Assembly: GCA_018798825.1 (NCBI GenBank)
Contig: CP076355.1
Coordinates: 712,001 to 776,000, forward strand
Source: Ochrobactrum sp. BTU1
GTDB taxonomy: Bacteria > Pseudomonadota > Alphaproteobacteria > Rhizobiales > Rhizobiaceae
Direction: 5' to 3'
Length of the DNA stretch: 64,000 nt
A model generated the notes under the pieces. It saw only the letters and a list, made by a program, of their open reading frames with translations, searched no databases and was not told where the DNA came from. Position numbers and translations under genes: made by a program. This document shows positions 1-64,000 of this stretch, one piece after another (within the stretch, counting starts at the first letter, position 1; each line of letters begins with the position of its first letter).

Positions 1-615
1 GCTCAGGCGCAACAGTCGACGCCCCCTGTTGCTCTCGAACAATACGAACGCCAATATTTTAATGATCTTGAATGGACTTTCATCCTCGCCGCTACGGCAA
101 GGTTGATCCCCTCTGACGGTGATGGCCCAGGCGCTATCGAAACCCGTGTTCCTGTATTCATCGACCTTCAGCTCGCTGGCGACTACGGTCGTGCAGACGA
201 CTGGTATATGGTCGGCCCTCATGACGCGTCTGCGGACCCGACACGCGGTTGGCAGACCCCGCTCAATCCTGCTCAGATCTATCGTCAGGCTATCCCAGCA
301 TTCAACGGTTGGTGCGAGCAGAAATATGGCGCTGCCTTCTCGGCACTCAATGCCGAGCAGCAGGACGCAGCGCTGACTTCCCTTCAGAAGGGTGAAGTTG
401 GTTTGCAGCCAGAACTGCGCGAGTTCTTCGGAATTCTTTTGCAGAACACCAAGGAAGGCTATTTTGCCGACCCGATGTATGGCGGCAATCACGGTATGCA
501 GTCGTGGAGCTATATCGGTTTTCCCGGTGCTCGCGGCAGCTACAAGGAATGGGTTGAGCGTTACAATGTTCGCTACCCATTAGGCCCGGTTTCGATCAAG
601 GGCGAGAGGGCTTAA
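1..615 (+). CDS. Gluconate 2-dehydrogenase subunit 3 family protein (FAD dehydrogenase small subunit), 5' partial
   Basis: The frame is open from base 1, so the gene begins outside the window; 204 codons are visible. A TTG at 103 could be read as a start, but coding continues upstream of it. The visible part matches the gluconate 2-dehydrogenase subunit 3 family, whose small subunit usually carries a Tat signal (here outside the window) and is exported together with the flavoprotein. A conserved-looking tail rich in Gly and aromatic residues (DPMYGGNHGMQSWSYIGFPG) lies at 469-528. The stop is followed 3 nt later by the ATG of the flavoprotein gene, and a triheme cytochrome follows, which is the standard three-gene order for these periplasmic, quinone-coupled dehydrogenases. 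The substrate cannot be read from this subunit. Confidence 0.85.
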   Translation, partial: AQAQQSTPPVALEQYERQYFNDLEWTFILAATARLIPSDGDGPGAIETRVPVFIDLQLAGDYGRADDWYMVGPHDASADPTRGWQTPLNPAQIYRQAIPAFNGWCEQKYGAAFSALNAEQQDAALTSLQKGEVGLQPELREFFGILLQNTKEGYFADPMYGGNHGMQSWSYIGFPGARGSYKEWVERYNVRYPLGPVSIKGERA

Positions 616-617
616 AA

Positions 618-2387
618 ATGGCACGTCAGGAAAAGAAAAAAGACGTGGTCATTGTTGGCCTCGGCTGGACAGGCGCGATTCTAGCTATGGAGTTGGCGCA
701 GGAAGGTCTTGAAATCGTCGCTCTTGAGCGCGGTCACGACCAGAACACCGTTCCGGATTTCAAATATCCGAACATGATCGATGAGCTGAAATACGGCGTG
801 CGCCTCAAGATGATGCAACGCGCAAGCCAGCAGACAGTTACAGTTCGCCGCAATGAGGGTGAAACCGCCCTGCCTTACCGCAGTTTCGGTTCGTTCCTTC
901 CGGGCAACGGTGTCGGCGGTGCCGGCACGCACTGGAACGGCCTGAACTGGCGCCCACAGGCAGAAGAACTGCGTCTTCGTTCGCATGTTCTAGAAAACTG
1001 GGGTGAGCAGATCATCCCGGAAGACATGCTTCTTGGCGACTATCCTGTGACCTATGACGAAATGGAACCGTTCTTCGACCGTTTCGAACGTGTTGCTGGT
1101 ATTTCCGGCAAGGCAGGTAATCTGAAGGGCCAGCTCGTTGAGGGCGGCAATCCTTTTGAAGGATGGCGCTCGAACGAATATCCGATGCCTCCAATGCACA
1201 CGACCTGGGATGGCCGCAAATTCGCCGACGCAGCAAAGGCCATGGGTTATCACCCGTTCCCGTCGCCGGGCGGCATCGCATCGACTGCCTATGTGAACGA
1301 ATATGGCATGCAGATGGGGCCGTGCAACCATTGCGGCTTCTGTGAGCGTTTCGGCTGCTACCAGTATTCGAAGTCATCGCCCCAGACAACCATTCTGGAT
1401 GCGCTCAAGCGTATGCCGAACTTCTCATACCGTACGGAATCTGAAGTTCTGCGTATCGAAATGGCACCGGACGGCAAGACTGCAACTGGCGTTACCTATT
1501 TTGACGACAAGACGCAGGAAGAAGTCTTCCAGCCAGCCGACATCGTCATCATGGCTTCGTTCCAACTCAACAACGTGCATTTGGCACTGCTTTCGGGCAT
1601 CGGCAAGCCTTACGATCCTGCAACGGGCGAGGGTGTGACTGGCCGTAACTACGCTTACCAGCTGACAGGCGGCGTGACACTCTTCTTCAAGAACGAAGAG
1701 TTCAACCCGTTCATTGGTACAGGGGCGAACGGCATGTGCATCGATGACTTCGGTGTAAACCAGATCGACTTTGGTCGTGAAGGCTTCATCGGTGGTGCTT
1801 ATTGGCGTTCGGGACAGACCAACGGCCAACCGATCCGAAGCATGACGCTTCCTTCGGGCACGCCTGGTTGGGGTGCAGGCTGGAAGAGCGCAATTGCTGA
1901 GTGGTATGGTCATTCGATGAACATCGGGACTCACGGTTCCGTTATGGCCTACAAGACCAACCATCTGGATCTTGATCCGACCTATAAAGACCCGCACGGC
2001 CGTCCACTGATGCGTATGACCTTCAACTGGAATCCGAACGATATCCGGATGACCCAGTTCATGAAGGGCAAGGCGGAAGAATTGGCCAAGACGATGAACC
2101 CGGACCTGATGCAGTCATCCTTCAAAAAGGAAGGAGCACAGTTTGACGTTCGTCCTTATCAGACGACGCATACGACGGGCGGGCACACCATGTCGGCTAA
2201 TCCGCGTGAAGGTGTGGTCAACCGCTTCTCGCAAGCGTGGGACAAGCATAACGTCTTCATGTTGGGTGCGGGTAACTTCGTGCAGAACACGCAGTATAAC
2301 CCGACTGGCCTGCTTGGTGGTCTGGCTTACTGGACTGCTCATGCGATCCGTACGCAGTATCTTTCCAATCCACGTCCGTTGGTTTGA
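618..2387 (+). CDS. GMC-family FAD dehydrogenase large subunit (gluconate/sugar dehydrogenase type)
   Basis: 589 aa. Residues ~11-20 hold the Rossmann FAD motif (VIVGLGWTGA). C236, C239, C242 and C247 form a CxxCxxCxxxxC cluster, matching the iron-sulfur cysteine region known in bacterial FAD-glucose dehydrogenase alpha subunits; the GMC C-terminal region contains the His-rich TTHTTGGH stretch and the NPT segment expected near the active-site His/Asn. There is no signal peptide of its own, which fits hitch-hiker export with the small subunit. It oxidises a polyol, sugar or sugar acid and passes electrons to the cytochrome subunit encoded next. Gluconate, 2-ketogluconate, sorbitol and glucose are all possible substrates; sequence alone does not decide. 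Confidence 0.88.
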   Translation: MARQEKKKDVVIVGLGWTGAILAMELAQEGLEIVALERGHDQNTVPDFKYPNMIDELKYGVRLKMMQRASQQTVTVRRNEGETALPYRSFGSFLPGNGVGGAGTHWNGLNWRPQAEELRLRSHVLENWGEQIIPEDMLLGDYPVTYDEMEPFFDRFERVAGISGKAGNLKGQLVEGGNPFEGWRSNEYPMPPMHTTWDGRKFADAAKAMGYHPFPSPGGIASTAYVNEYGMQMGPCNHCGFCERFGCYQYSKSSPQTTILDALKRMPNFSYRTESEVLRIEMAPDGKTATGVTYFDDKTQEEVFQPADIVIMASFQLNNVHLALLSGIGKPYDPATGEGVTGRNYAYQLTGGVTLFFKNEEFNPFIGTGANGMCIDDFGVNQIDFGREGFIGGAYWRSGQTNGQPIRSMTLPSGTPGWGAGWKSAIAEWYGHSMNIGTHGSVMAYKTNHLDLDPTYKDPHGRPLMRMTFNWNPNDIRMTQFMKGKAEELAKTMNPDLMQSSFKKEGAQFDVRPYQTTHTTGGHTMSANPREGVVNRFSQAWDKHNVFMLGAGNFVQNTQYNPTGLLGGLAYWTAHAIRTQYLSNPRPLV

Positions 2388-2398
2388 GGAGAATAGTG

Positions 2399-3751
2399 AT
2401 GAAAACTCTTCTTCGCATTATCGGCGTTCTGGTCGTCTTTGGAATTATCGCGTTTCTCGCATTCCTGTTTGTTCCGGTGCAACTGACCAAGTCAACACAA
2501 GAGCTTGCTGCTGATTGGAAGCCTGCAAAGGGGCAGGGCGAATATGTGATGTATGCTTCCGACTGTATGGCTTGCCATACGGCAGAAGGCGGCAAGTCGT
2601 TTGCCGGTGGCCGTGCGATTGCGAGCCCAATGGGCACGATCTGGACGACAAACATCACTCCGGACAAGGAAACTGGCATCGGCAACTGGACACTCGATCA
2701 GTTCCGCGCAGCGCTCTATGATGGCATTCGTGCCGATGGCGTGCATCTTTATCCCGCCATGCCTTACGAAAACTATCGTAAGCTGAACGAGGAAGATGTC
2801 CGCGCGCTTTACGACTACTTCATGCATGAAGTAGAGCCGGTGAAGAACGAAGTGCAGCAGACCGAACTCGGTTTTCCGTTCAACATGCGCTTCGGTATCC
2901 GCGCATGGAACTGGCTCGCTCTCAACAACAAGGCTGGCTTCACGCCCGCCGGTAAGAACGAAGTTCAGGAACGTGGCCAGTATCTGGTTGAAGGTGCAGC
3001 CCACTGTGCTGCCTGCCACAGCCCGCGCAATGCTTTGATGGCGCAGGACGGCGTTCAGGTTGGCGACAAGACCTTCCTTACGGGTGGTGTCGTCGACGGC
3101 TGGAATGCACCTTCGTTGCGTGGCCCACAGTCGGCACCTCAGAAGTGGTCCGTTGAGGAAATGGCTTCCTATCTCGCAACCGGTCGTAATTCCCATTCGA
3201 CCGCAAACGGCGAAATGGGTCTGGCAGTCGAGCAATCGTTCCAGCACCTGACTGATGCTGATACTCTGGCGATTGCTGCTTTCCTAAAGGGTATCGATGG
3301 CGCAGCTGTCGAAGTTCCTGAGAATTTTGCAGTCAAGGCACCGACGGCACTTCCAGCCGCTCCGGCAGATGCCGCGGGTGAAGAGACTGCAAAGTTGCTG
3401 ACTGAAGCATCTCCGAACATGCCAGTCGGCGCACGTCTTTACCTCGACAACTGCGCTGCATGTCACTTTGTGACAGGCAAGGGTGCTCCTGGCATCTTCC
3501 CGGAACTAGCAGCTAATGATCTGGTCACGGGTTCGGAAGTGAAGCCGTTGGTCTCGATCATTCTGCATGGTGCAGAAGTGCCTTCGACCGAGAAGCGTCC
3601 TATGCGTCTGGTAATGCAGGGCTATGCCGATCGTCTGACGGATGATGAAGTTGCTCAGCTAGCAACTTTTGTTCGCTCGGCTTGGGGCAACAAGGCTGAT
3701 GCCGTATCTGCTGCTGAGGTTGCCAAGGTCCGCAATCAAGCTTCGCACTGA
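2399..3751 (+). CDS. Triheme c-type cytochrome subunit of the FAD dehydrogenase
   Basis: 450 aa from ATG 2399, chosen over an in-frame TTG at 2384 because GAGGAG at 2386-2391 sits 7 nt upstream. Residues ~3-25 are an uncleaved or cleavable hydrophobic leader (IIGVLVVFGIIAFLAFLF). Three CxxCH heme c sites occur at C56 (CMACH), C203 (CAACH) and C352 (CAACH), spaced ~150 residues apart as in the alcohol/gluconate dehydrogenase cytochrome family. It takes electrons from the GMC flavoprotein and delivers them to ubiquinone or a terminal oxidase in the periplasm. It is the last gene before a strong terminator, so the complex forms one transcription unit. Confidence 0.9.
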   Translation: MKTLLRIIGVLVVFGIIAFLAFLFVPVQLTKSTQELAADWKPAKGQGEYVMYASDCMACHTAEGGKSFAGGRAIASPMGTIWTTNITPDKETGIGNWTLDQFRAALYDGIRADGVHLYPAMPYENYRKLNEEDVRALYDYFMHEVEPVKNEVQQTELGFPFNMRFGIRAWNWLALNNKAGFTPAGKNEVQERGQYLVEGAAHCAACHSPRNALMAQDGVQVGDKTFLTGGVVDGWNAPSLRGPQSAPQKWSVEEMASYLATGRNSHSTANGEMGLAVEQSFQHLTDADTLAIAAFLKGIDGAAVEVPENFAVKAPTALPAAPADAAGEETAKLLTEASPNMPVGARLYLDNCAACHFVTGKGAPGIFPELAANDLVTGSEVKPLVSIILHGAEVPSTEKRPMRLVMQGYADRLTDDEVAQLATFVRSAWGNKADAVSAAEVAKVRNQASH

Positions 3752-3820
3752 TTGCATCAGGAGAAAACTGCGGGATTTATACTCCGCCGTTTTGCTTAAC
3801 GACTGAAATTTAGACATAAA

Positions 3821-3849
3821 AATACCCCCGCGTTAGACGCGGGGGTATT
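3821..3849. terminator. Bidirectional intrinsic terminator
   Basis: A perfect 13-bp stem (3821-3833 pairs with 3837-3849), loop TAG, flanked by an A-run on the left and a T-run on the right. It sits between the stop of the cytochrome gene (+, 3751) and the stop of the hydrolase gene (-, 3869), so it can end both converging transcripts. Confidence 0.92.
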
Positions 3850-3868
3850 TTTTGTCGAGCATTATGGA

Positions 3869-5875
3869 CTAGAGATGATCGCGCGCGATGGTCTGGTTCC
3901 ATTCGCGGGTCTTGACCGCCTCGCCATTTTCCTTGGCCGTCAGAACGCCGGAAATATAGAAGTTTTCGGCATCGGAATGCATCTTGGTGGTGCTTTCAAT
4001 GTCGATCATCCAGCCTTCGCGGCCCATTTGATAGGCCTGTGTCAGCACATAAGACGCCGATAGCGGATCATTGTCATTGATGCGCAGTTCACGCTTGAGG
4101 CTATGACTCAATTGCGTACCGAGATCGTCAAAGCGCAAGATGCCTTCGCCGAACAAGCCGCCAATGCCTTCCGTCACATAGAGCGTTTCGCCAGTGACGT
4201 GATCCTGTTCGGTCCAGCGGCGCACGCTGCCCGGATCAAGCTGGGTCATCGGTGTTGCCGGACCATGCGCAGGCTTCTGGAAGGAAACATTAGCATCGTC
4301 GGCAGATGGCTGACGCACAGGCAGATCGAGAACCGATGAAGCGGTGTCGAGCGTCAGTGTCACGCTCTTAGGCGATGGCCAGACCATCGGCCAGTAGCCG
4401 GTTGCAACCGAAAGACGGATGCGATGACCCTTCTTGAAGCTGTAACCGCTATCGTTGAGCTTGATCGCGATTTCATAGGTTTTGCCCGGCACCAGCATTT
4501 CTGGCTTGTCATGTCCGTTGATGTGGTTGAGGTTGAAGACCTGATAGCTGACGCGGGTGATACGGCCATCCGGCAGAATATCACTGAGACGTAGCGAAAT
4601 TTGTGCAACCGGCTGATCGACGGTAAATGTCAGGCGTGCAACTGGCGCGCCGAGAATTTCGAGGTCTTCGGCGAGAACAGCGGTATCGAAGTTGAGCGAG
4701 CCGCCATCGTCAAGACGCTGATCCGTTGGGTGTTCGCCAGGGCAACCCGTCGCCATCCATTCGCCACCGGCCTTGCCGTGGCTGTTTGGCGAGGAGATCG
4801 ACAATATGCCCTTGGCTGCATCAGCTTTGCCCAGCGTGCGGTCAGCACCCAGCGCGAAAGGCTTCGGCGTGATTTCGGTCGATGGCCAGTTCTGTTCGCC
4901 GACCCAGCGGCCATTGGTGAAATCGCGTGAGCCGGTTGGTTCGATTGTATCGCAGAGATAGGCGCGCAGTTTCGGCTCGTCCATAACGCCGGTCTCTATG
5001 CCCTTAAGCCACTGGTCCCACCAGCGCACCGCTTCCTGCAGGAAACCGATTGCGGGACCCGGCAGGCCGTCCTGCGGATAGACATGGCCCCAAGGACCGA
5101 TAATGCCGCGGGCAGGGACCTGAAGGTTTTCGAGCAGGCGCGGAACAGCATTGGTGTAGCTGTCGGCCCATGCGCCGATTGTGAGAACCGGGCACTGGAT
5201 TGCAGACCAATCTTCGCAGACCGAGCCATGCTTCCAATATTCATCGTAATGCTGGTGTTCGAGCCAGAGGGCAGGGAAGAACGGCAGGCGTTCCAGACGT
5301 TCAATCCATGCATCGCGCCAGCCAGCGCCCACAATCGCCGGATCTAGCGGACGCGACTGATAAGCTAGCATGATCGTGCCCCACCACAGATTATCGTTGA
5401 GCAACAGGCCGCCCATGTAGTGGATGTCGTCGCGGAAACGGTCGTCAGTTGAATAGGCGGTGATGATCGCCTTCAATGCTGGCGGACGGCAGGCTGCAAC
5501 CTGAAGGCCGTTGAAGCCACCCCAGCTCTTGCCCATCATGCCGACATTGCCGCTGCACCAAGGCTGCGCCGCAATCCAGGCAATGACTTCGAGCGCATCG
5601 TCCTGTTCCTGCTGGATATATTCGTCGGCCATGTGGCCATCAGATTCACCCGTGCCGCGCATGTCAACGCGGATCGCGGCATAGCCATTCTGCGCGAAGT
5701 AGCCATGCATTGGTTCATCGCGGCCACGCGTGCCGTCGCGCTTGCGGTAGGGAATATATTCGAGCACGGCAGGCACGGGATTTTCCTCGGCGCCTTCAGG
5801 CAGCCACAGGCGCGCACCAAGACGGGTGCCATCCTTGAGAGTGATCCACAGATGCTCGGTGACGTTTACGGTCAT
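3869..5875 (-). CDS. CocE/NonD family serine hydrolase (X-Pro dipeptidyl-peptidase / acylase type)
   Basis: 668 aa from ATG 5875. A TTG seven codons upstream is possible, but GGAA sits 6 nt before the ATG. The N-terminal half is an alpha/beta hydrolase with the nucleophile elbow GKSWGG (Ser117) and a VDMRGTGES block typical of CocE. The C-terminal ~230 residues form the X-Pro dipeptidyl-peptidase-type jelly-roll domain (ISLRLSDILPDGRITRVS). There is no signal peptide, so it is cytoplasmic. It follows the ABC importer genes on the same strand, 58 bp after the ATPase stop, which suggests it hydrolyses the imported compound (an amide, ester or proline-containing peptide). The exact substrate is unknown; members range from cocaine esterase to cephalosporin acylase. 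Confidence 0.85.
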   Translation of the reverse strand: MTVNVTEHLWITLKDGTRLGARLWLPEGAEENPVPAVLEYIPYRKRDGTRGRDEPMHGYFAQNGYAAIRVDMRGTGESDGHMADEYIQQEQDDALEVIAWIAAQPWCSGNVGMMGKSWGGFNGLQVAACRPPALKAIITAYSTDDRFRDDIHYMGGLLLNDNLWWGTIMLAYQSRPLDPAIVGAGWRDAWIERLERLPFFPALWLEHQHYDEYWKHGSVCEDWSAIQCPVLTIGAWADSYTNAVPRLLENLQVPARGIIGPWGHVYPQDGLPGPAIGFLQEAVRWWDQWLKGIETGVMDEPKLRAYLCDTIEPTGSRDFTNGRWVGEQNWPSTEITPKPFALGADRTLGKADAAKGILSISSPNSHGKAGGEWMATGCPGEHPTDQRLDDGGSLNFDTAVLAEDLEILGAPVARLTFTVDQPVAQISLRLSDILPDGRITRVSYQVFNLNHINGHDKPEMLVPGKTYEIAIKLNDSGYSFKKGHRIRLSVATGYWPMVWPSPKSVTLTLDTASSVLDLPVRQPSADDANVSFQKPAHGPATPMTQLDPGSVRRWTEQDHVTGETLYVTEGIGGLFGEGILRFDDLGTQLSHSLKRELRINDNDPLSASYVLTQAYQMGREGWMIDIESTTKMHSDAENFYISGVLTAKENGEAVKTREWNQTIARDHL

Positions 5876-5933
5876 GATCGGTTCCAATTTGAACAAGGAA
5901 AAGCCGGTGCGGCATTAGCGCCGCATCGGTAGT

Positions 5934-7541
5934 TTAACTGGCGGCACGTGCCTTCAGGATGTCGTCCAGCCAGTTGCGGCGCAGCTCCGGAACGGATGTG
6001 ATGAGCTGCTCCGTATAGGGCTCATAAGGCGGCTCGAAGATTGCCTTCGTGGTGCCGGTTTCGACCACCTTGCCCTTCTGCATCACCATGGTGCGGTCGG
6101 CGAGCCGGCGTACGACGCCAAGGTCGTGGGTAATGAAGAGATATGACACTTGCAATTCATCCTGCAGTTTACGCAGGAGCCTGAGAATTTCTTCAGCGAC
6201 GAGCGGGTCAAGCGCTGAAGTGACTTCATCGCAGATGATAAGATCAGGCTTTGCTGCAAGCGCGCGTGCGATACAAACGCGCTGTTTCTGTCCGCCCGAA
6301 AGGGCACCCGGCAGGCGGTCTGCAAAGTCGACAGGTAGGCCGATGAGTTCAAGCAGGCGCTTGACCTCGACCTCGCGCTGATCTTCATTCATGCCGAAAT
6401 AGAACTTCATCGGGCGACCGATGATTTCACCAACGGTCTGGCGTGGGTTCAATGCCACGTCAGGGAGCTGGTAAACGAGCTGAATACGACGCAATTCTTC
6501 GCGCGAACGCTTTTTGTAGTTCGCTTCGAGCCGCTGTCCGGCAAGGGTGATGATGCCGCTAGAATGCGGTGGCAGACCTGCAATCACACGCGCAAGCGTT
6601 GATTTGCCGGAACCGGATTCACCCACTACCGCAAGCGTTTCTCCACGACGGATGTAGCAGCCCACATCGGTCAGAACGAGTTTCTTGCCGTAATAAGCAG
6701 TCGCGTTTTTCACTTCGAGCAGGATTTCGCCAGTCTTGTGTTCGGCCTGTTCACCCGAAATGCTGGCTTCACGCTCAGACACCAGACGCTGGGTATATTC
6801 CTGCTTTGGCGCTTCGAGAATTTGCTCCGAAGAGCCAAGTTCAACCATCTTGCCATGACGCAGAACCATGATGCGGTCGGCGATCTGCGCCACGACTGCA
6901 AGGTCATGCGTGATGTAAAGGGCGGCAGTGTTGTAACGCTGGATCAGGCTGCGCAGGAGTGCGAGCACTTCGATCTGCGTTGTCACGTCAAGTGCGGTGG
7001 TCGGCTCGTCCAGCACCAGAATATCCGGGCGGCAGGACATGGCCATGGCAACCATAGCTCGCTGCAACTGACCACCGGAAACCTGATGCGGATAGCGATC
7101 GCCAAAGGTGTCGGCATCGGGAAGCTGCAATGTATGCAGCAGTTCCAGCATCCATGCTTTTGCTTCGGCTTTGGTCATGAGGCCGTGATAGAGCGGGCCT
7201 TCCATGATCTGATCGCCAATGCGGTGTGCAGGGTTAAACGACGCTGCCGCACTCTGCGCCACATAGGCGATACGTGCGCCACGGGCCTTTTCACGGGTTT
7301 CGCGGGTGCCGTCCATCAGCGAAATATCGTCAACGACAATTGTGCCTTCAGCGATTCTACAACCGCCGCGACCATAGCCCATGGCTGCAAGCCCAATGGT
7401 GGATTTACCAGCGCCAGACTCGCCGATAAGACCAAGCACTTCACCACGCTTCAGCGTCACATCGACATGATCAACAAGCGTTGCGTCATTGGGGGCTTTG
7501 ACGACGAGGTCGGAGATTGAAAGAACGATATCCTTGCTCAT
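5934..7541 (-). CDS. Peptide-type ABC transporter, fused double ATP-binding protein (DppD-DppF-like)
   Basis: 535 aa with two complete ABC cassettes in tandem. The first has Walker A GESGAGKS at ~41-48, signature VSGGQLQR and Walker B ILVLDEP. The second has Walker A GESGSGKS at ~305, signature LSGGQKQR and Walker B LIICDEV. In most bacteria these are two genes (DppD, DppF); the fusion is common in Rhizobiales. It powers uptake through the two adjacent permeases. The start overlaps the DppC-type permease stop by 4 nt (7538-7541), showing translational coupling. Confidence 0.93.
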   Translation of the reverse strand: MSKDIVLSISDLVVKAPNDATLVDHVDVTLKRGEVLGLIGESGAGKSTIGLAAMGYGRGGCRIAEGTIVVDDISLMDGTRETREKARGARIAYVAQSAAASFNPAHRIGDQIMEGPLYHGLMTKAEAKAWMLELLHTLQLPDADTFGDRYPHQVSGGQLQRAMVAMAMSCRPDILVLDEPTTALDVTTQIEVLALLRSLIQRYNTAALYITHDLAVVAQIADRIMVLRHGKMVELGSSEQILEAPKQEYTQRLVSEREASISGEQAEHKTGEILLEVKNATAYYGKKLVLTDVGCYIRRGETLAVVGESGSGKSTLARVIAGLPPHSSGIITLAGQRLEANYKKRSREELRRIQLVYQLPDVALNPRQTVGEIIGRPMKFYFGMNEDQREVEVKRLLELIGLPVDFADRLPGALSGGQKQRVCIARALAAKPDLIICDEVTSALDPLVAEEILRLLRKLQDELQVSYLFITHDLGVVRRLADRTMVMQKGKVVETGTTKAIFEPPYEPYTEQLITSVPELRRNWLDDILKARAAS

Positions 7542-8365
7542 CGATCAGCTCCCTGCGTAGTCGTGCGCCCGGCCAGAAGCCAGTCAACAACGAGGTTGAC
7601 TCCAACGGTGAGGATGGCGATTGCAGCCGCCGGGAAAAGCGGTGCATAAAGGCCGTAGAGAATAGCCTGCTGGTTGTCCTTCACCATGCCGCCCCAATCC
7701 GCAAATGGCGGCTGGATGCCAAGGCCAAGAAACGACAGGCCTGCAACGAAGAGGAAGGTGAAGCAGAAACGCAGACCAAATTCCGCAATCAGCGGTGGCA
7801 GCGTATTCGGCAGAATTTCACGCGAGATCAGCCAGCCGAGGCCTTCGCCGCGAAGACGGGCCGTTTCGGCATATTCCAGCACATTCACGCCCTGCGCCAC
7901 AATACGCGCTAGACGGAACACGCGGGTGGAATCGAGCAATGCGATGGTGATAATCAGAACCGGCAGCGACGAGCCGAGCGCCTGAAGAATGACGAGTGCC
8001 GAAATGAGCACGGGAATGCACATGACGGTATCGACAATGCGCGACAGTACCGTATCGACCCAGCCGCCGAAAATGGCGGCGAGGAAGCCGAGCGGCACGC
8101 CGACGCTGAACGACAGGAGCGATGCTGCGAGCGAGACGCCGATTGACATCTGCGCACCAAAAAGCAGGCGAGAGAGCATGTCGCGGCCATTCTGATCAAG
8201 ACCGAACCAGAACTGTGCCGATGGCGGATCAAACGGTGCGCCGACGATTTCTTCCTGACCATAAGGCGCGATCAACGGGCCAAACAGGAACATCAAAAGG
8301 CACAGTGTGACGATGGTGAGACCAACCCACGCCGTCAACGGAATTGATTTTTTCATCTTATTCAT
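7538..8365 (-). CDS. Peptide-type ABC transporter permease (DppC-like)
   Basis: 275 aa inner-membrane permease, BPD_transp_1 fold. It has an N-terminal membrane segment, the QNGRDMLSRL segment typical of DppC/OppC, several hydrophobic helices and a cytoplasmic EAA-like loop (REILPNTLPPLIAEFG) that contacts the ATPase. Both ends overlap neighbours by 4 nt (ATPase downstream, DppB-type permease upstream), so it is part of a tight operon. The substrate class (di/oligopeptide or nickel-like) is inferred from family only. Confidence 0.92.
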   Translation of the reverse strand: MNKMKKSIPLTAWVGLTIVTLCLLMFLFGPLIAPYGQEEIVGAPFDPPSAQFWFGLDQNGRDMLSRLLFGAQMSIGVSLAASLLSFSVGVPLGFLAAIFGGWVDTVLSRIVDTVMCIPVLISALVILQALGSSLPVLIITIALLDSTRVFRLARIVAQGVNVLEYAETARLRGEGLGWLISREILPNTLPPLIAEFGLRFCFTFLFVAGLSFLGLGIQPPFADWGGMVKDNQQAILYGLYAPLFPAAAIAILTVGVNLVVDWLLAGRTTTQGADR

Positions 8366-9309
8366 CGTGGGTGCCTCAGGCGCGGATTGAGCGCGATGGC
8401 AGCGACATCGGCGATGATATTGAGAATGACATAGGCAGCACCGAAGACGAGAGCCGCAGCCTGCACGAGCGGAAGGTCACGCTTGGAAACAGCATCAACC
8501 ATGAAGCGGCCAAGGCCGTTATAGTTGAACACGGCTTCGACAAGCACCACACCGGTGATGAGGTAAGCGATGTTGAACGCCACCACATTGACGATAGGCG
8601 CCGCCGCATTTGGCAAAGCGTGCTTGGTCACGACGCGCTTGGTGCGCAGACCCTTGAGATATGCGGTTTCGACATAGGCTTGATCCATAACCGACAAAAC
8701 GGCGGTACGTGTCATACGCATCATCTGCGCGACGGTCACGAGAACCAACGTTAGTGCGGGCAGAGCAGTGGCCTGCACCCATTCGAGGAAGGTCATGCCA
8801 TCATAGGTGTCGGCAAGGCTCGGCAATAGATTAAAGCGGATCGACAAAAACAATATCAATAACAGGCCCAGGAAATACTCAGGCAGAGAGACAAAAGCCA
8901 GCGCTACGATATTGATAACACGATCAAAAATGCCGCCGCGCTTTACCGCAGTGATAAGGCCAAGGAGAATTGCAATAGGAACGCTGATGACCGCTGCAAA
9001 GGCTGCAAGTGCCATCGTATTCCAGAAACGCGGCCACAAAAGATCGGCCACCGGCTGCTGGTTGGCAAGCGAAGTACCGAGATCACCAGTCACAAAACCA
9101 GCAAGCCACGCAAAATAGCGTGCGAGGACCGGTTGATTGAGACCAAGGCTTTCGCGCAGCGTCGCAAGCGCTTCCGGCGTGGCATTCTGGCCGAGAATGG
9201 CTGACGCCACGTCACCCGGCAAGATCTGCGTGCCGGCGAAAATCAACGCCGATACGAGGAACAGCGTGAGGAGCCCGAGCCCCACACGCTTGAGAATTAG
9301 AACGAACAT
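8362..9309 (-). CDS. Peptide-type ABC transporter permease (DppB-like)
   Basis: 315 aa inner-membrane protein. It begins with a hydrophobic helix (VGLGLLTLFLVSALIF), then the ILPGDVA motif typical of DppB/OppB. The EAA loop (KGLRTKRVVTKHALPNAAAP) lies near residue 220. It pairs with the DppC-like permease to form the channel. It starts directly after the stop of the binding protein gene (9310) with no spacer and overlaps the next gene by 4 nt. Confidence 0.92.
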   Translation of the reverse strand: MFVLILKRVGLGLLTLFLVSALIFAGTQILPGDVASAILGQNATPEALATLRESLGLNQPVLARYFAWLAGFVTGDLGTSLANQQPVADLLWPRFWNTMALAAFAAVISVPIAILLGLITAVKRGGIFDRVINIVALAFVSLPEYFLGLLLILFLSIRFNLLPSLADTYDGMTFLEWVQATALPALTLVLVTVAQMMRMTRTAVLSVMDQAYVETAYLKGLRTKRVVTKHALPNAAAPIVNVVAFNIAYLITGVVLVEAVFNYNGLGRFMVDAVSKRDLPLVQAAALVFGAAYVILNIIADVAAIALNPRLRHPR

Positions 9310-10887
9310 TTATGCTTCCAGCCAGACTTTTTCGGCAAGGCGAGCACCCATCAGATTGAACATCGGATGCGTGGTCACGCCCTTGAGCTTCTTGGAGGTG
9401 GCGTCGAGATAGTCGCCAAACATTGGGATAAGCGCGCCGCCATCATTGCTGATCATGGCCTGCAATTCAGCGTAGATTTCCTTGCGCTTGGCCTGATCGA
9501 GCATTGCACGGGCCTCGAGCAGCTTGGCGTCGAAATCAGCGCTCTTCCAATGCGTATCGTTTTGTGAAGCGTTGGATGCATAAGCGATCGACAGAGCCTG
9601 ATCGGCAGTCGGGCGACCACCGCGATAAGACATGCAGAACGCCGCTTTCATCCAGACATTGTCCCAATATCCGTCTGCTGGTTCACGCTTGATATCAATC
9701 TCGATGCCCGACTTGACGGCGGCGGTGCGGAAGATCGCTGCTGCATCGACAGCGCCCGTGAAGGCGGCATCTGAGGCGGACAGCTGAATTTTCAGCGAAT
9801 CCATGCCCGCCTGCTTCAGATAGAACTTGGCCTTCTCCGGGTCATAAGCGCGTTGCGGCAGTGCTGCATCGAAGAACGGATCGGTGCTTGGGATCGGGTT
9901 GTCATTGCCCAGACGCCCATAGCCGCGCAAAGCGGTCTTGAGTAGCTGTTCGCGGTCAATGGCGTGCTTGACGGCGAGGCGGACGTTGTTGTCGGTAAAC
10001 GGCGCCTGCGTGCAATCCATCAGGAAAGAGAAATGCTGGCCGCCAGACGATTGAACGATGTTGAGGTTCGGATTGCGCTTCAACAGATCAACCGTCTTGA
10101 AGTCGAGCTGGTTGATGGCGTGAACCTGACCGGACATCATGGCGTTGGTACGGGCAGACACGTCATTGATTACGATGACTTCAACCGCATCGACCCAAGC
10201 CGAATTTGGCTTCCAGTAGCTCTCATTGCGCGTGAAACGCGAACGCACGCCCGGCTGGAAACGCTCGAAAACGAAAGGTCCGGTGCCAACCGGCTTGTTG
10301 AAATCGGTCCAGTCTTTAGGAACGACGAGGAAGTGATAATCGGACAGGATGTAAGGCAGATCAGCATTGCCGCTATTCAGCGTGATCTTGACCGTGCCAG
10401 CGTCAACCTTGACTACATCAGTGAATTCAGATGCGAGCGAACGCGCACCGGATGTGGTTTCGCCGCGGTGCAGATTGATCGAATAGACGACGTCGTCGGC
10501 GTCAAGCGTCTTGCCGTTATGGAAGGTTACGCCCTGACGAACCTTGAAGGTCCATTCCTTGGCGTCGGCAGATGGTTCCCAGCTTTCAAACAACTCAGGC
10601 ACAGCCTTGTTGTTGGCGTCGATTTCGACGAGACCGTTCATCAGCATGTAGGCCTGATTGACCGGAACCCAATCCTTCAGAAGGCGCGGATCGAAATTAT
10701 CGGTGGTGGAGCCGCCGCCAATACCAAGCTTGAGCACTCCGCCCTTCTTTGGCGCGCCATCGGCTGCAGCGGCTGCTGCCGAGGTGATCAAACCGCTCAT
10801 GCCAGTAGCGGCTAGAAGGCCAAGACCTGCGGCGCCTGTCATGAAGCTGCGGCGGGAGAGGTTAAAATCGTTTCGGTACCCAGTCAT
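9310..10887 (-). CDS. Peptide-type ABC transporter substrate-binding protein, Tat-exported
   Basis: 525 aa, extracellular solute-binding protein family 5. The N-terminus carries a twin-arginine signal (NLSRRSFMTGAAGLG, then an Ala-rich hydrophobic core ending near residue 40), so it is probably folded before export. Family landmarks include WTFKVRQGVTFHNGKTLDADDV and RLAVKHAIDREQL. It is the first gene of the operon (binding protein, B, C, DF, CocE hydrolase). AGGGG lies 6 nt before the ATG. Tat export is less usual than Sec export for this family. Confidence 0.92.
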   Translation of the reverse strand: MTGYRNDFNLSRRSFMTGAAGLGLLAATGMSGLITSAAAAAADGAPKKGGVLKLGIGGGSTTDNFDPRLLKDWVPVNQAYMLMNGLVEIDANNKAVPELFESWEPSADAKEWTFKVRQGVTFHNGKTLDADDVVYSINLHRGETTSGARSLASEFTDVVKVDAGTVKITLNSGNADLPYILSDYHFLVVPKDWTDFNKPVGTGPFVFERFQPGVRSRFTRNESYWKPNSAWVDAVEVIVINDVSARTNAMMSGQVHAINQLDFKTVDLLKRNPNLNIVQSSGGQHFSFLMDCTQAPFTDNNVRLAVKHAIDREQLLKTALRGYGRLGNDNPIPSTDPFFDAALPQRAYDPEKAKFYLKQAGMDSLKIQLSASDAAFTGAVDAAAIFRTAAVKSGIEIDIKREPADGYWDNVWMKAAFCMSYRGGRPTADQALSIAYASNASQNDTHWKSADFDAKLLEARAMLDQAKRKEIYAELQAMISNDGGALIPMFGDYLDATSKKLKGVTTHPMFNLMGARLAEKVWLEA

Positions 10888-10914
10888 GCGTTACCCCTGT
10901 TGAAGTCTTAGCTT

Positions 10915-11019
10915 GTATTTTATGCATAGCTAAATCGATTTTGCGGGTTGGACTAGCCCACACAGCTCGTAACTTTCAAGGGTTGTAAGAGGTTTTTATG
11001 ATATGACTTTTATGCATAC
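10915..11019. promoter_or_regulatory. Two TATGCATA palindromes in the divergent promoter region
   Basis: The 8-bp palindrome TATGCATA occurs at 10921-10928 and again at 11011-11018, each preceded by a T-run. They are exactly 90 bp apart, upstream of the divergent ABC operon (-) and the small membrane protein (+). Such spaced identical palindromes are typical operator pairs. No linked GntR-type regulator is present, so the binder is unknown. Confidence 0.35.
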
Positions 11020-11153
11020 CCCCATGCCAAATGTACCTCTTGGCTTTTATGGGAACAGGGATAAAGGAGCATTCCACAGAGACCTGCGGTGGCGCTTCTT
11101 CCACAAAAAAAGTTGCCTCTGCGATTGAAATTTTGCTGATCGTGGAGATCAAA

Positions 11154-11423
11154 ATGAGTTTGCCGGATATTGTTGGCTTGTTGGGTGCAGTTTTCTATCT
11201 TTCTGCTTATGCCCTGATTCAGCTACGTATTTACACGGTGGACGATGCCATCATTACCGTGCTCAATATTCTTGGCGGTGTAGCGCTGATTTATTCGCTC
11301 TCGTGGAACTTCAATCTGGGTTCCATTATCACGCAGGTGGCCTGGCTGGTGTTTACTGTCGTTGGTTACGTGCGGTTCCGTATGATGGCTCGTCGTCGTG
11401 CAGCTGTTATACCTGCCGAATGA
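11154..11423 (+). CDS. Small membrane protein, CBU_0592-like
   Basis: 89 aa from ATG 11154, chosen because GGAG lies 8 nt upstream; an in-frame codon at 11031 would add a hydrophilic, compositionally odd extension. The protein has three predicted hydrophobic helices (LPDIVGLLGAVFYLSAYALI, AIITVLNILGGVALIYSLS, ITQVAWLVFTVVGYVRF) and a short basic tail. It resembles the small CBU_0592-type membrane proteins of unknown function. It stands alone between the ABC operon and a converging LysR gene, 12 bp away. Confidence 0.65.
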   Translation: MSLPDIVGLLGAVFYLSAYALIQLRIYTVDDAIITVLNILGGVALIYSLSWNFNLGSIITQVAWLVFTVVGYVRFRMMARRRAAVIPAE

Positions 11424-11435
11424 GTCTCATCATCT

Positions 11436-12332
11436 TTACGTGATTGCGTCGGTTCCATTGCTTGCAATCAACCAGTCCGACACTTCACGCACAATTTTGC
11501 GCTGATGGCGGTCGGCTGGCCGCATCAGATAGAAATAAGCGTCTGATCGCATCATATGATCGTGGACGGGTACGAGCGTGCCTGCTGCAAGCTGCTCTTT
11601 GATGAGCCAAGTCCAGCCAAGCGTGATGCCGATCCCTTGCGTGGCCGCTGCAACGCAGAGGCCATAATCGCCCAAGCGCCATTCCAGTGCACCGGGAGGA
11701 GGGGAGAGCCGCGCATCCTGCCACCATTCAGGCCAACCTTGCCATTCGCGCATGGTGTCTTCGATTGAGAGTAGAACCGGCGCTTCCTGTTCCATGATGT
11801 TTACCACGCCGGGGGCGGAAACCGGCACAACTTCTTCGCGCCCCAGCACGGTTAGATTCACACCAATCGGACGTTCCTTGCGATAGAACAGCGCCAGATC
11901 AAATTCATCGAGGCGCAAATGCGCCACATCGTCGGTCACGCGCAGCCGGATTTCGATGCCAGGGAGCTCCGCTTTCAGCATTCCAACACGCAACAAGAAC
12001 CACTGATCAGCAATGCCGCGCGAACAGGCAATGGTTATCTGTCGTGGGCCTGTCCAGGCACGAAGGCCGTCGGTGACTGCCGTCAAATCGCCGAGCAGGC
12101 GGCTGACATCTGAGGCGTAGCTTTCGCCCATTGTGGTGAGCTGAACGCCAACGGGGAGGCGGTTGAACAGCTTGGAGCCGATGAACGCTTCAAGTTTGCC
12201 GATCTGACGACTGACGGCGCTTTGGGTGAGACCGAGCTCCAGACCGGCGCGCGAAAAGCTGCCAAGCCGTGCAGCGCTGTCGAAGACGACAAGCGCATTG
12301 AGCGGCGGCATAGATTGGCGTCCAACTGCCAT
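11436..12332 (-). CDS. LysR-family transcriptional regulator (GcvA-like)
   Basis: 298 aa from ATG 12332, preceded by GGAGAA at ideal spacing; an upstream in-frame start at 12371 lacks this. Residues ~8-65 form the winged helix-turn-helix (ALVVFDSAARLGSFSRAG... TQSAVSRQIGKLE), followed by the LysR effector-binding domain. It is divergent from the DoxX / glutathionyl-hydroquinone reductase pair across a ~200-bp region with two palindromes, so control of that pair in response to a quinone or electrophile is the likely role (inference). Confidence 0.87.
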   Translation of the reverse strand: MAVGRQSMPPLNALVVFDSAARLGSFSRAGLELGLTQSAVSRQIGKLEAFIGSKLFNRLPVGVQLTTMGESYASDVSRLLGDLTAVTDGLRAWTGPRQITIACSRGIADQWFLLRVGMLKAELPGIEIRLRVTDDVAHLRLDEFDLALFYRKERPIGVNLTVLGREEVVPVSAPGVVNIMEQEAPVLLSIEDTMREWQGWPEWWQDARLSPPPGALEWRLGDYGLCVAAATQGIGITLGWTWLIKEQLAAGTLVPVHDHMMRSDAYFYLMRPADRHQRKIVREVSDWLIASNGTDAIT

Positions 12333-12400
12333 AAAAATTCTCCGCAAGAATGAGGCTGTTGTTAATGCCATCTGAAGTCAGCTGCAAGATGCATCAATAC

Positions 12401-12442
12401 GAGAAAATAAGCGATTTTCTCATTTCTTCCATTTCGGAAGAA
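12401..12442. promoter_or_regulatory. Tandem palindromic operators between lysR and doxX
   Basis: Two adjacent inverted repeats. GAGAAAA (12401-12407) pairs with TTTTCTC (12415-12421), and TTCTTCC (12424-12430) pairs with GGAAGAA (12436-12442). They lie in the divergent intergenic region 70-110 bp from either start, where a LysR protein normally binds. Assignment to the adjacent LysR is inference. Confidence 0.45.
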
Positions 12443-12529
12443 GTTCATTTCGCCTTGGCTATCTTATCTTTATCGGTGCTTTTCGGCATGGTCTGCCTCA
12501 AACATTCATCATCGGAAATGAGGTCTATC

Positions 12530-12934
12530 GTGATCGACAATCGTACTGCGCCTTATGCTATTTTCATTATGCGTCTGGCGCTCGGCATTCTCTTTCTCGC
12601 CCATGCTGGCTTGAAAATTTTCGTCTTCACACCTGCAGGAACCGCAGCATTTTTCGGATCGCTTGGTCTGCCTGGCTGGTTTGCCTACGTAACCATTCTT
12701 TGGGAAGTCGTCGGCGCTATCGCGCTGATTATCGGCATCTTTCCGCGCATTGCAGCTGTTGCTCTTATTCCGATCCTGCTCGGTGCGATTTTCACCGTTC
12801 ACGGTGCAGCTGGCTTCTTTTTCACTAACGCCAATGGTGGTTGGGAGTTTCCTGCATTCTGGATCGTTGGGCTTATCGTCGTGGCATTGGGTGGCAATGG
12901 CGCTTATGCTGCGAAGCCGAGTGCATCTGCCTAA
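12530..12934 (+). CDS. DoxX family membrane protein
   Basis: 134 aa from GTG 12530, which has GAGG 6 nt upstream; ATG 12518 in the same frame is an alternative with a poor ribosome site, and longer versions add a non-DoxX extension. It has four hydrophobic helices, with the family pattern MRLALGILFLAHAGLKI at the start of helix 1 and a Gly/aromatic FFTNANGGWEF loop before helix 4. DoxX proteins are small membrane redox-linked proteins of poorly defined function. It is 80 bp ahead of a glutathione-dependent quinone reductase, probably co-transcribed. Confidence 0.8.
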   Translation: MIDNRTAPYAIFIMRLALGILFLAHAGLKIFVFTPAGTAAFFGSLGLPGWFAYVTILWEVVGAIALIIGIFPRIAAVALIPILLGAIFTVHGAAGFFFTNANGGWEFPAFWIVGLIVVALGGNGAYAAKPSASA

Positions 12935-13014
12935 ATAGCAGACATCGCTATTTGCTGGATATGCGGGGAGGGAACTCTCCGCAATTCTAACGACAATTTT
13001 CAAGGATAAGCGCC

Positions 13015-13983
13015 ATGCTTGTAGATGGTAAGTGGACAGAAGACTGGCAGCCAGTTCAAGCAAAAGATGAGAAAGGCGGTTTCGTGCGCCAGATTTCCGG
13101 CTTTCGAAACTGGATAACTCCCGACGGTAGCGCAGGTCCGACGGGTGAGGCGGGCTTCAAAGCAGAAGCAGGTCGCTACCATCTTTATGTCGCTTATATC
13201 TGCCCATGGGCGTCACGCACCTTAATCGGCCGTAAGCTCAAAGGGCTGGAAGATGTAATTTCGATCTCGGTGGTAGAACCTGCTCTGACCAATCAGGGCT
13301 GGCGATTTGGCGACTATCCGGGCGCTGATCGTGATGTTCTCAATGGCGCCACTTATATGCACGAGATCTACACCAAAGCAGATCCACATTATACGGGCCG
13401 CGCTACAGTGCCTGTGCTGTGGGACAAGCAAAAACAGACCATCGTCAACAATGAGTCCGCTGACATTCTTCGGATGCTCAACTCAGGTTTTGGCGATCTT
13501 GCCAGCGCGGATTTCGATTTTTATCCGGAAGCCTTGCGCTCAGAAATCGACGAGTTGAACGAGTATATTTATCCTCGGCTCAACAACGGCGTTTATCGCA
13601 CGGGATTCGCCACAACGCAGATCGCCTATGAGGAAGCTTTCCGCGACGTGTTCAAGGCGCTTGCTGTGCTTGAGGAAAAGCTCGATGGAAAGGGTTCATT
13701 CCTGTTTGGCGAGAGCCTGACGGAAACGGATATTCGGCTGTTTGTGACGCTCATACGCTTTGATGCTGCCTATTACGGCTTGTTCAAATGCAATCTCCGG
13801 CAGTTGAAGGACTATCCGGCGCTGAGTGGCTGGCTGTTGCGCGTTTTGGATATTCCGGGCGTGCGTGAAACGGTCAATATTGATCATATCAAGCGGGGAT
13901 ACTATTCGATCAAGGCGTTAAACCCCACAGGCATTGTACCGATAGGTCCAGATTTGCTGGGGATTGAAAGCGTTCAAACCTGA
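13015..13983 (+). CDS. Glutathionyl-hydroquinone reductase (GST superfamily, Xi/YqjG type)
   Basis: 322 aa, length typical for the family. The thioredoxin-like N-terminal domain carries the YICPWA motif with catalytic Cys63, the hallmark of S-glutathionyl-hydroquinone reductases, and a NNESADIL glutathione-contact segment follows. The C-terminal half is the all-helical GST domain (FGESLTETDIRLFVTLIRFD). It reduces glutathionyl-hydroquinones back to hydroquinones in the cytoplasm, detoxifying quinones. A good ribosome site (AAGGA) precedes the ATG. Its likely partner is DoxX upstream, both under the divergent LysR. Confidence 0.9.
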   Translation: MLVDGKWTEDWQPVQAKDEKGGFVRQISGFRNWITPDGSAGPTGEAGFKAEAGRYHLYVAYICPWASRTLIGRKLKGLEDVISISVVEPALTNQGWRFGDYPGADRDVLNGATYMHEIYTKADPHYTGRATVPVLWDKQKQTIVNNESADILRMLNSGFGDLASADFDFYPEALRSEIDELNEYIYPRLNNGVYRTGFATTQIAYEEAFRDVFKALAVLEEKLDGKGSFLFGESLTETDIRLFVTLIRFDAAYYGLFKCNLRQLKDYPALSGWLLRVLDIPGVRETVNIDHIKRGYYSIKALNPTGIVPIGPDLLGIESVQT

Positions 13984-14061
13984 CGAACCGCTTTAATTAT
14001 TTCCATATTTTGACTATTTTAGGCAATAGGAGCGTATAAATAGCCAAAACGGAAACAATCA

Positions 14062-14979
14062 ATGGATCGCCTTGATAGTGAGCGGATGTTTGTCGCGGTC
14101 CTTGATACGGGCAGTTTTTCAGCGGCGGCTCAAAGGCTTGGGACGAGCAGCGGGCAGGCGTCAAAACTCATCTCAAAGCTTGAGTCGGGTTTAGGGGTTC
14201 AGCTCATAAAGCGCACAACACGAGCGCTCTCGCCGACAGAGGTCGGTTACGCATATTATGAGCGTATCAAGGGCTTAGTGCAGGATTTTGATGCTTTAGA
14301 TGCATCCGTACGCAATGCATCCGGTGCACCGAGCGGGCGTATAAGGCTTACGGCACCCATGTCTTTCGGGACATTGCAACTGACACCAATCCTGCTGGAA
14401 TTTGCGAAAATATTTCCAGATATACAAATTGACGTCAGTTTCTCAGATCGTATTGTCAATCTGGTGGACGAGGGGTTCGATATTGGTGTTCGCATTGGCA
14501 AACCGCTTGATAGCAGTTTGATTGCAAGACGGCTCTGCGACGCTCGGGTGGTTTTGGTCGCGGCACCTTCCTATGTCAGCGAACACGGCTTACCCACCCA
14601 CCCGCGCGAACTCTCCGAACATAGCTGTATTATCGACACGAATTTCCGAGATCCCTTGATCTGGCGATTTAAACCCGCGCATGATGGTGAAATCCAGTCA
14701 GCGGCAGTCACAGGGCGGCTTCAGTTTTCAAACGGCGAAGCTTGTATGGAGGCCGCCGCAGCGGGATTGGGAATAGCTCATGTGCCGTCTTTTATAGCTG
14801 GGCCATACATTCGGGATGGCCGTGTGCAACAATTGCTACGTGATTATGAAGATCAACCGCTGGGCGTATATGCTGTCTATCCGCCTGCCAGGCACCTGGC
14901 GATCAAAGTGCGTGCATTGGTGGATTATTTGGTCGATCATCTACATGGAGAGCCATGCTGGGACCGTGGGTGGCTTTGA
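14062..14979 (+). CDS. LysR-family transcriptional regulator (CrgA/AaeR-like)
   Basis: 305 aa. Residues ~1-60 carry the LysR winged helix (MFVAVLDTGSFSAAAQRLG then SSGQASKLISKLE), followed by the substrate-binding regulatory domain with the IRLTAPMSFGTLQLTP block of the CrgA-like branch. GGAAA precedes the ATG. It follows the quinone reductase gene by 78 bp on the same strand but may have its own promoter. Its target genes cannot be named; the next feature downstream is an inserted mobile element. Confidence 0.85.
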   Translation: MDRLDSERMFVAVLDTGSFSAAAQRLGTSSGQASKLISKLESGLGVQLIKRTTRALSPTEVGYAYYERIKGLVQDFDALDASVRNASGAPSGRIRLTAPMSFGTLQLTPILLEFAKIFPDIQIDVSFSDRIVNLVDEGFDIGVRIGKPLDSSLIARRLCDARVVLVAAPSYVSEHGLPTHPRELSEHSCIIDTNFRDPLIWRFKPAHDGEIQSAAVTGRLQFSNGEACMEAAAAGLGIAHVPSFIAGPYIRDGRVQQLLRDYEDQPLGVYAVYPPARHLAIKVRALVDYLVDHLHGEPCWDRGWL

Positions 14980-15105
14980 CGCGGCTGGGTTTTGAAGAGC
15001 AGGGTCCTACGACACAGCAGTAAACAAGTATTCGGAGATCCAATTTCTTCCACGGCTAACCACATGAATTCATTTGCAAGTCGCACTTCAAACTAGAACC
15101 CACCC

Positions 15106-15126
15106 CCGTTATACACATTGTTTTAG
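15106..15126. repeat. Left copy of the direct repeat flanking the insertion element
   Basis: CCGTTATACACAT at 15106-15118 recurs exactly at 17630-17642. If the repeat is extended to 21 bp (15106-15126 against 17630-17650) the copies match at 16 of 21 positions, and they then abut both element ends exactly. This fits a decayed long target duplication, known for IS1202-type elements. Confidence 0.55.
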
Positions 15127-15183
15127 CAAGTTAAAGTTGCGACGTTCCCAGCAGATTACAGATGCGACAGGTGCTGACGTTCA

Positions 15184-15231
15184 GCCCCCATTCCGAGAGG
15201 CTGGTCGGGGTTGCAAACGAGGAATGGGGGC
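15184..15231. repeat. Perfect 11-bp inverted repeat inside the left end of the element
   Basis: GCCCCCATTCC (15184-15194) pairs with GGAATGGGGGC (15221-15231) around a 26-nt loop. There is no T-run, so it is not a simple terminator. It lies between the left terminal repeat and the passenger gene, where it could block read-through translation or transcription into the element, or act as a regulatory site. Confidence 0.5.
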
Positions 15232-15339
15232 GGGTGAATATCCACCTCTTCGGCTTTAGCTTTCTTAGTAGCAATTGTTCTGTCAGCAGTTGATACTCGG
15301 CTCACCTGCATCGGGCAGGAGAGGGATCCAAGTCGTACA

Positions 15340-16077
15340 ATGCTACCAAAAATCTGCCTGCAAGGTGACGTCGATATCGCTGCACTCTCACCACTGCTTC
15401 GCGGCATGCTGCTTGCAGTTGCCTATGCTCAGCGCGAGGGTGGCATCGGACTAACGGCAACCGGCGCGATGAACCGCAAGTTCGTGCATTGGGCTGCTGA
15501 GAACTTCCTCTGGCCCAGGTTCACAGCCAAAGACCTCTTCAGCATGCACAAGGTGCTCAATGAAAACGACATGCCACCACTTTGTGTTGTGCACGACCTG
15601 ACCCGTTATCTGAAGCTTCTTCGCCGCAGGAAAAATGTACTGCTGCCAACCAAACGTGGCCTGGAGTTTCTGGTCAATCCGCAAGCCTTCTTCGATCTGA
15701 TCGCCACCGATTATCTCTATTCGTATATTCATGCCACCGAACGTAAAGAGGCGATCCAGGCACGATTGCGTTGGTGGCGTATGTATCTCAATCTGCTCAA
15801 TATCAAGACCAGAGAAGGGTGTAAGCCGATGGACATTCTAAAGATACTCTATCCGGATATCGCTCATCTGTCCGACACTGAAATAACCGTCGATGCGTGG
15901 GACCTGAAATTCGAGCTTCGGTACGGTGTCCTGCGACGCTTATGCTGGCTCGGCCTGCTTTTTGAGGCAAGAGAAGGGCTCAGCTTGCTTGACGACGGAA
16001 CCTTCCACAAAACACCGCTTTGGACAGCTTGCCTGCAATTGGAGTCGGATATGCAAAGCGATATCGGCGTCCATTGA
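15340..16077 (+). CDS. Uncharacterised protein carried by the insertion element
   Basis: 245 aa, not recognised. The ATG at 15340 has AGGAGAGGG 15-23 nt upstream, which is far. The frame stays open back to ~15238 without a standard start and would encode a hydrophobic stretch, so the gene may be 5'-truncated. The protein is soluble and rich in Trp, Arg and Leu, with a conserved-looking block GGIGLTATGAMNRKFVHWAA (~residues 34-53), a lysine/arginine-rich segment LLRRRKNVLLPTKRG that looks like a winged-helix wing, and RWWRMYLNLL. It converges with the transposase inside the element repeats, so it is cargo. A DNA-binding accessory role is possible but unproven. Confidence 0.6.
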   Translation: MLPKICLQGDVDIAALSPLLRGMLLAVAYAQREGGIGLTATGAMNRKFVHWAAENFLWPRFTAKDLFSMHKVLNENDMPPLCVVHDLTRYLKLLRRRKNVLLPTKRGLEFLVNPQAFFDLIATDYLYSYIHATERKEAIQARLRWWRMYLNLLNIKTREGCKPMDILKILYPDIAHLSDTEITVDAWDLKFELRYGVLRRLCWLGLLFEAREGLSLLDDGTFHKTPLWTACLQLESDMQSDIGVH

Positions 16078-16083
16078 CGCCCT

Positions 16084-17516
16084 TTATTCCGGCGCTGGCT
16101 GTCTCAATAAAGCTTGTTCTCGCCGGGCAATGACGGCAGGGTCGTTCATGTAAGCTGTGCGCGATTTACGCTCTCGCTTCTGATAGCCATTCCCGACACT
16201 GCCGTCAGGTATACCAAACATATGGTTGGCCTGACCAGTACGACGCGGACCGCTTTTGCTGCGTTGCTGCTCCCGTCCCGCCTGCATCTCAGCGACGATC
16301 AACAGCATGTCATCCAGCCGTTTGTTCTCGACAACAGGTGAGCGATGAATGGAACGAAGCTTGTCGAATGTTGTATAGGGCAGGGTGTCCGTACCGTGCA
16401 TGATCTCCAGACGTCCGTCGGGATAGTCGCAGACAATGACCTTCTGCCGCGCAAGCCGCTTTGCAACTTCGGTCGGTTCCAGGATGAACAGCACTTTATC
16501 ATAGCGTAGTGTCAGTGTTTGTGACAGCGTTCGCACTTCCTTCCGGCACAGCGCACCATCAATATTCTCATGCGCTGCCAGCGGTCGATGCATGTCCTTG
16601 GGATTGCGTGGCTCCTTGCCAAAACGGGCATTGAAATCTGCAATATATTCCGGCGCATATGCATTGGCTGCTTCGATCGTATCGATGCCGCGCAGCCGCA
16701 ATTCCTTAACCAGACGATCCTGCAAAGTCCTGTTTGCCCGCTCAACACGGCCTTTGGCCTGTGGAGTATTGGCACAGATAATGTCGATGTTGAGCTCATA
16801 AAGTGCCCGACCAAACTGTGTCAGGCCGCTTGTTCGATCTTGCTTCGACGGATGAAGCGAACGAAAAACGCCGTGTTTGTCGCTATAGAAAGCTAGTGGT
16901 TTGCCCCATTGCTGGAGATATGCCTTCGTCGCATGAAAATAATCAAACGTGTTCTCTGAGCCCGCAAAACGCAAATGCAGGAGCTTGCCAGTGGCATCGT
17001 CGATATAAACGAGGAGGGCGCATTTGGGACCCGCTCCTCGAACCACCAATGATGCGAGCCGTCGATCTGTATCAGTTCACCAAAGCAATCACGCCGGCCG
17101 CGCGGTTGATGCAGTTGCCGCTTGCGTTCGCGACGTGATGTCCACAATCCCGCTGCTGTCATCCATTGCCGCAGCGTCTCCTTGCTGACTGAAAGCCGAT
17201 GGCGTTCAATCAGCTTCTCACAGGCCAGTGTCGGCCCAAAGTCCCGATAATACGTCCGTACAATATCCAGAATATCATTCCGGAAATCCTCGCCATAACG
17301 GCGATTGCTCGGACGACCGCGCTTGCCCGAAACAAGGCCCGCTGCACCAAGCCGATCAAATGCCTGTAACATCCGATGAATCTGACTACGACTGAGGCCA
17401 AGCAGCGCCGCTGCCTCCACCACACGAAGCTGATTATCTCTGATTTGCTGAACAGTCTTCAGCCGGTTGAGTTCTTTCTGCGACATCGTGATCAAACAAG
17501 ACATGACGGCTCCCAT
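16084..17516 (-). pseudogene. ISNCY/IS1202-type DDE transposase, frameshifted
   Basis: The transposase is read in two frames: 17516 to ~17030 (helix-turn-helix LRVVEAAALLGLSRSQIHRM, then first catalytic Asp in LIQIDGSHHWWFEER) and ~17045 to 16084 (LLVYIDDATG, second Asp in FYSDKHGVF, Glu in TPQAKGRVERANRTLQDRL). The frames join if one G is restored in the run complementary to 17030-17032: FEER is then followed by GPKCALLVY in one reading frame. The corrected product would be ~476 aa, normal for the group. The cause may be a real mutation, a sequencing error in a homopolymer, or less likely programmed frameshifting. As read, the element cannot make full-length transposase. Confidence 0.85.
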
Positions 17517-17629
17517 CCGCTGTTTGCTGCTGAAAGCCCAATCTTCCTTTCCGCGTTCGATTTGAAAAGGGCAAGAGAGGCAAAAATTGTCGCATCTCTA
17601 AATTGCCCATGTGTCGCATCTGTATATTG

Positions 17630-17650
17630 CCGTTATACACATCGATTGCA
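17630..17650. repeat. Right copy of the direct repeat flanking the insertion element
   Basis: CCGTTATACACAT at 17630-17642 is identical to 15106-15118. It begins immediately after the right terminal repeat (ends 17629) and runs up to the dif-like site. Confidence 0.55.
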
Positions 17651-17670
17651 TAACGTATGTTATGGAACTA
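17643..17670 (+). other. Candidate Xer recombination site (dif-like)
   Basis: A 28-bp sequence with canonical dif architecture: left arm CGATTGCATAA, 6-bp centre CGTATG, right arm TTATGGAACTA. The core CATAA-N6-TTATG is the same as in Escherichia coli dif (CATAA-TGTATA-TTATG). Aligned to E. coli dif from GCATAA onward, about 17 of 23 bases match. It is 13 bp outside the right end of the IS1202-type element; such elements are known to favour Xer sites. Whether it is the chromosomal dif, a relic, or chance is undecided. Confidence 0.45.
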
Positions 17671-18082
17671 AAAAAGAATGAAAAGCTAGCATCTTGTTGC
17701 GATGAGACATTTCTCACCGCCCCAATATGATGCGGTGATGATCACTCAAACCAAGTTCAAATGGCTTTCCTTTGCGTGTTTTCCACAACTCGAAAACTCT
17801 GGTGAAAATTTAAGCGAATCGGATGTCGTAGCCTGTAAAAAAATGCTGGCAGCAGCTTATAAAAGTGCCGCAAAATATGGAGTTTTCTTGATTTTTCATC
17901 CTCTGAGATTGCATTCAAAAGCGCTTTAAAATCGCCATTGCGTACCAGTTTTTTGCCTTCTAAATTAGCTGCAGCGTAGTCAATCTGGTAACTAATTCAG
18001 TATCTTGAGAACTTCTCTTGCAAGAACCAATCTTATCCATAAGATGCACGCCATTTCAAAAATTACCTAGGAGGGGTTCATC
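17671..18082. other. Intergenic region upstream of the oligopeptide operon, no gene seen
   Basis: AT-rich spacer between the insertion element / dif-like site and the first oppA gene. A 75-codon open frame (17702-17929) has no ribosome site and no family resemblance, so it is not called. The last 13 bases contain the strong ribosome site AGGAGGGG (18069-18076). The operon promoter must lie here, but no clear -35/-10 pair stands out. Confidence 0.5.
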
Positions 18083-19660
18083 GTGTTTCGCAAAACTCTA
18101 CTGACAAGCGTGTGTCTTCTGACACTGGTGGGAGCGGCATCGGCTGAGGTCGTTCTTAATCGCGGCAATGACACTGATCCAGCAACGCTCGATCATCATC
18201 GTACGTCCACCGTGTCTGAAGGCAACGTCCTTCGCGATTTGTATGATGGATTGACCATCCAGAACGCGAATGGTGAGGCCGTACCGGGTGTGGCGAAGTC
18301 ATGGGATATTTCGGAAGACGGTTTGGTCTACACTTTCCATCTGCGCGATAACGCGAAATGGTCAAATGGCGATCCGGTAACTGCTGGTGATTTCAGCTTC
18401 GCTTTTCACCGTCTGATGGACCCTAAGACAGCTGCTGGCTATGCGAGCATGTTGTTTGTGATCAAGAACGCGGAAGACGTTGCTGGTGGAAAAAAGCCGG
18501 TCGATGAGCTAGGGGTTGAAGCTGTAGACGATCACACGCTGAAGGTAACGCTTAACTCCCCTGCTCCTTATTTCCTCGAACTTCTGACGCACCAGACCGG
18601 CTTCCCGCTGCATAAGAAGAGCGTTGAAGAAAATGGCGACAAGTTCACGACACCTGGGAAAATGGTGACGAACGGCGCTTACGAACTGGTCAGCTTCACG
18701 CCGAACGACAAAATCGTCATGAAGAAGAACCCGAATTACTATGAAGCCGATCAGGTCAAGATCGATACCATCAACTGGATTCCATTCGAAGACCGCGCCA
18801 GCTGCATGCGACGTTTCGAGGCCAAGGAAGTTCAGGTCTGCTCGGACGTTCCTGCCGAACAGATGGATTATGTGAAGAAGAACCTCGCCAACGAATTCCG
18901 AATGGCACCTTATCTCGGCGTTTATTATTTGCCGGTCAAAGGCAAGACTGCTGACAGCAAGCTGAAAGATCCGCGCGTTCGTCAGGCTCTTTCCATGGCG
19001 ATCGACCGTGATTTCATTGCCGATCAGGTCTGGCAGGGCACCATGCTCCCAGGTTATTCGCTGGTTCCTCCAGGTATCAACCACTACGTCAAGGATGCGC
19101 CTAAACTCGACTATTCCGACGACATGTTGGATCGTGAAGACAAGGCCAAGGAGCTGTTGAAGGAAGCAGGCGTTGAGCCAAACACGCTTTCGATTGAGCT
19201 GCTCTACAACACATCTGAAAACAACAAGAACACGATGGCAGCAATTGCCGATCAGCTTGGCAATATCGGTGTGAAGGCAACGCTCAACGAAACCGAAGGC
19301 GCTACCTACTTCAACTTCCTGCGTGAAGACGGTCCGTTCGATATCGCACGCGCTGGCTGGATCGGCGATTACAACGATCCGCAGAACTTCCTTTACATTG
19401 CCCAGAGCGATGTCAGCTTCAATTATTCCAAGGTTAAAAACCCGGAATACGATGCGAAGATGGCTGAAGCAGCGAAGATCCTTGATCTGGATGCCCGCGC
19501 CAAGGTTCTGGCTGAAGCCGAGCAGCTCAAGCTCGATGACATGAGCAATATTCCTATCCTTTATTATTCCTCGCGCGCTCTTGTGTCTGACAAGATCGAT
19601 GGCTGGAACGACAACCTTATGGACAGCCACAAAACCCGCTGGCTTTCGTTCAAACAGTAA
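18083..19660 (+). CDS. oppA: Oligopeptide ABC transporter substrate-binding protein, first paralogue
   Basis: 525 aa, solute-binding protein family 5. GTG start at 18083, 6 nt after a near-perfect AGGAGGGG. Sec signal peptide with cleavage after ASA (~residue 21); no lipobox Cys, so a free periplasmic protein. OppA landmarks include RGNDTDPATLDHHRTSTVSE, KWSNGDPVTAGDFSFAFHRL and RVRQALSMAIDRDF. A strong terminator follows its stop, then a second paralogue of identical length. Binds peptides and hands them to OppBC. The specific ligand is unknown. Confidence 0.92.
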   Translation: MFRKTLLTSVCLLTLVGAASAEVVLNRGNDTDPATLDHHRTSTVSEGNVLRDLYDGLTIQNANGEAVPGVAKSWDISEDGLVYTFHLRDNAKWSNGDPVTAGDFSFAFHRLMDPKTAAGYASMLFVIKNAEDVAGGKKPVDELGVEAVDDHTLKVTLNSPAPYFLELLTHQTGFPLHKKSVEENGDKFTTPGKMVTNGAYELVSFTPNDKIVMKKNPNYYEADQVKIDTINWIPFEDRASCMRRFEAKEVQVCSDVPAEQMDYVKKNLANEFRMAPYLGVYYLPVKGKTADSKLKDPRVRQALSMAIDRDFIADQVWQGTMLPGYSLVPPGINHYVKDAPKLDYSDDMLDREDKAKELLKEAGVEPNTLSIELLYNTSENNKNTMAAIADQLGNIGVKATLNETEGATYFNFLREDGPFDIARAGWIGDYNDPQNFLYIAQSDVSFNYSKVKNPEYDAKMAEAAKILDLDARAKVLAEAEQLKLDDMSNIPILYYSSRALVSDKIDGWNDNLMDSHKTRWLSFKQ

Positions 19661-19671
19661 ATTTTCAGTTC

Positions 19672-19701
19672 GGGCTGTGCCTTTCGGCGCAGCCCCTTTT
19701 T
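19672..19701 (+). terminator. Intrinsic terminator / attenuator between the two oppA genes
   Basis: Stem GGGCTGTGCC (19672-19681) and GGCGCAGCCC (19686-19695), one G-U pair, loop TTTC, followed by CTTTTTCTTT. It is inside the operon, so partial termination would give more of the first binding protein than of the downstream genes. Confidence 0.85.
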
Positions 19702-19777
19702 CTTTCGACCTGGGAGGGTCGGAGGGTCCCTCTTTTCATGGGGACAGATATTTTTTAAGACTTATGGGAGTTTCACG

Positions 19778-21355
19778 ATGGTTCGCGAAATTTTATTGGC
19801 AGGCGTTTGCCTGATTTCGCTTGGCAGCGCCGCGTCTGCTGCAATTTTGCTTAACCGTGGCAATGATATGGATCCTTCAACGCTGGATCAGCAGCTCACC
19901 ACTACAGTTCAGGAAGACCGCGTTTTAAAAGATCTTTATGAGGGACTGGTCGCGCAGGATAGCCACGGCAGAGCAGTTCCCGGTGCGGCGACATCATGGG
20001 AAATTTCACCCGATGGCCTCACCTATACATTTCATATGCGCGACAATGCAAAATGGTCGAATGGCGATCCTGTAACGGCAGGCGATTTCGAGTTTTCATT
20101 TCGCCGCTTGATGGACCCTAAGACGGCTGCGGGCTACGCTAGTGTCTTTTATTCAATCAAGAACTCCGAGCAGATCGCGACGGGTCATATGTATGTCGAT
20201 CAGCTTGGCGTGAAAGCACTGGACGACAAAACGCTCCAGATCACGCTCAACGCGCCTACTCCATATTTCATTGAATTATTGACCCACAACACCGGATTTC
20301 CGGTCAATCCGAAAGCCGAAAAGGAATTCGGGTCAAAGTTTAGCCAGCCGGACCACATGGTCAGCAATGGCGCTTATGAGCTTGTCAGTTTCAATCCGAA
20401 CGACAAGATCGTTATGAAGAAGAATCCCTATTATTGGGATGCGGAGCATGTTCAGATTGATCAGGTAAACTGGATACCGTTTCAGGATCGCTCCAGCTGT
20501 ATGCGCCGGTTTGAGGCGAAAGAAGTTGATATCTGCTCTGATGTTGCCGCTGAACAGATGGACTATGTGAAACAGAACCTCGGTAAATGGTTTCATCAGG
20601 CACCGCTGCTGGGTATTTATTACATCGACATCAAAGGTGAGCCTTCCAGCAAGTTGCGCGACCGTCGTGTCAGACAAGCCATTGGAATGACGATTGATCG
20701 TGATTTTCTGGCACAGGAAGTCTGGCGCGGTACAATGCTTCCTGCCAGCTCGATGGTGCCTCCCGGAATCAATAATTACGTCAAAGACGGACCGCAGCTA
20801 AGCTACGCCAAAGAAGACATTCTTGATCGCGAAGACAAGGCAAAAGAGCTGTTGGCAGATGCCGGTGTCACACCTGGCAGCCTGTCGATAGTGCTGAGAT
20901 ATAGCACGTCGGAAAATCACAAGAACACGATGGCAGCGATTGCCGACATGCTCAAGGATATTGGTATCAATGCCACGCTCGACGAAGTCGATGGCACGAC
21001 CTATTTCAATTATCTTGAGCAGAAAGGCATGTTTGATATCGCCCGCGATGGCTGGGTTGGGGATTATAATGATCCGAACTCGTTTCTGTCACTCTTCACG
21101 AGCGACAGCTACTTCAATTACGCGCAATGGTCGAACAAGGACTATGACGCACTGATCATGAAATCAGCCATCACAGCAGATTTGGGTGAACGGGCGAAAA
21201 TCCTCACCAACGCAGAGAAGATTTTGCTTCAAGACGGGGCTGCTATTCCTCTGCTCTACTATTCATCTACCGCATTGGTTGCCGACAAGGTCAAAGGCTA
21301 CGACGACAACCTGATGAATTCGCACGCCACACACTGGCTGTCGATAAAAGGCTAA
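19778..21355 (+). CDS. Oligopeptide ABC transporter substrate-binding protein, second paralogue
   Basis: 525 aa, same length as the upstream OppA and clearly paralogous throughout (for example RGNDMDPSTLDQQLTTTVQE against RGNDTDPATLDHHRTSTVSE, and a shared SSCMRRFEAKEV block). Sec signal peptide with cleavage after ASA near residue 21. TATGGGAG precedes the ATG. Tandem duplication with divergence suggests two binding proteins of different specificity sharing one OppBC-DF core. It lies after the terminator, so it is probably made at a lower level. Confidence 0.92.
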   Translation: MVREILLAGVCLISLGSAASAAILLNRGNDMDPSTLDQQLTTTVQEDRVLKDLYEGLVAQDSHGRAVPGAATSWEISPDGLTYTFHMRDNAKWSNGDPVTAGDFEFSFRRLMDPKTAAGYASVFYSIKNSEQIATGHMYVDQLGVKALDDKTLQITLNAPTPYFIELLTHNTGFPVNPKAEKEFGSKFSQPDHMVSNGAYELVSFNPNDKIVMKKNPYYWDAEHVQIDQVNWIPFQDRSSCMRRFEAKEVDICSDVAAEQMDYVKQNLGKWFHQAPLLGIYYIDIKGEPSSKLRDRRVRQAIGMTIDRDFLAQEVWRGTMLPASSMVPPGINNYVKDGPQLSYAKEDILDREDKAKELLADAGVTPGSLSIVLRYSTSENHKNTMAAIADMLKDIGINATLDEVDGTTYFNYLEQKGMFDIARDGWVGDYNDPNSFLSLFTSDSYFNYAQWSNKDYDALIMKSAITADLGERAKILTNAEKILLQDGAAIPLLYYSSTALVADKVKGYDDNLMNSHATHWLSIKG

Positions 21356-21364
21356 ACAAAAACA

Positions 21365-21415
21365 GGAACGCCCTTAGTGGGATTTGCCGGGTCGCTTTTT
21401 GAGCGTTCCGGCAAA
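21365..21415 (+). promoter_or_regulatory. Competing stem-loops between oppA2 and oppB
   Basis: GGAACGC (21365-21371) can pair with GCGTTCC (21403-21409), while TTTGCCGG (21383-21390) can pair with CCGGCAAA (21408-21415). The two right arms overlap at 21408-21409, so the hairpins exclude each other. They sit just before the ribosome site of oppB (AAGAAGGGAAAT). They may be mRNA stabilising or processing structures, or an attenuator. Confidence 0.4.
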
Positions 21416-21429
21416 GAAGGGAAATAAAA

Positions 21430-22353
21430 ATGCTGGGCTACACGCTCCGACGATTGGGTAGTGCAATACCAACTATCTTTATCATCGTCACACTGACTTT
21501 CTTCCTTATCCGGCTTGCGCCGGGTGGTCCTTTCGACCTTGAGCGCCCGATTGATCCGCTGATCCTCGAAAACCTCAAGAAAGCCTACAATATGGATGCG
21601 CCGCTTTGGCAGCAGTATCTTATTTATCTGGGCAATCTGTTGCGCGGTGATCTTGGCCCGAGCTTCACGCGTCGCGACTTCACCGTCAATGATTTGTTCG
21701 CTTCCGGTCTTCCGGTTTCGATCATGCTTGGTGCGCTGGCACTTAGTCTGGCTGCGATTATCGGAACATTTCTCGGAACAATTGCGGCACTGAAACAGAA
21801 TTCTCCGATTGATTATTTCGTTGTAGCACTCGCCACTTTTGGCATTACGACGCCGAATTTTGTCGTTGCCCCTCTTCTGAGCCTTCTTTTCGGCGTCATC
21901 CTCGGATGGGTGCCGGCTGGTGGCTGGTCTTCGGCCAATATCCTTTACTGGATATTGCCGGTGCTGACTTTGGCGCTGCCGCAGGTTGGCGTTATTGCGC
22001 GCCTCGTGCGCGGCGCAACCATTGAAGCCTTGCGCGCCAATCACGTTAGGACAGCTCGCGCTTACGGCCTGCCCGCGCGCGTGGTCGTTGGCGTTCATGC
22101 TCTGCGTGCTGCCATGTTGCCGGCTGTTTCCTATCTGGGGCCGACAGCTGCTGCTCTCCTTACTGGCTCGGTTGTCGTTGAAACCATCTTCGGTATCCCC
22201 GGCATTGGCCGTTACTTCGTGCAAGGCGCGCTGAGCCGCGATTATACGATGGTGATGGGAACCGTTGTCGTCATTTCCGTTTTTGTCGTGGTGTTCAATC
22301 TCATTGTCGACCTTCTTTATGCATGGCTTGATCCGAGGGTTCGCTATGACTGA
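21430..22353 (+). CDS. oppB: Oligopeptide ABC transporter permease OppB
   Basis: 307 aa inner-membrane permease. Starts MLGYTLRRLGSAIPTIFIIV with the first helix, then RLAPGGPFDLERP, the OppB signature. The EAA loop is RTARAYGLPARVVVGVHALR (~residue 210). AAGAAGGGAAAT precedes the ATG. Its stop overlaps the OppC start by 8 nt (22346-22353). Forms the channel with OppC. Confidence 0.93.
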   Translation: MLGYTLRRLGSAIPTIFIIVTLTFFLIRLAPGGPFDLERPIDPLILENLKKAYNMDAPLWQQYLIYLGNLLRGDLGPSFTRRDFTVNDLFASGLPVSIMLGALALSLAAIIGTFLGTIAALKQNSPIDYFVVALATFGITTPNFVVAPLLSLLFGVILGWVPAGGWSSANILYWILPVLTLALPQVGVIARLVRGATIEALRANHVRTARAYGLPARVVVGVHALRAAMLPAVSYLGPTAAALLTGSVVVETIFGIPGIGRYFVQGALSRDYTMVMGTVVVISVFVVVFNLIVDLLYAWLDPRVRYD

Positions 22354-23482
22354 TTTTACTGCAGCCGTTGAAACGGAAAAGCTTGGTTCGGTACAAAGCC
22401 GTTCACTCTGGCAGGACGCATGGCTGCGCCTGCGCAAGAACAAGGCAGCTGTAACAAGTGCTATCGTGCTGATCGTGCTTGCACTTGTCGGTATCTTCGG
22501 GCCGATGCTTAGCCCGCATCCCTATGACAAAATCTATCCGCAGTTTGTCCGCGTTGCCCCAAGTCTGGAAGCCTATCCGCGCGCTGACACGATCATGCCG
22601 GGACTGGAACGTGAATTGGCTCGTGCTCGCCTCACTGCATCAGCCGAGCCAGAATTGACCGGAAGCAATGTGGTCATCGACTTCACTGCGCAACGTCCGA
22701 CCGATGAGCGCGTTCTTCGCTACTTCCAGCGCTCGGACCTGTTCAGTAATCCTAAGATCGAACTTGCTGCCGATGGTTTGAGTGGCAAGCTGACATTGAA
22801 TGTCTCGCGCAACTATTTTGTGCTCGGTACAGATAATCTTGGCCGCGATCTCATGACCCGCATCTTCATCGGTGTGCGCATGTCGCTGGCAATCGGCTTG
22901 CTCGCTTCAGCCATGGCTCTGGTCCTTGGCGTTGGCTATGGTGCTATTTCGGGTTACCTCGGTGGCCGTGCCGACAACATCATGATGCGGCTTGTTGATA
23001 TTCTCTATTCCCTGCCCTTCATCTTCTTCGTCATATTGATGCTCGTCTTCTTCGGGAGGTCGATCTTCATCATCTTCATTGCCATTGGTGCAACCGAATG
23101 GCTGGATATGGCGCGCATCGTGCGTGGACAAACATTGAGCCTCAAACGGCAGGAATTTGTGCAGGCGGCAGAAGCGCTCGGCGCAACCCGCCGCGGCGTC
23201 ATCACCCGCCATATTATCCCGAATGCGTTGGGGCCGGTTATTGTCTTTGTAACGCTTCTGGTGCCAAAGGCCATTCTGCTTGAAAGCCTGCTTTCGTTCC
23301 TTGGTCTGGGCGTGCAGGATCCCCTCACCTCGCTCGGCCTCCTTATCTCAGAAGGTGCTCAGAATATGCGCGGCGCAAGCTGGCAATTGATCTGGCCTGC
23401 CGCAACCCTCACCATCATCCTGTTTGCGCTGAACTTCCTTGGCGACGGCCTGCGCGACAGTCTTGACCCGAAGGATCGCTGA
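22346..23482 (+). CDS. oppC: Oligopeptide ABC transporter permease OppC, long periplasmic insertion
   Basis: 378 aa from ATG 22346; an upstream in-frame start at 22265 would lie inside oppB and is rejected. After the first helix (AIVLIVLALVGIFGPML) there is a ~105-residue hydrophilic segment (~52-158) before the TDNLGRDLMTRIF motif, about twice the usual OppC/DppC spacer, so a small periplasmic domain is likely. The remaining helices and EAA loop (AAEALGATRRGVITRHIIPN) are typical. The stop is 1 nt from the ATPase start. Confidence 0.9.
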   Translation: MTDFTAAVETEKLGSVQSRSLWQDAWLRLRKNKAAVTSAIVLIVLALVGIFGPMLSPHPYDKIYPQFVRVAPSLEAYPRADTIMPGLERELARARLTASAEPELTGSNVVIDFTAQRPTDERVLRYFQRSDLFSNPKIELAADGLSGKLTLNVSRNYFVLGTDNLGRDLMTRIFIGVRMSLAIGLLASAMALVLGVGYGAISGYLGGRADNIMMRLVDILYSLPFIFFVILMLVFFGRSIFIIFIAIGATEWLDMARIVRGQTLSLKRQEFVQAAEALGATRRGVITRHIIPNALGPVIVFVTLLVPKAILLESLLSFLGLGVQDPLTSLGLLISEGAQNMRGASWQLIWPAATLTIILFALNFLGDGLRDSLDPKDR

Positions 23483-23483
23483 G

Positions 23484-25094
23484 ATGACAAAAGAAAATAT
23501 TCTGAGCGTTCGCGATCTTCGTGTCACTTTCGACACGCATGACGGTCCGGTTGATGCTGTGCGCGGCATTAACCTCGATGTCAAAGCTGGTGAAACAATC
23601 GCAATCGTTGGTGAATCCGGTTCCGGTAAAAGCCAGACCACCATGGCGATGATGGGATTGCTGGCACAAAACGGTAAAGCGACAGGACAGGCGCTTTATC
23701 GCGGTCAGGATCTTATCGGCATGTCCGATAAGGCGCTGAACAAAATCCGTGGTGCTAAGATCACCATGATCTTTCAAGAGCCGATGACATCGCTTGATCC
23801 ACTTTATAGGATTGGCGATCAGCTGGCAGAACCTCTGCGCTATCACCGCGGATTGAGCAAGAAGCAGGCGCGTCCACGTATTCTGGAATTGCTGAAGCTG
23901 GTCGGCATTCCTGAACCCGAACGCCGCATTGATAGCTACCCTTACGAGCTTTCAGGTGGTCAGCGCCAGCGCGTGATGATCGCCATGGCGCTGGCTAATG
24001 AGCCGGATATTCTCATTGCCGATGAACCGACAACCGCGCTTGATGTCACCATTCAGGCGCAAATTCTCGACCTGCTGGCTGATCTTCAGCAGCGGCTGGG
24101 GATGGCGGTTGTGTTCATTACCCATGATCTTGGTATCGTGCGCCGTTTTGCCGACCGCGTCTATGTGATGCGTTCGGGTGAAGTGGTGGAAACCAACGAG
24201 ACCGAAAAGCTTTTTACCGAGCCAGAGCATCCCTATACGAAGATGCTGCTTGATGCAGAGCCAGAAGGTGAAAAGCTGTCTCCGCCTGCAGAAGCGCCGG
24301 TCCTTATCCGTGCTGATAATGTGAAGGTGAACTTCCTTATCAATAAGCCCTGGCTTGGTGCCGCTACCTACATGACGGCGGTAAATGATGTCTCTCTGAC
24401 CTTGAAGGAAGGCCAGACCATCGGGATTGTCGGTGAATCCGGTTCAGGCAAATCGACACTTGGCCGCGCGATCCTGCGCCTTCTTCCGTCAGAAGGTCGG
24501 ATTGCTTATCTGGGCAAAGAGTTGCCGACGGAATCGCAGGCCATGCGGCCCAAGCGCCGTGAGCTTCAGCTGGTGTTTCAGGATCCGTTCGGATCGCTCA
24601 GCCCGCGTATGACCGTCGGCCGGATCATCACCGAAGGTCTGCTTATCCATGAGCCGAACCTTTCGGCAAAGGAACGGGATCGTCGCGCGCAGGAAGCGCT
24701 TCGTGAAGTCGGCATGGACCCGGCAATGCGTAACCGCTACCCGCACGAGTTCTCAGGTGGCCAGCGCCAGCGTATCGCCATCGCACGCACAATGATCCTG
24801 AAACCAAAGGTGATCGTGCTTGATGAGCCGACCAGTGCGCTGGATCGTTCCGTACAGAAGCAGATCGTTACGCTCCTGCGTGCTCTGCAGAAGGAACACG
24901 GGCTTTCCTATCTTTTCATCAGTCACGACATGGCGGTGGTACGTGCCGTCTCCGACTATGTGATTGTTATGAAGAACGGAAAGATTGTCGAGCAAGGCGA
25001 TACAGAACAGGTTTTCGATAACCCCTATGAGGATTATACGAAGGCTCTCATGGCCGCAGCGCTGAGCGAAGAGCGGTTTGGTACAAACGATTAA
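23484..25094 (+). CDS. Oligopeptide ABC transporter, fused double ATP-binding protein (OppD-OppF)
   Basis: 536 aa from ATG 23484, one base after the OppC stop; an earlier in-frame start at 23439 lies inside oppC. Two ABC cassettes: Walker A GESGSGKS near residue 41 and again near residue 320, with signatures LSGGQRQR and FSGGQRQR and Walker B ILIADEP and VIVLDEP. Same fused architecture as the first importer of the window (5934-7541), but a distinct gene. Last gene of the operon, closed by a terminator 8 bp after the stop. Confidence 0.93.
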
Positions 25095-25102
25095 ATTAAA
25101 TA

Positions 25103-25126
25103 AAAACGGGGCTTTGGCCCCGTTTT
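25103..25126. terminator. Bidirectional intrinsic terminator after the opp operon
   Basis: Perfect 10-bp stem AAAACGGGGC (25103-25112) and GCCCCGTTTT (25117-25126), loop TTTG. A-run before, T-run after. Serves the opp operon (+) and the converging flavoprotein gene (-, stop at 25146). Confidence 0.92.
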
Positions 25127-25145
25127 CTTATAAAGTGATATAAAT

Positions 25146-26042
25146 CTAAAATACCAAAGACCGATGGGCGTTAACGCCAGCCGAAACACCATCCGCAACG
25201 GACCATGCAACACTATGTGCGCCCCTTGAAATGTCGCCGGCGGCATAGATACCCTGAATGCTTGTCGCTTTCATCTCATCAGTTTTGATGGCTTTTCCAA
25301 GCGGCATGTCTTCCAATATGCAGCCGAATTGCTCAGCGATCTGGCTGTTTAGGCGGTTGGACGGTCCAATGAATAATGCGTCAGCTTGCAACAGGCGACC
25401 GTCAGCAAGTTCGATCTCGGAGATGGATGTTCCCCCACCTCTTATGCCTGCAACCCGTTTCGCTTCAATAGTGACACCACGCTTTTCTAGTTCTGCCAAA
25501 GTTGCAGCATCAGGCTCTTCACCGCCATTCAGATAGAATGTGGTCGGTCCCCATTCGGAGATAAGCATGGCTTGATGGGACGACATTGGCGAGAGGTTCA
25601 ACACGGCGAGTTTTTTGCCGCTGAGCTCGTAGCCATGGCAATAGGGGCAATGAATAACCGATTTGCCCCAGCGTTCAGCCAGCCCCGGTAAATCTGGCAA
25701 AACGTCAGAAATGCCGAAGGCAAAGATCAGTCTGCGCCCGCTGACGACTTCGCCTGTATCGAGTTCAATCGAGAAGTCATCAATCTGCCCGGTTCCGTTT
25801 ACAGCTTTACCCTCCGTTACTCTTACAGTCGGATAGGCTTTAACCTGCTCTTTTGCCGTTTTGAGCATCGCTGCCGGGCTGCTTCCATCCTGAGCGAAGA
25901 AACCATGTGAATGTTTAGCAAAGCGGTTGCGTGGCTTGCCTGCATCGATCACGCGAACCGAGCGTCTGCCGCGCGCCACATAGGTTGCCGCCGAAAGTCC
26001 GGCAAAGCTGCCACCGATAATAATCACATCATGATGCGTCAT
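25146..26042 (-). CDS. Thioredoxin-reductase-like NAD(P)/FAD oxidoreductase
   Basis: 298 aa from ATG 26042, which overlaps the Rrf2 regulator stop by 14 nt; an earlier in-frame start at 26078 lies deeper in that gene. N-terminal FAD motif DVIIIGGSFAG (residues 4-14). A redox-active CPYC (C132, C135) sits at the position of the thioredoxin reductase disulfide, followed by HGYE. C-terminal FAD motif GIYAAGDISR. It probably reduces a small disulfide protein or thiol compound in the cytoplasm; the partner is not in the window. The pairing with an Rrf2 regulator suggests redox- or stress-controlled expression. Confidence 0.88.
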   Translation of the reverse strand: MTHHDVIIIGGSFAGLSAATYVARGRRSVRVIDAGKPRNRFAKHSHGFFAQDGSSPAAMLKTAKEQVKAYPTVRVTEGKAVNGTGQIDDFSIELDTGEVVSGRRLIFAFGISDVLPDLPGLAERWGKSVIHCPYCHGYELSGKKLAVLNLSPMSSHQAMLISEWGPTTFYLNGGEEPDAATLAELEKRGVTIEAKRVAGIRGGGTSISEIELADGRLLQADALFIGPSNRLNSQIAEQFGCILEDMPLGKAIKTDEMKATSIQGIYAAGDISRGAHSVAWSVADGVSAGVNAHRSLVF

Positions 26043-26496
26043 GGGCTGTCTCCAAGTCGAAAGCTGCGCCGCGTTCAATCGCGCACTGATGAAAATCCGC
26101 GCTCAACATGGCGAGTGTCACTTCGCCAAAACGTTTCAATAAAAGCTCTTCTGCATCGCTGAACGCCTTGTTGAGCGATGCGTTGACGGCCTGCTCGACG
26201 AGGCAGCCCGGCATTTCCGTACGATTGCTCATCGCAAGCAGCGACGGTTTGCCAATGGCGTTGTAAATGTCATGCAGCGTGACTTTGCTAAGATCGCAAG
26301 CGATCTCCCATCCGCCGCCATGACCTTTTTCGGAGCTCACATAACCCTGCTCTCGCAAACCACTCATGACGCGACGCACGACAACGGGATTGGTGCCCAT
26401 CGCTTTTGCGAGGACTTCGGAGGTTACGGGCTTTTTATACTCAGCCATGTGAAGGAGGACGTGGAGGACGCCCGAAAGTTTACTATCTTTTTTCAT
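26029..26496 (-). CDS. Rrf2-family transcriptional regulator
   Basis: 155 aa. N-terminal winged helix (residues ~5-60: LSGVLHVLLHMAEYKKPVTS, MGTNPVVVRRVMSGL, the wing GHGGGWEI). It has only isolated cysteines (in IACDL, PGCLVEQ and HQCAIE) and lacks the close CX5CX5C-type set that binds an Fe-S cluster in IscR and NsrR, so it is of the YwnA-like, non-cluster branch and may sense through a thiol. It overlaps and is co-transcribed with the flavoprotein it likely controls. Confidence 0.87.
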   Translation of the reverse strand: MKKDSKLSGVLHVLLHMAEYKKPVTSEVLAKAMGTNPVVVRRVMSGLREQGYVSSEKGHGGGWEIACDLSKVTLHDIYNAIGKPSLLAMSNRTEMPGCLVEQAVNASLNKAFSDAEELLLKRFGEVTLAMLSADFHQCAIERGAAFDLETAHDAS

Positions 26497-26597
26497 GTAA
26501 CTTTATATGTTACGAGTCTCGGACTCTGTCAAGAGAGGCGATAATATGAAAGCAGTTTTCCGGACGTTCTTGTGCGGCTTTGTGTTAGAATGGCCTT

Positions 26598-27236
26598 ATG
26601 ATTGATCTGTTTTCCCAGCTTGAAACTCGAGAAAAGCTTGCCGACGGCGCCGTTCTTTTGCGGGGATTTGCGCTCGCAAACGAAGCCGAAATTCTCAACG
26701 CCATGCAAGTCGTTGAGAATGATGCGCCTTTTCGGAATATGACGACGCCAGGCGGATTTCGCATGTCAGTCGCTATGACAAATTGCGGGTCCTTTGGCTG
26801 GGTGACGGACCGGAAGGGCTATCGTTACAGCGCCGTTGATCCTGAAACGGAAAAGCCGTGGCCTTCAATGCCGGGGGCATTTCGCGATCTTGCAGAAAGC
26901 GCAGCGGTCGAAGCTGGTTATCCTGATTTCTTACCGGATGCCTGTCTCATCAATCGGTATGAACCCGGCGCAAAAATGTCTTTGCATCAGGATAAGGACG
27001 AGAAGGATTTCAAAAATCCGATTGTTTCTGTGTCGCTGGGACTACCCGCGACATTTCAATTCGGCGGATTGCAGCGCAGTGATCCGGTGCGAAAATTCGT
27101 GCTGCACCACGGCGATGTGGTCGTTTGGGGCGGCCCATCCCGACTCTTCTATCATGGTATTATGCCATTGAAGGATGGAGAGTATCCGCAGTTTGGTCGA
27201 AATCGCTATAATCTTACATTCAGAAAAGCTAAATAA
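26598..27236 (+). CDS. alkB: AlkB-type 2-oxoglutarate/Fe(II) DNA dealkylase
   Basis: 212 aa, length of bacterial AlkB. Iron ligands are visible as H130 and D132 (LHQDKDE) and H186 (FYHGIM), with the 2-oxoglutarate-binding RNRYNLTFR at 201-209. Removes methyl groups from 1-methyladenine and 3-methylcytosine by oxidative demethylation. It is monocistronic here, divergent from the Rrf2 gene and not next to an ada gene. Confidence 0.93.
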   Translation: MIDLFSQLETREKLADGAVLLRGFALANEAEILNAMQVVENDAPFRNMTTPGGFRMSVAMTNCGSFGWVTDRKGYRYSAVDPETEKPWPSMPGAFRDLAESAAVEAGYPDFLPDACLINRYEPGAKMSLHQDKDEKDFKNPIVSVSLGLPATFQFGGLQRSDPVRKFVLHHGDVVVWGGPSRLFYHGIMPLKDGEYPQFGRNRYNLTFRKAK

Positions 27237-27281
27237 CTCCAATTAGATGCGGGTTTTCTTTAACTCTATGCATTCATTTGG

Positions 27282-27309
27282 AACGCGCATTTTTTCCGCA
27301 ATGCGCGTT
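27282..27309. terminator. Hairpin between alkB and rhaI
   Basis: Perfect 9-bp stem AACGCGCAT (27282-27290) and ATGCGCGTT (27301-27309) with a T-rich loop, between the converging stops of alkB and rhaI. No long T-run follows on either strand, so it may act as a weak terminator or an mRNA end. Confidence 0.45.
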
Positions 27310-27336
27310 AAAACAAATATTCAGATCGAACGCGCT

Positions 27337-28629
27337 CTAGTTGAACGCACCGCCGTCGCTTTTGCTTTCAGGTCGTTCTTTCGCAACCTTCTCACGATAG
27401 CCGCTGGCGCGGTAAGCTGCAATCGGCTCGATTGCTCCGCCGGTACGACGACGCGCTTCTGCCAGAATTGGCTCAACGTCGGTACGATAAGCGCGCTTCA
27501 ACGTATCGGATGCCATCAGGGCATCGTTTTCCTGCTGATAGGTTTCCAGCGCTTCCCGATCCACCAACAAAGCCTGCGCATAAGCGCGGCGGATTTCATT
27601 AGCAGATGAAATCAGGCTTTCAATCGGGTCGGTCACATTGTGCGACTGATCGATCATATGTTCAGGATGGAAACCCTTTACACCGCGATAGTCTGCATCA
27701 ACGAGCTCGTTGAACACGAGGAACAGACGGTATGGATCAATCGATCCCGCATCGAGATCGTCGTCGCCATATTTGCTGTCATTGAAATGGAAGCCACCGA
27801 GCTTTCCGAACTGGATCAACCGCGCCACGATCATTTCAATATTGGTGTTTGGTGCATGGTGGCCAAGATCGACCAGACATTGTGCCTTTGGACCAAGCGT
27901 CGAGGCTATAAGGTAATTCGTGCCCCAATCCTGAACGACTGTCGAATAGAAGGCTGGCTCATACATTTTGTGTTCAGAGAACAGCCGCCAGTCATCCGGA
28001 AGCGCTTTATAGATTTCACCCATCGAATGCAGATAACGCTCGAATGAACGAGTGAAATTCTGCTGGCCGGGGAAGTTTGAACCATCGCTGAGCCAGACTG
28101 TCAGAGCTTTGGAGCCAATGGCATTTCCGATCTCGATGCACTCAATATTATGTTCAATAGCCTGAGCGCGCACGGCCGGATCGACATGGGTAAGCGAGCC
28201 ATATTTATAGGAATGCTGCTGATCAGCCGAATCCGAGAACGTGTTGGAATTCATCGCGTCAAAACCAAGCCCGAGTGCTTTCGCATGGGCTTTCAGTTTT
28301 TTCGGGTCAGCCTTATCCCACGGAATGTGCAGCGAAACATTTGGCGTTGCGCGTGAGAGTTCGTTGATGACCGAACAGTCGTCAAGTTTGTCGAAAATCC
28401 CGCGCGGCTCACCGCGACCAGGGAAACGGCCAAAGCGTGTACCACCCGTTCCTGTCCCCCACGAGGGAACAGCGACAAAATATTTTGCAACTTTCTCAGT
28501 GATGTTTTCAATTACAATGCCGCGCCGGGCAAGCTGTTCGCCAAGAGCCTGATAGTCGCTCTTTTGTGCATTCTCAAAGCCGGAATTGTGCTCAGCGATG
28601 AAATCGGCTGCAATACGTTGTTCGGACAT
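27337..28629 (-). CDS. rhaI: L-rhamnose isomerase, rhizobial type
   Basis: 430 aa, the rhizobial RhaI type rather than E. coli RhaA. It has a TIM-barrel xylose-isomerase-like fold with conserved metal-ligand regions: IGNAIGSKALTVWLSDGSN, LFSEHKMYEPAF, LVDLGHHAPNTNIE and GGFHFNDSKYGDDDLD. Converts L-rhamnose to L-rhamnulose. GGGAGGAA lies 4 nt before the ATG. It follows rhaD by 76 bp on the same strand and forms the rhaDI unit described in Rhizobium leguminosarum. Confidence 0.93.
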   Translation of the reverse strand: MSEQRIAADFIAEHNSGFENAQKSDYQALGEQLARRGIVIENITEKVAKYFVAVPSWGTGTGGTRFGRFPGRGEPRGIFDKLDDCSVINELSRATPNVSLHIPWDKADPKKLKAHAKALGLGFDAMNSNTFSDSADQQHSYKYGSLTHVDPAVRAQAIEHNIECIEIGNAIGSKALTVWLSDGSNFPGQQNFTRSFERYLHSMGEIYKALPDDWRLFSEHKMYEPAFYSTVVQDWGTNYLIASTLGPKAQCLVDLGHHAPNTNIEMIVARLIQFGKLGGFHFNDSKYGDDDLDAGSIDPYRLFLVFNELVDADYRGVKGFHPEHMIDQSHNVTDPIESLISSANEIRRAYAQALLVDREALETYQQENDALMASDTLKRAYRTDVEPILAEARRRTGGAIEPIAAYRASGYREKVAKERPESKSDGGAFN

Positions 28630-28705
28630 GGTTCCTCCCAGAATGTCCTCAATTTCTTGGATAAAAGGCAGGAAGGCAAGATCGCCTTACCTACCTTCTG
28701 AGTAA

Positions 28706-30802
28706 TTAGCGCGGGAAGCTCTGCTGGTTTCCGGCGTCCACATTGATGATGTTGCCGGTGGACTTGGCCGATGCATCGCTTGAAAGGAAGTAGATCGCTT
28801 CAGCAATATCTTCCGGCAGTACATTGAGCTTGAGCAGCGAGCGCTTGCGATAATGTTCTTCCAGTTCCGTCACATCAATTTTCGATGACGCTGCACGCTG
28901 TTCCCGCCATTCGCCGTCCCAGATTTTCGAACCGCGCAGCACAGCATCCGGGTTGACCACGTTCACACGAATACCAGCTTCGGCACCTTCAAGGGCAAGA
29001 CAACGCGCCAGATGGATTTCCGCAGCCTTTGCCGTGCAATAGGCGGATGCGCCCGGCGAAGCGGCGAGCCCATTCTTGGAAGCGACGAAAACCACGTTTC
29101 CGCCAAGTTTTTGACGCCGGAAAAGCCGGAATGCCTCACGAGAAACAAGAAAATATCCTGTAGCAAGTATGTCGATATTGCGGTTCCACATCGAAAGCTC
29201 GGTATTTTCGACCGAAGCAGACGATGCAATACCAGCATTTGAAACCAGTATATCGATGCCGCCCAGTTCAACACTTGCCTCTGTGAAAGCGTCGATGACG
29301 GCCCCCTCATTGGTGACGTTCAGCTCGACGCTACGAACCTGATCGGAGCCAAAACACTTGGCAAGATTTGTGTGAGCGGTTTTGAGCGATTCTGCGTCGA
29401 TATCTGCCAGAACCACGCAAGCGCCCTCACCTGCCAGACGTTCAGCGGTAGCATAGCCAATTCCACCTGCACCGCCGGTAATCAACGCAATGCGCCCGGC
29501 TAGGCTTTTAGGTTTCGGCATACGCTGGAGTTTGGCTTCTTCAAGCAGCCAATATTCAATATCGAACGCTTCCTGTTCAGGCAGCCCCTGATATTCAGAT
29601 ACGGATGATGCGCCGCGCATGACATTGATCGCGTTAACGTAGAACTCGCCGGCAATACGTGCTGTCGCCTTGTCGCGCGCGAAAGACAACATGCCTACAC
29701 CGGGGATCAGGAAAATGACCGGATTAGGATCCCGCATTTTCGGCGAATTGTCATGCTTGCAGCTCTCATAATAGCGCGTGTAATCAGCGCGATAGGCGTC
29801 GAGTGAAGCTTCAAGGCCAGCAACGACACCATCCACATCCGGCTTCGCGGGATCGAAATCGACCACAAGCGGGCGAATTTTCGTGCGCAAGAAGTGATCC
29901 GGGCAGGATGTGCCAAGGCGTGCGAGTGGCTCCAGTTCTTTCGAGTTTACAAATTGCAGAACCGCATCCTGATCATCGAAATGGCCAAGCTTGCGCTCTT
30001 CCTTTCCGATCAACCCGCGTATCTCCGGCATGAGACGCGCAGCAATTGCACGGCGTTCCGAAACATCCAGGCTTTGGGTCACGGAACCGCCAAAAGCGGC
30101 CTTGCCTTCACCCTTCTTATCAAGCCATTCGATAGCCTTGTTAATAATGGCAAGCGTCAGCTCATAGCAGTCTTTAGCGTCATTGGCCCAGGTAAAAAGA
30201 CCATGACTTTCAAGGACTACGCCCTTTGCGTTCGGGTTTGACTTCACAAAGGATTCGAGGTCGAGACCCAGCTGGAAGCCCGGACGACGCCATGGCAGCC
30301 AGCCAATTTCATCGCCAAATACCTCGGCAGTCAGCTCGCGTGAGTTGATTGATGCGGCAATTGCAATGATCGCATCAGGATGCATGTGATCAACATGGGT
30401 GAATGGCACAAAACCATGCAACGGCGTATCGATGGAAGCGGCACGGGGATTGAGATTGAATGTGCAGTGCGGAAGGAATCCGACCATACGGTCTTCGTCT
30501 TCAACGCCCTTATAGATGCCTTTCAGCGCGTCGAGCTTGTCCTGATAAAGCGTAGCAAAGCCGTCGAGCTTAATGGTGCCGACATCGCCGCCCGAGCCCT
30601 TGACCCAGAGCACTGGAACCTGTTCGCCGGTCAGCGGATCGATTTCCTGAACTTTTGCCGATGTATTCCCGCCACCATAATTGGTGATGCGCTTATCGGA
30701 ACCGAGCAGGTTTGAACGATAAAGCAGCTTGCCTGGCTCATCCAACGTTGCCGCTTTGGCGTCATCCCAGCGATTATCCAAGAGCCTGCTTTGGGCCACC
30801 AT
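28706..30802 (-). CDS. rhaD: Bifunctional rhamnulose-1-phosphate aldolase / short-chain dehydrogenase
   Basis: 698 aa fusion. Residues ~20-400 are a class II aldolase/adducin domain (VKGSGGDVGTIKLDGFATLY; metal-site His residues in PLHGFVPFTHVDHMHPDAI). Residues ~430-698 are a short-chain dehydrogenase with GGAGGIGYATA near 440 and the YCTAK catalytic pair near 587. It should cleave rhamnulose-1-phosphate to dihydroxyacetone phosphate and L-lactaldehyde, then oxidise lactaldehyde, combining two steps on one chain. GGGAGGATGAA precedes the ATG. Divergent from rhaR, across a strong operator. Confidence 0.94.
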   Translation of the reverse strand: MVAQSRLLDNRWDDAKAATLDEPGKLLYRSNLLGSDKRITNYGGGNTSAKVQEIDPLTGEQVPVLWVKGSGGDVGTIKLDGFATLYQDKLDALKGIYKGVEDEDRMVGFLPHCTFNLNPRAASIDTPLHGFVPFTHVDHMHPDAIIAIAASINSRELTAEVFGDEIGWLPWRRPGFQLGLDLESFVKSNPNAKGVVLESHGLFTWANDAKDCYELTLAIINKAIEWLDKKGEGKAAFGGSVTQSLDVSERRAIAARLMPEIRGLIGKEERKLGHFDDQDAVLQFVNSKELEPLARLGTSCPDHFLRTKIRPLVVDFDPAKPDVDGVVAGLEASLDAYRADYTRYYESCKHDNSPKMRDPNPVIFLIPGVGMLSFARDKATARIAGEFYVNAINVMRGASSVSEYQGLPEQEAFDIEYWLLEEAKLQRMPKPKSLAGRIALITGGAGGIGYATAERLAGEGACVVLADIDAESLKTAHTNLAKCFGSDQVRSVELNVTNEGAVIDAFTEASVELGGIDILVSNAGIASSASVENTELSMWNRNIDILATGYFLVSREAFRLFRRQKLGGNVVFVASKNGLAASPGASAYCTAKAAEIHLARCLALEGAEAGIRVNVVNPDAVLRGSKIWDGEWREQRAASSKIDVTELEEHYRKRSLLKLNVLPEDIAEAIYFLSSDASAKSTGNIINVDAGNQQSFPR

Positions 30803-30900
30803 TTCATCCTCCCGTTTTATGGTGAAGACCGGAATGCGCTTTCTTTTTCACGCACAAACGATCATGTTTGGAAAAGATATGGCGTATTGTGCAAATTAAT

Positions 30901-30971
30901 GTCAATCAAAAACGATCAAAAATAATCATATATGTTATTTTTGTGCGCTATGATGATTGTTTATGATTGAC
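30901..30971. promoter_or_regulatory. Candidate RhaR operator in the rhaD-rhaR divergent promoter
   Basis: Two 19-bp inverted elements: 30901-30919 reads GTCAATCAAAAACGATCAA, and the complement of 30953-30971 reads GTCAATCATAAACAATCAT, 16 of 19 identical, centres 52 bp apart. Each contains two AATCA-like half-sites 9-10 bp apart. DeoR-type repressors bind such paired repeats and loop DNA. The location between rhaD (-) and rhaR (+) fits control of both units. Confidence 0.65.
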
Positions 30972-31013
30972 ACTACCCGCATTTGTGTTCGATACAAGAG
31001 AAAAGGAGGAGCC

Positions 31014-31838
31014 ATGCACGAAAGAGAGCGCCACCGTATTATCCTGAGTGCTGTTCAGGAAAAGCCGGTGATCACCATTCAGGATCTGGTGGAATTGACG
31101 GAGGCGTCGGAAGCGACCCTTCGGCGCGACATTGCATCGCTTCACATGCAGGGCCGTATCAAGCGGGTTCGCGGCGGCGCGGAGGCTATCCATCCCCCGC
31201 AGTTCGGCAGCCTTGCAGGCCGACCTTTCAAGGTTTCGGAATCTGAAAACACGGATCGCAAGCGCGCGATTGCTCGCGAAGCTGTTTCGCTTTGCGAAGA
31301 AGGCGACAGCATCATCATCAACGGTGGTTCTACGACTTTCCAGATGGTGCATTATCTCGCGGCGCGTCGTCTGCAGGTGCTAACCAATTCCTTTGCCATC
31401 GCTGAACACCTTTTGCGCCAGTCAAAAAGCACGGTCATTGTGCCGGGAGGCGCGATCTATCGTGATCAGAGCCTTATTCTGTCGCCATTCGATAATGATG
31501 TGATCCGTAACTTCTACGGACGCCGCATGTTCATGGGCTGTCAGGGTGTCAGCCCTCTCGGCGTGATGGAAGCTGACGCCCTGATTATCCAGAGCGAGCA
31601 GAAACTCATGGGCCAGGCGGACGAAATTGTCCTGATGGTCGATTCATCGAAATTCACACGTCGCTCAAGCCTTATCCTCTGCCCTCTTGATCGGGTCAGC
31701 ACGCTGATCACCGATGAAGGCATTTCGGATGATGCGCGGCGAATGGTGGAGAATGCGGGCATCAAGCTCATCGTAGCGCAGGTCTCTGCAAATGCTGGGA
31801 AGGGTGACGAACGGGGGGAAGCCACAGAAGTTGCCTAA
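31014..31838 (+). CDS. rhaR: DeoR-family rhamnose regulator
   Basis: 274 aa from ATG 31014, 3 nt after AAAGGAGGA; an earlier in-frame start (30957) lies in the operator. N-terminal DeoR helix-turn-helix (RIILSAVQEKPVITIQDL, ASEATLRRDIASLHMQGRI), then the DeoRC sugar-phosphate sensor domain with VNGGSTT-like IINGGSTTFQM and MVDSSKF. In Rhizobium leguminosarum the equivalent RhaR represses the rhamnose genes; here it heads the same gene order. Confidence 0.92.
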   Translation: MHERERHRIILSAVQEKPVITIQDLVELTEASEATLRRDIASLHMQGRIKRVRGGAEAIHPPQFGSLAGRPFKVSESENTDRKRAIAREAVSLCEEGDSIIINGGSTTFQMVHYLAARRLQVLTNSFAIAEHLLRQSKSTVIVPGGAIYRDQSLILSPFDNDVIRNFYGRRMFMGCQGVSPLGVMEADALIIQSEQKLMGQADEIVLMVDSSKFTRRSSLILCPLDRVSTLITDEGISDDARRMVENAGIKLIVAQVSANAGKGDERGEATEVA

Positions 31839-31883
31839 GCTGTAACCAAACATATGAATGTTCTTAATCGGGAGGAATGGGAC

Positions 31884-32879
31884 ATGAAACTTTTTAAGAA
31901 ACTGGCATTGAACACAGCGTTGGCTGTTGCTTTCATGGCGAATGCCGCACAGGCTGCAGATATGAAGATCGCACTCGTTGCGAAATCGTTGGGTAATGGC
32001 TTTTTTGAAGCGGCCAATAAGGGCGCACAGGAAGCTGCCAAGGAACTGGGTGGCGTTGAAGTCATCTATACCGGACCAACGACAACGACTGCCGAAGGTC
32101 AGATTGAAGTCATCAATTCGCTGATTGCGCAAGGCGTGGATGCCATTGCAATCTCTGCAAACGATCCGGATGCGGTTGTTCCAGCACTCAAGAAGGCTGC
32201 GCAGCGCGGTATCAAGGTTATCTCTTGGGATTCCGGTGTCGCGCCTGAAGGCCGCATCGTCCATCTCAATCCATCATCGAACGATCTGATCGGAAAAATG
32301 TGCCTGACTCTGGCAGCTCATCATTTGCCAGGTGGCAAGGGTGATTTCGCGATCCTTTCGGCAACAACCACCTCGACCAACCAGAATATCTGGATTGACG
32401 AGATGAAGAAGCAGCTCAAGGATTTTCCGGGCCTTAATCTCGTCACCACCGTTTACGGTGATGACCTTGCCGACAAAAGCTACCGTGAAGCGCAGGGTCT
32501 CCTCACTTCCAATCCTGATGTGAAGGTGATTGTCGCTCCAACTACGGTGGGCGTGCTTGCTGCCTCGCAGGCTGTCAAAGATGCAGGCAAAATCGGCGAT
32601 GTTTATGTAACCGGCCTTGGCCTGCCGTCTGAAATGGCAGGCGCCATCAAGTCGGGTGCAACCAAGGAATTCGCGATCTGGAACCCGATCGATCTGGGTT
32701 ATTCTGCAACGCAGATTGCCTATCATCTCGTAAAGGGTGATGCAGACGGTAAGCCGGGCTCGGAAATCGAAGCCGGTCGCATGGGCAAAATCAAGATCGG
32801 CGAAAACGGCGAAGCCGCGATGAGCGATCCATTTGTCTATGACGCATCGAACATCGACGAATTCTCCAAGGTCTTTTAA
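31884..32879 (+). CDS. rhaS: Rhamnose ABC transporter substrate-binding protein
   Basis: 331 aa from ATG 31884, with GGGAGGAATGGGAC upstream. Sec signal peptide (MKLFKKLALNTALAVAFMAN, cleavage after AQA ~residue 25). The mature part is a periplasmic binding protein of the sugar (ribose/LacI-like) class, with YTGPTTTTAEGQIEVINSLI and AISANDPDAV. Binds L-rhamnose in the periplasm. 45 bp after rhaR; first structural gene of the transport set. Confidence 0.93.
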   Translation: MKLFKKLALNTALAVAFMANAAQAADMKIALVAKSLGNGFFEAANKGAQEAAKELGGVEVIYTGPTTTTAEGQIEVINSLIAQGVDAIAISANDPDAVVPALKKAAQRGIKVISWDSGVAPEGRIVHLNPSSNDLIGKMCLTLAAHHLPGGKGDFAILSATTTSTNQNIWIDEMKKQLKDFPGLNLVTTVYGDDLADKSYREAQGLLTSNPDVKVIVAPTTVGVLAASQAVKDAGKIGDVYVTGLGLPSEMAGAIKSGATKEFAIWNPIDLGYSATQIAYHLVKGDADGKPGSEIEAGRMGKIKIGENGEAAMSDPFVYDASNIDEFSKVF

Positions 32880-32956
32880 TTTTAAGACTGAGGCTGGCGG
32901 TGTGAGGGATAATCTTACACCGCCATCATTTTCCGAATTGAATTCAGGTATTTCTG

Positions 32957-34513
32957 ATGAATGCAGCTTTGCAGAAAAGCGGGCAATCGGTGTTGCCTGC
33001 CGGCCATCCGGATACGCCTTTGCTGGAAATGCGCGGCATTGCCAAAACATTTCCCGGAGTGCGAGCGCTCGATAACGTCAATATCGCGCTCTATCCAGGC
33101 CAGGTAACAGCACTGATCGGCGAAAACGGAGCGGGCAAGTCGACGCTCGTTAAAATTCTGACGGGAATTTATCACCCGGACGAAGGCGAAATTCTGATTG
33201 ATGGTCAGCCGGTTCATTTTTCAACTGCGCAGGATGCGACCGACGCCGGTGTAACCGCCATTCATCAGGAAACAGTGCTGTTCGACGAATTATCCGTTGG
33301 CGAGAATATCTATCTCGGCCACGCGCCCCGCACGAAGCTTGGCTTCGTCAATTGGGCGGCCGTTTTTGCACGGGCACAGGCTCTGCTCTCTTCGCTGGAA
33401 ATCACGGTTGATGCACGTATCAAGCTGCGAGAACTTTCCATTGCGCAGCGGCATCTTGTTGCGATTGCGCGTGCGCTTTCGGTGGATTCCCGCGTCGTCA
33501 TTATGGATGAGCCGACAGCAGCCCTGTCGCGCAAGGAAGTCGATGATCTTTTCCGCATCGTCGAGAGGCTGAAATCACAGGGCAAAGCAATCCTGTTCAT
33601 CAGCCACAAATTCGATGAAGTCTATGAGATAGCGGATCGGTATGCGGTTTTCCGCGATGGTTGTGCGGTCGGGCACGGACTATTGTCGGAGATGAATGAA
33701 CGCGAAATTGTCCGGCTGATGGTTGGACGCTCAGTGGAAAAGGCTTTTCCCAAGCAAGATGTTGCGCTTGGCGACACGGTGCTGAAGGTTACGAACTATT
33801 CTCATCCGACTGAGTTTCGCGATATATCGTTTGAACTGCGGCGCGGTGAAATCCTCGGTGTCTATGGTCTGGTGGGCGCTGGTCGTTCTGAGTTCGCTCA
33901 ATCGCTGTTTGGCATGACGACGCCTTCATCCGGTCAAGTTGTGCTAGAAGGCAAGGAAATCAGAATCTGCCGCTCGGGCGATGCAATTGCTCAAGGCATT
34001 GTTTATGTGCCGGAAGAGCGCGGACGGCATGGCGCAGTTTTGCAGATGCCGATTTTTCAGAATGTATCGCTCCCCTCGCTGACGCGCACATCGCGGCGTG
34101 GGTTTCTGCGCCTGGCGGAAGAATTCAAGCTCGCACGCAAATATGCCGAGCGGTTTGATTTGCGCGCCGCCGCACTGTCGGTGCCGGTGGGAACGCTTTC
34201 TGGCGGCAATCAGCAGAAGGTGGTTATCGGTAAATGGCTCGCGACCCATCCAAAGGTCATCATTCTCGATGAACCGACCAAAGGCATCGACATTGGCTCG
34301 AAAGCAGCCGTCCATGAATTTATCAGCGAATTAGCTGCGGAAGGACTGAGCATCATCATGATCTCGTCCGAGCTACCCGAAATTATAGGTATGTCGGATC
34401 GCGTCATGGTGATGCGCGAAGGGCTGGTGGAAGGCGTTTTTGATCGTGCCGACCTTGATGCCGAAGTTCTGGTGCGTGCGGCCACTGGAAATGCCGGTGA
34501 GAATGCGGAGTAA
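32957..34513 (+). CDS. rhaT: Rhamnose ABC transporter ATP-binding protein
   Basis: 518 aa, double-cassette sugar ATPase of the RbsA/XylG type. Walker A GENGAGKST at 55-63, Walker B VVIMDEP, and a second, degenerate cassette with Walker A-like GLVGAGRSE and signature LSGGNQQK. Energises the RhaPQ permeases. Not related to the E. coli rhamnose-proton symporter that shares the name RhaT. Confidence 0.93.
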   Translation: MNAALQKSGQSVLPAGHPDTPLLEMRGIAKTFPGVRALDNVNIALYPGQVTALIGENGAGKSTLVKILTGIYHPDEGEILIDGQPVHFSTAQDATDAGVTAIHQETVLFDELSVGENIYLGHAPRTKLGFVNWAAVFARAQALLSSLEITVDARIKLRELSIAQRHLVAIARALSVDSRVVIMDEPTAALSRKEVDDLFRIVERLKSQGKAILFISHKFDEVYEIADRYAVFRDGCAVGHGLLSEMNEREIVRLMVGRSVEKAFPKQDVALGDTVLKVTNYSHPTEFRDISFELRRGEILGVYGLVGAGRSEFAQSLFGMTTPSSGQVVLEGKEIRICRSGDAIAQGIVYVPEERGRHGAVLQMPIFQNVSLPSLTRTSRRGFLRLAEEFKLARKYAERFDLRAAALSVPVGTLSGGNQQKVVIGKWLATHPKVIILDEPTKGIDIGSKAAVHEFISELAAEGLSIIMISSELPEIIGMSDRVMVMREGLVEGVFDRADLDAEVLVRAATGNAGENAE

Positions 34514-34516
34514 GGT

Positions 34517-35515
34517 ATGAAACAGCTTCTCAAACAGCGCGAACTCCTGCTTCTTGTCATCATTGCAATCATGATCGGGCTGTTCTCAATGCGTGCGCCG
34601 GGTTTCAGCTCGCCGCGCAATCTCGCGAACATTTTCAACGACACGTCGATCCTGATTATTCTGGCTCTGGGTCAGATGTCGGTGATCTTGACAAAGTCCA
34701 TCGATCTTTCAGTCGCGGCCAATCTGGCATTTACCGGCATGGCGGTGGCGATGCTCAATGCCGCCTACCCTGAAATACCGCTGGTCGTGTTGATTGTTGC
34801 AGCCGTAGGCATTGGTGCCATTCTGGGTGCGATCAATGGAATTCTGGTTTGGAAGCTGGATATTCCAGCTATTGTGGTAACACTTGGCACACTGACCATC
34901 TATCGCGGCATGGCCTTTGTTCTGTCAGGTGGTGGCTGGGTCAATGCTCATCAGATGACGGGGCCGTTTCTTAATACGCCCCGCACGGTGTTTCTGGGGC
35001 TTCCGCTCCTTGGCTGGACGGCACTGCTCATCATCGGTTTCATCTATGTGCTGCTCACGCGCAGCTTCTTTGGCCGAGCACTTTATGCATCAGGTGGTAA
35101 TCCGACGGCTGCGGTCTATGCCGGTATCGATGTGGGCCGCACGCGCTTCTTCGCCTTTGTACTGTCCGGCTCGTTGGCAGGGTTATGCGGTTATCTCTGG
35201 GTTTCACGCTATGCGGTTGCTTATGTCGATATCGCCAACGGATTTGAACTCGATAGCGTCGCTGCCTGCGTGATCGGCGGGATTTCAATCATCGGCGGCA
35301 TTGGCACGGCCTTTGGCGCAGTGCTGGGTGCGCTGTTTCTCGGCGTTATCAAAAACGCCCTGCCCGTCATCAATATCTCACCCTTCTGGCAAATGGCGAT
35401 TTCCGGCGCGGTTATCATCGCAGCCGTGATCTTCAATGCCCGACAGGAGAAACGCGGCGGACGTATCATTCTGCGCGACAAAGCCGCAAAGACTTATGAG
35501 GAGCCAGCCGCGTGA
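34517..35515 (+). CDS. rhaP: Rhamnose ABC transporter permease
   Basis: 332 aa, BPD_transp_2 family inner-membrane protein with about eight hydrophobic helices. Sugar-permease features include LTKSIDLSVAANLAFTGM and ALYASGGNPTAAVYAGIDV. Starts 3 nt after the rhaT stop and overlaps rhaQ by 4 nt. Forms a heterodimer channel with RhaQ. Confidence 0.92.
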   Translation: MKQLLKQRELLLLVIIAIMIGLFSMRAPGFSSPRNLANIFNDTSILIILALGQMSVILTKSIDLSVAANLAFTGMAVAMLNAAYPEIPLVVLIVAAVGIGAILGAINGILVWKLDIPAIVVTLGTLTIYRGMAFVLSGGGWVNAHQMTGPFLNTPRTVFLGLPLLGWTALLIIGFIYVLLTRSFFGRALYASGGNPTAAVYAGIDVGRTRFFAFVLSGSLAGLCGYLWVSRYAVAYVDIANGFELDSVAACVIGGISIIGGIGTAFGAVLGALFLGVIKNALPVINISPFWQMAISGAVIIAAVIFNARQEKRGGRIILRDKAAKTYEEPAA

Positions 35516-36513
35516 GCGAGATAACGGAACGCCGTCATATCCCGGATCGGCTGGGAACGTCCTACACGCGGCTGTTTGCCAGTTGGGAAATGTTGTTGCT
35601 TGGCGTGGCGATTGCGATTTTCATCGCCAATTCATTTGCCTCGCCATATTTCCTCAATGCCTGGAACCTTTCCGACGCAACGTTCAATTTCACTGAGAAA
35701 GCGCTCATTGCCTTTGCAATGACGTTGCTCATCATCTCCGGTGAGATCGATCTGTCGGTCGCTGCGATCATTGCTTTAGCATCGACCGCCATGGGGGCCG
35801 CAGCACAGATGGGTGTAGGCACTCCGGATCTTGTGTTAATCGGTATCGGTACAGGTCTTGTTTGCGGGGCGATCAATGGTGGACTTGTGGCTGGACTTAA
35901 GCTTCCCTCCATCGTTGTAACCATTGGTACGATGAGTCTGTTTCGTGGCATTTCCTATATTGTACTTGGCGACAAAGCCTATGGCGGATATCCGGAAAGC
36001 TTCGCTTATTTCGGACAGGGCTATGTCATCTGGGTTTTCTCGTTTGAATTTGTGCTGTTCGTCGCTTTTGCACTGATTTTCGGCGTACTGCTGCATGCCA
36101 CCACTTTCGGACGACGCATTTATGCCATCGGCAATAATGAGTTTGCTTCGCGCTTTTCTGGCATCCCTGTCGAGCGCATGAAGTTCACACTGTTCATGCT
36201 CACAGGGCTGATGAGTGGCATAGCTGCCGTGTGCCTCACCTCACGCCTTGGCTCCACTCGGCCATCCATTGCACAGGGCTGGGAACTTGAAATCATAACG
36301 ATGGTCGTGCTCGGTGGTGTGTCGATCCTCGGCGGCGCAGGCAGCATCATCGGCGTTGTAATCGCGGCTTTTGTGATGGGGCTTGTGACCTTCGGCCTCG
36401 GCCTTCTCAATGTGCCGGGCATTGTCATGTCGATCTTCATCGGGCTTTTGCTGATCACCACGATCTCGCTGCCAATCCTTGGGCGCAAATTCAAAGCAAG
36501 GCAAAAGTCATGA
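35512..36513 (+). CDS. rhaQ: Rhamnose ABC transporter permease, second subunit
   Basis: 333 aa, same family as RhaP ([38 protein letters not shown]). About eight to ten hydrophobic helices. Starts with GTG or ATG-class codon GTG at 35512, overlapping the rhaP stop by 4 nt, and overlaps rhaU by 4 nt. Translational coupling keeps subunit levels matched. Confidence 0.92.
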
Positions 36514-36830
36514 ACAGTGAACGATATGCTTTCCGCATGAAGCTTCATCCCGGTCAGGAAGCAGAATACCGGCGCCGTCATGATGAAATCTGGCCCGAGC
36601 TTATCGATCTGCTGCAGCAATCCGGAGTGTCTGATTATTCGATATGGCTGGATGAGGACACACATATCCTTTTCGGCACGCTTACCCGAACCAAGACGCA
36701 TGACATGGCAGCGTTGCCAGATCATCCGGTCATGAAGAAATGGTGGGCGCATATGGCCGACATCATGGAAACGAATGCCGATAATTCGCCGATTTCCATC
36801 GACCTCAAACCTGTCTTTCATATGCCATGA
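36510..36830 (+). CDS. rhaU: L-rhamnose mutarotase
   Basis: 106 aa, the length of the RhaM/RhaU family. Conserved segments are [20 protein letters not shown] (with the catalytic-region His) and [17 protein letters not shown], and the [12 protein letters not shown] block. Interconverts alpha and beta anomers of L-rhamnose in the cytoplasm, feeding the isomerase. Overlaps both neighbours by 4 nt. Confidence 0.93.
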
Positions 36831-38188
36831 AACATATTGCCATTCTCGATGTCGGCAAAACCAATGCCAAGACCGTTCTGCTTGATGCAGTAACAGGTGA
36901 AGAGGTTGCCGTGCGGCGCATCCCAAACACAGTGCTGCACGATGGTCCCTATCCGCATTATGATCTGGAGACGCTGTGGGGCTTTTTCCTGAAAAGCCTT
37001 ACCGAGTTTGCAAAAGCCCCGGGCTTTGACGCTATTTCGATTACAACCCATGGTGCGAGTGCAGTATTGCTCGACAAGGATGGCGAGCTTGCCATGCCCA
37101 CGCTTGATTACGAGCATGATTATGGCGCTGAAATCCGTGAAAACTATGCACGCATCAAGCCGGACTTCGCGCTGACTTATTCGCCAACACTTTCGCTGGG
37201 GCTCAATGTCGGCGCACAGCTTCATTACCTGAAGACAGTTTTTCCTGAACAGTTTGCCGAAACGGCGCTGGTCGTGACCTATCCGCAATACTGGGCCTAT
37301 AGGTTGACCGGGGTTCCTGCGGTCGAGCTGACATCACTCGGATGCCATACGGATCTTTGGCTGCCGAAAAGCGGTACTTATTCGTCGCTGGTCGAAAGCC
37401 TTGGCCTTGAGGGCAAGTTTCCGCCGCTGCGATCGGCATTCGATGCGCTGGACAATCTGCTGCCCGAACTCGCGCAGGAGATCGGGCTTGTCGCCACTGT
37501 TCCCGTCTATTGCGGTATCCATGATTCAAACGCCTCCTTACTTGCGCATCTCATGGATCGTGAGCCGCCCTTTTCGGTCGTCTCGACAGGTACATGGGTT
37601 GTGAGTTTTGCAGTTGGCGGTGATCTCGAAGGGCTTGATCCGAAACGCGATACGCTCGCCAATGTCGATGCCTATGGTCGCGCTGTTCCCTCTGCCCGCT
37701 ATATGGGCGGACGCGAATTCGACGTGATGACTGCAAATCTGATGCCCCCGAGCGAAGAAGAGTATGAACGCGTCCTGGATCAGGTTTTGGCACACGGCAT
37801 CATGGCTTTACCTTCTGCTGTGCCGGGTTGCGGGCCGTACCCGGATACTTCGCTACGCTGGTTAAACGCCGAAGATGCAAGACCAGCGGAGCGTTATGTA
37901 GCTTCCTGCCTTTATGCAGCACTGATGACGCAAAGTTGCCTTGAGCTTCTGGGTGCTGATGGTCAAATAATCGTCGAAGGTCCATTCGCGGCAAACAGCA
38001 TCTATCTTCATGCTCTGGCAGGTTTCGCTGGTCGAGATGTGATTGCTGTTTCAGGGACGACAGGGACTGCGATGGGGGCTGCTTTACTTGCCGGAGCTGC
38101 GGTTCCGTCAATCTCTGAACGTATCTTTAGTCCAGCTAATGAAACATATAAAAACTATAAAATACAATGGTTAGATAGCATTAATTAA
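36827..38188 (+). CDS. rhaK: Rhamnulokinase, FGGY family
   Basis: 453 aa. N-terminal phosphate-binding [13 protein letters not shown], the catalytic-region [15 protein letters not shown] and the C-terminal FGGY-family block [20 protein letters not shown]. Phosphorylates L-rhamnulose. In Rhizobium leguminosarum RhaK is also needed for the rhamnose transporter to function, so the fused operon position may be meaningful. Last gene of rhaRSTPQUK, followed by a terminator. Confidence 0.92.
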
Positions 38189-38207
38189 TAAAGTAATTTA
38201 AATTTAA

Positions 38208-38247
38208 GGCGCCCGGATTTCAAACCAGAAACCCGGGCGTCTTTTTT
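38208..38247 (+). terminator. Intrinsic terminator after rhaK
   Basis: 9-bp stem GGCGCCCGG (38208-38216) and CCGGGCGTC (38233-38241), one G-U pair, followed by TTTTTT at 38242-38247. It lies directly before the stop of the converging MFS gene (38249). Confidence 0.88.
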
Positions 38248-38248
38248 A

Positions 38249-39559
38249 TCAGTTGAGCGCCTTGTCTCGTGTTTCCACATTTATGAAGAAGGCGATTATT
38301 CCCGCAAGCGCCAGCAAGCCTGCAAACATTGCAACAGCCGTATTGAAGCTCTGTGTGACGACAATCGCCAATGCCGAAGGTGCGAGTAATCCGCCAAGGC
38401 GTGCCATAGCGCCTGCCGCGCCCATGCCGCTTGCACGCAATGCTGTCGGATAAAGCTCCGGCGTAAACGCATAAAGCGCGCCCCATGTGCCGAGCAGAGC
38501 AAAGCTCATGATGAGGATCGATGCACCAACCAGGGCAGAGCTTCCGGCGATAGTGAAAAGCGCGCAGGCAGCGGCACTTATGAACAGGAAGCCGATCAGC
38601 GTCTTACGACGGCCCCAAGCCTCGACGCCATATGCGGCCAGCGCATAACCGGGCAGCTGTGCCAGTGCAACGACGACCAGGAAGCCATAACCACGCACGA
38701 AGCCGAAGCCATCACTTGCAAGCTTGGCCGGAATCCATGTGAAGATGCCGTAGTAGGATACAGAAACAAGGAACCATATCGCCAGCGTGGTCAGCGTGCG
38801 CTGACGCAGATTTGGCGAAAGAAGTTTTTCGTTTGTCACCAGAAGCGGTGCATCAAGAACAGCCTTTGGCGGCAGCTCCGGCTTGCCGTTACGCCGCAGA
38901 ACGCGATTCATCACGCTTTTTGCTTCTTGTGTCTGACCGGTTTTGAGCAAATGCATCGGGGATTCAGGAATCCAGATACGCAGCCAGATGCCGATCAAGG
39001 CCGGTGCGGCGGTAACGACGAAAATGTAGCGCCACGCATCGGCCACGCCTGCAAGGCTTGCGGCCCACGCAGCAAGCGCAATGATCACTGTGCCAACAGC
39101 CCAAAAACCTTCGAGCATAACCAGCCAGCGGCCACGATTCTTGGATGGCAGAAATTCTGCCATCATTGCATAATCAACGGGCAAGGTTCCGCCGACCGCG
39201 ATACCGGTCAAAAAGCGAAGGCCGAGAAGAATAGCAAAGTTCGGTGAGAAAGCAGACAGCAAGCCAAACACTGCATCACATGCAACTGTAATGAGAAGAA
39301 CGCGGCGGCGACCATATTTGTCGGCAAGCCTGCCAAACAGTGCTGCACCAATCAGCATTCCGAAGAAGAACAACGTACCAGTCTGCAACGCCTGTGGAAC
39401 GGTGAGGCCGAAAGTTGCGGCGATCGAGGCTGCGGTGAAACCTACCGCTAGGACCTGCATGGCATCTGCAGCCCATACAAGTCCGAATACACCGAGAAGA
39501 TTGCGCTGGAAGGGGCCGGCTCCGGCCTGATCGAGCGTTTGTTCGATTGTAACTTTCAT
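38249..39559 (-). CDS. MFS transporter (sugar-porter / aromatic-acid type)
   Basis: 436 aa from ATG 39559 (AGAGGGGAT upstream); an upstream in-frame start at 39706 would add a charged, unrelated 49-residue extension. About 12 hydrophobic helices. MFS motif A ADKYGRRRV between helices 2 and 3 and its repeat VEAWGRRKTLIG after helix 8, plus PESPMHLLKTGQ before the long central loop, place it near the NiaP/SV2-like and benzoate-type porters. Substrate cannot be assigned. It is divergent from a P1-family peptidase. Confidence 0.85.
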   Translation of the reverse strand: MKVTIEQTLDQAGAGPFQRNLLGVFGLVWAADAMQVLAVGFTAASIAATFGLTVPQALQTGTLFFFGMLIGAALFGRLADKYGRRRVLLITVACDAVFGLLSAFSPNFAILLGLRFLTGIAVGGTLPVDYAMMAEFLPSKNRGRWLVMLEGFWAVGTVIIALAAWAASLAGVADAWRYIFVVTAAPALIGIWLRIWIPESPMHLLKTGQTQEAKSVMNRVLRRNGKPELPPKAVLDAPLLVTNEKLLSPNLRQRTLTTLAIWFLVSVSYYGIFTWIPAKLASDGFGFVRGYGFLVVVALAQLPGYALAAYGVEAWGRRKTLIGFLFISAAACALFTIAGSSALVGASILIMSFALLGTWGALYAFTPELYPTALRASGMGAAGAMARLGGLLAPSALAIVVTQSFNTAVAMFAGLLALAGIIAFFINVETRDKALN

Positions 39560-39784
39560 GCCGCGATGATCCCCTCTTTCCGGCCGAAATTCTACGGTGC
39601 TTTTGCTGCGCCTCTCAGCCTCGTCTGTCAATCGCGATTTGATCGAAATAAGACGCTTTTGCTTAAAATGAGCATAAGTATCTTTAACGTGCGGTTTTCT
39701 GGTCACGCCTCAATGTCTGTTTGTGAGTTTCGCGCGATCTCAAAAGCGTCTAGGACTGTTCATATATTGAAGTGGGATGAGAGC

Positions 39785-40819
39785 ATGACCTATACGGCAA
39801 GAGATTTTGGTATCGTTTGTGGAACAATGCCAACAGGCGATAAGAACGTTATCACCGATGTTCCGGGTGTTCTGGTTGGACAACACACAGTTAAAGATGG
39901 TGACATCAATACCGGCGTCACGGCCATCATGCCTCACAGCGGCAATCTCTATCGGCAGAAAGTTCTTGGCGCCTGCGATATCATCAACGGCTTTGGCAAA
40001 AGCATCGGTCTGATGCAGGTGGAGGAATTGGGCACTATCGAGACCCCTATTCTGCTTACCAATACGTTCGGCGTCGGAACTTGCGCCAATACCCTTATTC
40101 GTGAGGCAATTGCCGCAAATCCTGATATCGGCAGGACGACCGCAACCGTCAATCCCGTTGTTCTCGAGTGTAATGATGGGCCATTCAATGACATTCAAGC
40201 TTTGGCGATAACTGAGGATCATGCGCGGCTAGCACTTGGAAATGCCAGCAATCGCTTCCTTCAGGGCAATGTCGGTGCAGGAACCGGCATGACATGCTTC
40301 GGTTTCAAGGGGGGTGTTGGTAGTGCATCTCGTCGGTTTGATCTGAATGGCGAAGTCTATCACCTTGGCATTCTGGCGCTCACAAATTTTGGGCGCACTG
40401 GCGATCTGATTCTGCCGGATGGGCGCAGGCCATCGCCAAAGACCATTGCGCAATCGGAAAAAGGCTCGGTCATCCTTGTGCTCGCAACCGATGTGCCGCT
40501 CGAACATCGGCAATTAAAGCGTGTTTCGAAACGTTGTGGTGCGGGATTGGCTCGCCTCGGTGCTTTCTGGGGCAATGGCAGCGGCGATATTGCGATTGGT
40601 TTTTCAACGGCTGCAACATTCGATCACGATGAAGCATCCGACTTGATCTCATTAAAGGCTCTGAACGAGAATCGTATCGACATTCTTTTCCGGGCCGCCG
40701 CTGAGGCCGCGCAGGAGGCCGTGCTGAATTCCATGTGTGCGGCTGAAACCTTTGTTGGTCGTGGCGGAAATCGCCGCATTTCCTTGGCGGATTGGCTTAA
40801 AAGTTCCGAGTCTCACTGA
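39785..40819 (+). CDS. P1 family (S58, DmpA/BapA-type) aminopeptidase
   Basis: 344 aa from ATG 39785, preceded by GGGATGAGAG; the longer frame back to 39539 overlaps the MFS start and lacks family character. DmpA-family features: ITDVPGVLVGQHTVKDGDIN, the central GNVGAGTGMTCFGFKGG block, and the G179-S180 pair that matches the self-cleavage site creating an N-terminal nucleophile Ser in DmpA. It would cleave itself into two chains and hydrolyse N-terminal D- or beta-amino acids. No signal peptide. The divergent MFS carrier may move its substrate or product (inference). Confidence 0.88.
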   Translation: MTYTARDFGIVCGTMPTGDKNVITDVPGVLVGQHTVKDGDINTGVTAIMPHSGNLYRQKVLGACDIINGFGKSIGLMQVEELGTIETPILLTNTFGVGTCANTLIREAIAANPDIGRTTATVNPVVLECNDGPFNDIQALAITEDHARLALGNASNRFLQGNVGAGTGMTCFGFKGGVGSASRRFDLNGEVYHLGILALTNFGRTGDLILPDGRRPSPKTIAQSEKGSVILVLATDVPLEHRQLKRVSKRCGAGLARLGAFWGNGSGDIAIGFSTAATFDHDEASDLISLKALNENRIDILFRAAAEAAQEAVLNSMCAAETFVGRGGNRRISLADWLKSSESH

Positions 40820-40830
40820 GTCTGATGAAA

Positions 40831-40859
40831 GAGCCGTGGCAGTACAGCTTCCACGGCTC
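40831..40859 (+). terminator. Hairpin after the P1 peptidase gene
   Basis: Perfect 9-bp stem GAGCCGTGG (40831-40839) and CCACGGCTC (40851-40859), 12 bp after the stop. The bases that follow are A-rich rather than T-rich, so termination would be weak. Confidence 0.45.
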
Positions 40860-41089
40860 GTAAAAACGAGCAGAAGTTTTCTGATTTTTTAATAAAATAG
40901 ATTATTTTAAATCTATATCGTATTGTTATTTAATAATAAAATGTGATTGTATTATACAAGTTAATGCCCTGGGTCGATTGATGGGACCAAAGAAATTTGT
41001 CGGTTTTGAGTGAATTATGAAGGGGGTTGTTAACCTTCATTTTTTATTACTAAGGCTCCTTCAGGCGACATATCTATGGTTCGGGTATC

Positions 41090-43645
41090 ATGCGTAATTT
41101 GAGAGAAAATCTTCCCCATACAGATGGAAATCGTGCAGAGTCTGCTCCAGAGCAGAAGCCGCAGCGCGACCCGTTGGGAGCGCATTCGCCAAATTCGGAC
41201 GGGACGTGGAAATCGTATTTTTCACTCGGTGCGAATGTGCGTTTTACCCGCACGCCAGAGATTGATCTGGTGCGTCGTCGCGGTGAAGATCTGCCGGATA
41301 TCAATGGTCGTGCGAAGCCTGCAGAGGTGGAAGCTGATCATGCTCCGGTCGAGATCGAAAAAGTTGCGGAAGCTCAGCCAATGGCTGTTGCTGCTCTTCA
41401 GCAGTCCGTTTCACAGAATATGGTTCGCACACCCGTCGCGCCCGTGCCGCCTGTTCTGACGACCGTACCAGCCGAAACCGTAGTCCAGCCTGCGGAAGTA
41501 GCGCCTGTTTTGGCTGCCCAATCGATTGATGTTCAGCCTGTAGCGAATGTAGCCGCAGCTATCTCGGCATTCTCACATTTGTCGGATTTTGCTTTTTGGG
41601 AAAGCTTTGATTTTGATGCCGTGCCAGTTCAGTCTGTTGCCGTTATTACAGAAGTTGAAGAGGTTGAAGAAGTTGCAACGCCAAAGCGTGCTGCGCCGAC
41701 TGTTGAATCGATCATCGCACAGTTCCGCACGGTTGAATGGAACAAGGGTAAGTCTCAGGAGGCTCCTGCTGCTGTCGTAGAACAGCCTGCTCCGGTTGCT
41801 GAAGTTGCTCATCCAGACCAGACTGCTCCAGCTCCACAGCCAGTTGCTATACCCGTTGCAGAAGTGGTGATTGAATCACCTCGTGCGCTTATCGAAGAGG
41901 CTGCACCTCAGGCACCTGTCGAAGTCGTCACTGATGTTGCTGCTGAAGCAACGGAAGATCAAGGCGTGCTTACTGCCGCTGAAGCAGAAGAGCATGTGGT
42001 CGAGGACGTTGTGGCTCCTGAACCTGTTGCAGAAATGTCAAAGGTTGAAGCCCCTACGAAGACAGCCCCTTCAATCGCTCTTTATCAGCCGCAGCCCCTC
42101 CCCCGGACAGAAGCTGTCGTCATGCATGGCGACTATGAATTTCCGCCGCGTGACCTGCTGCAGGAACCGCCTTCGCTCGATGGCAATGTCATCACGCAGG
42201 AAATGCTTGAGCGCAGTGCTGGCCTTCTCGAAAGCGTGCTTGAAGACTTCGGTGTGCGTGGTGAAATCATCCATGTTCGTCCTGGCCCTGTCGTCACACT
42301 CTATGAGTTTGAACCAGCTCCCGGCGTTAAGTCGTCCCGCGTGATAGGTCTTGCTGATGATATTGCGCGTTCGATGTCGGCACTCTCTGCACGTGTTGCC
42401 GTTGTTCCGGGGCGTAACGTCATTGGCATCGAACTACCAAATGCCAATCGCGAGACCGTCTATCTGCGCGAAATGATTGACTCCCGCACCTTCGAATCCT
42501 CGAACTACCGCCTGCCGCTTTGTCTGGGCAAAGGCATCGGTGGTGAGCCGATCATCGCAGAACTTGCGAAGATGCCTCACCTGCTCGTAGCAGGCACCAC
42601 CGGTTCGGGTAAGTCTGTCGCCATCAATACGATGATTCTGTCGCTCCTCTACCGCTTCAAACCGGAAGAATGCCGCCTTATCATGGTCGATCCGAAGATG
42701 CTGGAACTCTCCATCTATGATGGCATTCCGCACCTGCTGACGCCAGTTGTGACCGATCCGAAGAAGGCCGTTGTGGCTCTGAAATGGGCCGTGCGCGAAA
42801 TGGAAGACCGCTATCGCAAGATGGCACGTCTGGGCGTTCGCAACATCGAAGGCTTCAATCAGCGTGCAGCGTCTGCAAAGGGCAAAGGCGAAACCGTCAT
42901 GTGCACGGTGCAGTCCGGCTTTGACAAGGAAACCGGCGAAGCAACCTATGTTCAGGAAGAACTCGACCTGACGCCAATGCCATATATCGTCGTGATTATT
43001 GACGAAATGGCCGACCTGATGATGGTTGCCGGCAAGGACATTGAAGGTGCTGTACAACGTCTTGCACAGATGGCGCGTGCTGCTGGTATCCACCTTATCA
43101 TGGCAACGCAGCGTCCTTCTGTTGACGTTATCACCGGTACGATCAAGGCTAACTTCCCGACCCGTATTTCGTTCCAGGTCACGTCTAAGATCGACAGCCG
43201 TACTATTCTTGGTGAAATGGGTGCAGAACAGCTTCTCGGGCAGGGCGATATGCTGCATATGGCCGGCGGTGGCCGCATTGTTCGCGTCCATGGACCATTC
43301 GTTTCGGATGAAGAAGTTGAAAAGGTCGTCAATCATCTGAAAGAACAGGGTCGTCCTGATTATCTGGCGACTGTCACCGAAGACGAGGAAGATGAAGATG
43401 CCGTGCAGGACACTGCAGTCTTCGATGCTTCGGCCATGGCTTCGGAAGACAGTGACGATGTCTATGAACAGGCTGTGAAGGTTGTTTTGCGTGATAAGAA
43501 GTGCTCGACTTCTTACATCCAGCGTCGCCTCGGCATTGGTTACAACCGCGCGGCTTCACTTGTCGAGCGTATGGAACAGGAAGGCCTTGTCGGTGCGGCT
43601 AACCATGTTGGTAAGCGTGAAATCCTCACTGGCAACCGCGATTAA
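41090..43645 (+). CDS. ftsK: FtsK/SpoIIIE-type DNA translocase without N-terminal membrane helices
   Basis: 851 aa. Residues 1-~340 are low-complexity, rich in Pro, Ala, Val and Glu, with no hydrophobic helix, unlike typical FtsK whose first ~200 residues have four membrane segments. Residues ~360-760 are the RecA-like motor: Walker A GTTGSGKS at 502-509, Walker [12 protein letters not shown] near 635, and [13 protein letters not shown]. The C-terminal ~65 residues (after a short acidic linker) are the DNA-reading gamma winged helix ([19 protein letters not shown]). Pumps DNA toward dif and activates XerCD at division. Rhizobial genomes often carry a second, membrane FtsK elsewhere; this could be the soluble paralogue. 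Confidence 0.9.
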
Positions 43646-43669
43646 GTGATCGGATTATAGATTGCAGAA

Positions 43670-43698
43670 GCCGGGTCGTTTCAACGATCCGGCCTTTT
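43670..43698 (+). terminator. Intrinsic terminator after ftsK
   Basis: Stem GCCGGGTCG (43670-43678) and CGATCCGGC (43685-43693), one G-U pair, followed by CTTTTATT. It is 25 bp past the ftsK stop. Confidence 0.8.
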
Positions 43699-43741
43699 AT
43701 TATGCGTGTGCAATGACTTACGCAGGGTTGTATTTGGTGCT

Positions 43742-43769
43742 TGTCAACCACCCCAATAAGGTTAATACT
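43742..43769 (+). promoter_or_regulatory. Candidate sigma-70 promoter for the 59-codon ORF
   Basis: TTGTCA at 43742-43747 and TAATAC at 43764-43769, 16-bp spacing. It lies after the ftsK terminator and ~80 bp before the small ORF, which would otherwise have no promoter. Confidence 0.4.
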
Positions 43770-43850
43770 TAGTTCATTCGCACATTCTTGACTACCGGAC
43801 GGAGTAGCCGTTGAGGCTCCTACCGCGCCCAAAAACAGGGAGAATGATCG

Positions 43851-44030
43851 ATGAGAAGCATCACAATTGGACCAAGTGCAAAGCCTACCCCTGTAACGAC
43901 ACAGATGCTGCAGAATGCTCAAACTCAGATGCAGCAACCTTCTGACGATAAAACACAGGTTTGCAATGTTCTACGTCTTTCTAAGGGCGGTTACTCACAT
44001 CGCAGACGCAGAGTTCATAAAAACGCATAA
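43851..44030 (+). CDS. Small basic protein of unknown function (59 aa)
   Basis: ATG 43851 with AGGGAGAA 6-13 nt upstream. 59 codons: a Thr/Pro/Gln-rich N-terminal half (IGPSAKPTPVTTQ, repeats of QMQQ type) and a basic C-terminus GGYSHRRRRVHKNA. One Cys. It has its own promoter candidate, strong ribosome site and a following terminator, so it is likely expressed. No family recognised; the basic tail suggests binding to nucleic acid or membrane, which is only a guess. Confidence 0.55.
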   Translation: MRSITIGPSAKPTPVTTQMLQNAQTQMQQPSDDKTQVCNVLRLSKGGYSHRRRRVHKNA

Positions 44031-44049
44031 TTAAATCTTAAAATATTCA

Positions 44050-44090
44050 AGCGCCGCATCCGGTCAGAGGGGTGTCGGCGCTGTTTCTTA
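44050..44090 (+). terminator. Terminator after the 59-codon ORF
   Basis: Stem AGCGCCG (44050-44056) and CGGCGCT (44076-44082) with further partial pairing inside, followed by GTTTCTTATT. It is 20 bp past the small ORF stop. Confidence 0.65.
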
Positions 44091-44186
44091 TTGATCAATC
44101 ACGTAGTTTTGCCCCGGCCGCCCTTTATTACAGCGCGCAGCTGGAGTATTTCAAACAGCAATTCTCCCCATCTCCCAGGAATAATC

Positions 44187-44945
44187 ATGACAACGCCCAT
44201 GCAAGCCAGTTCAACATCGCAAAAGAAGAAATCACGCTTCTTCCTTGGCTTCATGGCTGTTTTGGGGGCGCTGTTTTTCGCGTTGTTTCTGAGCCTCGGC
44301 ATCTGGCAAGTCGAGCGCCTGCATTGGAAGCTCGACTTGATTGCCCGCGTTGATGCGCGCGTTCATTCGGAGCCGGTCGCTGCTCCGGGCAAAGACGATT
44401 GGGCCAATGTCAATCAGGCCGATGACGAGTACCGGCATGTCACGCTGACCGGCTCTTACCTCAATGACAAGGAAGTGCTGGTTCGTGCGCTGACTGAACG
44501 CGGTTCAGGCTTTTGGGTGCTGACGCCGTTGCGTTCAGATGATGGTACACTGACCTTCATCAATCGTGGTTTCATTCCTGATACCAAGCGCGATCCATCT
44601 TCACGCGTAGAAACGCAAATCGCGGGCGAGACGACCGTAACTGGCCTTCTGCGCATGCCGGAGCCTGATGGCTTCTTCCTTCGTCCCAACGACCCTGCCC
44701 GCAATGATTGGAATTCGCGAGATGTCAAAGCTTTCGCTGAAAAAGAAGGCTTGGGGACAGTCGCGCCCTATTTCATTGATGCAGATAATAACTCCAATCC
44801 GGGCAACGTGCCTATTGGCGGGCTTACGGTTGTTACCTTCCGCAACAACCATCTCTCTTATGCAATCACATGGTTTGCGCTTGCAGCCATGATTGCCGGT
44901 GCTGCCATTTTGGTATGGCGGTACGAGCGCAAATCAAAGGACTAA
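44187..44945 (+). CDS. SURF1-family cytochrome oxidase assembly protein
   Basis: 252 aa from ATG 44187, with AGGA 7 nt upstream; an upstream in-frame start (44091) lies in the terminator region. Two membrane helices, residues ~21-42 and ~224-243, bracket a periplasmic domain. SURF1 marks: LGIWQVERLHWK, TFINRGFIP and NNHLSYAITWFALA. Assists heme a insertion into cytochrome oxidase subunit I. No oxidase genes lie alongside, although cytochrome bd genes are ~6 kb away; SURF1 acts on heme-copper, not bd, oxidases. Confidence 0.9.
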   Translation: MTTPMQASSTSQKKKSRFFLGFMAVLGALFFALFLSLGIWQVERLHWKLDLIARVDARVHSEPVAAPGKDDWANVNQADDEYRHVTLTGSYLNDKEVLVRALTERGSGFWVLTPLRSDDGTLTFINRGFIPDTKRDPSSRVETQIAGETTVTGLLRMPEPDGFFLRPNDPARNDWNSRDVKAFAEKEGLGTVAPYFIDADNNSNPGNVPIGGLTVVTFRNNHLSYAITWFALAAMIAGAAILVWRYERKSKD

Positions 44946-44947
44946 TT

Positions 44948-44982
44948 CCAACACTCCATCAGTATGAGTAATGGAGTGTTGG
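44948..44982 (+). terminator. Hairpin after SURF1
   Basis: Perfect 12-bp stem CCAACACTCCAT (44948-44959) and ATGGAGTGTTGG (44971-44982), loop of 11, starting 3 bp after the stop. Only TT follows, so it may protect the mRNA end as much as terminate. Confidence 0.6.
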
Positions 44983-45042
44983 TTAAGTCCGAGTGGAGAT
45001 TGAACTTTTTCAAGGCGTGATGCGTCAGCATATTGGGCCGCG

Positions 45043-45097
45043 TTGGTATAAAGGCGTGCCTCCCGAAAGTGGAAGCCGATTTTGGTATAAAGACGTG
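45043..45097. repeat. Short direct repeat, 39-bp period
   Basis: TTGGTATAAAGGCGTG (45043-45058) recurs as TTGGTATAAAGACGTG (45082-45097), 15 of 16 identical. The unit between contains GAAAGTGGAAGCCGATTT, reminiscent of the dispersed AAGTGGNNNCCGGTTTT palindromic repeats of Brucellaceae; likely a degenerate remnant. No gene is present in 44946-45251. Confidence 0.45.
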
Positions 45098-45190
45098 TTC
45101 TAGAGCGTGTCGCAGTTAATTGTATACGCTGCGCTCTCTCTCTATCTCTTTGCTTTTGCTCATGTCGTTATGGGATCGTCGCGGAATTAA

Positions 45191-45228
45191 GAAATCAGTC
45201 CTGTGGACTGATTTCTCCGCGAAAGCGG
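45191..45228. repeat. Two adjacent hairpins downstream of the bkd operon
   Basis: GAAATCAGTCC (45191-45201) pairs perfectly with GGACTGATTTC (45205-45215), loop TGT; CCGC-GAAA-GCGG follows at 45217-45228. On the minus strand the first is the last structure after the E3 stop and is followed by TTAATT, so it may terminate the bkd operon. The sequence also looks like a dispersed repeat unit. Confidence 0.5.
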
Positions 45229-45251
45229 TTCTCAATTTTCCGCGACATGCT

Positions 45252-46646
45252 TTAGGCATGGAGCGCGTGGCCGAGTGCTTTCAGGCTGGCTTCGGCAAAG
45301 CCTTCACCAAGGGTCGGATGAGCGTGGATCGTTCCTGCTATATCCTCAAGGCGTGTGCCTGTTTCAACAGCAAGCGCAAAGGCGGATGACAGCTCGGAAA
45401 TCCCGACACCCACGGCCTGAATGCCAAGCATCAGGTGGTTATCAGCGCGGGCGACAACCCGGATAAAACCATCTTCCCGCTCGATAGTCATCGCGCGTCC
45501 ATTGGCCTGAAACGGGAAAATGCCGGTCTGGATATTATGACCTGCCTTGCGCGCTTCATCAGGAGATAAGCCGACTGTTACGATCTCAGGATCAGTAAAG
45601 CAGACTGCCGGGATGCAGCGCTTATCCCAGGCCTGTTTGCCGCCCGCAATGATTTCAGCAACCATTTCGCCCTGAACCATAGCTCTATGCGCAAGCATGG
45701 GCTCACCTGTTACATCGCCGATGGCATAAACGCCGCGCATTGATGTGCGACATTTGTCATCGATGCGGATAAAGCGGCCATCCATATCGAGCCGGATTTC
45801 GCTCAAACCCCAGCCATCGGTTTGGGGCTTGCGGCCAACCGTGACAAGAATTTTGTCAGCAGGAATTGAATGCCTTTTGCCATCACCCAGCAACACATCC
45901 AGCGCTTTTCCATCGGCGGATAAGCCTTTGGCAGACGTATTCGTCAGCACGTCAACGCCGAGTACTTTCAGCCGTGCCATGATCGGGCGTGTCAGCTCTG
46001 CATCATATTGCGGTAGGATGCGATCAGTGGCTTCAACGACGGTCACTTTTGCACCAAGCTTTGCAAAGGCCGTACCGATCTCGAGCCCGATATAACCACC
46101 GCCAACGATTGCAAGCTTTTCAGGGATCTTATCGAGTGAAAGCGCTTCCGTTGAGGAGATGACATTGCCGCCAAAAGGCAGTGACTGAATTTCAACCGGC
46201 ACCGACCCTGTTGCGATCACAATGGTCTCGGCATGGATAGTCTGGCGACCGGTGTCGGTATCCACCACAACGGTTTTACCATCCATAAAACGCGCCTGCC
46301 CCTGGAACATTCGCACGCGGGAGCGTTTCAGAAGTCCGGCGACACCGCTGTTCAGGCGATTGACGATGCCGTCTTTCCATTCGAGCGTTTTGGCAAAATC
46401 GATCTTAGGACTTTCAGCTGTGATGCCAAGCGTACCTTTCGACGCGAATGTCGTGAGGCGGTGGTATTCGTCAGCGGCATGAATAACAGCTTTGGACGGT
46501 ATGCAGCCGACATTAAGACAGGTCCCGCCCAGCCGCTTTTTCTCGACCAGAACCGTATCGATCCCAAGCTGGCCTGCGCGAATACCGCAGACATAACCGC
46601 CGGGACCGCCACCAATGATCAGAAGTTTGCAGGAAATCTCACTCAT
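45252..46646 (-). CDS. lpdV: Dihydrolipoyl dehydrogenase (E3) of branched-chain oxoacid dehydrogenase
   Basis: 464 aa. N-terminal FAD motif LIIGGGPGGYVCGIRAG (9-25); redox disulfide GGTCLNVGCIPSK (C43, C48); NAD motif VGGGYIGLEIG; second FAD-site AIGDVTGEPMLAH; C-terminal catalytic HAHPTLGE (His443). Reoxidises the lipoyl arm of the E2 core with NAD. The gene is last in an E1a-E1b-E2-E3 operon, 4 nt after the E2 stop, so it is the complex-specific E3. Confidence 0.94.
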   Translation of the reverse strand: MSEISCKLLIIGGGPGGYVCGIRAGQLGIDTVLVEKKRLGGTCLNVGCIPSKAVIHAADEYHRLTTFASKGTLGITAESPKIDFAKTLEWKDGIVNRLNSGVAGLLKRSRVRMFQGQARFMDGKTVVVDTDTGRQTIHAETIVIATGSVPVEIQSLPFGGNVISSTEALSLDKIPEKLAIVGGGYIGLEIGTAFAKLGAKVTVVEATDRILPQYDAELTRPIMARLKVLGVDVLTNTSAKGLSADGKALDVLLGDGKRHSIPADKILVTVGRKPQTDGWGLSEIRLDMDGRFIRIDDKCRTSMRGVYAIGDVTGEPMLAHRAMVQGEMVAEIIAGGKQAWDKRCIPAVCFTDPEIVTVGLSPDEARKAGHNIQTGIFPFQANGRAMTIEREDGFIRVVARADNHLMLGIQAVGVGISELSSAFALAVETGTRLEDIAGTIHAHPTLGEGFAEASLKALGHALHA

Positions 46647-46650
46647 CCGA

Positions 46651-47958
46651 TCAGCCCTCTACAAAAATCATCGCAGGCGTTTCCAGCAGGCTCTTCAGCT
46701 TCTGCACGAATACTGCCGCATCCCATCCATCGATAACGCGATGGTCGAAGCTGCACGACAGGTTCATCATTTTACGCGGTACAAATTGTGTGCCGTCCCA
46801 CATAGGGCGCACGGCCATTTTGTTGATGCCGACAATTGCCACTTCGGGCCGGTTGATAATTGGCGTGGTTGCGATGGCGCCTAGTGGTCCCAATGATGTG
46901 ATGGTTATAGTCGAGCCTGTCAGTTCTTCACGCATAGCTGTGCCGTTGCGCGCTGCATCCGTCACGCGGACAAGTTCCGATGCTGCGGTAAATACAGAAA
47001 GGCTTTCCGCGTGGCGAACTACCGGCACGATAAGGCCGCTTGGCGTCTGTGTGGCAATGCCCACATGCACACCGCCAAACTGACGAATAATGTCCGATTC
47101 ATCATCGAAATGTGCGTTGAGCCCCGGCTGTTCTTTGACTGCCTTAACGATTGCGCGGATAACAAATGGCAGCAAGGTCAGGCGCGGACGCCCTTCCTTC
47201 TTCTCATTGTTAAGCCCCGTGCGAAGGTCTTCAAGCTGTGTCACATCCACTTCTTCAACGATAGTAATGTGCGGAATATGGCGTTTTGCTTCGGCCATAC
47301 GCTCCGCAATCTTGCGCCTTAGGCCGATCACCTTGATCTCGTTGATTGTGGTGTCTGCAACATAACCCGAGACTGAAGGCGCAGCTCCGCTTTCAGTCTG
47401 GAAAAAGGCGTCCAGATCTTCATGCGTAATGCGCCCGGCAGGGCCGCTACCTTTGACACGTCTTAAATCAATGCCTGCGTCGCGTGCGCGCAACCTGACG
47501 GATGGTGTTGCTAGCGGTTTTTCACCTTCGGCGCGCACTGGCCCTGCTCCGGCAAAGGCCCGGCCTGAGGTTTCTTTTTTCTGTGGAACAGGTTTAGGTG
47601 GAACCGGCGTTTGCAAAAGCACGGGCGCTTCCGCGCTGGCTGGTTGCGGCTTAGGTGTTTCAGCAGGCGCGGCCGCTACGGGTTCTGGTGCTTCTGGCTT
47701 TTGTTCGCTGCTTCCCTCTTGTATTTCGAGACGAACCAGTTCTGAGCCAACAGCAATTTTCTCGCCGATTTCTCCATTCACTGCGATGACTTTGCCGCTG
47801 CGCGAAGAAGGTATTTCGACAGTGGCCTTATCGGTCATAACGGCAGCGAGCAGATCATCCTCCCGGACAATATCGCCAACCTTCACATGCCATTCGACAA
47901 GTTCAGCCTCTGCAACGCCTTCGCCAACATCAGGGAGCTTTATCGCAAAATGAGCCAT
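46651..47958 (-). CDS. bkdB: Branched-chain 2-oxoacid dehydrogenase E2 (lipoyl acyltransferase)
   Basis: 435 aa. Lipoyl domain 1-76 with the modified Lys44 in MTDKATVEI; Ala/Pro-rich linker (~80-140); E1/E3-binding domain ~150-186 (RARDAGIDLRRVKGSGPAGR); catalytic domain to the end with SFDHRVIDGWD (His406). Transfers the branched acyl group to CoA. Adjacent to E1 beta upstream (0 nt gap) and E3 downstream. Confidence 0.94.
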   Translation of the reverse strand: MAHFAIKLPDVGEGVAEAELVEWHVKVGDIVREDDLLAAVMTDKATVEIPSSRSGKVIAVNGEIGEKIAVGSELVRLEIQEGSSEQKPEAPEPVAAAPAETPKPQPASAEAPVLLQTPVPPKPVPQKKETSGRAFAGAGPVRAEGEKPLATPSVRLRARDAGIDLRRVKGSGPAGRITHEDLDAFFQTESGAAPSVSGYVADTTINEIKVIGLRRKIAERMAEAKRHIPHITIVEEVDVTQLEDLRTGLNNEKKEGRPRLTLLPFVIRAIVKAVKEQPGLNAHFDDESDIIRQFGGVHVGIATQTPSGLIVPVVRHAESLSVFTAASELVRVTDAARNGTAMREELTGSTITITSLGPLGAIATTPIINRPEVAIVGINKMAVRPMWDGTQFVPRKMMNLSCSFDHRVIDGWDAAVFVQKLKSLLETPAMIFVEG

Positions 47959-48972
47959 TTAAGCCTCCATGATTGAAACGAGTGCACGACCAACACGATC
48001 TGGCCCCGGAAAATAGGCCCATTCCTGCGCGTGCGGGTAGGGTGTATCCCAGCCCGTCACGCGGATGATCGGTGCTTCGAGATGATAGAAACATTCGCGC
48101 TGCACGAGTGCCGCAAGCTCGGCGCCGTATCCGCAGGTCAATGTTGCTTCATGCACAATGACGCAACGTCCGGTCTTCCTAACGGAAGCCATAATTGTTT
48201 CCGTGTCGAGCGGAAGCAGGGTGCGCAGATCAATGACTTCCGCGTCGAGGCCGGTTTCTTCAGTCGCGGCTAATGCCACATGAACCATCGTACCATAGGC
48301 GAGAACAGTCACATCGCTGCCTTCACGTCGGATCGCGGCCTTGCCGAGCGGCACGGTATAGTAACCTTCTGGTACTTCGCCCAGCTCATGCTTTTTCCAA
48401 GAAGTGACGGGTTTGTCATGATGTCCGTCAAAAGGTCCGTTATAAAGGCGCTTGGGCTCAAACATGATGACGGGATCGGGATCTTCAATCGCTGCCAGCA
48501 GCAGGCCTTTGGCATCTGCGGGCGTTGAAGGCATCACGGTCTTCAGACCAGAAACATGAGTGAAAAGTGCTTCCGGACTTTGGCTGTGTGTCTGCCCACC
48601 ATAAATGCCGCCTCCCGAAGGCATACGGATAACGATAGGGCAGGTAAACTCCCCCGCAGAACGATAGCGAAGGCGTGCCGCTTCTGAAACGATCTGGTCA
48701 TAGGCAGGATAGACATAGTCCGCGAACTGCACTTCGATGCATGGACGCAAGCCGTAAGACGCCATGCCAATCGCGGTGCCGACAATGCCGAGCTCGCTGA
48801 TTGGGGCATCGAAGCAGCGCTCCTTGCCGTATTTCTTCTGCAAACCGGCTGTGCAGCGGAAAACGCCACCGAAGTAACCAACGTCTTCGCCGAAAACGAC
48901 GACTTTCTGGTCGCGCTCCATGGCAATGTCGTGGGCGTTCTGGATCGCCTCAATCATCGTTAACTTTGTCAT
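47959..48972 (-). CDS. bkdA2: Branched-chain 2-oxoacid dehydrogenase E1 beta subunit
   Basis: 337 aa, standard length. Conserved blocks VFGEDVGYFGGVFRCTAGL, SELGIVGTAIGMA, QFADYVYPAYDQIVSEAARL and the C-terminal HEATLTCGYGAELAAL. Forms the thiamine diphosphate-dependent decarboxylase with E1 alpha. 2 nt from the E1 alpha stop. Confidence 0.94.
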   Translation of the reverse strand: MTKLTMIEAIQNAHDIAMERDQKVVVFGEDVGYFGGVFRCTAGLQKKYGKERCFDAPISELGIVGTAIGMASYGLRPCIEVQFADYVYPAYDQIVSEAARLRYRSAGEFTCPIVIRMPSGGGIYGGQTHSQSPEALFTHVSGLKTVMPSTPADAKGLLLAAIEDPDPVIMFEPKRLYNGPFDGHHDKPVTSWKKHELGEVPEGYYTVPLGKAAIRREGSDVTVLAYGTMVHVALAATEETGLDAEVIDLRTLLPLDTETIMASVRKTGRCVIVHEATLTCGYGAELAALVQRECFYHLEAPIIRVTGWDTPYPHAQEWAYFPGPDRVGRALVSIMEA

Positions 48973-48974
48973 GA

Positions 48975-50699
<1,725 letters not shown>

Positions 50700-50723
50700 A
50701 AGCGGACCGTTTCCGGACCGCTT
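50700..50723 (-). terminator. Terminator of the cyd operon
   Basis: 10-bp stem AAGCGGACCG (50700-50709) and CGGACCGCTT (50714-50723), one A-A mismatch, loop of 4. On the minus strand it is followed by CTTTTGCG, 8 bp past the cydX stop. Confidence 0.75.
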
Positions 50724-50731
50724 TTCTCAAT

Positions 50732-50887
50732 TCAGTGATGGTTGTTGCCTTCACGTGCCAGATCGGCGGTCGGGTCACCGGCAAGGCGCTTTCGCGCCCT
50801 GTCATCCATCAATTCATACCACATGGCATTCAGAACTGCGAAAGCTGCAGCAAGCGGCAGGCCTAGAAGCCAAGAAAAATACCACAT
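50732..50887 (-). CDS. cydX: Cytochrome bd oxidase small subunit CydX
   Basis: 51 aa from ATG 50887, preceded by GGAGAG. The sequence begins MWYFSWLLGLPLAAAFAVLN and continues AMWYELMDD, the exact CydX pattern: single membrane helix, the WYF...L..G...A start and a short charged tail. It is the small subunit that stabilises the heme sites of cytochrome bd. It is 54 bp after cydB, same strand, before a terminator. Confidence 0.93.
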   Translation of the reverse strand: MWYFSWLLGLPLAAAFAVLNAMWYELMDDRARKRLAGDPTADLAREGNNHH

Positions 50888-50941
50888 CTTGCTCTCCTTT
50901 CTTGATTGGGGTTATGCGGGCTGCAAGCGCCCGCAGATAGC

Positions 50942-52096
50942 TTAATAAGCGTGGTTGCTTTCATCTTCGATGTCGCGCTGCTCGACCTTACCCCACAAGA
51001 CTTTGTAGACCCACGAAGTATAAGCGACGATGAGTGGCAGGAAGATGATCGTCACTACCAGCATGATGAAGAGGGTCATATGGCTCGATGATGCATCCCA
51101 AACTGTCAGGCTCGATCGTGGATCGACTGACGATGGCAGGATGAATGGGAACATCGACACACCGACCGATGAGATAATGCCGAAGATCGATAGTTGACCG
51201 ATAAGCAATGGCGCCACTTCACGTTTGCTGCGGAAGAACACAAATAGGAGCAACGGTCCCAGAATGCCCAGCGCAGGCGCGATCAGCAAAACCGGATAAT
51301 TCATGTAGTTGACGAACCAGGCACCCTGATCAAACTCTACAGCCTTGCGTAGTGGGTTGGAGGGTCCACCTGTAACGACTGCACTGGTGATCTTATAGCC
51401 GGAAACCCAATACCAGCTGATGACACCGGCGATGACATAGAGAACGCTGGTGAGCAGTGCAGCGACGCTGCCATAGGCACGGGCTCGTGCTTGCACTACG
51501 CCCGTTGTCTTCAGAACAAGCCATGCGGAGCCGTGCATGATAAGCATGGTCAATGAAATTACACCGCAAAGAAGTGCGAACGGATTGAGCAAGCCGAAGA
51601 ACGTTCCATCATAAAAAATCTGGAGATCGTCATTAAAGCGGAACGGCACGCCTTGAAGCACATTGCCGACGGCGACACCAAAGATCAAGGATGGCACGAA
51701 ACCGCCGATGAACAATGCCCAGTCCCAACCTGTCCGCCAAGCCACACTGTCCCGCTTGGAGCGGAATTTGAAGCCGACAGGCCGCAGGATGAGGGCAAAC
51801 AATATGGCAAACATCGCGAGATAGAATCCAGAGAAGGACACCGCATAAAGTGGTGGCCAAGCGGCGAAAATTGCGCCACCACCGAGGATCAACCATACCT
51901 GATTGCCTTCCCAGACCGGGCCGATGGTGTTGATGATGACACGGCGTTCAATGTCGGTTTTGCCGATAAACGGCAAAAGTGTACCAACACCAAGGTCGAA
52001 ACCATCCATTGCGGCGAAGCCGATCAACAATACCCCAAGCAGCACCCACCAGATGATGCGCAGTGTTTCATAGTCCAACAAATCGCTGAGTATCAT
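50942..52096 (-). CDS. cydB: Cytochrome bd quinol oxidase subunit II
   Basis: 384 aa, near the E. coli length (379). About nine hydrophobic helices; WVLLGVLLIGFAAMDGFDLG and GPVWEGNQVWLILGGGAIFA are the classic CydB N-terminal motifs, and the C-terminal DASSSHMTLFIMLVVTIIFLPLIVAYTSW carries the conserved last helices. Inner membrane, pairs with CydA. Starts 5 nt after the cydA stop. Confidence 0.95.
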   Translation of the reverse strand: MILSDLLDYETLRIIWWVLLGVLLIGFAAMDGFDLGVGTLLPFIGKTDIERRVIINTIGPVWEGNQVWLILGGGAIFAAWPPLYAVSFSGFYLAMFAILFALILRPVGFKFRSKRDSVAWRTGWDWALFIGGFVPSLIFGVAVGNVLQGVPFRFNDDLQIFYDGTFFGLLNPFALLCGVISLTMLIMHGSAWLVLKTTGVVQARARAYGSVAALLTSVLYVIAGVISWYWVSGYKITSAVVTGGPSNPLRKAVEFDQGAWFVNYMNYPVLLIAPALGILGPLLLFVFFRSKREVAPLLIGQLSIFGIISSVGVSMFPFILPSSVDPRSSLTVWDASSSHMTLFIMLVVTIIFLPLIVAYTSWVYKVLWGKVEQRDIEDESNHAY

Positions 52097-52101
52097 GATT
52101 C

Positions 52102-53679
52102 TTACTCCGCTGGCGCAATGCTTGCCGGGGCGAGCTTTGCTTCCGGTTTGCTGTCAGGTTCAGGTCCAGCTTTAATCGCGCGCAGCATCAGGCCCATCTC
52201 GATGATGAACAAAACCGTGTAGATCGCCACAAAGCCGACGATGGTGAAGAGAACCGTCGAAGCACCAAGATTGGAGACGGCGACTGCGGTTGGCAGAATG
52301 CCTTCAATAATCCATGGCTGTCGCCCGAACTCGGCAACAATCCAGCCCATTTCAGCTGCAATCCATGGAAGCGGAATGGCAAAGACTGCCACTTTCAGCA
52401 GGAACCGATGACGATCCAGGGCACGACGCGCCGAAAGCACGAAGAATGTGCCGGTCAGCAGGATCAGGAAGAATCCGATACCCACCATGATGCGGAATGC
52501 CCAGAACAGCGGTAGAACGCCGGGAACAGTATCGTTCGCTGCCTGCGTAATCTGTGCATCTGTTGCCTGATGTGGATCATCGACATAACGCTTCAACAGA
52601 AGCGCGTAGCCCATCCACTGGCTGTTATCGGCAAAGGTATCTTTCACCCCTTGCGACACTGCATCTGTATCGCCAGAAGCGCGGATCTGCTGCAACGCAT
52701 CATAGGCAATAATACCCTTGCGGATATGGCCCTCAGCGTTTGCGACAAGCTGTTCAATGCCTTCAATCGGCGTCGTCAGCGAGCGTGTTCCAATCAGCCC
52801 CATAACCCAAGGAATATGCACGGCATAATGGGTTTCGCGAGATTCCTGGTCAGGGAAACCAAAAGCTGTGAACGAAGCCGGAGCTGGCTCGGTTTCCCAC
52901 ATGGCTTCTATTGCCGCGATTTTCATCTTTTGGTGTTCGTTGGCGAGATAACCGCTTTCGTCACCCAGAACGACGACAGAAAGTGATGCGGCAAGACCGA
53001 AGGATGCTGCAACTGTCATCGACCGCTTGGCGAGTTCGGTGGAACGGCCTTTCAGCAAATACCAGGCCGAGACACCAAGCACGAAAATCGAAGCGGTTAC
53101 ATAACCAGCCGAAACCGTATGCACGAATTTAGCCTGGGCAACCGGGTTCATCAGAACTGCGAAGAAATCGGTGATTTCCATGCGCATGGTTTCAGGGTTG
53201 AAGGCTGAACCAACCGGGTTTTGCATCCAGCCATTCGCGATAAGAATCCAAAGCGCCGAAAAATTGGAACCGGCGGCAACTGCATAAGTGGCCATAAGGT
53301 GGCCCACTTTGGACAGCTTATCCCAGCCGAAGAAGAACAGGCCAACGAAGGTCGCTTCAAGAAAGAAGGCCATCATGCCTTCAATTGCCAGAGGCGCTCC
53401 GAAAATGTCTCCGACATAATGGCTGTAATAGCTCCAGTTCATGCCGAACTGAAATTCCATCACAACGCCGGTCGCGACGCCCATAACGAAGTTAATACCA
53501 AACAGCGTACCCCAGAATTTCGTCATCTGCCGCCAGATGAGTCTTCCGGTCATAACATATACGGTTTCCATGATTGCAAGCAGCACGGACAGACCCAATG
53601 TCAGAGGTACGAAGAGGAAGTGATAAAGTGCCGTGATTGCAAACTGCAATCGCGACAGGGAGACAATATCGAATTCCAT
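52102..53679 (-). CDS. cydA: Cytochrome bd quinol oxidase subunit I
   Basis: 525 aa. His20 (ALYHFLFVPLTLGLS) is the heme axial ligand corresponding to His19 of E. coli; the FQFGMNWSYYSHYVGDIFG and GRQPWII blocks are diagnostic. The stretch around 250-330 (including GLIGTRSLTTPIEGI) is long, placing it in the long-Q-loop CydA class. Reduces oxygen to water with ubiquinol, high affinity, at low oxygen. Starts 84 bp after cydC. Confidence 0.95.
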   Translation of the reverse strand: MEFDIVSLSRLQFAITALYHFLFVPLTLGLSVLLAIMETVYVMTGRLIWRQMTKFWGTLFGINFVMGVATGVVMEFQFGMNWSYYSHYVGDIFGAPLAIEGMMAFFLEATFVGLFFFGWDKLSKVGHLMATYAVAAGSNFSALWILIANGWMQNPVGSAFNPETMRMEITDFFAVLMNPVAQAKFVHTVSAGYVTASIFVLGVSAWYLLKGRSTELAKRSMTVAASFGLAASLSVVVLGDESGYLANEHQKMKIAAIEAMWETEPAPASFTAFGFPDQESRETHYAVHIPWVMGLIGTRSLTTPIEGIEQLVANAEGHIRKGIIAYDALQQIRASGDTDAVSQGVKDTFADNSQWMGYALLLKRYVDDPHQATDAQITQAANDTVPGVLPLFWAFRIMVGIGFFLILLTGTFFVLSARRALDRHRFLLKVAVFAIPLPWIAAEMGWIVAEFGRQPWIIEGILPTAVAVSNLGASTVLFTIVGFVAIYTVLFIIEMGLMLRAIKAGPEPDSKPEAKLAPASIAPAE

Positions 53680-53763
53680 CTCTTTAAGCCGGCAAATCCG
53701 GCCCTCCTAATGTTACGAGCTGTCACTGATATGTTACCAGCAAACAGCCCCCCTACTCAAATT

Positions 53764-55446
53764 TCACCTCAAGGAATTGAGGGTTTTGCCAAATGACGGC
53801 TCTCCTTTGTTCACGGATTGAACCAGCAGGCCTTGATCCAAAACAATCGCTCGATCACAAATCTGTGCCTCGCGCTGAATATGCGTTGCTATCAACAGGC
53901 TACGGCCCTTTGCCTGTTCGCTGAGGCGGCGAAGCACATCCTCAGCAGTTTCCTGATCAAGCCCTTCCGTGGGTTCATCCAGAAGCCACAGCGGAGCGTC
54001 GGTCAGAAACAGGCGAGCCAAAGCAAGGCGTCTGGCCTGACCGCCAGAAAGCCCCAGCCCCCCCTCTCCCAGAACTGTATCCAGCCCTTCGGCTTGGGTT
54101 TTCATAAAGTCGCCAAGCCCTGCAGCTTCCAATGCGGCATTCAAATCAGCATCGGTGGCATCAGGTTTTGCGAGCTTGAGATTGTTTCGAAGACTGTCTT
54201 TGAAAAGCTCAGTGCGCTGTGTGAGAAGCCGTGCGGGAAGGACGTGAATCTCACCGCATTCAGCCCGGATTTCTCCCGCAAGCACGTTAAAGAGCGTGGA
54301 TTTACCCGCCCCACTGGTTCCGATAAGAGCAACGCGTTCGCTTGCTGCTATATTCAGATTAACAGCGTTGAGCGCTTTCGTGCTGGAGCCCTCGTGACAG
54401 ACCGTTACATTCTCCAGCCGAACCGCATCGCCCTCGGCAGGCAAGGATAGTGTTTGAATTTCATCCCTCGTGTGGAGTGCCGGGGCAACACGACGTGCAG
54501 CAAGTATAGTGCGGCCGAGTTCCATTGCGCCACGTCTTAGCGCTGCAAAGGGCTCCATCGCACCGAGGATTATCAACAGTCCAAGTGCTGCGACAGGCGC
54601 ATTGATCAAGCCCGCCTGCATCAGCAAGCCAGTGCCAATCAAACCACCGGCAAGGAGCCCTGCATGAAGAATGCCTAGCCCTGCCCCGGTCGAAACTTCG
54701 ATACGATTGAGTGTCCGGTCACTTGAGGCAATGTAATTATCGGCACGCATGATGATGGCGTTTTGATTATCCATGCGCCCCGCCATGACGAGTTCGGTTT
54801 GACCTGCTACCAGATCGACAGTTCGCGCACGCAGGGCTTCAGTTCCTTTGGCGCGTTGGCGCATCGGCTTTTCCGAACGTTTGGCAGCAACAAGTGGCAA
54901 TCCAAGACCGACACAAAGCAACGTCAACGCGATGACCAATCCGAGAAGCGAATGCATGAGACCAAGCGCAATGCCAGCAACAAAGGCGGTTGCGAGCGCT
55001 GCCCCTGCCGGAACAAGTACACGTAGGTAAAGGGAGTCGAGTGCATCGATATCCGCTGTCAGCCTGAAAAGAAGCCGAGCGGGCCTTTTGAGCAAATTGC
55101 TGGCTGCGGCAGGCCGCGCCCATGCACGGAAAAGTTGTTCGCGGAGCGCTGCAAGAATTGCGAGCGTAGCATCATGCGTGACGAGGCGTTCAAGATAGCG
55201 CGCTCCAGTACGCAGAATGGCAAGCAGCCTAATGCCTGCAGCAGGTGCAAAGACATCAAACACGACCGCTGTTGCAACGCTAAGACCAGCAATCGCGGTG
55301 GCTGTGATGAACCAACCTGATAGGCCGAGCAATGCTATGCCTGCAAGAACCGTCGCGGTAGCAGCCGCTATGCCCGCAGAAAGTGCGGTCCCTTTTGTGC
55401 GGAAAAAGAGCTGAAAGATCGGGAGAAGTGATTTAAGACCGTTCAT
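53764..55446 (-). CDS. cydC: Cytochrome bd assembly ABC exporter subunit CydC
   Basis: 560 aa, six membrane helices then one ABC domain: Walker A GTSGAGKST (~378-386), signature LSGGQARRLAL, Walker B LWLLDEP. With CydD it forms the exporter of cysteine/glutathione needed to assemble cytochrome bd and c. Overlaps the cydD stop by 4 nt. Confidence 0.92.
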   Translation of the reverse strand: MNGLKSLLPIFQLFFRTKGTALSAGIAAATATVLAGIALLGLSGWFITATAIAGLSVATAVVFDVFAPAAGIRLLAILRTGARYLERLVTHDATLAILAALREQLFRAWARPAAASNLLKRPARLLFRLTADIDALDSLYLRVLVPAGAALATAFVAGIALGLMHSLLGLVIALTLLCVGLGLPLVAAKRSEKPMRQRAKGTEALRARTVDLVAGQTELVMAGRMDNQNAIIMRADNYIASSDRTLNRIEVSTGAGLGILHAGLLAGGLIGTGLLMQAGLINAPVAALGLLIILGAMEPFAALRRGAMELGRTILAARRVAPALHTRDEIQTLSLPAEGDAVRLENVTVCHEGSSTKALNAVNLNIAASERVALIGTSGAGKSTLFNVLAGEIRAECGEIHVLPARLLTQRTELFKDSLRNNLKLAKPDATDADLNAALEAAGLGDFMKTQAEGLDTVLGEGGLGLSGGQARRLALARLFLTDAPLWLLDEPTEGLDQETAEDVLRRLSEQAKGRSLLIATHIQREAQICDRAIVLDQGLLVQSVNKGEPSFGKTLNSLR

Positions 55447-57185
55447 TCTGCTGCCCTCTTCTGCCAGAGCTGCGCATTCGCGCTCAAATCATCAAGACGG
55501 ACGACCCGATCCATACGGCTAGCCAGTTTCTTGTCATGAGTGGAGATAATCAGCGTCTTGCCCTTCGCGACATTAATCAGACTGTTGGCGATGAGGCCTG
55601 CTGTTTCTAGGTCAAGATGCGCGGTTGGCTCATCGGCAAGAATAATGTCTGCATGATCATCGACGGCGATCCGTGCGAGCGCTAATCGCAGCGCCTCGCC
55701 GCCTGAAAGGCCTGCGCCGTTTTCGCCGATAACTCCGGCGCCGGTGACACCCGCGACATGGCTCAGCGCCATCTGATCGATGATGGATGAAGTCTTCATA
55801 CCATCAACATTGCGACCCAAACTGATGTTATACCGGGCGCTGCCCGCGAAAATATGCGGCTTCTGACCTACCCAGCTCATTCGGCTACGAATTGCAGCAG
55901 CAGTTTCATCGCTCAAAGTTATGTTACCGACTCGTAGTTCGCCTTCTTGTGGTGCGGCCAGCCCTGCGATCAGGGCTAGTAAGGTCGATTTTCCGTAACC
56001 ACTTGGCGCGAGAAGAGCTACATGCTCGCCCGCCTCGATATCAAGATTGAAACTGTTGAATATATCTGCGGAGCCTGCGGGATAACGAAACCGGACATTC
56101 CGTAACATCACCGAGGGTTCGTTTGCGACTTCGTCAACAGGATTGATACCGCCAATCAGTGGCATTTCATGCTTTGCAAGCTGTTGGAGGGCATCAATTG
56201 CCGCTTCGCCGGAAGCGCGGTCGTGCCAGACTGCCGAAAGATCACGCAAAGGCTCGAAAAATGCTGGCGAAAGCAGAAGAATGAACAAACCTTCCGCAAG
56301 TGTGAGCTTGTGCCCCCATGCGCCGAAATCCAGAGGGCCGAGCAGATGGAAACCGATATAGACGGCAACCATGGCGACACCCAAGGCAGCAAACAGTTCG
56401 AGGACTGCGGATGAGAGGAATGCGATGCGCAGAACGATCATCGTTTTGCGACGCAAAGTCTCGGCATTGTCGCGCAGACGTGTCGCAGTTGTATCCACAG
56501 CATGGAAACTGCGGATTGTTGCAAGGCCACGTAGCCGATCAAGCAGGAAGCCATTCATATCGCCTAAAGCGACGAGTTGTTTTTCGCTGGCAGCCTTTGC
56601 GCGCCAGCCAATGAGCGCCATGAAAATCGGGATCAGAGGTGCGGCAATGAGCAGAATGAGCGCCGCTGTCCATGAAAACCACAGGACAACTGCGAGTATC
56701 GCCAGTGGAACCAGCATCACGCGAATACGCACAGGAACAAAGCGGGAGAGATAGGGAACGACCATTTCGGCCTGCTCTGCCAATATGCTGGCGGCTTCGC
56801 CGGAAGGTGGACGCGATGTATCAAGTGGAGAGCGTTTGGATAAGGCGATGACTGCCTTTTCGCGTAAACTGGTAAGCTCACTGCGAGCTGCGTCGAAAGC
56901 CTTGATTGCGCCGTTTCCATCAAGCAAGCTGCGTAAGCAGCCTATAAGAAACAATCCGGCAGCCAGAAGATAGATTGTGGCGTCAAAACCAGTGTCGGCC
57001 AAATAGCCTACGCCGTAGGCTAGAAGTGCGGCTTGTGGCAGCCATAAAAGTGCTGCCACTGCCTGAAACCAAGCCCCCACTTTGAGCAGAGTCGGAACTG
57101 GGCGTCGAGGCGGGCGATGTTTGTCGCCTGAAGTTTCACCACCTTGTTGTGCCGCTTTTTCCGTCCGGGGGGCAACGGGTTTCAC
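55443..57185 (-). CDS. cydD: Cytochrome bd assembly ABC exporter subunit CydD
   Basis: 580 aa, six membrane helices and a single ABC domain: Walker A APSGYGKST (~393-401), signature LSGGEALRLAL, Walker B IILADEP. The N-terminal ~30 residues are charged and variable. Overlaps the regulator upstream and cydC downstream by 4 nt each. Confidence 0.92.
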   Translation of the reverse strand: MKPVAPRTEKAAQQGGETSGDKHRPPRRPVPTLLKVGAWFQAVAALLWLPQAALLAYGVGYLADTGFDATIYLLAAGLFLIGCLRSLLDGNGAIKAFDAARSELTSLREKAVIALSKRSPLDTSRPPSGEAASILAEQAEMVVPYLSRFVPVRIRVMLVPLAILAVVLWFSWTAALILLIAAPLIPIFMALIGWRAKAASEKQLVALGDMNGFLLDRLRGLATIRSFHAVDTTATRLRDNAETLRRKTMIVLRIAFLSSAVLELFAALGVAMVAVYIGFHLLGPLDFGAWGHKLTLAEGLFILLLSPAFFEPLRDLSAVWHDRASGEAAIDALQQLAKHEMPLIGGINPVDEVANEPSVMLRNVRFRYPAGSADIFNSFNLDIEAGEHVALLAPSGYGKSTLLALIAGLAAPQEGELRVGNITLSDETAAAIRSRMSWVGQKPHIFAGSARYNISLGRNVDGMKTSSIIDQMALSHVAGVTGAGVIGENGAGLSGGEALRLALARIAVDDHADIILADEPTAHLDLETAGLIANSLINVAKGKTLIISTHDKKLASRMDRVVRLDDLSANAQLWQKRAAE

Positions 57186-57766
57186 TCTCGTTTAGGCTCC
57201 TTCTTGGCCGCTGTTCTTCCGCGCCCCAGAGCGACGATCCTGTCGGTCGTTTCCAGAAAGCGTGTAACCTTGGCGCCAAGCGCCAGAAGACTGGTCAATC
57301 TGTCGGTGTCGAGTTTCTTGACGTCGTCGTACCAGTTGGTGAGCCGCTCAATCATCGCATACATGTCCTTCATGCGATCTTGAGCATAACGGTCGCCGGC
57401 GTCCTGAGGTTGTTCCATGAGAACTTCACGCAGGACCGACAAGGTCGGATCGATCTCGCGCTTCTTGCGCTCTTCAGCAAGCGTTCGCAAAATCACCCAC
57501 ACATCACCCGGCGTCGTGAAAAAGTCACGGCGATCGCCGGGGATATGCTTAAGCAACACCAGATTCCATCCCTGCAATTCGCGGATACCCATCGAGACGT
57601 TTGAGCGCGAAACACCTAGCGCATCAACAATATCATCCGCACACAGGGGTTCAGACGATAGATACAGCAACGCATAAATCTGCCCAACCGTGCGGTTGAT
57701 GCCCCAGCGGCTGCCCATCTCTCCGAAGTGGAGAACAAACGACTGAACAATTGGCGATAATTCCAA
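57182..57766 (-). CDS. GbsR/MarR-type transcriptional regulator of the cyd operon
   Basis: 194 aa. N-terminal winged helix-turn-helix (residues ~25-85: INRTVGQIYALLYLSSEPLC, VSRSNVSMGIRELQGW, wing LKHIPGDRRDFFTTP) of the GbsR/MarR class, then a helical C-terminal region likely for dimerisation. First gene of the cydDCABX operon, overlapping cydD by 4 nt, with an operator just upstream. Autoregulation and control of cytochrome bd are inferred. The signal is unknown; oxygen or a redox cue is likely, but the protein has no Cys. Confidence 0.83.
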   Translation of the reverse strand: MELSPIVQSFVLHFGEMGSRWGINRTVGQIYALLYLSSEPLCADDIVDALGVSRSNVSMGIRELQGWNLVLLKHIPGDRRDFFTTPGDVWVILRTLAEERKKREIDPTLSVLREVLMEQPQDAGDRYAQDRMKDMYAMIERLTNWYDDVKKLDTDRLTSLLALGAKVTRFLETTDRIVALGRGRTAAKKEPKRE

Positions 57767-57784
57767 GTTCTCTCTCCCGTAAAT

Positions 57785-57815
57785 TCTGAAGTTTCAGAAA
57801 ATACTGAAATTCAGA
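57785..57815. promoter_or_regulatory. Candidate operator of the cyd regulator
   Basis: Left arm TCTGAAGTTTCAG (57785-57797) and right arm CTGAAATTCAGA (57804-57815) are near-perfect inverted repeats around AAAATA. Each arm repeats TTCAG/CTGAA. It begins 19 bp upstream of the regulator start, where it would overlap the promoter or ribosome site. Confidence 0.6.
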
Positions 57816-57928
57816 TAATTCAAATGACATGAACCTTCAATCCGCATGTCTGGATGCAAGGCGCATATGGACAATTGGCCGCAGCTCTTAGCACTCCTCC
57901 AAATGCTTCAAGCCGATGCTTCCAACCA

Positions 57929-58282
57929 TCACTTCTGGTCGGAAGATGAAGGGAGCTCTTTGCTGTCGTGCGTTTGGTCCCGATGAATCACCGCGCGGCT
58001 GAGCAACATGAGCGTTACCGGCGTTGTGATGACCACAAAGACGGTAATCAACACTTCATGCAGAATCGGTCTGGATTGCAAGATGGAGAAAAACATGATC
58101 GAAGCAATCAAGATTCCGCCTGCACCGAACGAGGAACCGATTGTTGGCGCATGAATGCGTTCATAAAAACTCTTAAAACGAACAAGACCAATACATCCGA
58201 CGAGTGTCAGGAAAGAACCAGCGACAAGAAAAAATGAAATAATGATTGCAGCCCAGACGGGCAGATCAGCGGCTCCGATCAT
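57929..58282 (-). CDS. phaG: Multisubunit K+(Na+)/H+ antiporter subunit G
   Basis: 117 aa, MnhG/PhaG family, three hydrophobic helices with the conserved GCIGLVRFKSFYERIHAPTIG segment and a charged hydrophilic tail. Inner-membrane accessory subunit. Last gene of the operon; overlaps phaF by 4 nt. Confidence 0.92.
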   Translation of the reverse strand: MIGAADLPVWAAIIISFFLVAGSFLTLVGCIGLVRFKSFYERIHAPTIGSSFGAGGILIASIMFFSILQSRPILHEVLITVFVVITTPVTLMLLSRAVIHRDQTHDSKELPSSSDQK

Positions 58283-58560
58283 TCGATCACCTCCCCGCGC
58301 ATCAGGAATTTGGCAAGAGCGACCGTTGCAACAAATCCGAGTAGCGAAATAATCAGCGCGGCTTCAAAATAGATAACGCTGCCAGTCCGCATACCAAATG
58401 TGAGCAGAAGAAGAAGAGCATTGAGATAAAGCGCGTCGGTAGCAAGCACGCGGTCCTGCGCACGCGGACCTATAAGCAGGCGGTAGACAGCACAGCCCAT
58501 TGCTCCAATCAACATCACTTGTGCTGCGAGCAGCGACCAGAAAAGAATTACTGCGCTCAT
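58279..58560 (-). CDS. phaF: Multisubunit K+(Na+)/H+ antiporter subunit F
   Basis: 93 aa, three hydrophobic helices, MnhF/PhaF pattern YRLLIGPRAQDRVLATDALYLNA. Inner membrane. Overlaps phaE and phaG by 4 nt each. Confidence 0.92.
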   Translation of the reverse strand: MSAVILFWSLLAAQVMLIGAMGCAVYRLLIGPRAQDRVLATDALYLNALLLLLTFGMRTGSVIYFEAALIISLLGFVATVALAKFLMRGEVIE

Positions 58561-59072
58561 GCTGATTGCTCCTCTTTTACGACGTCTCTTGCTCCGAATA
58601 CGCGAATAAGTGGCCGCTCATAACGTTGCTTGATCGTTGTTCGCCAAGCCTTTGCATCTTCCAGATCCAAAACATGAATCGTCAAAGCTTTACGTGCGAC
58701 GTTGTAATCGACCCAAGCAGTGCCAGGCGTGGTCGTGATAATGCATGCAAGCACTGCAAGCGCAGTTCTGTTCTCCAGATCGAGCGGAATTACAACGAAG
58801 CCTGGATGACGCTCCTTTCGTGGTGACAAGATCAGTTTCACTACGGCAAGGTTCGATGTGAGAATATCGAGGCTGACAGCACCAAACAGCCAGATCATGG
58901 TTGGTATGGACCGCAAGTGGTTCTTCTGTGGCTGAAGTGCTGTCATGGCATGACAGGAAAGAAGAGCAACTAAGACGCCAAGAATTAGCTGCGCGCGTGT
59001 AAACCCGTTCAACAGAAGCCAAAAGAGGATCAGTGAAACGAAAAGCAGCGGGAAAGGTAGAATTTTTCTCAT
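58557..59072 (-). CDS. phaE: Multisubunit K+(Na+)/H+ antiporter subunit E
   Basis: 171 aa, MnhE family. Two N-terminal hydrophobic helices then a cytoplasmic domain with IPLDLENRTALAVLACIITTTPGT and VHVLDLEDA-like IHVLDLEDA. Overlaps phaD and phaF by 4 nt. Confidence 0.92.
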   Translation of the reverse strand: MRKILPFPLLFVSLILFWLLLNGFTRAQLILGVLVALLSCHAMTALQPQKNHLRSIPTMIWLFGAVSLDILTSNLAVVKLILSPRKERHPGFVVIPLDLENRTALAVLACIITTTPGTAWVDYNVARKALTIHVLDLEDAKAWRTTIKQRYERPLIRVFGARDVVKEEQSA

Positions 59073-60697
59073 TTTACCTCCACTTTCTCACGGCCCACAC
59101 GAGGTGCATTCAGGACGCTATCGATATAATCCTTTGGACTATGCAACGATCGGGCGGCTGCATCCATATATTGCATGGCTGGGCCAGCTGCGATTGTGAG
59201 CGCTAAACACGCGGCCAGAAGACCTGCTATTGGCACAACTTCGCGAACGAGAACGCGCGGGACATTACCCTCAAGTGACGCCCAGAAGGTGCGTATGCCG
59301 GTACGGGTCATCGCAATCAAAGCCGACAGACCAGATAGAAGAATAAGCGCGATTAGCGCCCAGCTTGCCGGGCTGACAGGCATTGCCAGTGTTGGGGCTG
59401 TTCCGTCGCCGTTGAACACGGCTGCGAGTATGAGGAACTTGGCAATAAAACCAGAGAATGGCGGCAGGCCGATCAGCAGAATTGCCACGATGGCAAAACA
59501 AGTTCCGAGGATAGCAAGCGTTGCAGGCAGGACCACGCCAACTTCCTCTTCATCGTCCTCTTCTTCATCGTCGCCATAGGCTTCCATAGTAACAGCGAGA
59601 ACGTTGGCAGCCGCATCCTGTCCGCGTTCGACCAGTTCGATCAGCAGGAAGAATGCTGCAATCGTCAATGTTGAGCTGACCATGTAAAAGAGTGCAGCGC
59701 CGGTCATAGCGGTATTGCCGCTGCCAATAGCTGCCAGCAGCGTCCCTGAAGAGACCAGAATGCTATAGCTTGCAAGACGTCCCATGGCCTGCGAAGCTAC
59801 AACGCCGATCAGACCAAAGGCCAGTGTGATCATGCCGCCGTAATAAAGCCAGTCACTGCCGAAACCGTATGAGTCCCCTGCTCCGATACCGAACATGAGC
59901 GGCGAAAGACGCAGTAGGACATAAATGCCCACCTTACTCATAATGGCAAAAATAGCAGCGATTGGAGCAGCCGCAGCCGTGTATGCGGGGACAAGCCAGA
60001 AATTGAGTGGCCACATACCCGCCTTCACCAGGAAGGCAACGGCAAGGATGGCAGCGCCTGCCTCCAACAGCATACGATCTTCTGGCGTAACCTGTGCAAC
60101 CTTCTGCGCAAGGTCGGCCATATTCAGCGTTCCGGTGACACCATAAATCAGACTGACGCCGATCAGGAACAATGACGATGCAACCAGATTGACGGCAATA
60201 TAATGCATACCGGCTTTCACGCGTGCAGGACCGGAGCCATGCAACGCCAACCCATAGGACGCTGCCAGCATGACTTCGAAGAAGACGAACAGGTTGAATA
60301 GATCGCCTGTCAGGAAGGCGCCGTTCAGACCCATCAGCAATAGCTGGAAAATCGTATGGAAATTCGGACTGGCCTTGTACCAATGCGCTAGTGCAAAACT
60401 GAGTGCGGCCATGGCAAGCACACTTGTCAACACCAGCATCAGCGCAGCAAGCCTGTCAAGAACGAGTACAATGCCAAATGGAGCTGGCCAGTTACCGATC
60501 AGATAAACATCGGCTGCCGGCGCTTTATCGCTTGCAACGCCCAGCAATGTGATAGCGATGGCAATCAGACCTATTATTGAGATCGAGTTGATGGCCATCT
60601 TCAGCTTGCGCTTGCGTTCGTCGAACATCAGCAGCAATGCGGCCGTTACCAGTGGCAGGAGAATGGGAGCGACGATGAGGTGTGATTTCCAATCCAT
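59069..60697 (-). CDS. phaD: Multisubunit K+(Na+)/H+ antiporter subunit D (NADH dehydrogenase ND4/ND5-like)
   Basis: 542 aa from ATG 60697, which has AGGAGA 7 nt upstream; two in-frame alternatives (ATG 60700, TTG 60703) lie too close. About 14 hydrophobic helices of the complex I antiporter fold, including LLLMGLNGAFLTGDLFNLFVFFEVMLAASY and KAGMWPLNFWLVPAY. Residues 376-385 are ten acidic residues in a row (DDEEEDDEEE), an unusual loop between helices. Confidence 0.93.
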   Translation of the reverse strand: MDWKSHLIVAPILLPLVTAALLLMFDERKRKLKMAINSISIIGLIAIAITLLGVASDKAPAADVYLIGNWPAPFGIVLVLDRLAALMLVLTSVLAMAALSFALAHWYKASPNFHTIFQLLLMGLNGAFLTGDLFNLFVFFEVMLAASYGLALHGSGPARVKAGMHYIAVNLVASSLFLIGVSLIYGVTGTLNMADLAQKVAQVTPEDRMLLEAGAAILAVAFLVKAGMWPLNFWLVPAYTAAAAPIAAIFAIMSKVGIYVLLRLSPLMFGIGAGDSYGFGSDWLYYGGMITLAFGLIGVVASQAMGRLASYSILVSSGTLLAAIGSGNTAMTGAALFYMVSSTLTIAAFFLLIELVERGQDAAANVLAVTMEAYGDDEEEDDEEEVGVVLPATLAILGTCFAIVAILLIGLPPFSGFIAKFLILAAVFNGDGTAPTLAMPVSPASWALIALILLSGLSALIAMTRTGIRTFWASLEGNVPRVLVREVVPIAGLLAACLALTIAAGPAMQYMDAAARSLHSPKDYIDSVLNAPRVGREKVEVK

Positions 60698-60699
60698 CA

Positions 60700-61038
60700 T
60701 CAATTCTCCTTGCCGTCGACATGGTCGGTACGTGTCATTCCGCGCGATGCGAGCAAAACGACAAGGAAAAGTGCGGTCATTGCAAAGCCGATTACGATAG
60801 CAGTCAACACCAGTGCTTGTGGCACCGGGTCTGTATATTGAGCTGCCTGAACATTGATACCGGAGTCAAGCACTGGTGGCGCATTGGTCCGTAAGCGGCC
60901 CATCGAAAAGATGAAAAGATTGACCGCATAGGATACGAGCGCCAGACCTATGGCCACCTGGAATGTACGTGGACGCAGAATAAGCCAAACGCCTGAGGAC
61001 ATAAGAACGCCGATTGCTATAGCGAGAACAAGTTCCAT
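60700..61038 (-). CDS. phaC: Multisubunit K+(Na+)/H+ antiporter subunit C (NuoK-like)
   Basis: 112 aa, three hydrophobic helices, MnhC/PhaC family with the IALALVSYAVNLFIFSMG-type second helix and DPVPQALVLTAIVIGFAMTA. Homologue of complex I subunit NuoK. Stop overlaps the phaD start; shares one base with phaAB. Confidence 0.92.
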   Translation of the reverse strand: MELVLAIAIGVLMSSGVWLILRPRTFQVAIGLALVSYAVNLFIFSMGRLRTNAPPVLDSGINVQAAQYTDPVPQALVLTAIVIGFAMTALFLVVLLASRGMTRTDHVDGKEN

Positions 61039-63953
61039 CAGTTCTCCTCCTTCGCAGCGGCTAATTTTTCGACACGGTGTTTACGGATGGATTGGTGAGC
61101 CAGCGCGATCAACATCAGTACTGTGGCACCCACAACCAGAGCAAATACGCCGATATCAAACAGAAGTGCACTCGCAATCGGCATTTTCCCGATATTTGGA
61201 ATGTCGGCATACTGGAAATAAGATGTCAGGAACGGGTAACCGAATATCCATGCTCCCGCTCCTGTCGCGGCAGAAACAAGTAAACCCATGCCGATCCAGC
61301 GTACCGGCAGGATACGTAGGTGATCTTCCACCCAGCGCGTACCAGCCGCAAGATATTGCAGGATAAACGCGATTGCCAAAGTTATACCCGCAGCAAACCC
61401 GCCACCCGGCAGATCATGACCACGCATGATCAGATGAACTGCAAGCACTATAATGACTGGGAAAAGCCACTGCATGATTACTGACGGCACTGCAAGATAA
61501 TCGGTGAGCGTTTCGCCCTTCTCGCGGTCTTCCATCGCCTCATCATATGCATCTTGAATCTTCTGTTGTGCGGTTGAACCCGTGCTGTCCGGTGCAGGGC
61601 GGAAACGACGCAGCAATGCAAAGATGGTGAGACCCACAATACCGAGAACGGCAATTTCACCAAAAGTATCAAAGGCGCGGAAATCAACCAGAGTTACGTT
61701 GACCACGTTCTTGCCGCCACCGCCTGAATAGGCGTTCTGTAAGAAATAATCACCGATACTCAAGGGCGATGGGCGGGTCATCATTGCATAGGAAATGATG
61801 AACACACCAACCCCGCTGCCAATCGCCAACGCAAAGTCACGATAGCGGCGTAGACGCGGACCAAACTTGACGGGGATCGGATCTGGATCTTCCCAACGCT
61901 TTGGCAGCCAGCGAAGCCCAAGCAGAAGAAGAACTGTCGTGACGATTTCTACGAGCAGCTGCGTGACCGCAAGATCCGGCGCAGAAAGCCAGACGAAGGT
62001 GATGCAGGTTATCAGCCCAGCGCCGCCGAGGAGTATAAGTGCGGCCAGGCGATGATACTTTGCCTGATAGGCCGCGCCAATCGCGCAGGCCCCACCCAAT
62101 ATCCATAGACCTGCGAAGATTGGGTCGACAGGTTGAGTACCCAGCATTCCGGAATGGATACCGTCTTCGAGAATTGGCCACGCGGCTGCGACCAGTGCAA
62201 CAGCAACAACAATACGCAGTTGCGGCTGCAGACGTCTTGTACTGAAGAAGCTTTCAGCCTTACGGGCCCAGTTCCACGAAAGCGTCACAAGCACGCGTTC
62301 GAAAATACGCTGTCCCTGCAAGTGGCGAAACAATGGAGGACCATCTTCACTTGTCGCAAGATAATTCTTCAACGCCCAGAACACGATGATACCGCCGATC
62401 ATCGCAACAAAGCTCATCATCAACGGCAGGTTGAAGCCATGCCAGACCGAAAGACTATATTGCGGTGTAGCATCGCCAAGCACGGATAGAACGGCTGAGT
62501 GTAAAAACGGGCCGATAGACAGTGCTGGAATGATGCCAATCAACAGGCAAAGCAGAACCAGCAATTCGATTGGGCGGCGCATCCAATGCGGCGGCTCATG
62601 CGGTTCTTTTGGCAAGTCGTGGGGCGGTGGCCCAAAGAAGGTCGAATAGATGAAGCGGATCGAATAGGCGACTGTGAAAATGCCCGCCACTGTTGCAACG
62701 TAAGGCGTGATCGTGTCGAGCCACGAAGCCATGTGTGTTTCAACGGCTTCGGCGAAAAACATTTCCTTGGAAATAAAGCCATTAAGCAATGGAACGCCGG
62801 CCATCGACGCACTGGCTACCATTGCCAGTGTGGCCGTATAGGGCATCGCTCGAGCGAGACCACTAAGCTTTCGCATGTCGCGCGTGCCGGTTTCATGATC
62901 GATAATGCCAGCCGCCATGAATAGCGATGCTTTAAAGATCGCATGGTTGACCATGTGGAAGATTGCAGCCACAGCAGCAAGCGGACTACCAAGGCTCAAA
63001 AGCGCTGTAATGAGACCAAGATTGCTGATGGTCGAATAGGCAAGCAAACCTTTGAGATCCTGCTGAAATACAGCGAAGAAGCTCGCGATCAACAACGTGG
63101 TCAAGCCCGCTAGACCCAGAATCCAAAACCATTCTTCAGTGCCAGCAAAAACCGGCCACAAACGCGCAAGCAGGAATACACCTGCTTTCACCATTGTCGC
63201 GGAATGCAGATAGGCCGAAACTGGCGTTGGGGCGGCCATCGCATTTGGCAGCCAGAAATGGAACGGGAACTGCGCGCTTTTTGTGAATGCGGCCAGGAGT
63301 ATGAGAACAAGTGCAACCACATAAAGCGGGTGCGTGCGAACAACATTTCCGGCTTCAAGAACCTTGTCTAGATCGTAGCTTCCAACGATATGACCTAACA
63401 GCAGCACGCCTGCGAGCAGACAGAAGCCGCCGATCCCTGTAACGGTGAGTGCCATACGTGCACCATCGCGGGCACTGGCATTCTGATACCAGTAGCCGAT
63501 GAGCAGGAATGAGAAAATACTTGTCAGTTCCCAGAAGACTGCGAGAAGAATGATATTACCCGAAAGCACCACGCCGAGCATCGCGCCCATAAAGGATAGC
63601 AGGAAAGAAAAGAAACGCGGGACCGGGTCTTCCGGCGACATATAATAGCGTGCGTAAATGACGACAAGCAAGCCAATGCCGGTAATCAACATGGCAAAGA
63701 GCCATGCAAATCCATCCATTCGCAACGTGATGTTGAGGCCGTAAGCAGGAAGCCACTCGATCGTGCCTCGAATGACCCCTCCATCTGAAACGATAGGATA
63801 AAGGCTCGCCGTTATGACGAATGCAACCATCGCGATCGCTGCGGTGAACCAAGCTGATCCTGTACGATCAACGCCTCTGAATAGACCTGTTATAGCGCTG
63901 CCAAGAAAGGGAAGAAGGACTAGCAAAAAAAGCATTCTGCCGTCCATCGTCAT
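61038..63953 (-). CDS. phaAB: Multisubunit K+(Na+)/H+ antiporter subunits A and B, fused
   Basis: 971 aa. Residues ~1-800 are MnhA/PhaA with many hydrophobic helices (ND5-like; LTSIFSFLLIGYWYQNASAR, FPFHFWLPNAMAAPTPVSAYLHSATMVKAGVFLLARLWP). Residues ~830-950 are the MnhB domain (DLPGGGFAAGITLAIAF). A single chain does the work of two genes, as in rhizobial Pha systems. AGGAGG lies 10 nt before ATG 63953. Exchanges cytoplasmic K+ or Na+ for protons; rhizobial PhaA-G supports K+ tolerance and alkaline adaptation. First gene of phaAB-C-D-E-F-G. Confidence 0.93.
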   Translation of the reverse strand: MTMDGRMLFLLVLLPFLGSAITGLFRGVDRTGSAWFTAAIAMVAFVITASLYPIVSDGGVIRGTIEWLPAYGLNITLRMDGFAWLFAMLITGIGLLVVIYARYYMSPEDPVPRFFSFLLSFMGAMLGVVLSGNIILLAVFWELTSIFSFLLIGYWYQNASARDGARMALTVTGIGGFCLLAGVLLLGHIVGSYDLDKVLEAGNVVRTHPLYVVALVLILLAAFTKSAQFPFHFWLPNAMAAPTPVSAYLHSATMVKAGVFLLARLWPVFAGTEEWFWILGLAGLTTLLIASFFAVFQQDLKGLLAYSTISNLGLITALLSLGSPLAAVAAIFHMVNHAIFKASLFMAAGIIDHETGTRDMRKLSGLARAMPYTATLAMVASASMAGVPLLNGFISKEMFFAEAVETHMASWLDTITPYVATVAGIFTVAYSIRFIYSTFFGPPPHDLPKEPHEPPHWMRRPIELLVLLCLLIGIIPALSIGPFLHSAVLSVLGDATPQYSLSVWHGFNLPLMMSFVAMIGGIIVFWALKNYLATSEDGPPLFRHLQGQRIFERVLVTLSWNWARKAESFFSTRRLQPQLRIVVAVALVAAAWPILEDGIHSGMLGTQPVDPIFAGLWILGGACAIGAAYQAKYHRLAALILLGGAGLITCITFVWLSAPDLAVTQLLVEIVTTVLLLLGLRWLPKRWEDPDPIPVKFGPRLRRYRDFALAIGSGVGVFIISYAMMTRPSPLSIGDYFLQNAYSGGGGKNVVNVTLVDFRAFDTFGEIAVLGIVGLTIFALLRRFRPAPDSTGSTAQQKIQDAYDEAMEDREKGETLTDYLAVPSVIMQWLFPVIIVLAVHLIMRGHDLPGGGFAAGITLAIAFILQYLAAGTRWVEDHLRILPVRWIGMGLLVSAATGAGAWIFGYPFLTSYFQYADIPNIGKMPIASALLFDIGVFALVVGATVLMLIALAHQSIRKHRVEKLAAAKEEN

Positions 63954-64000
63954 ACGCTAAAGGCCTCCTAGCCGAATTCTTGGGTTGATCCGAAGCCGGC

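Follow-up and report, generated by a model that had tools for sequence, protein, structure and literature searches.

The genome of Ochrobactrum sp. BTU1 comprises 5,879,036 bp in four contigs, C1 to C4, of 2.37, 1.66, 1.00 and 0.84 Mb, respectively. The stretch of DNA analysed here, referred to as the window, spans 64 kb of C2 (positions 712001-776000 of a total of 1,663,974 bp). A transposon of the IS1202 family lies next to a 28-bp sequence resembling dif, the target of the Xer recombinases, and the remains of other mobile elements adjoin the transposon on its far side (Table 1). Right of the 28-mer, window positions 18083-21355 hold a tandem pair of similar solute-binding protein genes, the first of family 5, and homologues follow dif in many relatives.

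Table 1 Features of the C2 window and their coordinates.
Feature	Position in window	Strand	Remarks
IS30-family remnant, dif-proximal end	15070..15104		35 bp; identical to the IS30 ends of C3 and C4
CCGTTATA	15106..15113		same sequence as the element's right end; probably left by an earlier IS1202-type copy
Target duplication CACAT, left copy	15114..15118		5 bp
ISRel10-like IS1202-family transposon	15119..17637	-	2519 bp; the end at which the transposase starts faces dif
Passenger ORF	15340..16077	+	245 aa
Transposase gene, ISNCY/IS1202 type	16084..17516	-	frame shift giving overlapping frames 16893-17516 and 16084-17049
Target duplication CACAT, right copy	17638..17642		5 bp; abuts the XerC arm
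Very probable dif site	17643..17670	+	XerC arm 17643-17653 CGATTGCATAA, spacer 17654-17659, XerD arm 17660-17670 TTATGGAACTA
FtsK domain	42464-43123		C2:754464-755123; ~25 kb from the C2 dif

The 28-mer, CGATTGCATAA-cgtatg-TTATGGAACTA, consists of two inverse 11-bp arms separated by a 6-bp spacer and matches the consensus of the clade. The initial annotation had pointed out this dif-like sequence immediately after a direct repeat, and it is present as described. Compared with E. coli dif, the count of identical bases is 16/23 from GCATAA on and 17/28 overall; the initial annotation had estimated about 17 of 23 over the former part. The 28-mer does not match the E. coli arm TTATGTTAA, which counts against the explanation favoured below; it conforms to the alphaproteobacterial variant. 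The pattern GCATAA-N6-TTATG occurs exactly once in the window. When one mismatch is tolerated, shuffled windows contain 0.88 occurrences on average, and two or more in 26 of 100 shuffles; thus, the window by itself is not decisive for dif. This frequency speaks for reading the 28-mer as an inverted repeat that arose by chance next to an ordinary insertion sequence, and so does an exact core match at C1:540694 that is clearly no dif. That reading is very unlikely. It is contradicted by the conservation within the genus, where CATAA-N6-TTATGGAAC was found in 35/35 genomes, with 1-5 occurrences per genome, and the backward pattern in 0/35. In a sample of 101 genomes of the order, BTU1 included, the same pattern was found in 38, with one match to the backward control. 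Its absence from the other 63 counts against the favoured explanation and indicates that the order does not share this exact form throughout.

For B. melitensis, Carnoy and Roten (2009; PMC2731167) list two dif sites, TAATCGCATAAGATAGATTATGGAACTG and AAATCAGATAATATGTATTATGGAACAT, one for each chromosome; for A. tumefaciens they list TAATCGCATAAGATATATTATGGAACTT. The arm TTATGGAAC is common to these published sites and BTU1, and the comparison with Brucella proposed in the initial annotation shows that the 28-mer fits the published Brucella sequences. The C1 dif of BTU1 is identical to that of B. melitensis chromosome I at 23/28 positions and the C2 dif to that of A. tumefaciens at 21/28, whereas the C2 spacer CGTATG and XerC arm CGATTGCATAA differ from the Brucella and Agrobacterium sites given in that source. 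The part of it consulted does not mention transposons next to dif. The C4 dif (C4:476826-476853) is of the B. melitensis chromosome II type (25/28) and the C2 dif is of another type (17/28); dif types look as if they had been moving between replicons. The right flank of the C2 site, including the 28-mer, is conserved over ~2 kb in two relatives (98% in G014 and 95% in G015), neither of which yielded a match to the IS1202-type transposase of BTU1; this agrees with the conservation in relatives without the insertion that had been named as support.

A dif site occurs on most circular replicons. GC skew within the window was uninformative; hence the whole replicons were sampled at 20 stretches of 20 kb each. 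On C2, the skew is positive in 9/9 samples before the site and negative in 11/11 after it, which is the switch that the initial annotation had sought at this point. The corresponding values are 10/10 and 9/10 on C1, 10/11 and 7/9 on C3, and 10/12 and 6/8 on C4, and the imperfect switch on these three replicons counts against the favoured explanation. The motif GGGNAGGG, described as FtsK-orienting in the texts consulted (PMC12153318 and PMC13342612), reverses its polarity at the same sites. Forward to reverse counts change from 11:2 before dif to 4:13 after it on C2, the polar bias also proposed for examination, from 16:0 to 5:17 on C1, from 13:4 to 0:14 on C3 and from 14:5 to 1:10 on C4. Within the window the counts are 5:0 left of dif and 3:7 right of it. 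The repC gene lies near a contig end on C2, C3 and C4, and the fraction of the circle that separates it from dif is 0.441, 0.538 and 0.539, respectively; repC distances cover these three replicons, and on C1 dif lies at 46% of the contig. The C2 site therefore combines a skew switch, convergence of FtsK-orienting motifs and a position approximately opposite the origin. With the switch of skew and of GGGNAGGG at the site, and with all four element copies described below adjoining a dif-type site, a chance inverted repeat becomes exceedingly improbable, and it was rejected on the genus conservation and the skew switch.

The initial annotation placed FtsK 23 kb from the site, and an FtsK domain is encoded ~25 kb away. 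The gene on C2 is the second with this domain besides one on C1, where there is also a third, weak match. The two best matches to Xer-type recombinases, both on C1, score 306 and 278 bits, under the curated XerC cut-off of 335, which counts against the favoured explanation. The earlier suggestion of a chromosomal dif thus agrees with the skew switch, the motif reversal, the distance of 0.44 of the circle from repC and the published consensus, and the 28-mer is very probably the dif site of C2. Judging by its consensus, position and polarity, XerC and XerD, activated by FtsK, would resolve replicon dimers there.

The transposase of the neighbouring element is frame-shifted in the window and intact, at 477 aa, on C1, C3 and C4. 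The intact C3 copy scores 499 bits with the NCBIfam ISNCY profile (cut-off 250) and carries a Q seven residues past the motif E, a trait of the IS1202 family according to Harmer, Pong and Hall (2023; PMC10132070). A comparison of the transposase sequence with solved structures produced one match, with an E value of 0.97, which is not meaningful. The passenger ORF yielded no Pfam or NCBIfam match in a profile search; its protein search carries precomputed PF27146 and PF27262. The 149 relatives listed for it, of which the named ones are mostly rhizobial and annotated as hypothetical, extend down to 32-37% identity, and 15 columns are invariant in 52 aligned sequences.

The direct repeat that abuts the 28-mer, CCGTTATACACAT, is 13 bp long (15106-15118 and 17630-17642) and is composed of 8 bp equal to the right end of the element followed by the 5-bp target duplication. 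The element ends at 17637, and dif begins 5 bp outside it rather than the 13 bp given in the initial annotation. The assignment made there to the IS1202 type stands, on transposase family and on position at dif, but the long target duplication does not, because the repeat splits into 8 + 5 bp. On the C1-type replicon of G014, the homologous site is free of the element and reads AAACCGAA-CACTT-CGATTGCATAAGATAGATTATGGAAC behind an IS30 end, and the occupied site on BTU1 C1 reads AAACCGAA-CACAT-element-CACAT-CGATTGCATAAGATAGATTATGGAAC. This bears indirectly on the single-copy empty site that had been anticipated, since one copy of the 5-mer is present (CACTT vs CACAT). For C2, both of the nearest relatives have an IS30 end at this place, together with a 5-mer of another sequence.

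Elements of the IS1202 family are known to target dif (PMC10132070), and the BTU1 element sits where the family does so, in agreement with the proposal that dif had served as its target. Its nearest named relative is tISRel10 of the ISAjo2 subgroup. The subgroup as described there and the BTU1 element share the location 5 bp from the XerC arm, the single orientation and the 5-bp duplication, as well as an extra ORF, a length of ~2.5 kb and the Q seven residues past E. The subgroup is delimited by a duplication of 3-5 bp, a distance of 3-5 bp from the XerC arm and one orientation, all of which are found in BTU1 apart from the unlike 5-mers of C4. The ends are less typical. Members of the subgroup have imperfect terminal repeats of 24-26 bp with 5'-TGT/ACA-3' ends, whereas the outer 26 bp of the BTU1 element are identical at 16/26 positions, with TGT at the left end and ATA, in place of the ACA of the family, at the right. 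The right end TATA, as opposed to the TACA of the family, counts against the favoured explanation; related elements in G016 and Ensifer end in ACA. The BTU1 element also departs from the subgroup, as far as the latter is described in PMC10132070, by its presence at the dif of all four replicons, its TATA end and its layering with IS30. According to Table 8 of that paper, the targets of ISRel10, ISRel26 and ISMex6 carry TTATGGAAC; its authors regard them as resembling dif only loosely, or possibly as dif sites of a different consensus. What the consulted account left open is here tied to skew switches. For the ISAjo2 group, XerC on its arm was proposed there as the recognition cue, and the BTU1 transposase probably finds its site in the same manner, through XerC bound to the arm. 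The IS1202 insertion itself is characterized by a fixed side, orientation and distance, with dif left intact.

Four full copies of the element, one each on C1, C2, C3 and C4, match at least 2548 of the 2550 query bases at 99-100% identity; C3 also holds the only two fragments. All four copies are 5 bp from the XerC arm, in a single orientation to an intact dif. A like arrangement occurs on two Ochrobactrum plasmids and on an Ensifer adhaerens replicon, where the flanking 5-mers match in L011 and L012 and not in L010. In BTU1, CACAT flanks both sides of the element on C1, C2 and C3, and the C4 copy has CACAT on the left and CATAT on the right. A copy on C4 of G016 is flanked by TGTCG and CATCC. 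Since the 5-mers are unlike at these two C4 sites, not every copy is a simple insertion. On the left side of the C3 dif, at a distance of ~7-10 kb (C3:526074-528374), there are degraded IS1202-type and IS30-type fragments, which give the impression of older layers displaced from the site.

The copies might have spread over the four replicons by recombination between them, either by Xer at dif or by homologous exchange via shared IS30/IS1202 copies, instead of by four transpositions. Consistent with such exchange are CACATCGATTGCATAA, common to the dif side of C1, C2 and C3, a segment of 3.4 kb, including an IS30 element, common to C3 and C4, and the differing left and right 5-mers of C4 and of the G016 copy. 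It accords poorly with the clean CACAT duplication of C1 within a flank of its own, and with the right side of C4, which has its own 5-mer and its own XerC arm. Native dif flanks are biased at some positions (T at -1 in 20/29), and a common 5-mer is therefore weaker evidence than it appears. We lean against spread by recombination, though not strongly. The sequence CACATCGATTG on C1-C3 is suggestive of spread via Xer resolution of cointegrates, a route that C4 and the G016 copy fit poorly; together with the unlike 5-mers of these two it hints at exchange between replicons.

The second kind of element at the site belongs to the IS30 family. BTU1 has one full IS30 element on each of C3 and C4, and C4 carries a further partial one. 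The C3 transposase scores 276 bits (NCBIfam cut-off 80), and its closest named relatives, among the best 80 of 132, are from Brucella/Ochrobactrum, e.g. B. pituitosa and B. rhizosphaerae. At the C4 dif (L051, ~9457-11283), two IS30-family genes of 254 and 336 aa follow the IS1202-type element in tandem, with a 0.8-kb direct repeat. From part of the matches in the 35 genomes of the genus, 91 distinct sites were collected; two pattern matches with an unfitting XerC arm, L106 (BTU1 C1:540694) and L119, were dropped and 89 were classed by end sequence. An IS30-type end is found 13-14 bp from the XerC arm in 44/89 sites, an IS1202-type end at 5 bp in 12/89 (one at a contig edge), and neither in 33/89, some of which resemble decayed ends. 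Within 900 bp on the XerC side, IS30 transposase matches occur at 19/77 sites, IS1202-type matches at 8/77 and either at 27/77; on the XerD side, neither transposase was matched within 900 bp at any of the 89 sites. By genome, IS30 transposase matches occur in 22/35 and IS1202-type matches in 16/35. Most of the examined copies that are not directly at dif follow an element of the other family, and a few (L164, L165 and L180) have no dif nearby.

The sample was widened to the best 80 of the 132 relatives of the IS30 transposase, from Brucella, Rhizobium, Agrobacterium, Sinorhizobium/Ensifer, Mesorhizobium and others. In loci with at least 130 bp upstream, a dif was called where a stretch of these upstream 400 nt agreed at no fewer than 13 of 17 fixed positions. 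By this measure, 51/74 of the IS30 loci have a dif, compared with 70/2000 random 400-nt windows of the same loci. Where the proximal end was readable and the sequence long enough, dif lies at 13-15 bp in 50/70 loci, the spacing between the XerC arm and the ...CACC end being 13 bp in 28, 14 bp in 21 and 15 bp in one. The other 20 loci were inspected by eye: an IS1202-type left end intervenes in 11, L305 and L352 have IS30 13 bp from a lone XerC-like arm with no XerD arm, the dif-like site of L316 has an unusual spacer, and the remaining six showed nothing recognisable. Within the genus, L155 is a third IS30 site with a XerC-like arm only. A matched 3-bp duplication flanks 24 of the 57 IS30 loci with both ends read, whereas 2000 shufflings of the pairs gave 5.9 matches on average and never more than 13; the other 33, L155 included by eye, have none. 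The BTU1-type elements resemble the IS30 family in transposase, length (~1.1 kb), related inverted ends and 3-bp duplications, and differ in the location of their end, which is spaced 13-15 bp from a dif XerC arm and lies on one side of dif in every case. IS30 appears to be a second, unrelated family with a preference for dif. The literature searched, mostly open-access, contained no report of IS30 targeting dif; in the part of PMC12907356 consulted, ISAba125 of the IS30 family appears as a cargo element.

The junctions left of the C2 dif suggest several rounds of insertion. An earlier IS1202-type copy would have arrived first, IS30 would then have entered 8 bp inside the end of that copy, 13-14 bp from the XerC arm, and the present IS1202 copy would have inserted last, between the IS30 end and dif. 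The CCGTTATA beyond the left CACAT is probably a relic of the earlier copy, and an earlier round that left this 8-bp relic and a 5-mer would explain the 13-bp direct repeat. Such junctions recur elsewhere. At some loci IS30 interrupts an IS1202-type element 8 bp from its right terminus. L296, for example, reads ...TATATTGCCG / IS30 / CCGTTATA-5 bp-XerC arm, and the IS1202-type transposase that lies behind looks intact. An IS1202-type transposase starts just behind the far end of IS30 in 7/42 dif-adjacent loci with both ends read (L296, L329, L336, L339, L343, L344 and L346), and further loci show only the end sequence. We are highly confident that the 28-mer is the C2 dif and that an ISRel10-like IS1202 insertion stands beside it, as on all four replicons, over older IS1202/IS30 layers.

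Two accounts of the IS30 preference may be considered. In the first, IS1202-type elements, at 5 bp, and IS30-type elements, at 13 bp, have acquired independently of each other a preference for the XerC half-site of dif, with XerC on its arm as the probable cue, and IS30 perhaps needs this half-site only; dif may also be a place where the host resolves cointegrates of these transposases, and would so spread an element to all replicons of a cell. In the second, IS30-type elements recognise not dif but the right terminus of IS1202-type elements, whose location at dif is incidental. The latter gains from the 7/42 loci with a transposase close behind IS30 and from positions -13 to -6, which read CNGYTAYA, resembling the IS1202 end, in the 56 genus sites with an IS end. 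At the 29 genus sites where no end was recognised, these positions hold 0.02-0.30 bits each. Against the second account are L312 (TGC), L315 (TTA), L319 (TCC) and L348 (ACC), where IS30 has matching 3-bp duplications at the usual distance from dif and no IS1202-type end is visible. Also against it are the G014 C1-type replicon and G007, where the sequence between the IS30 end and the arm looks native and is also present in BTU1 C1 and G027 without IS30, and the lone arms of L305 and L352. The three sites with an arm only fit recognition of XerC, but they are few. Junctions of IS30 within IS1202 ends are well documented, which adds weight to the second account and takes a little from the first. 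Targeting of IS1202 ends is, in our judgment, rather unlikely, and independent homing via XerC is put forward tentatively.

With these results, the TTATGGAAC targets that ISRel10-like elements use are linked to skew switches and to published dif sites, and IS30 is added as a second family with this apparent preference. For a transposon that homes on dif, the site is a common and apparently harmless landing pad that marks the terminus of each replicon; if both families home on it, dif would represent one safe address on every circular replicon. It may also serve as the resolution site for cointegrates of a transposase that lacks TnsA. If XerC is the bait, simple insertion sequences would have a protein-guided choice of target without accessory proteins of the Tn7 type.
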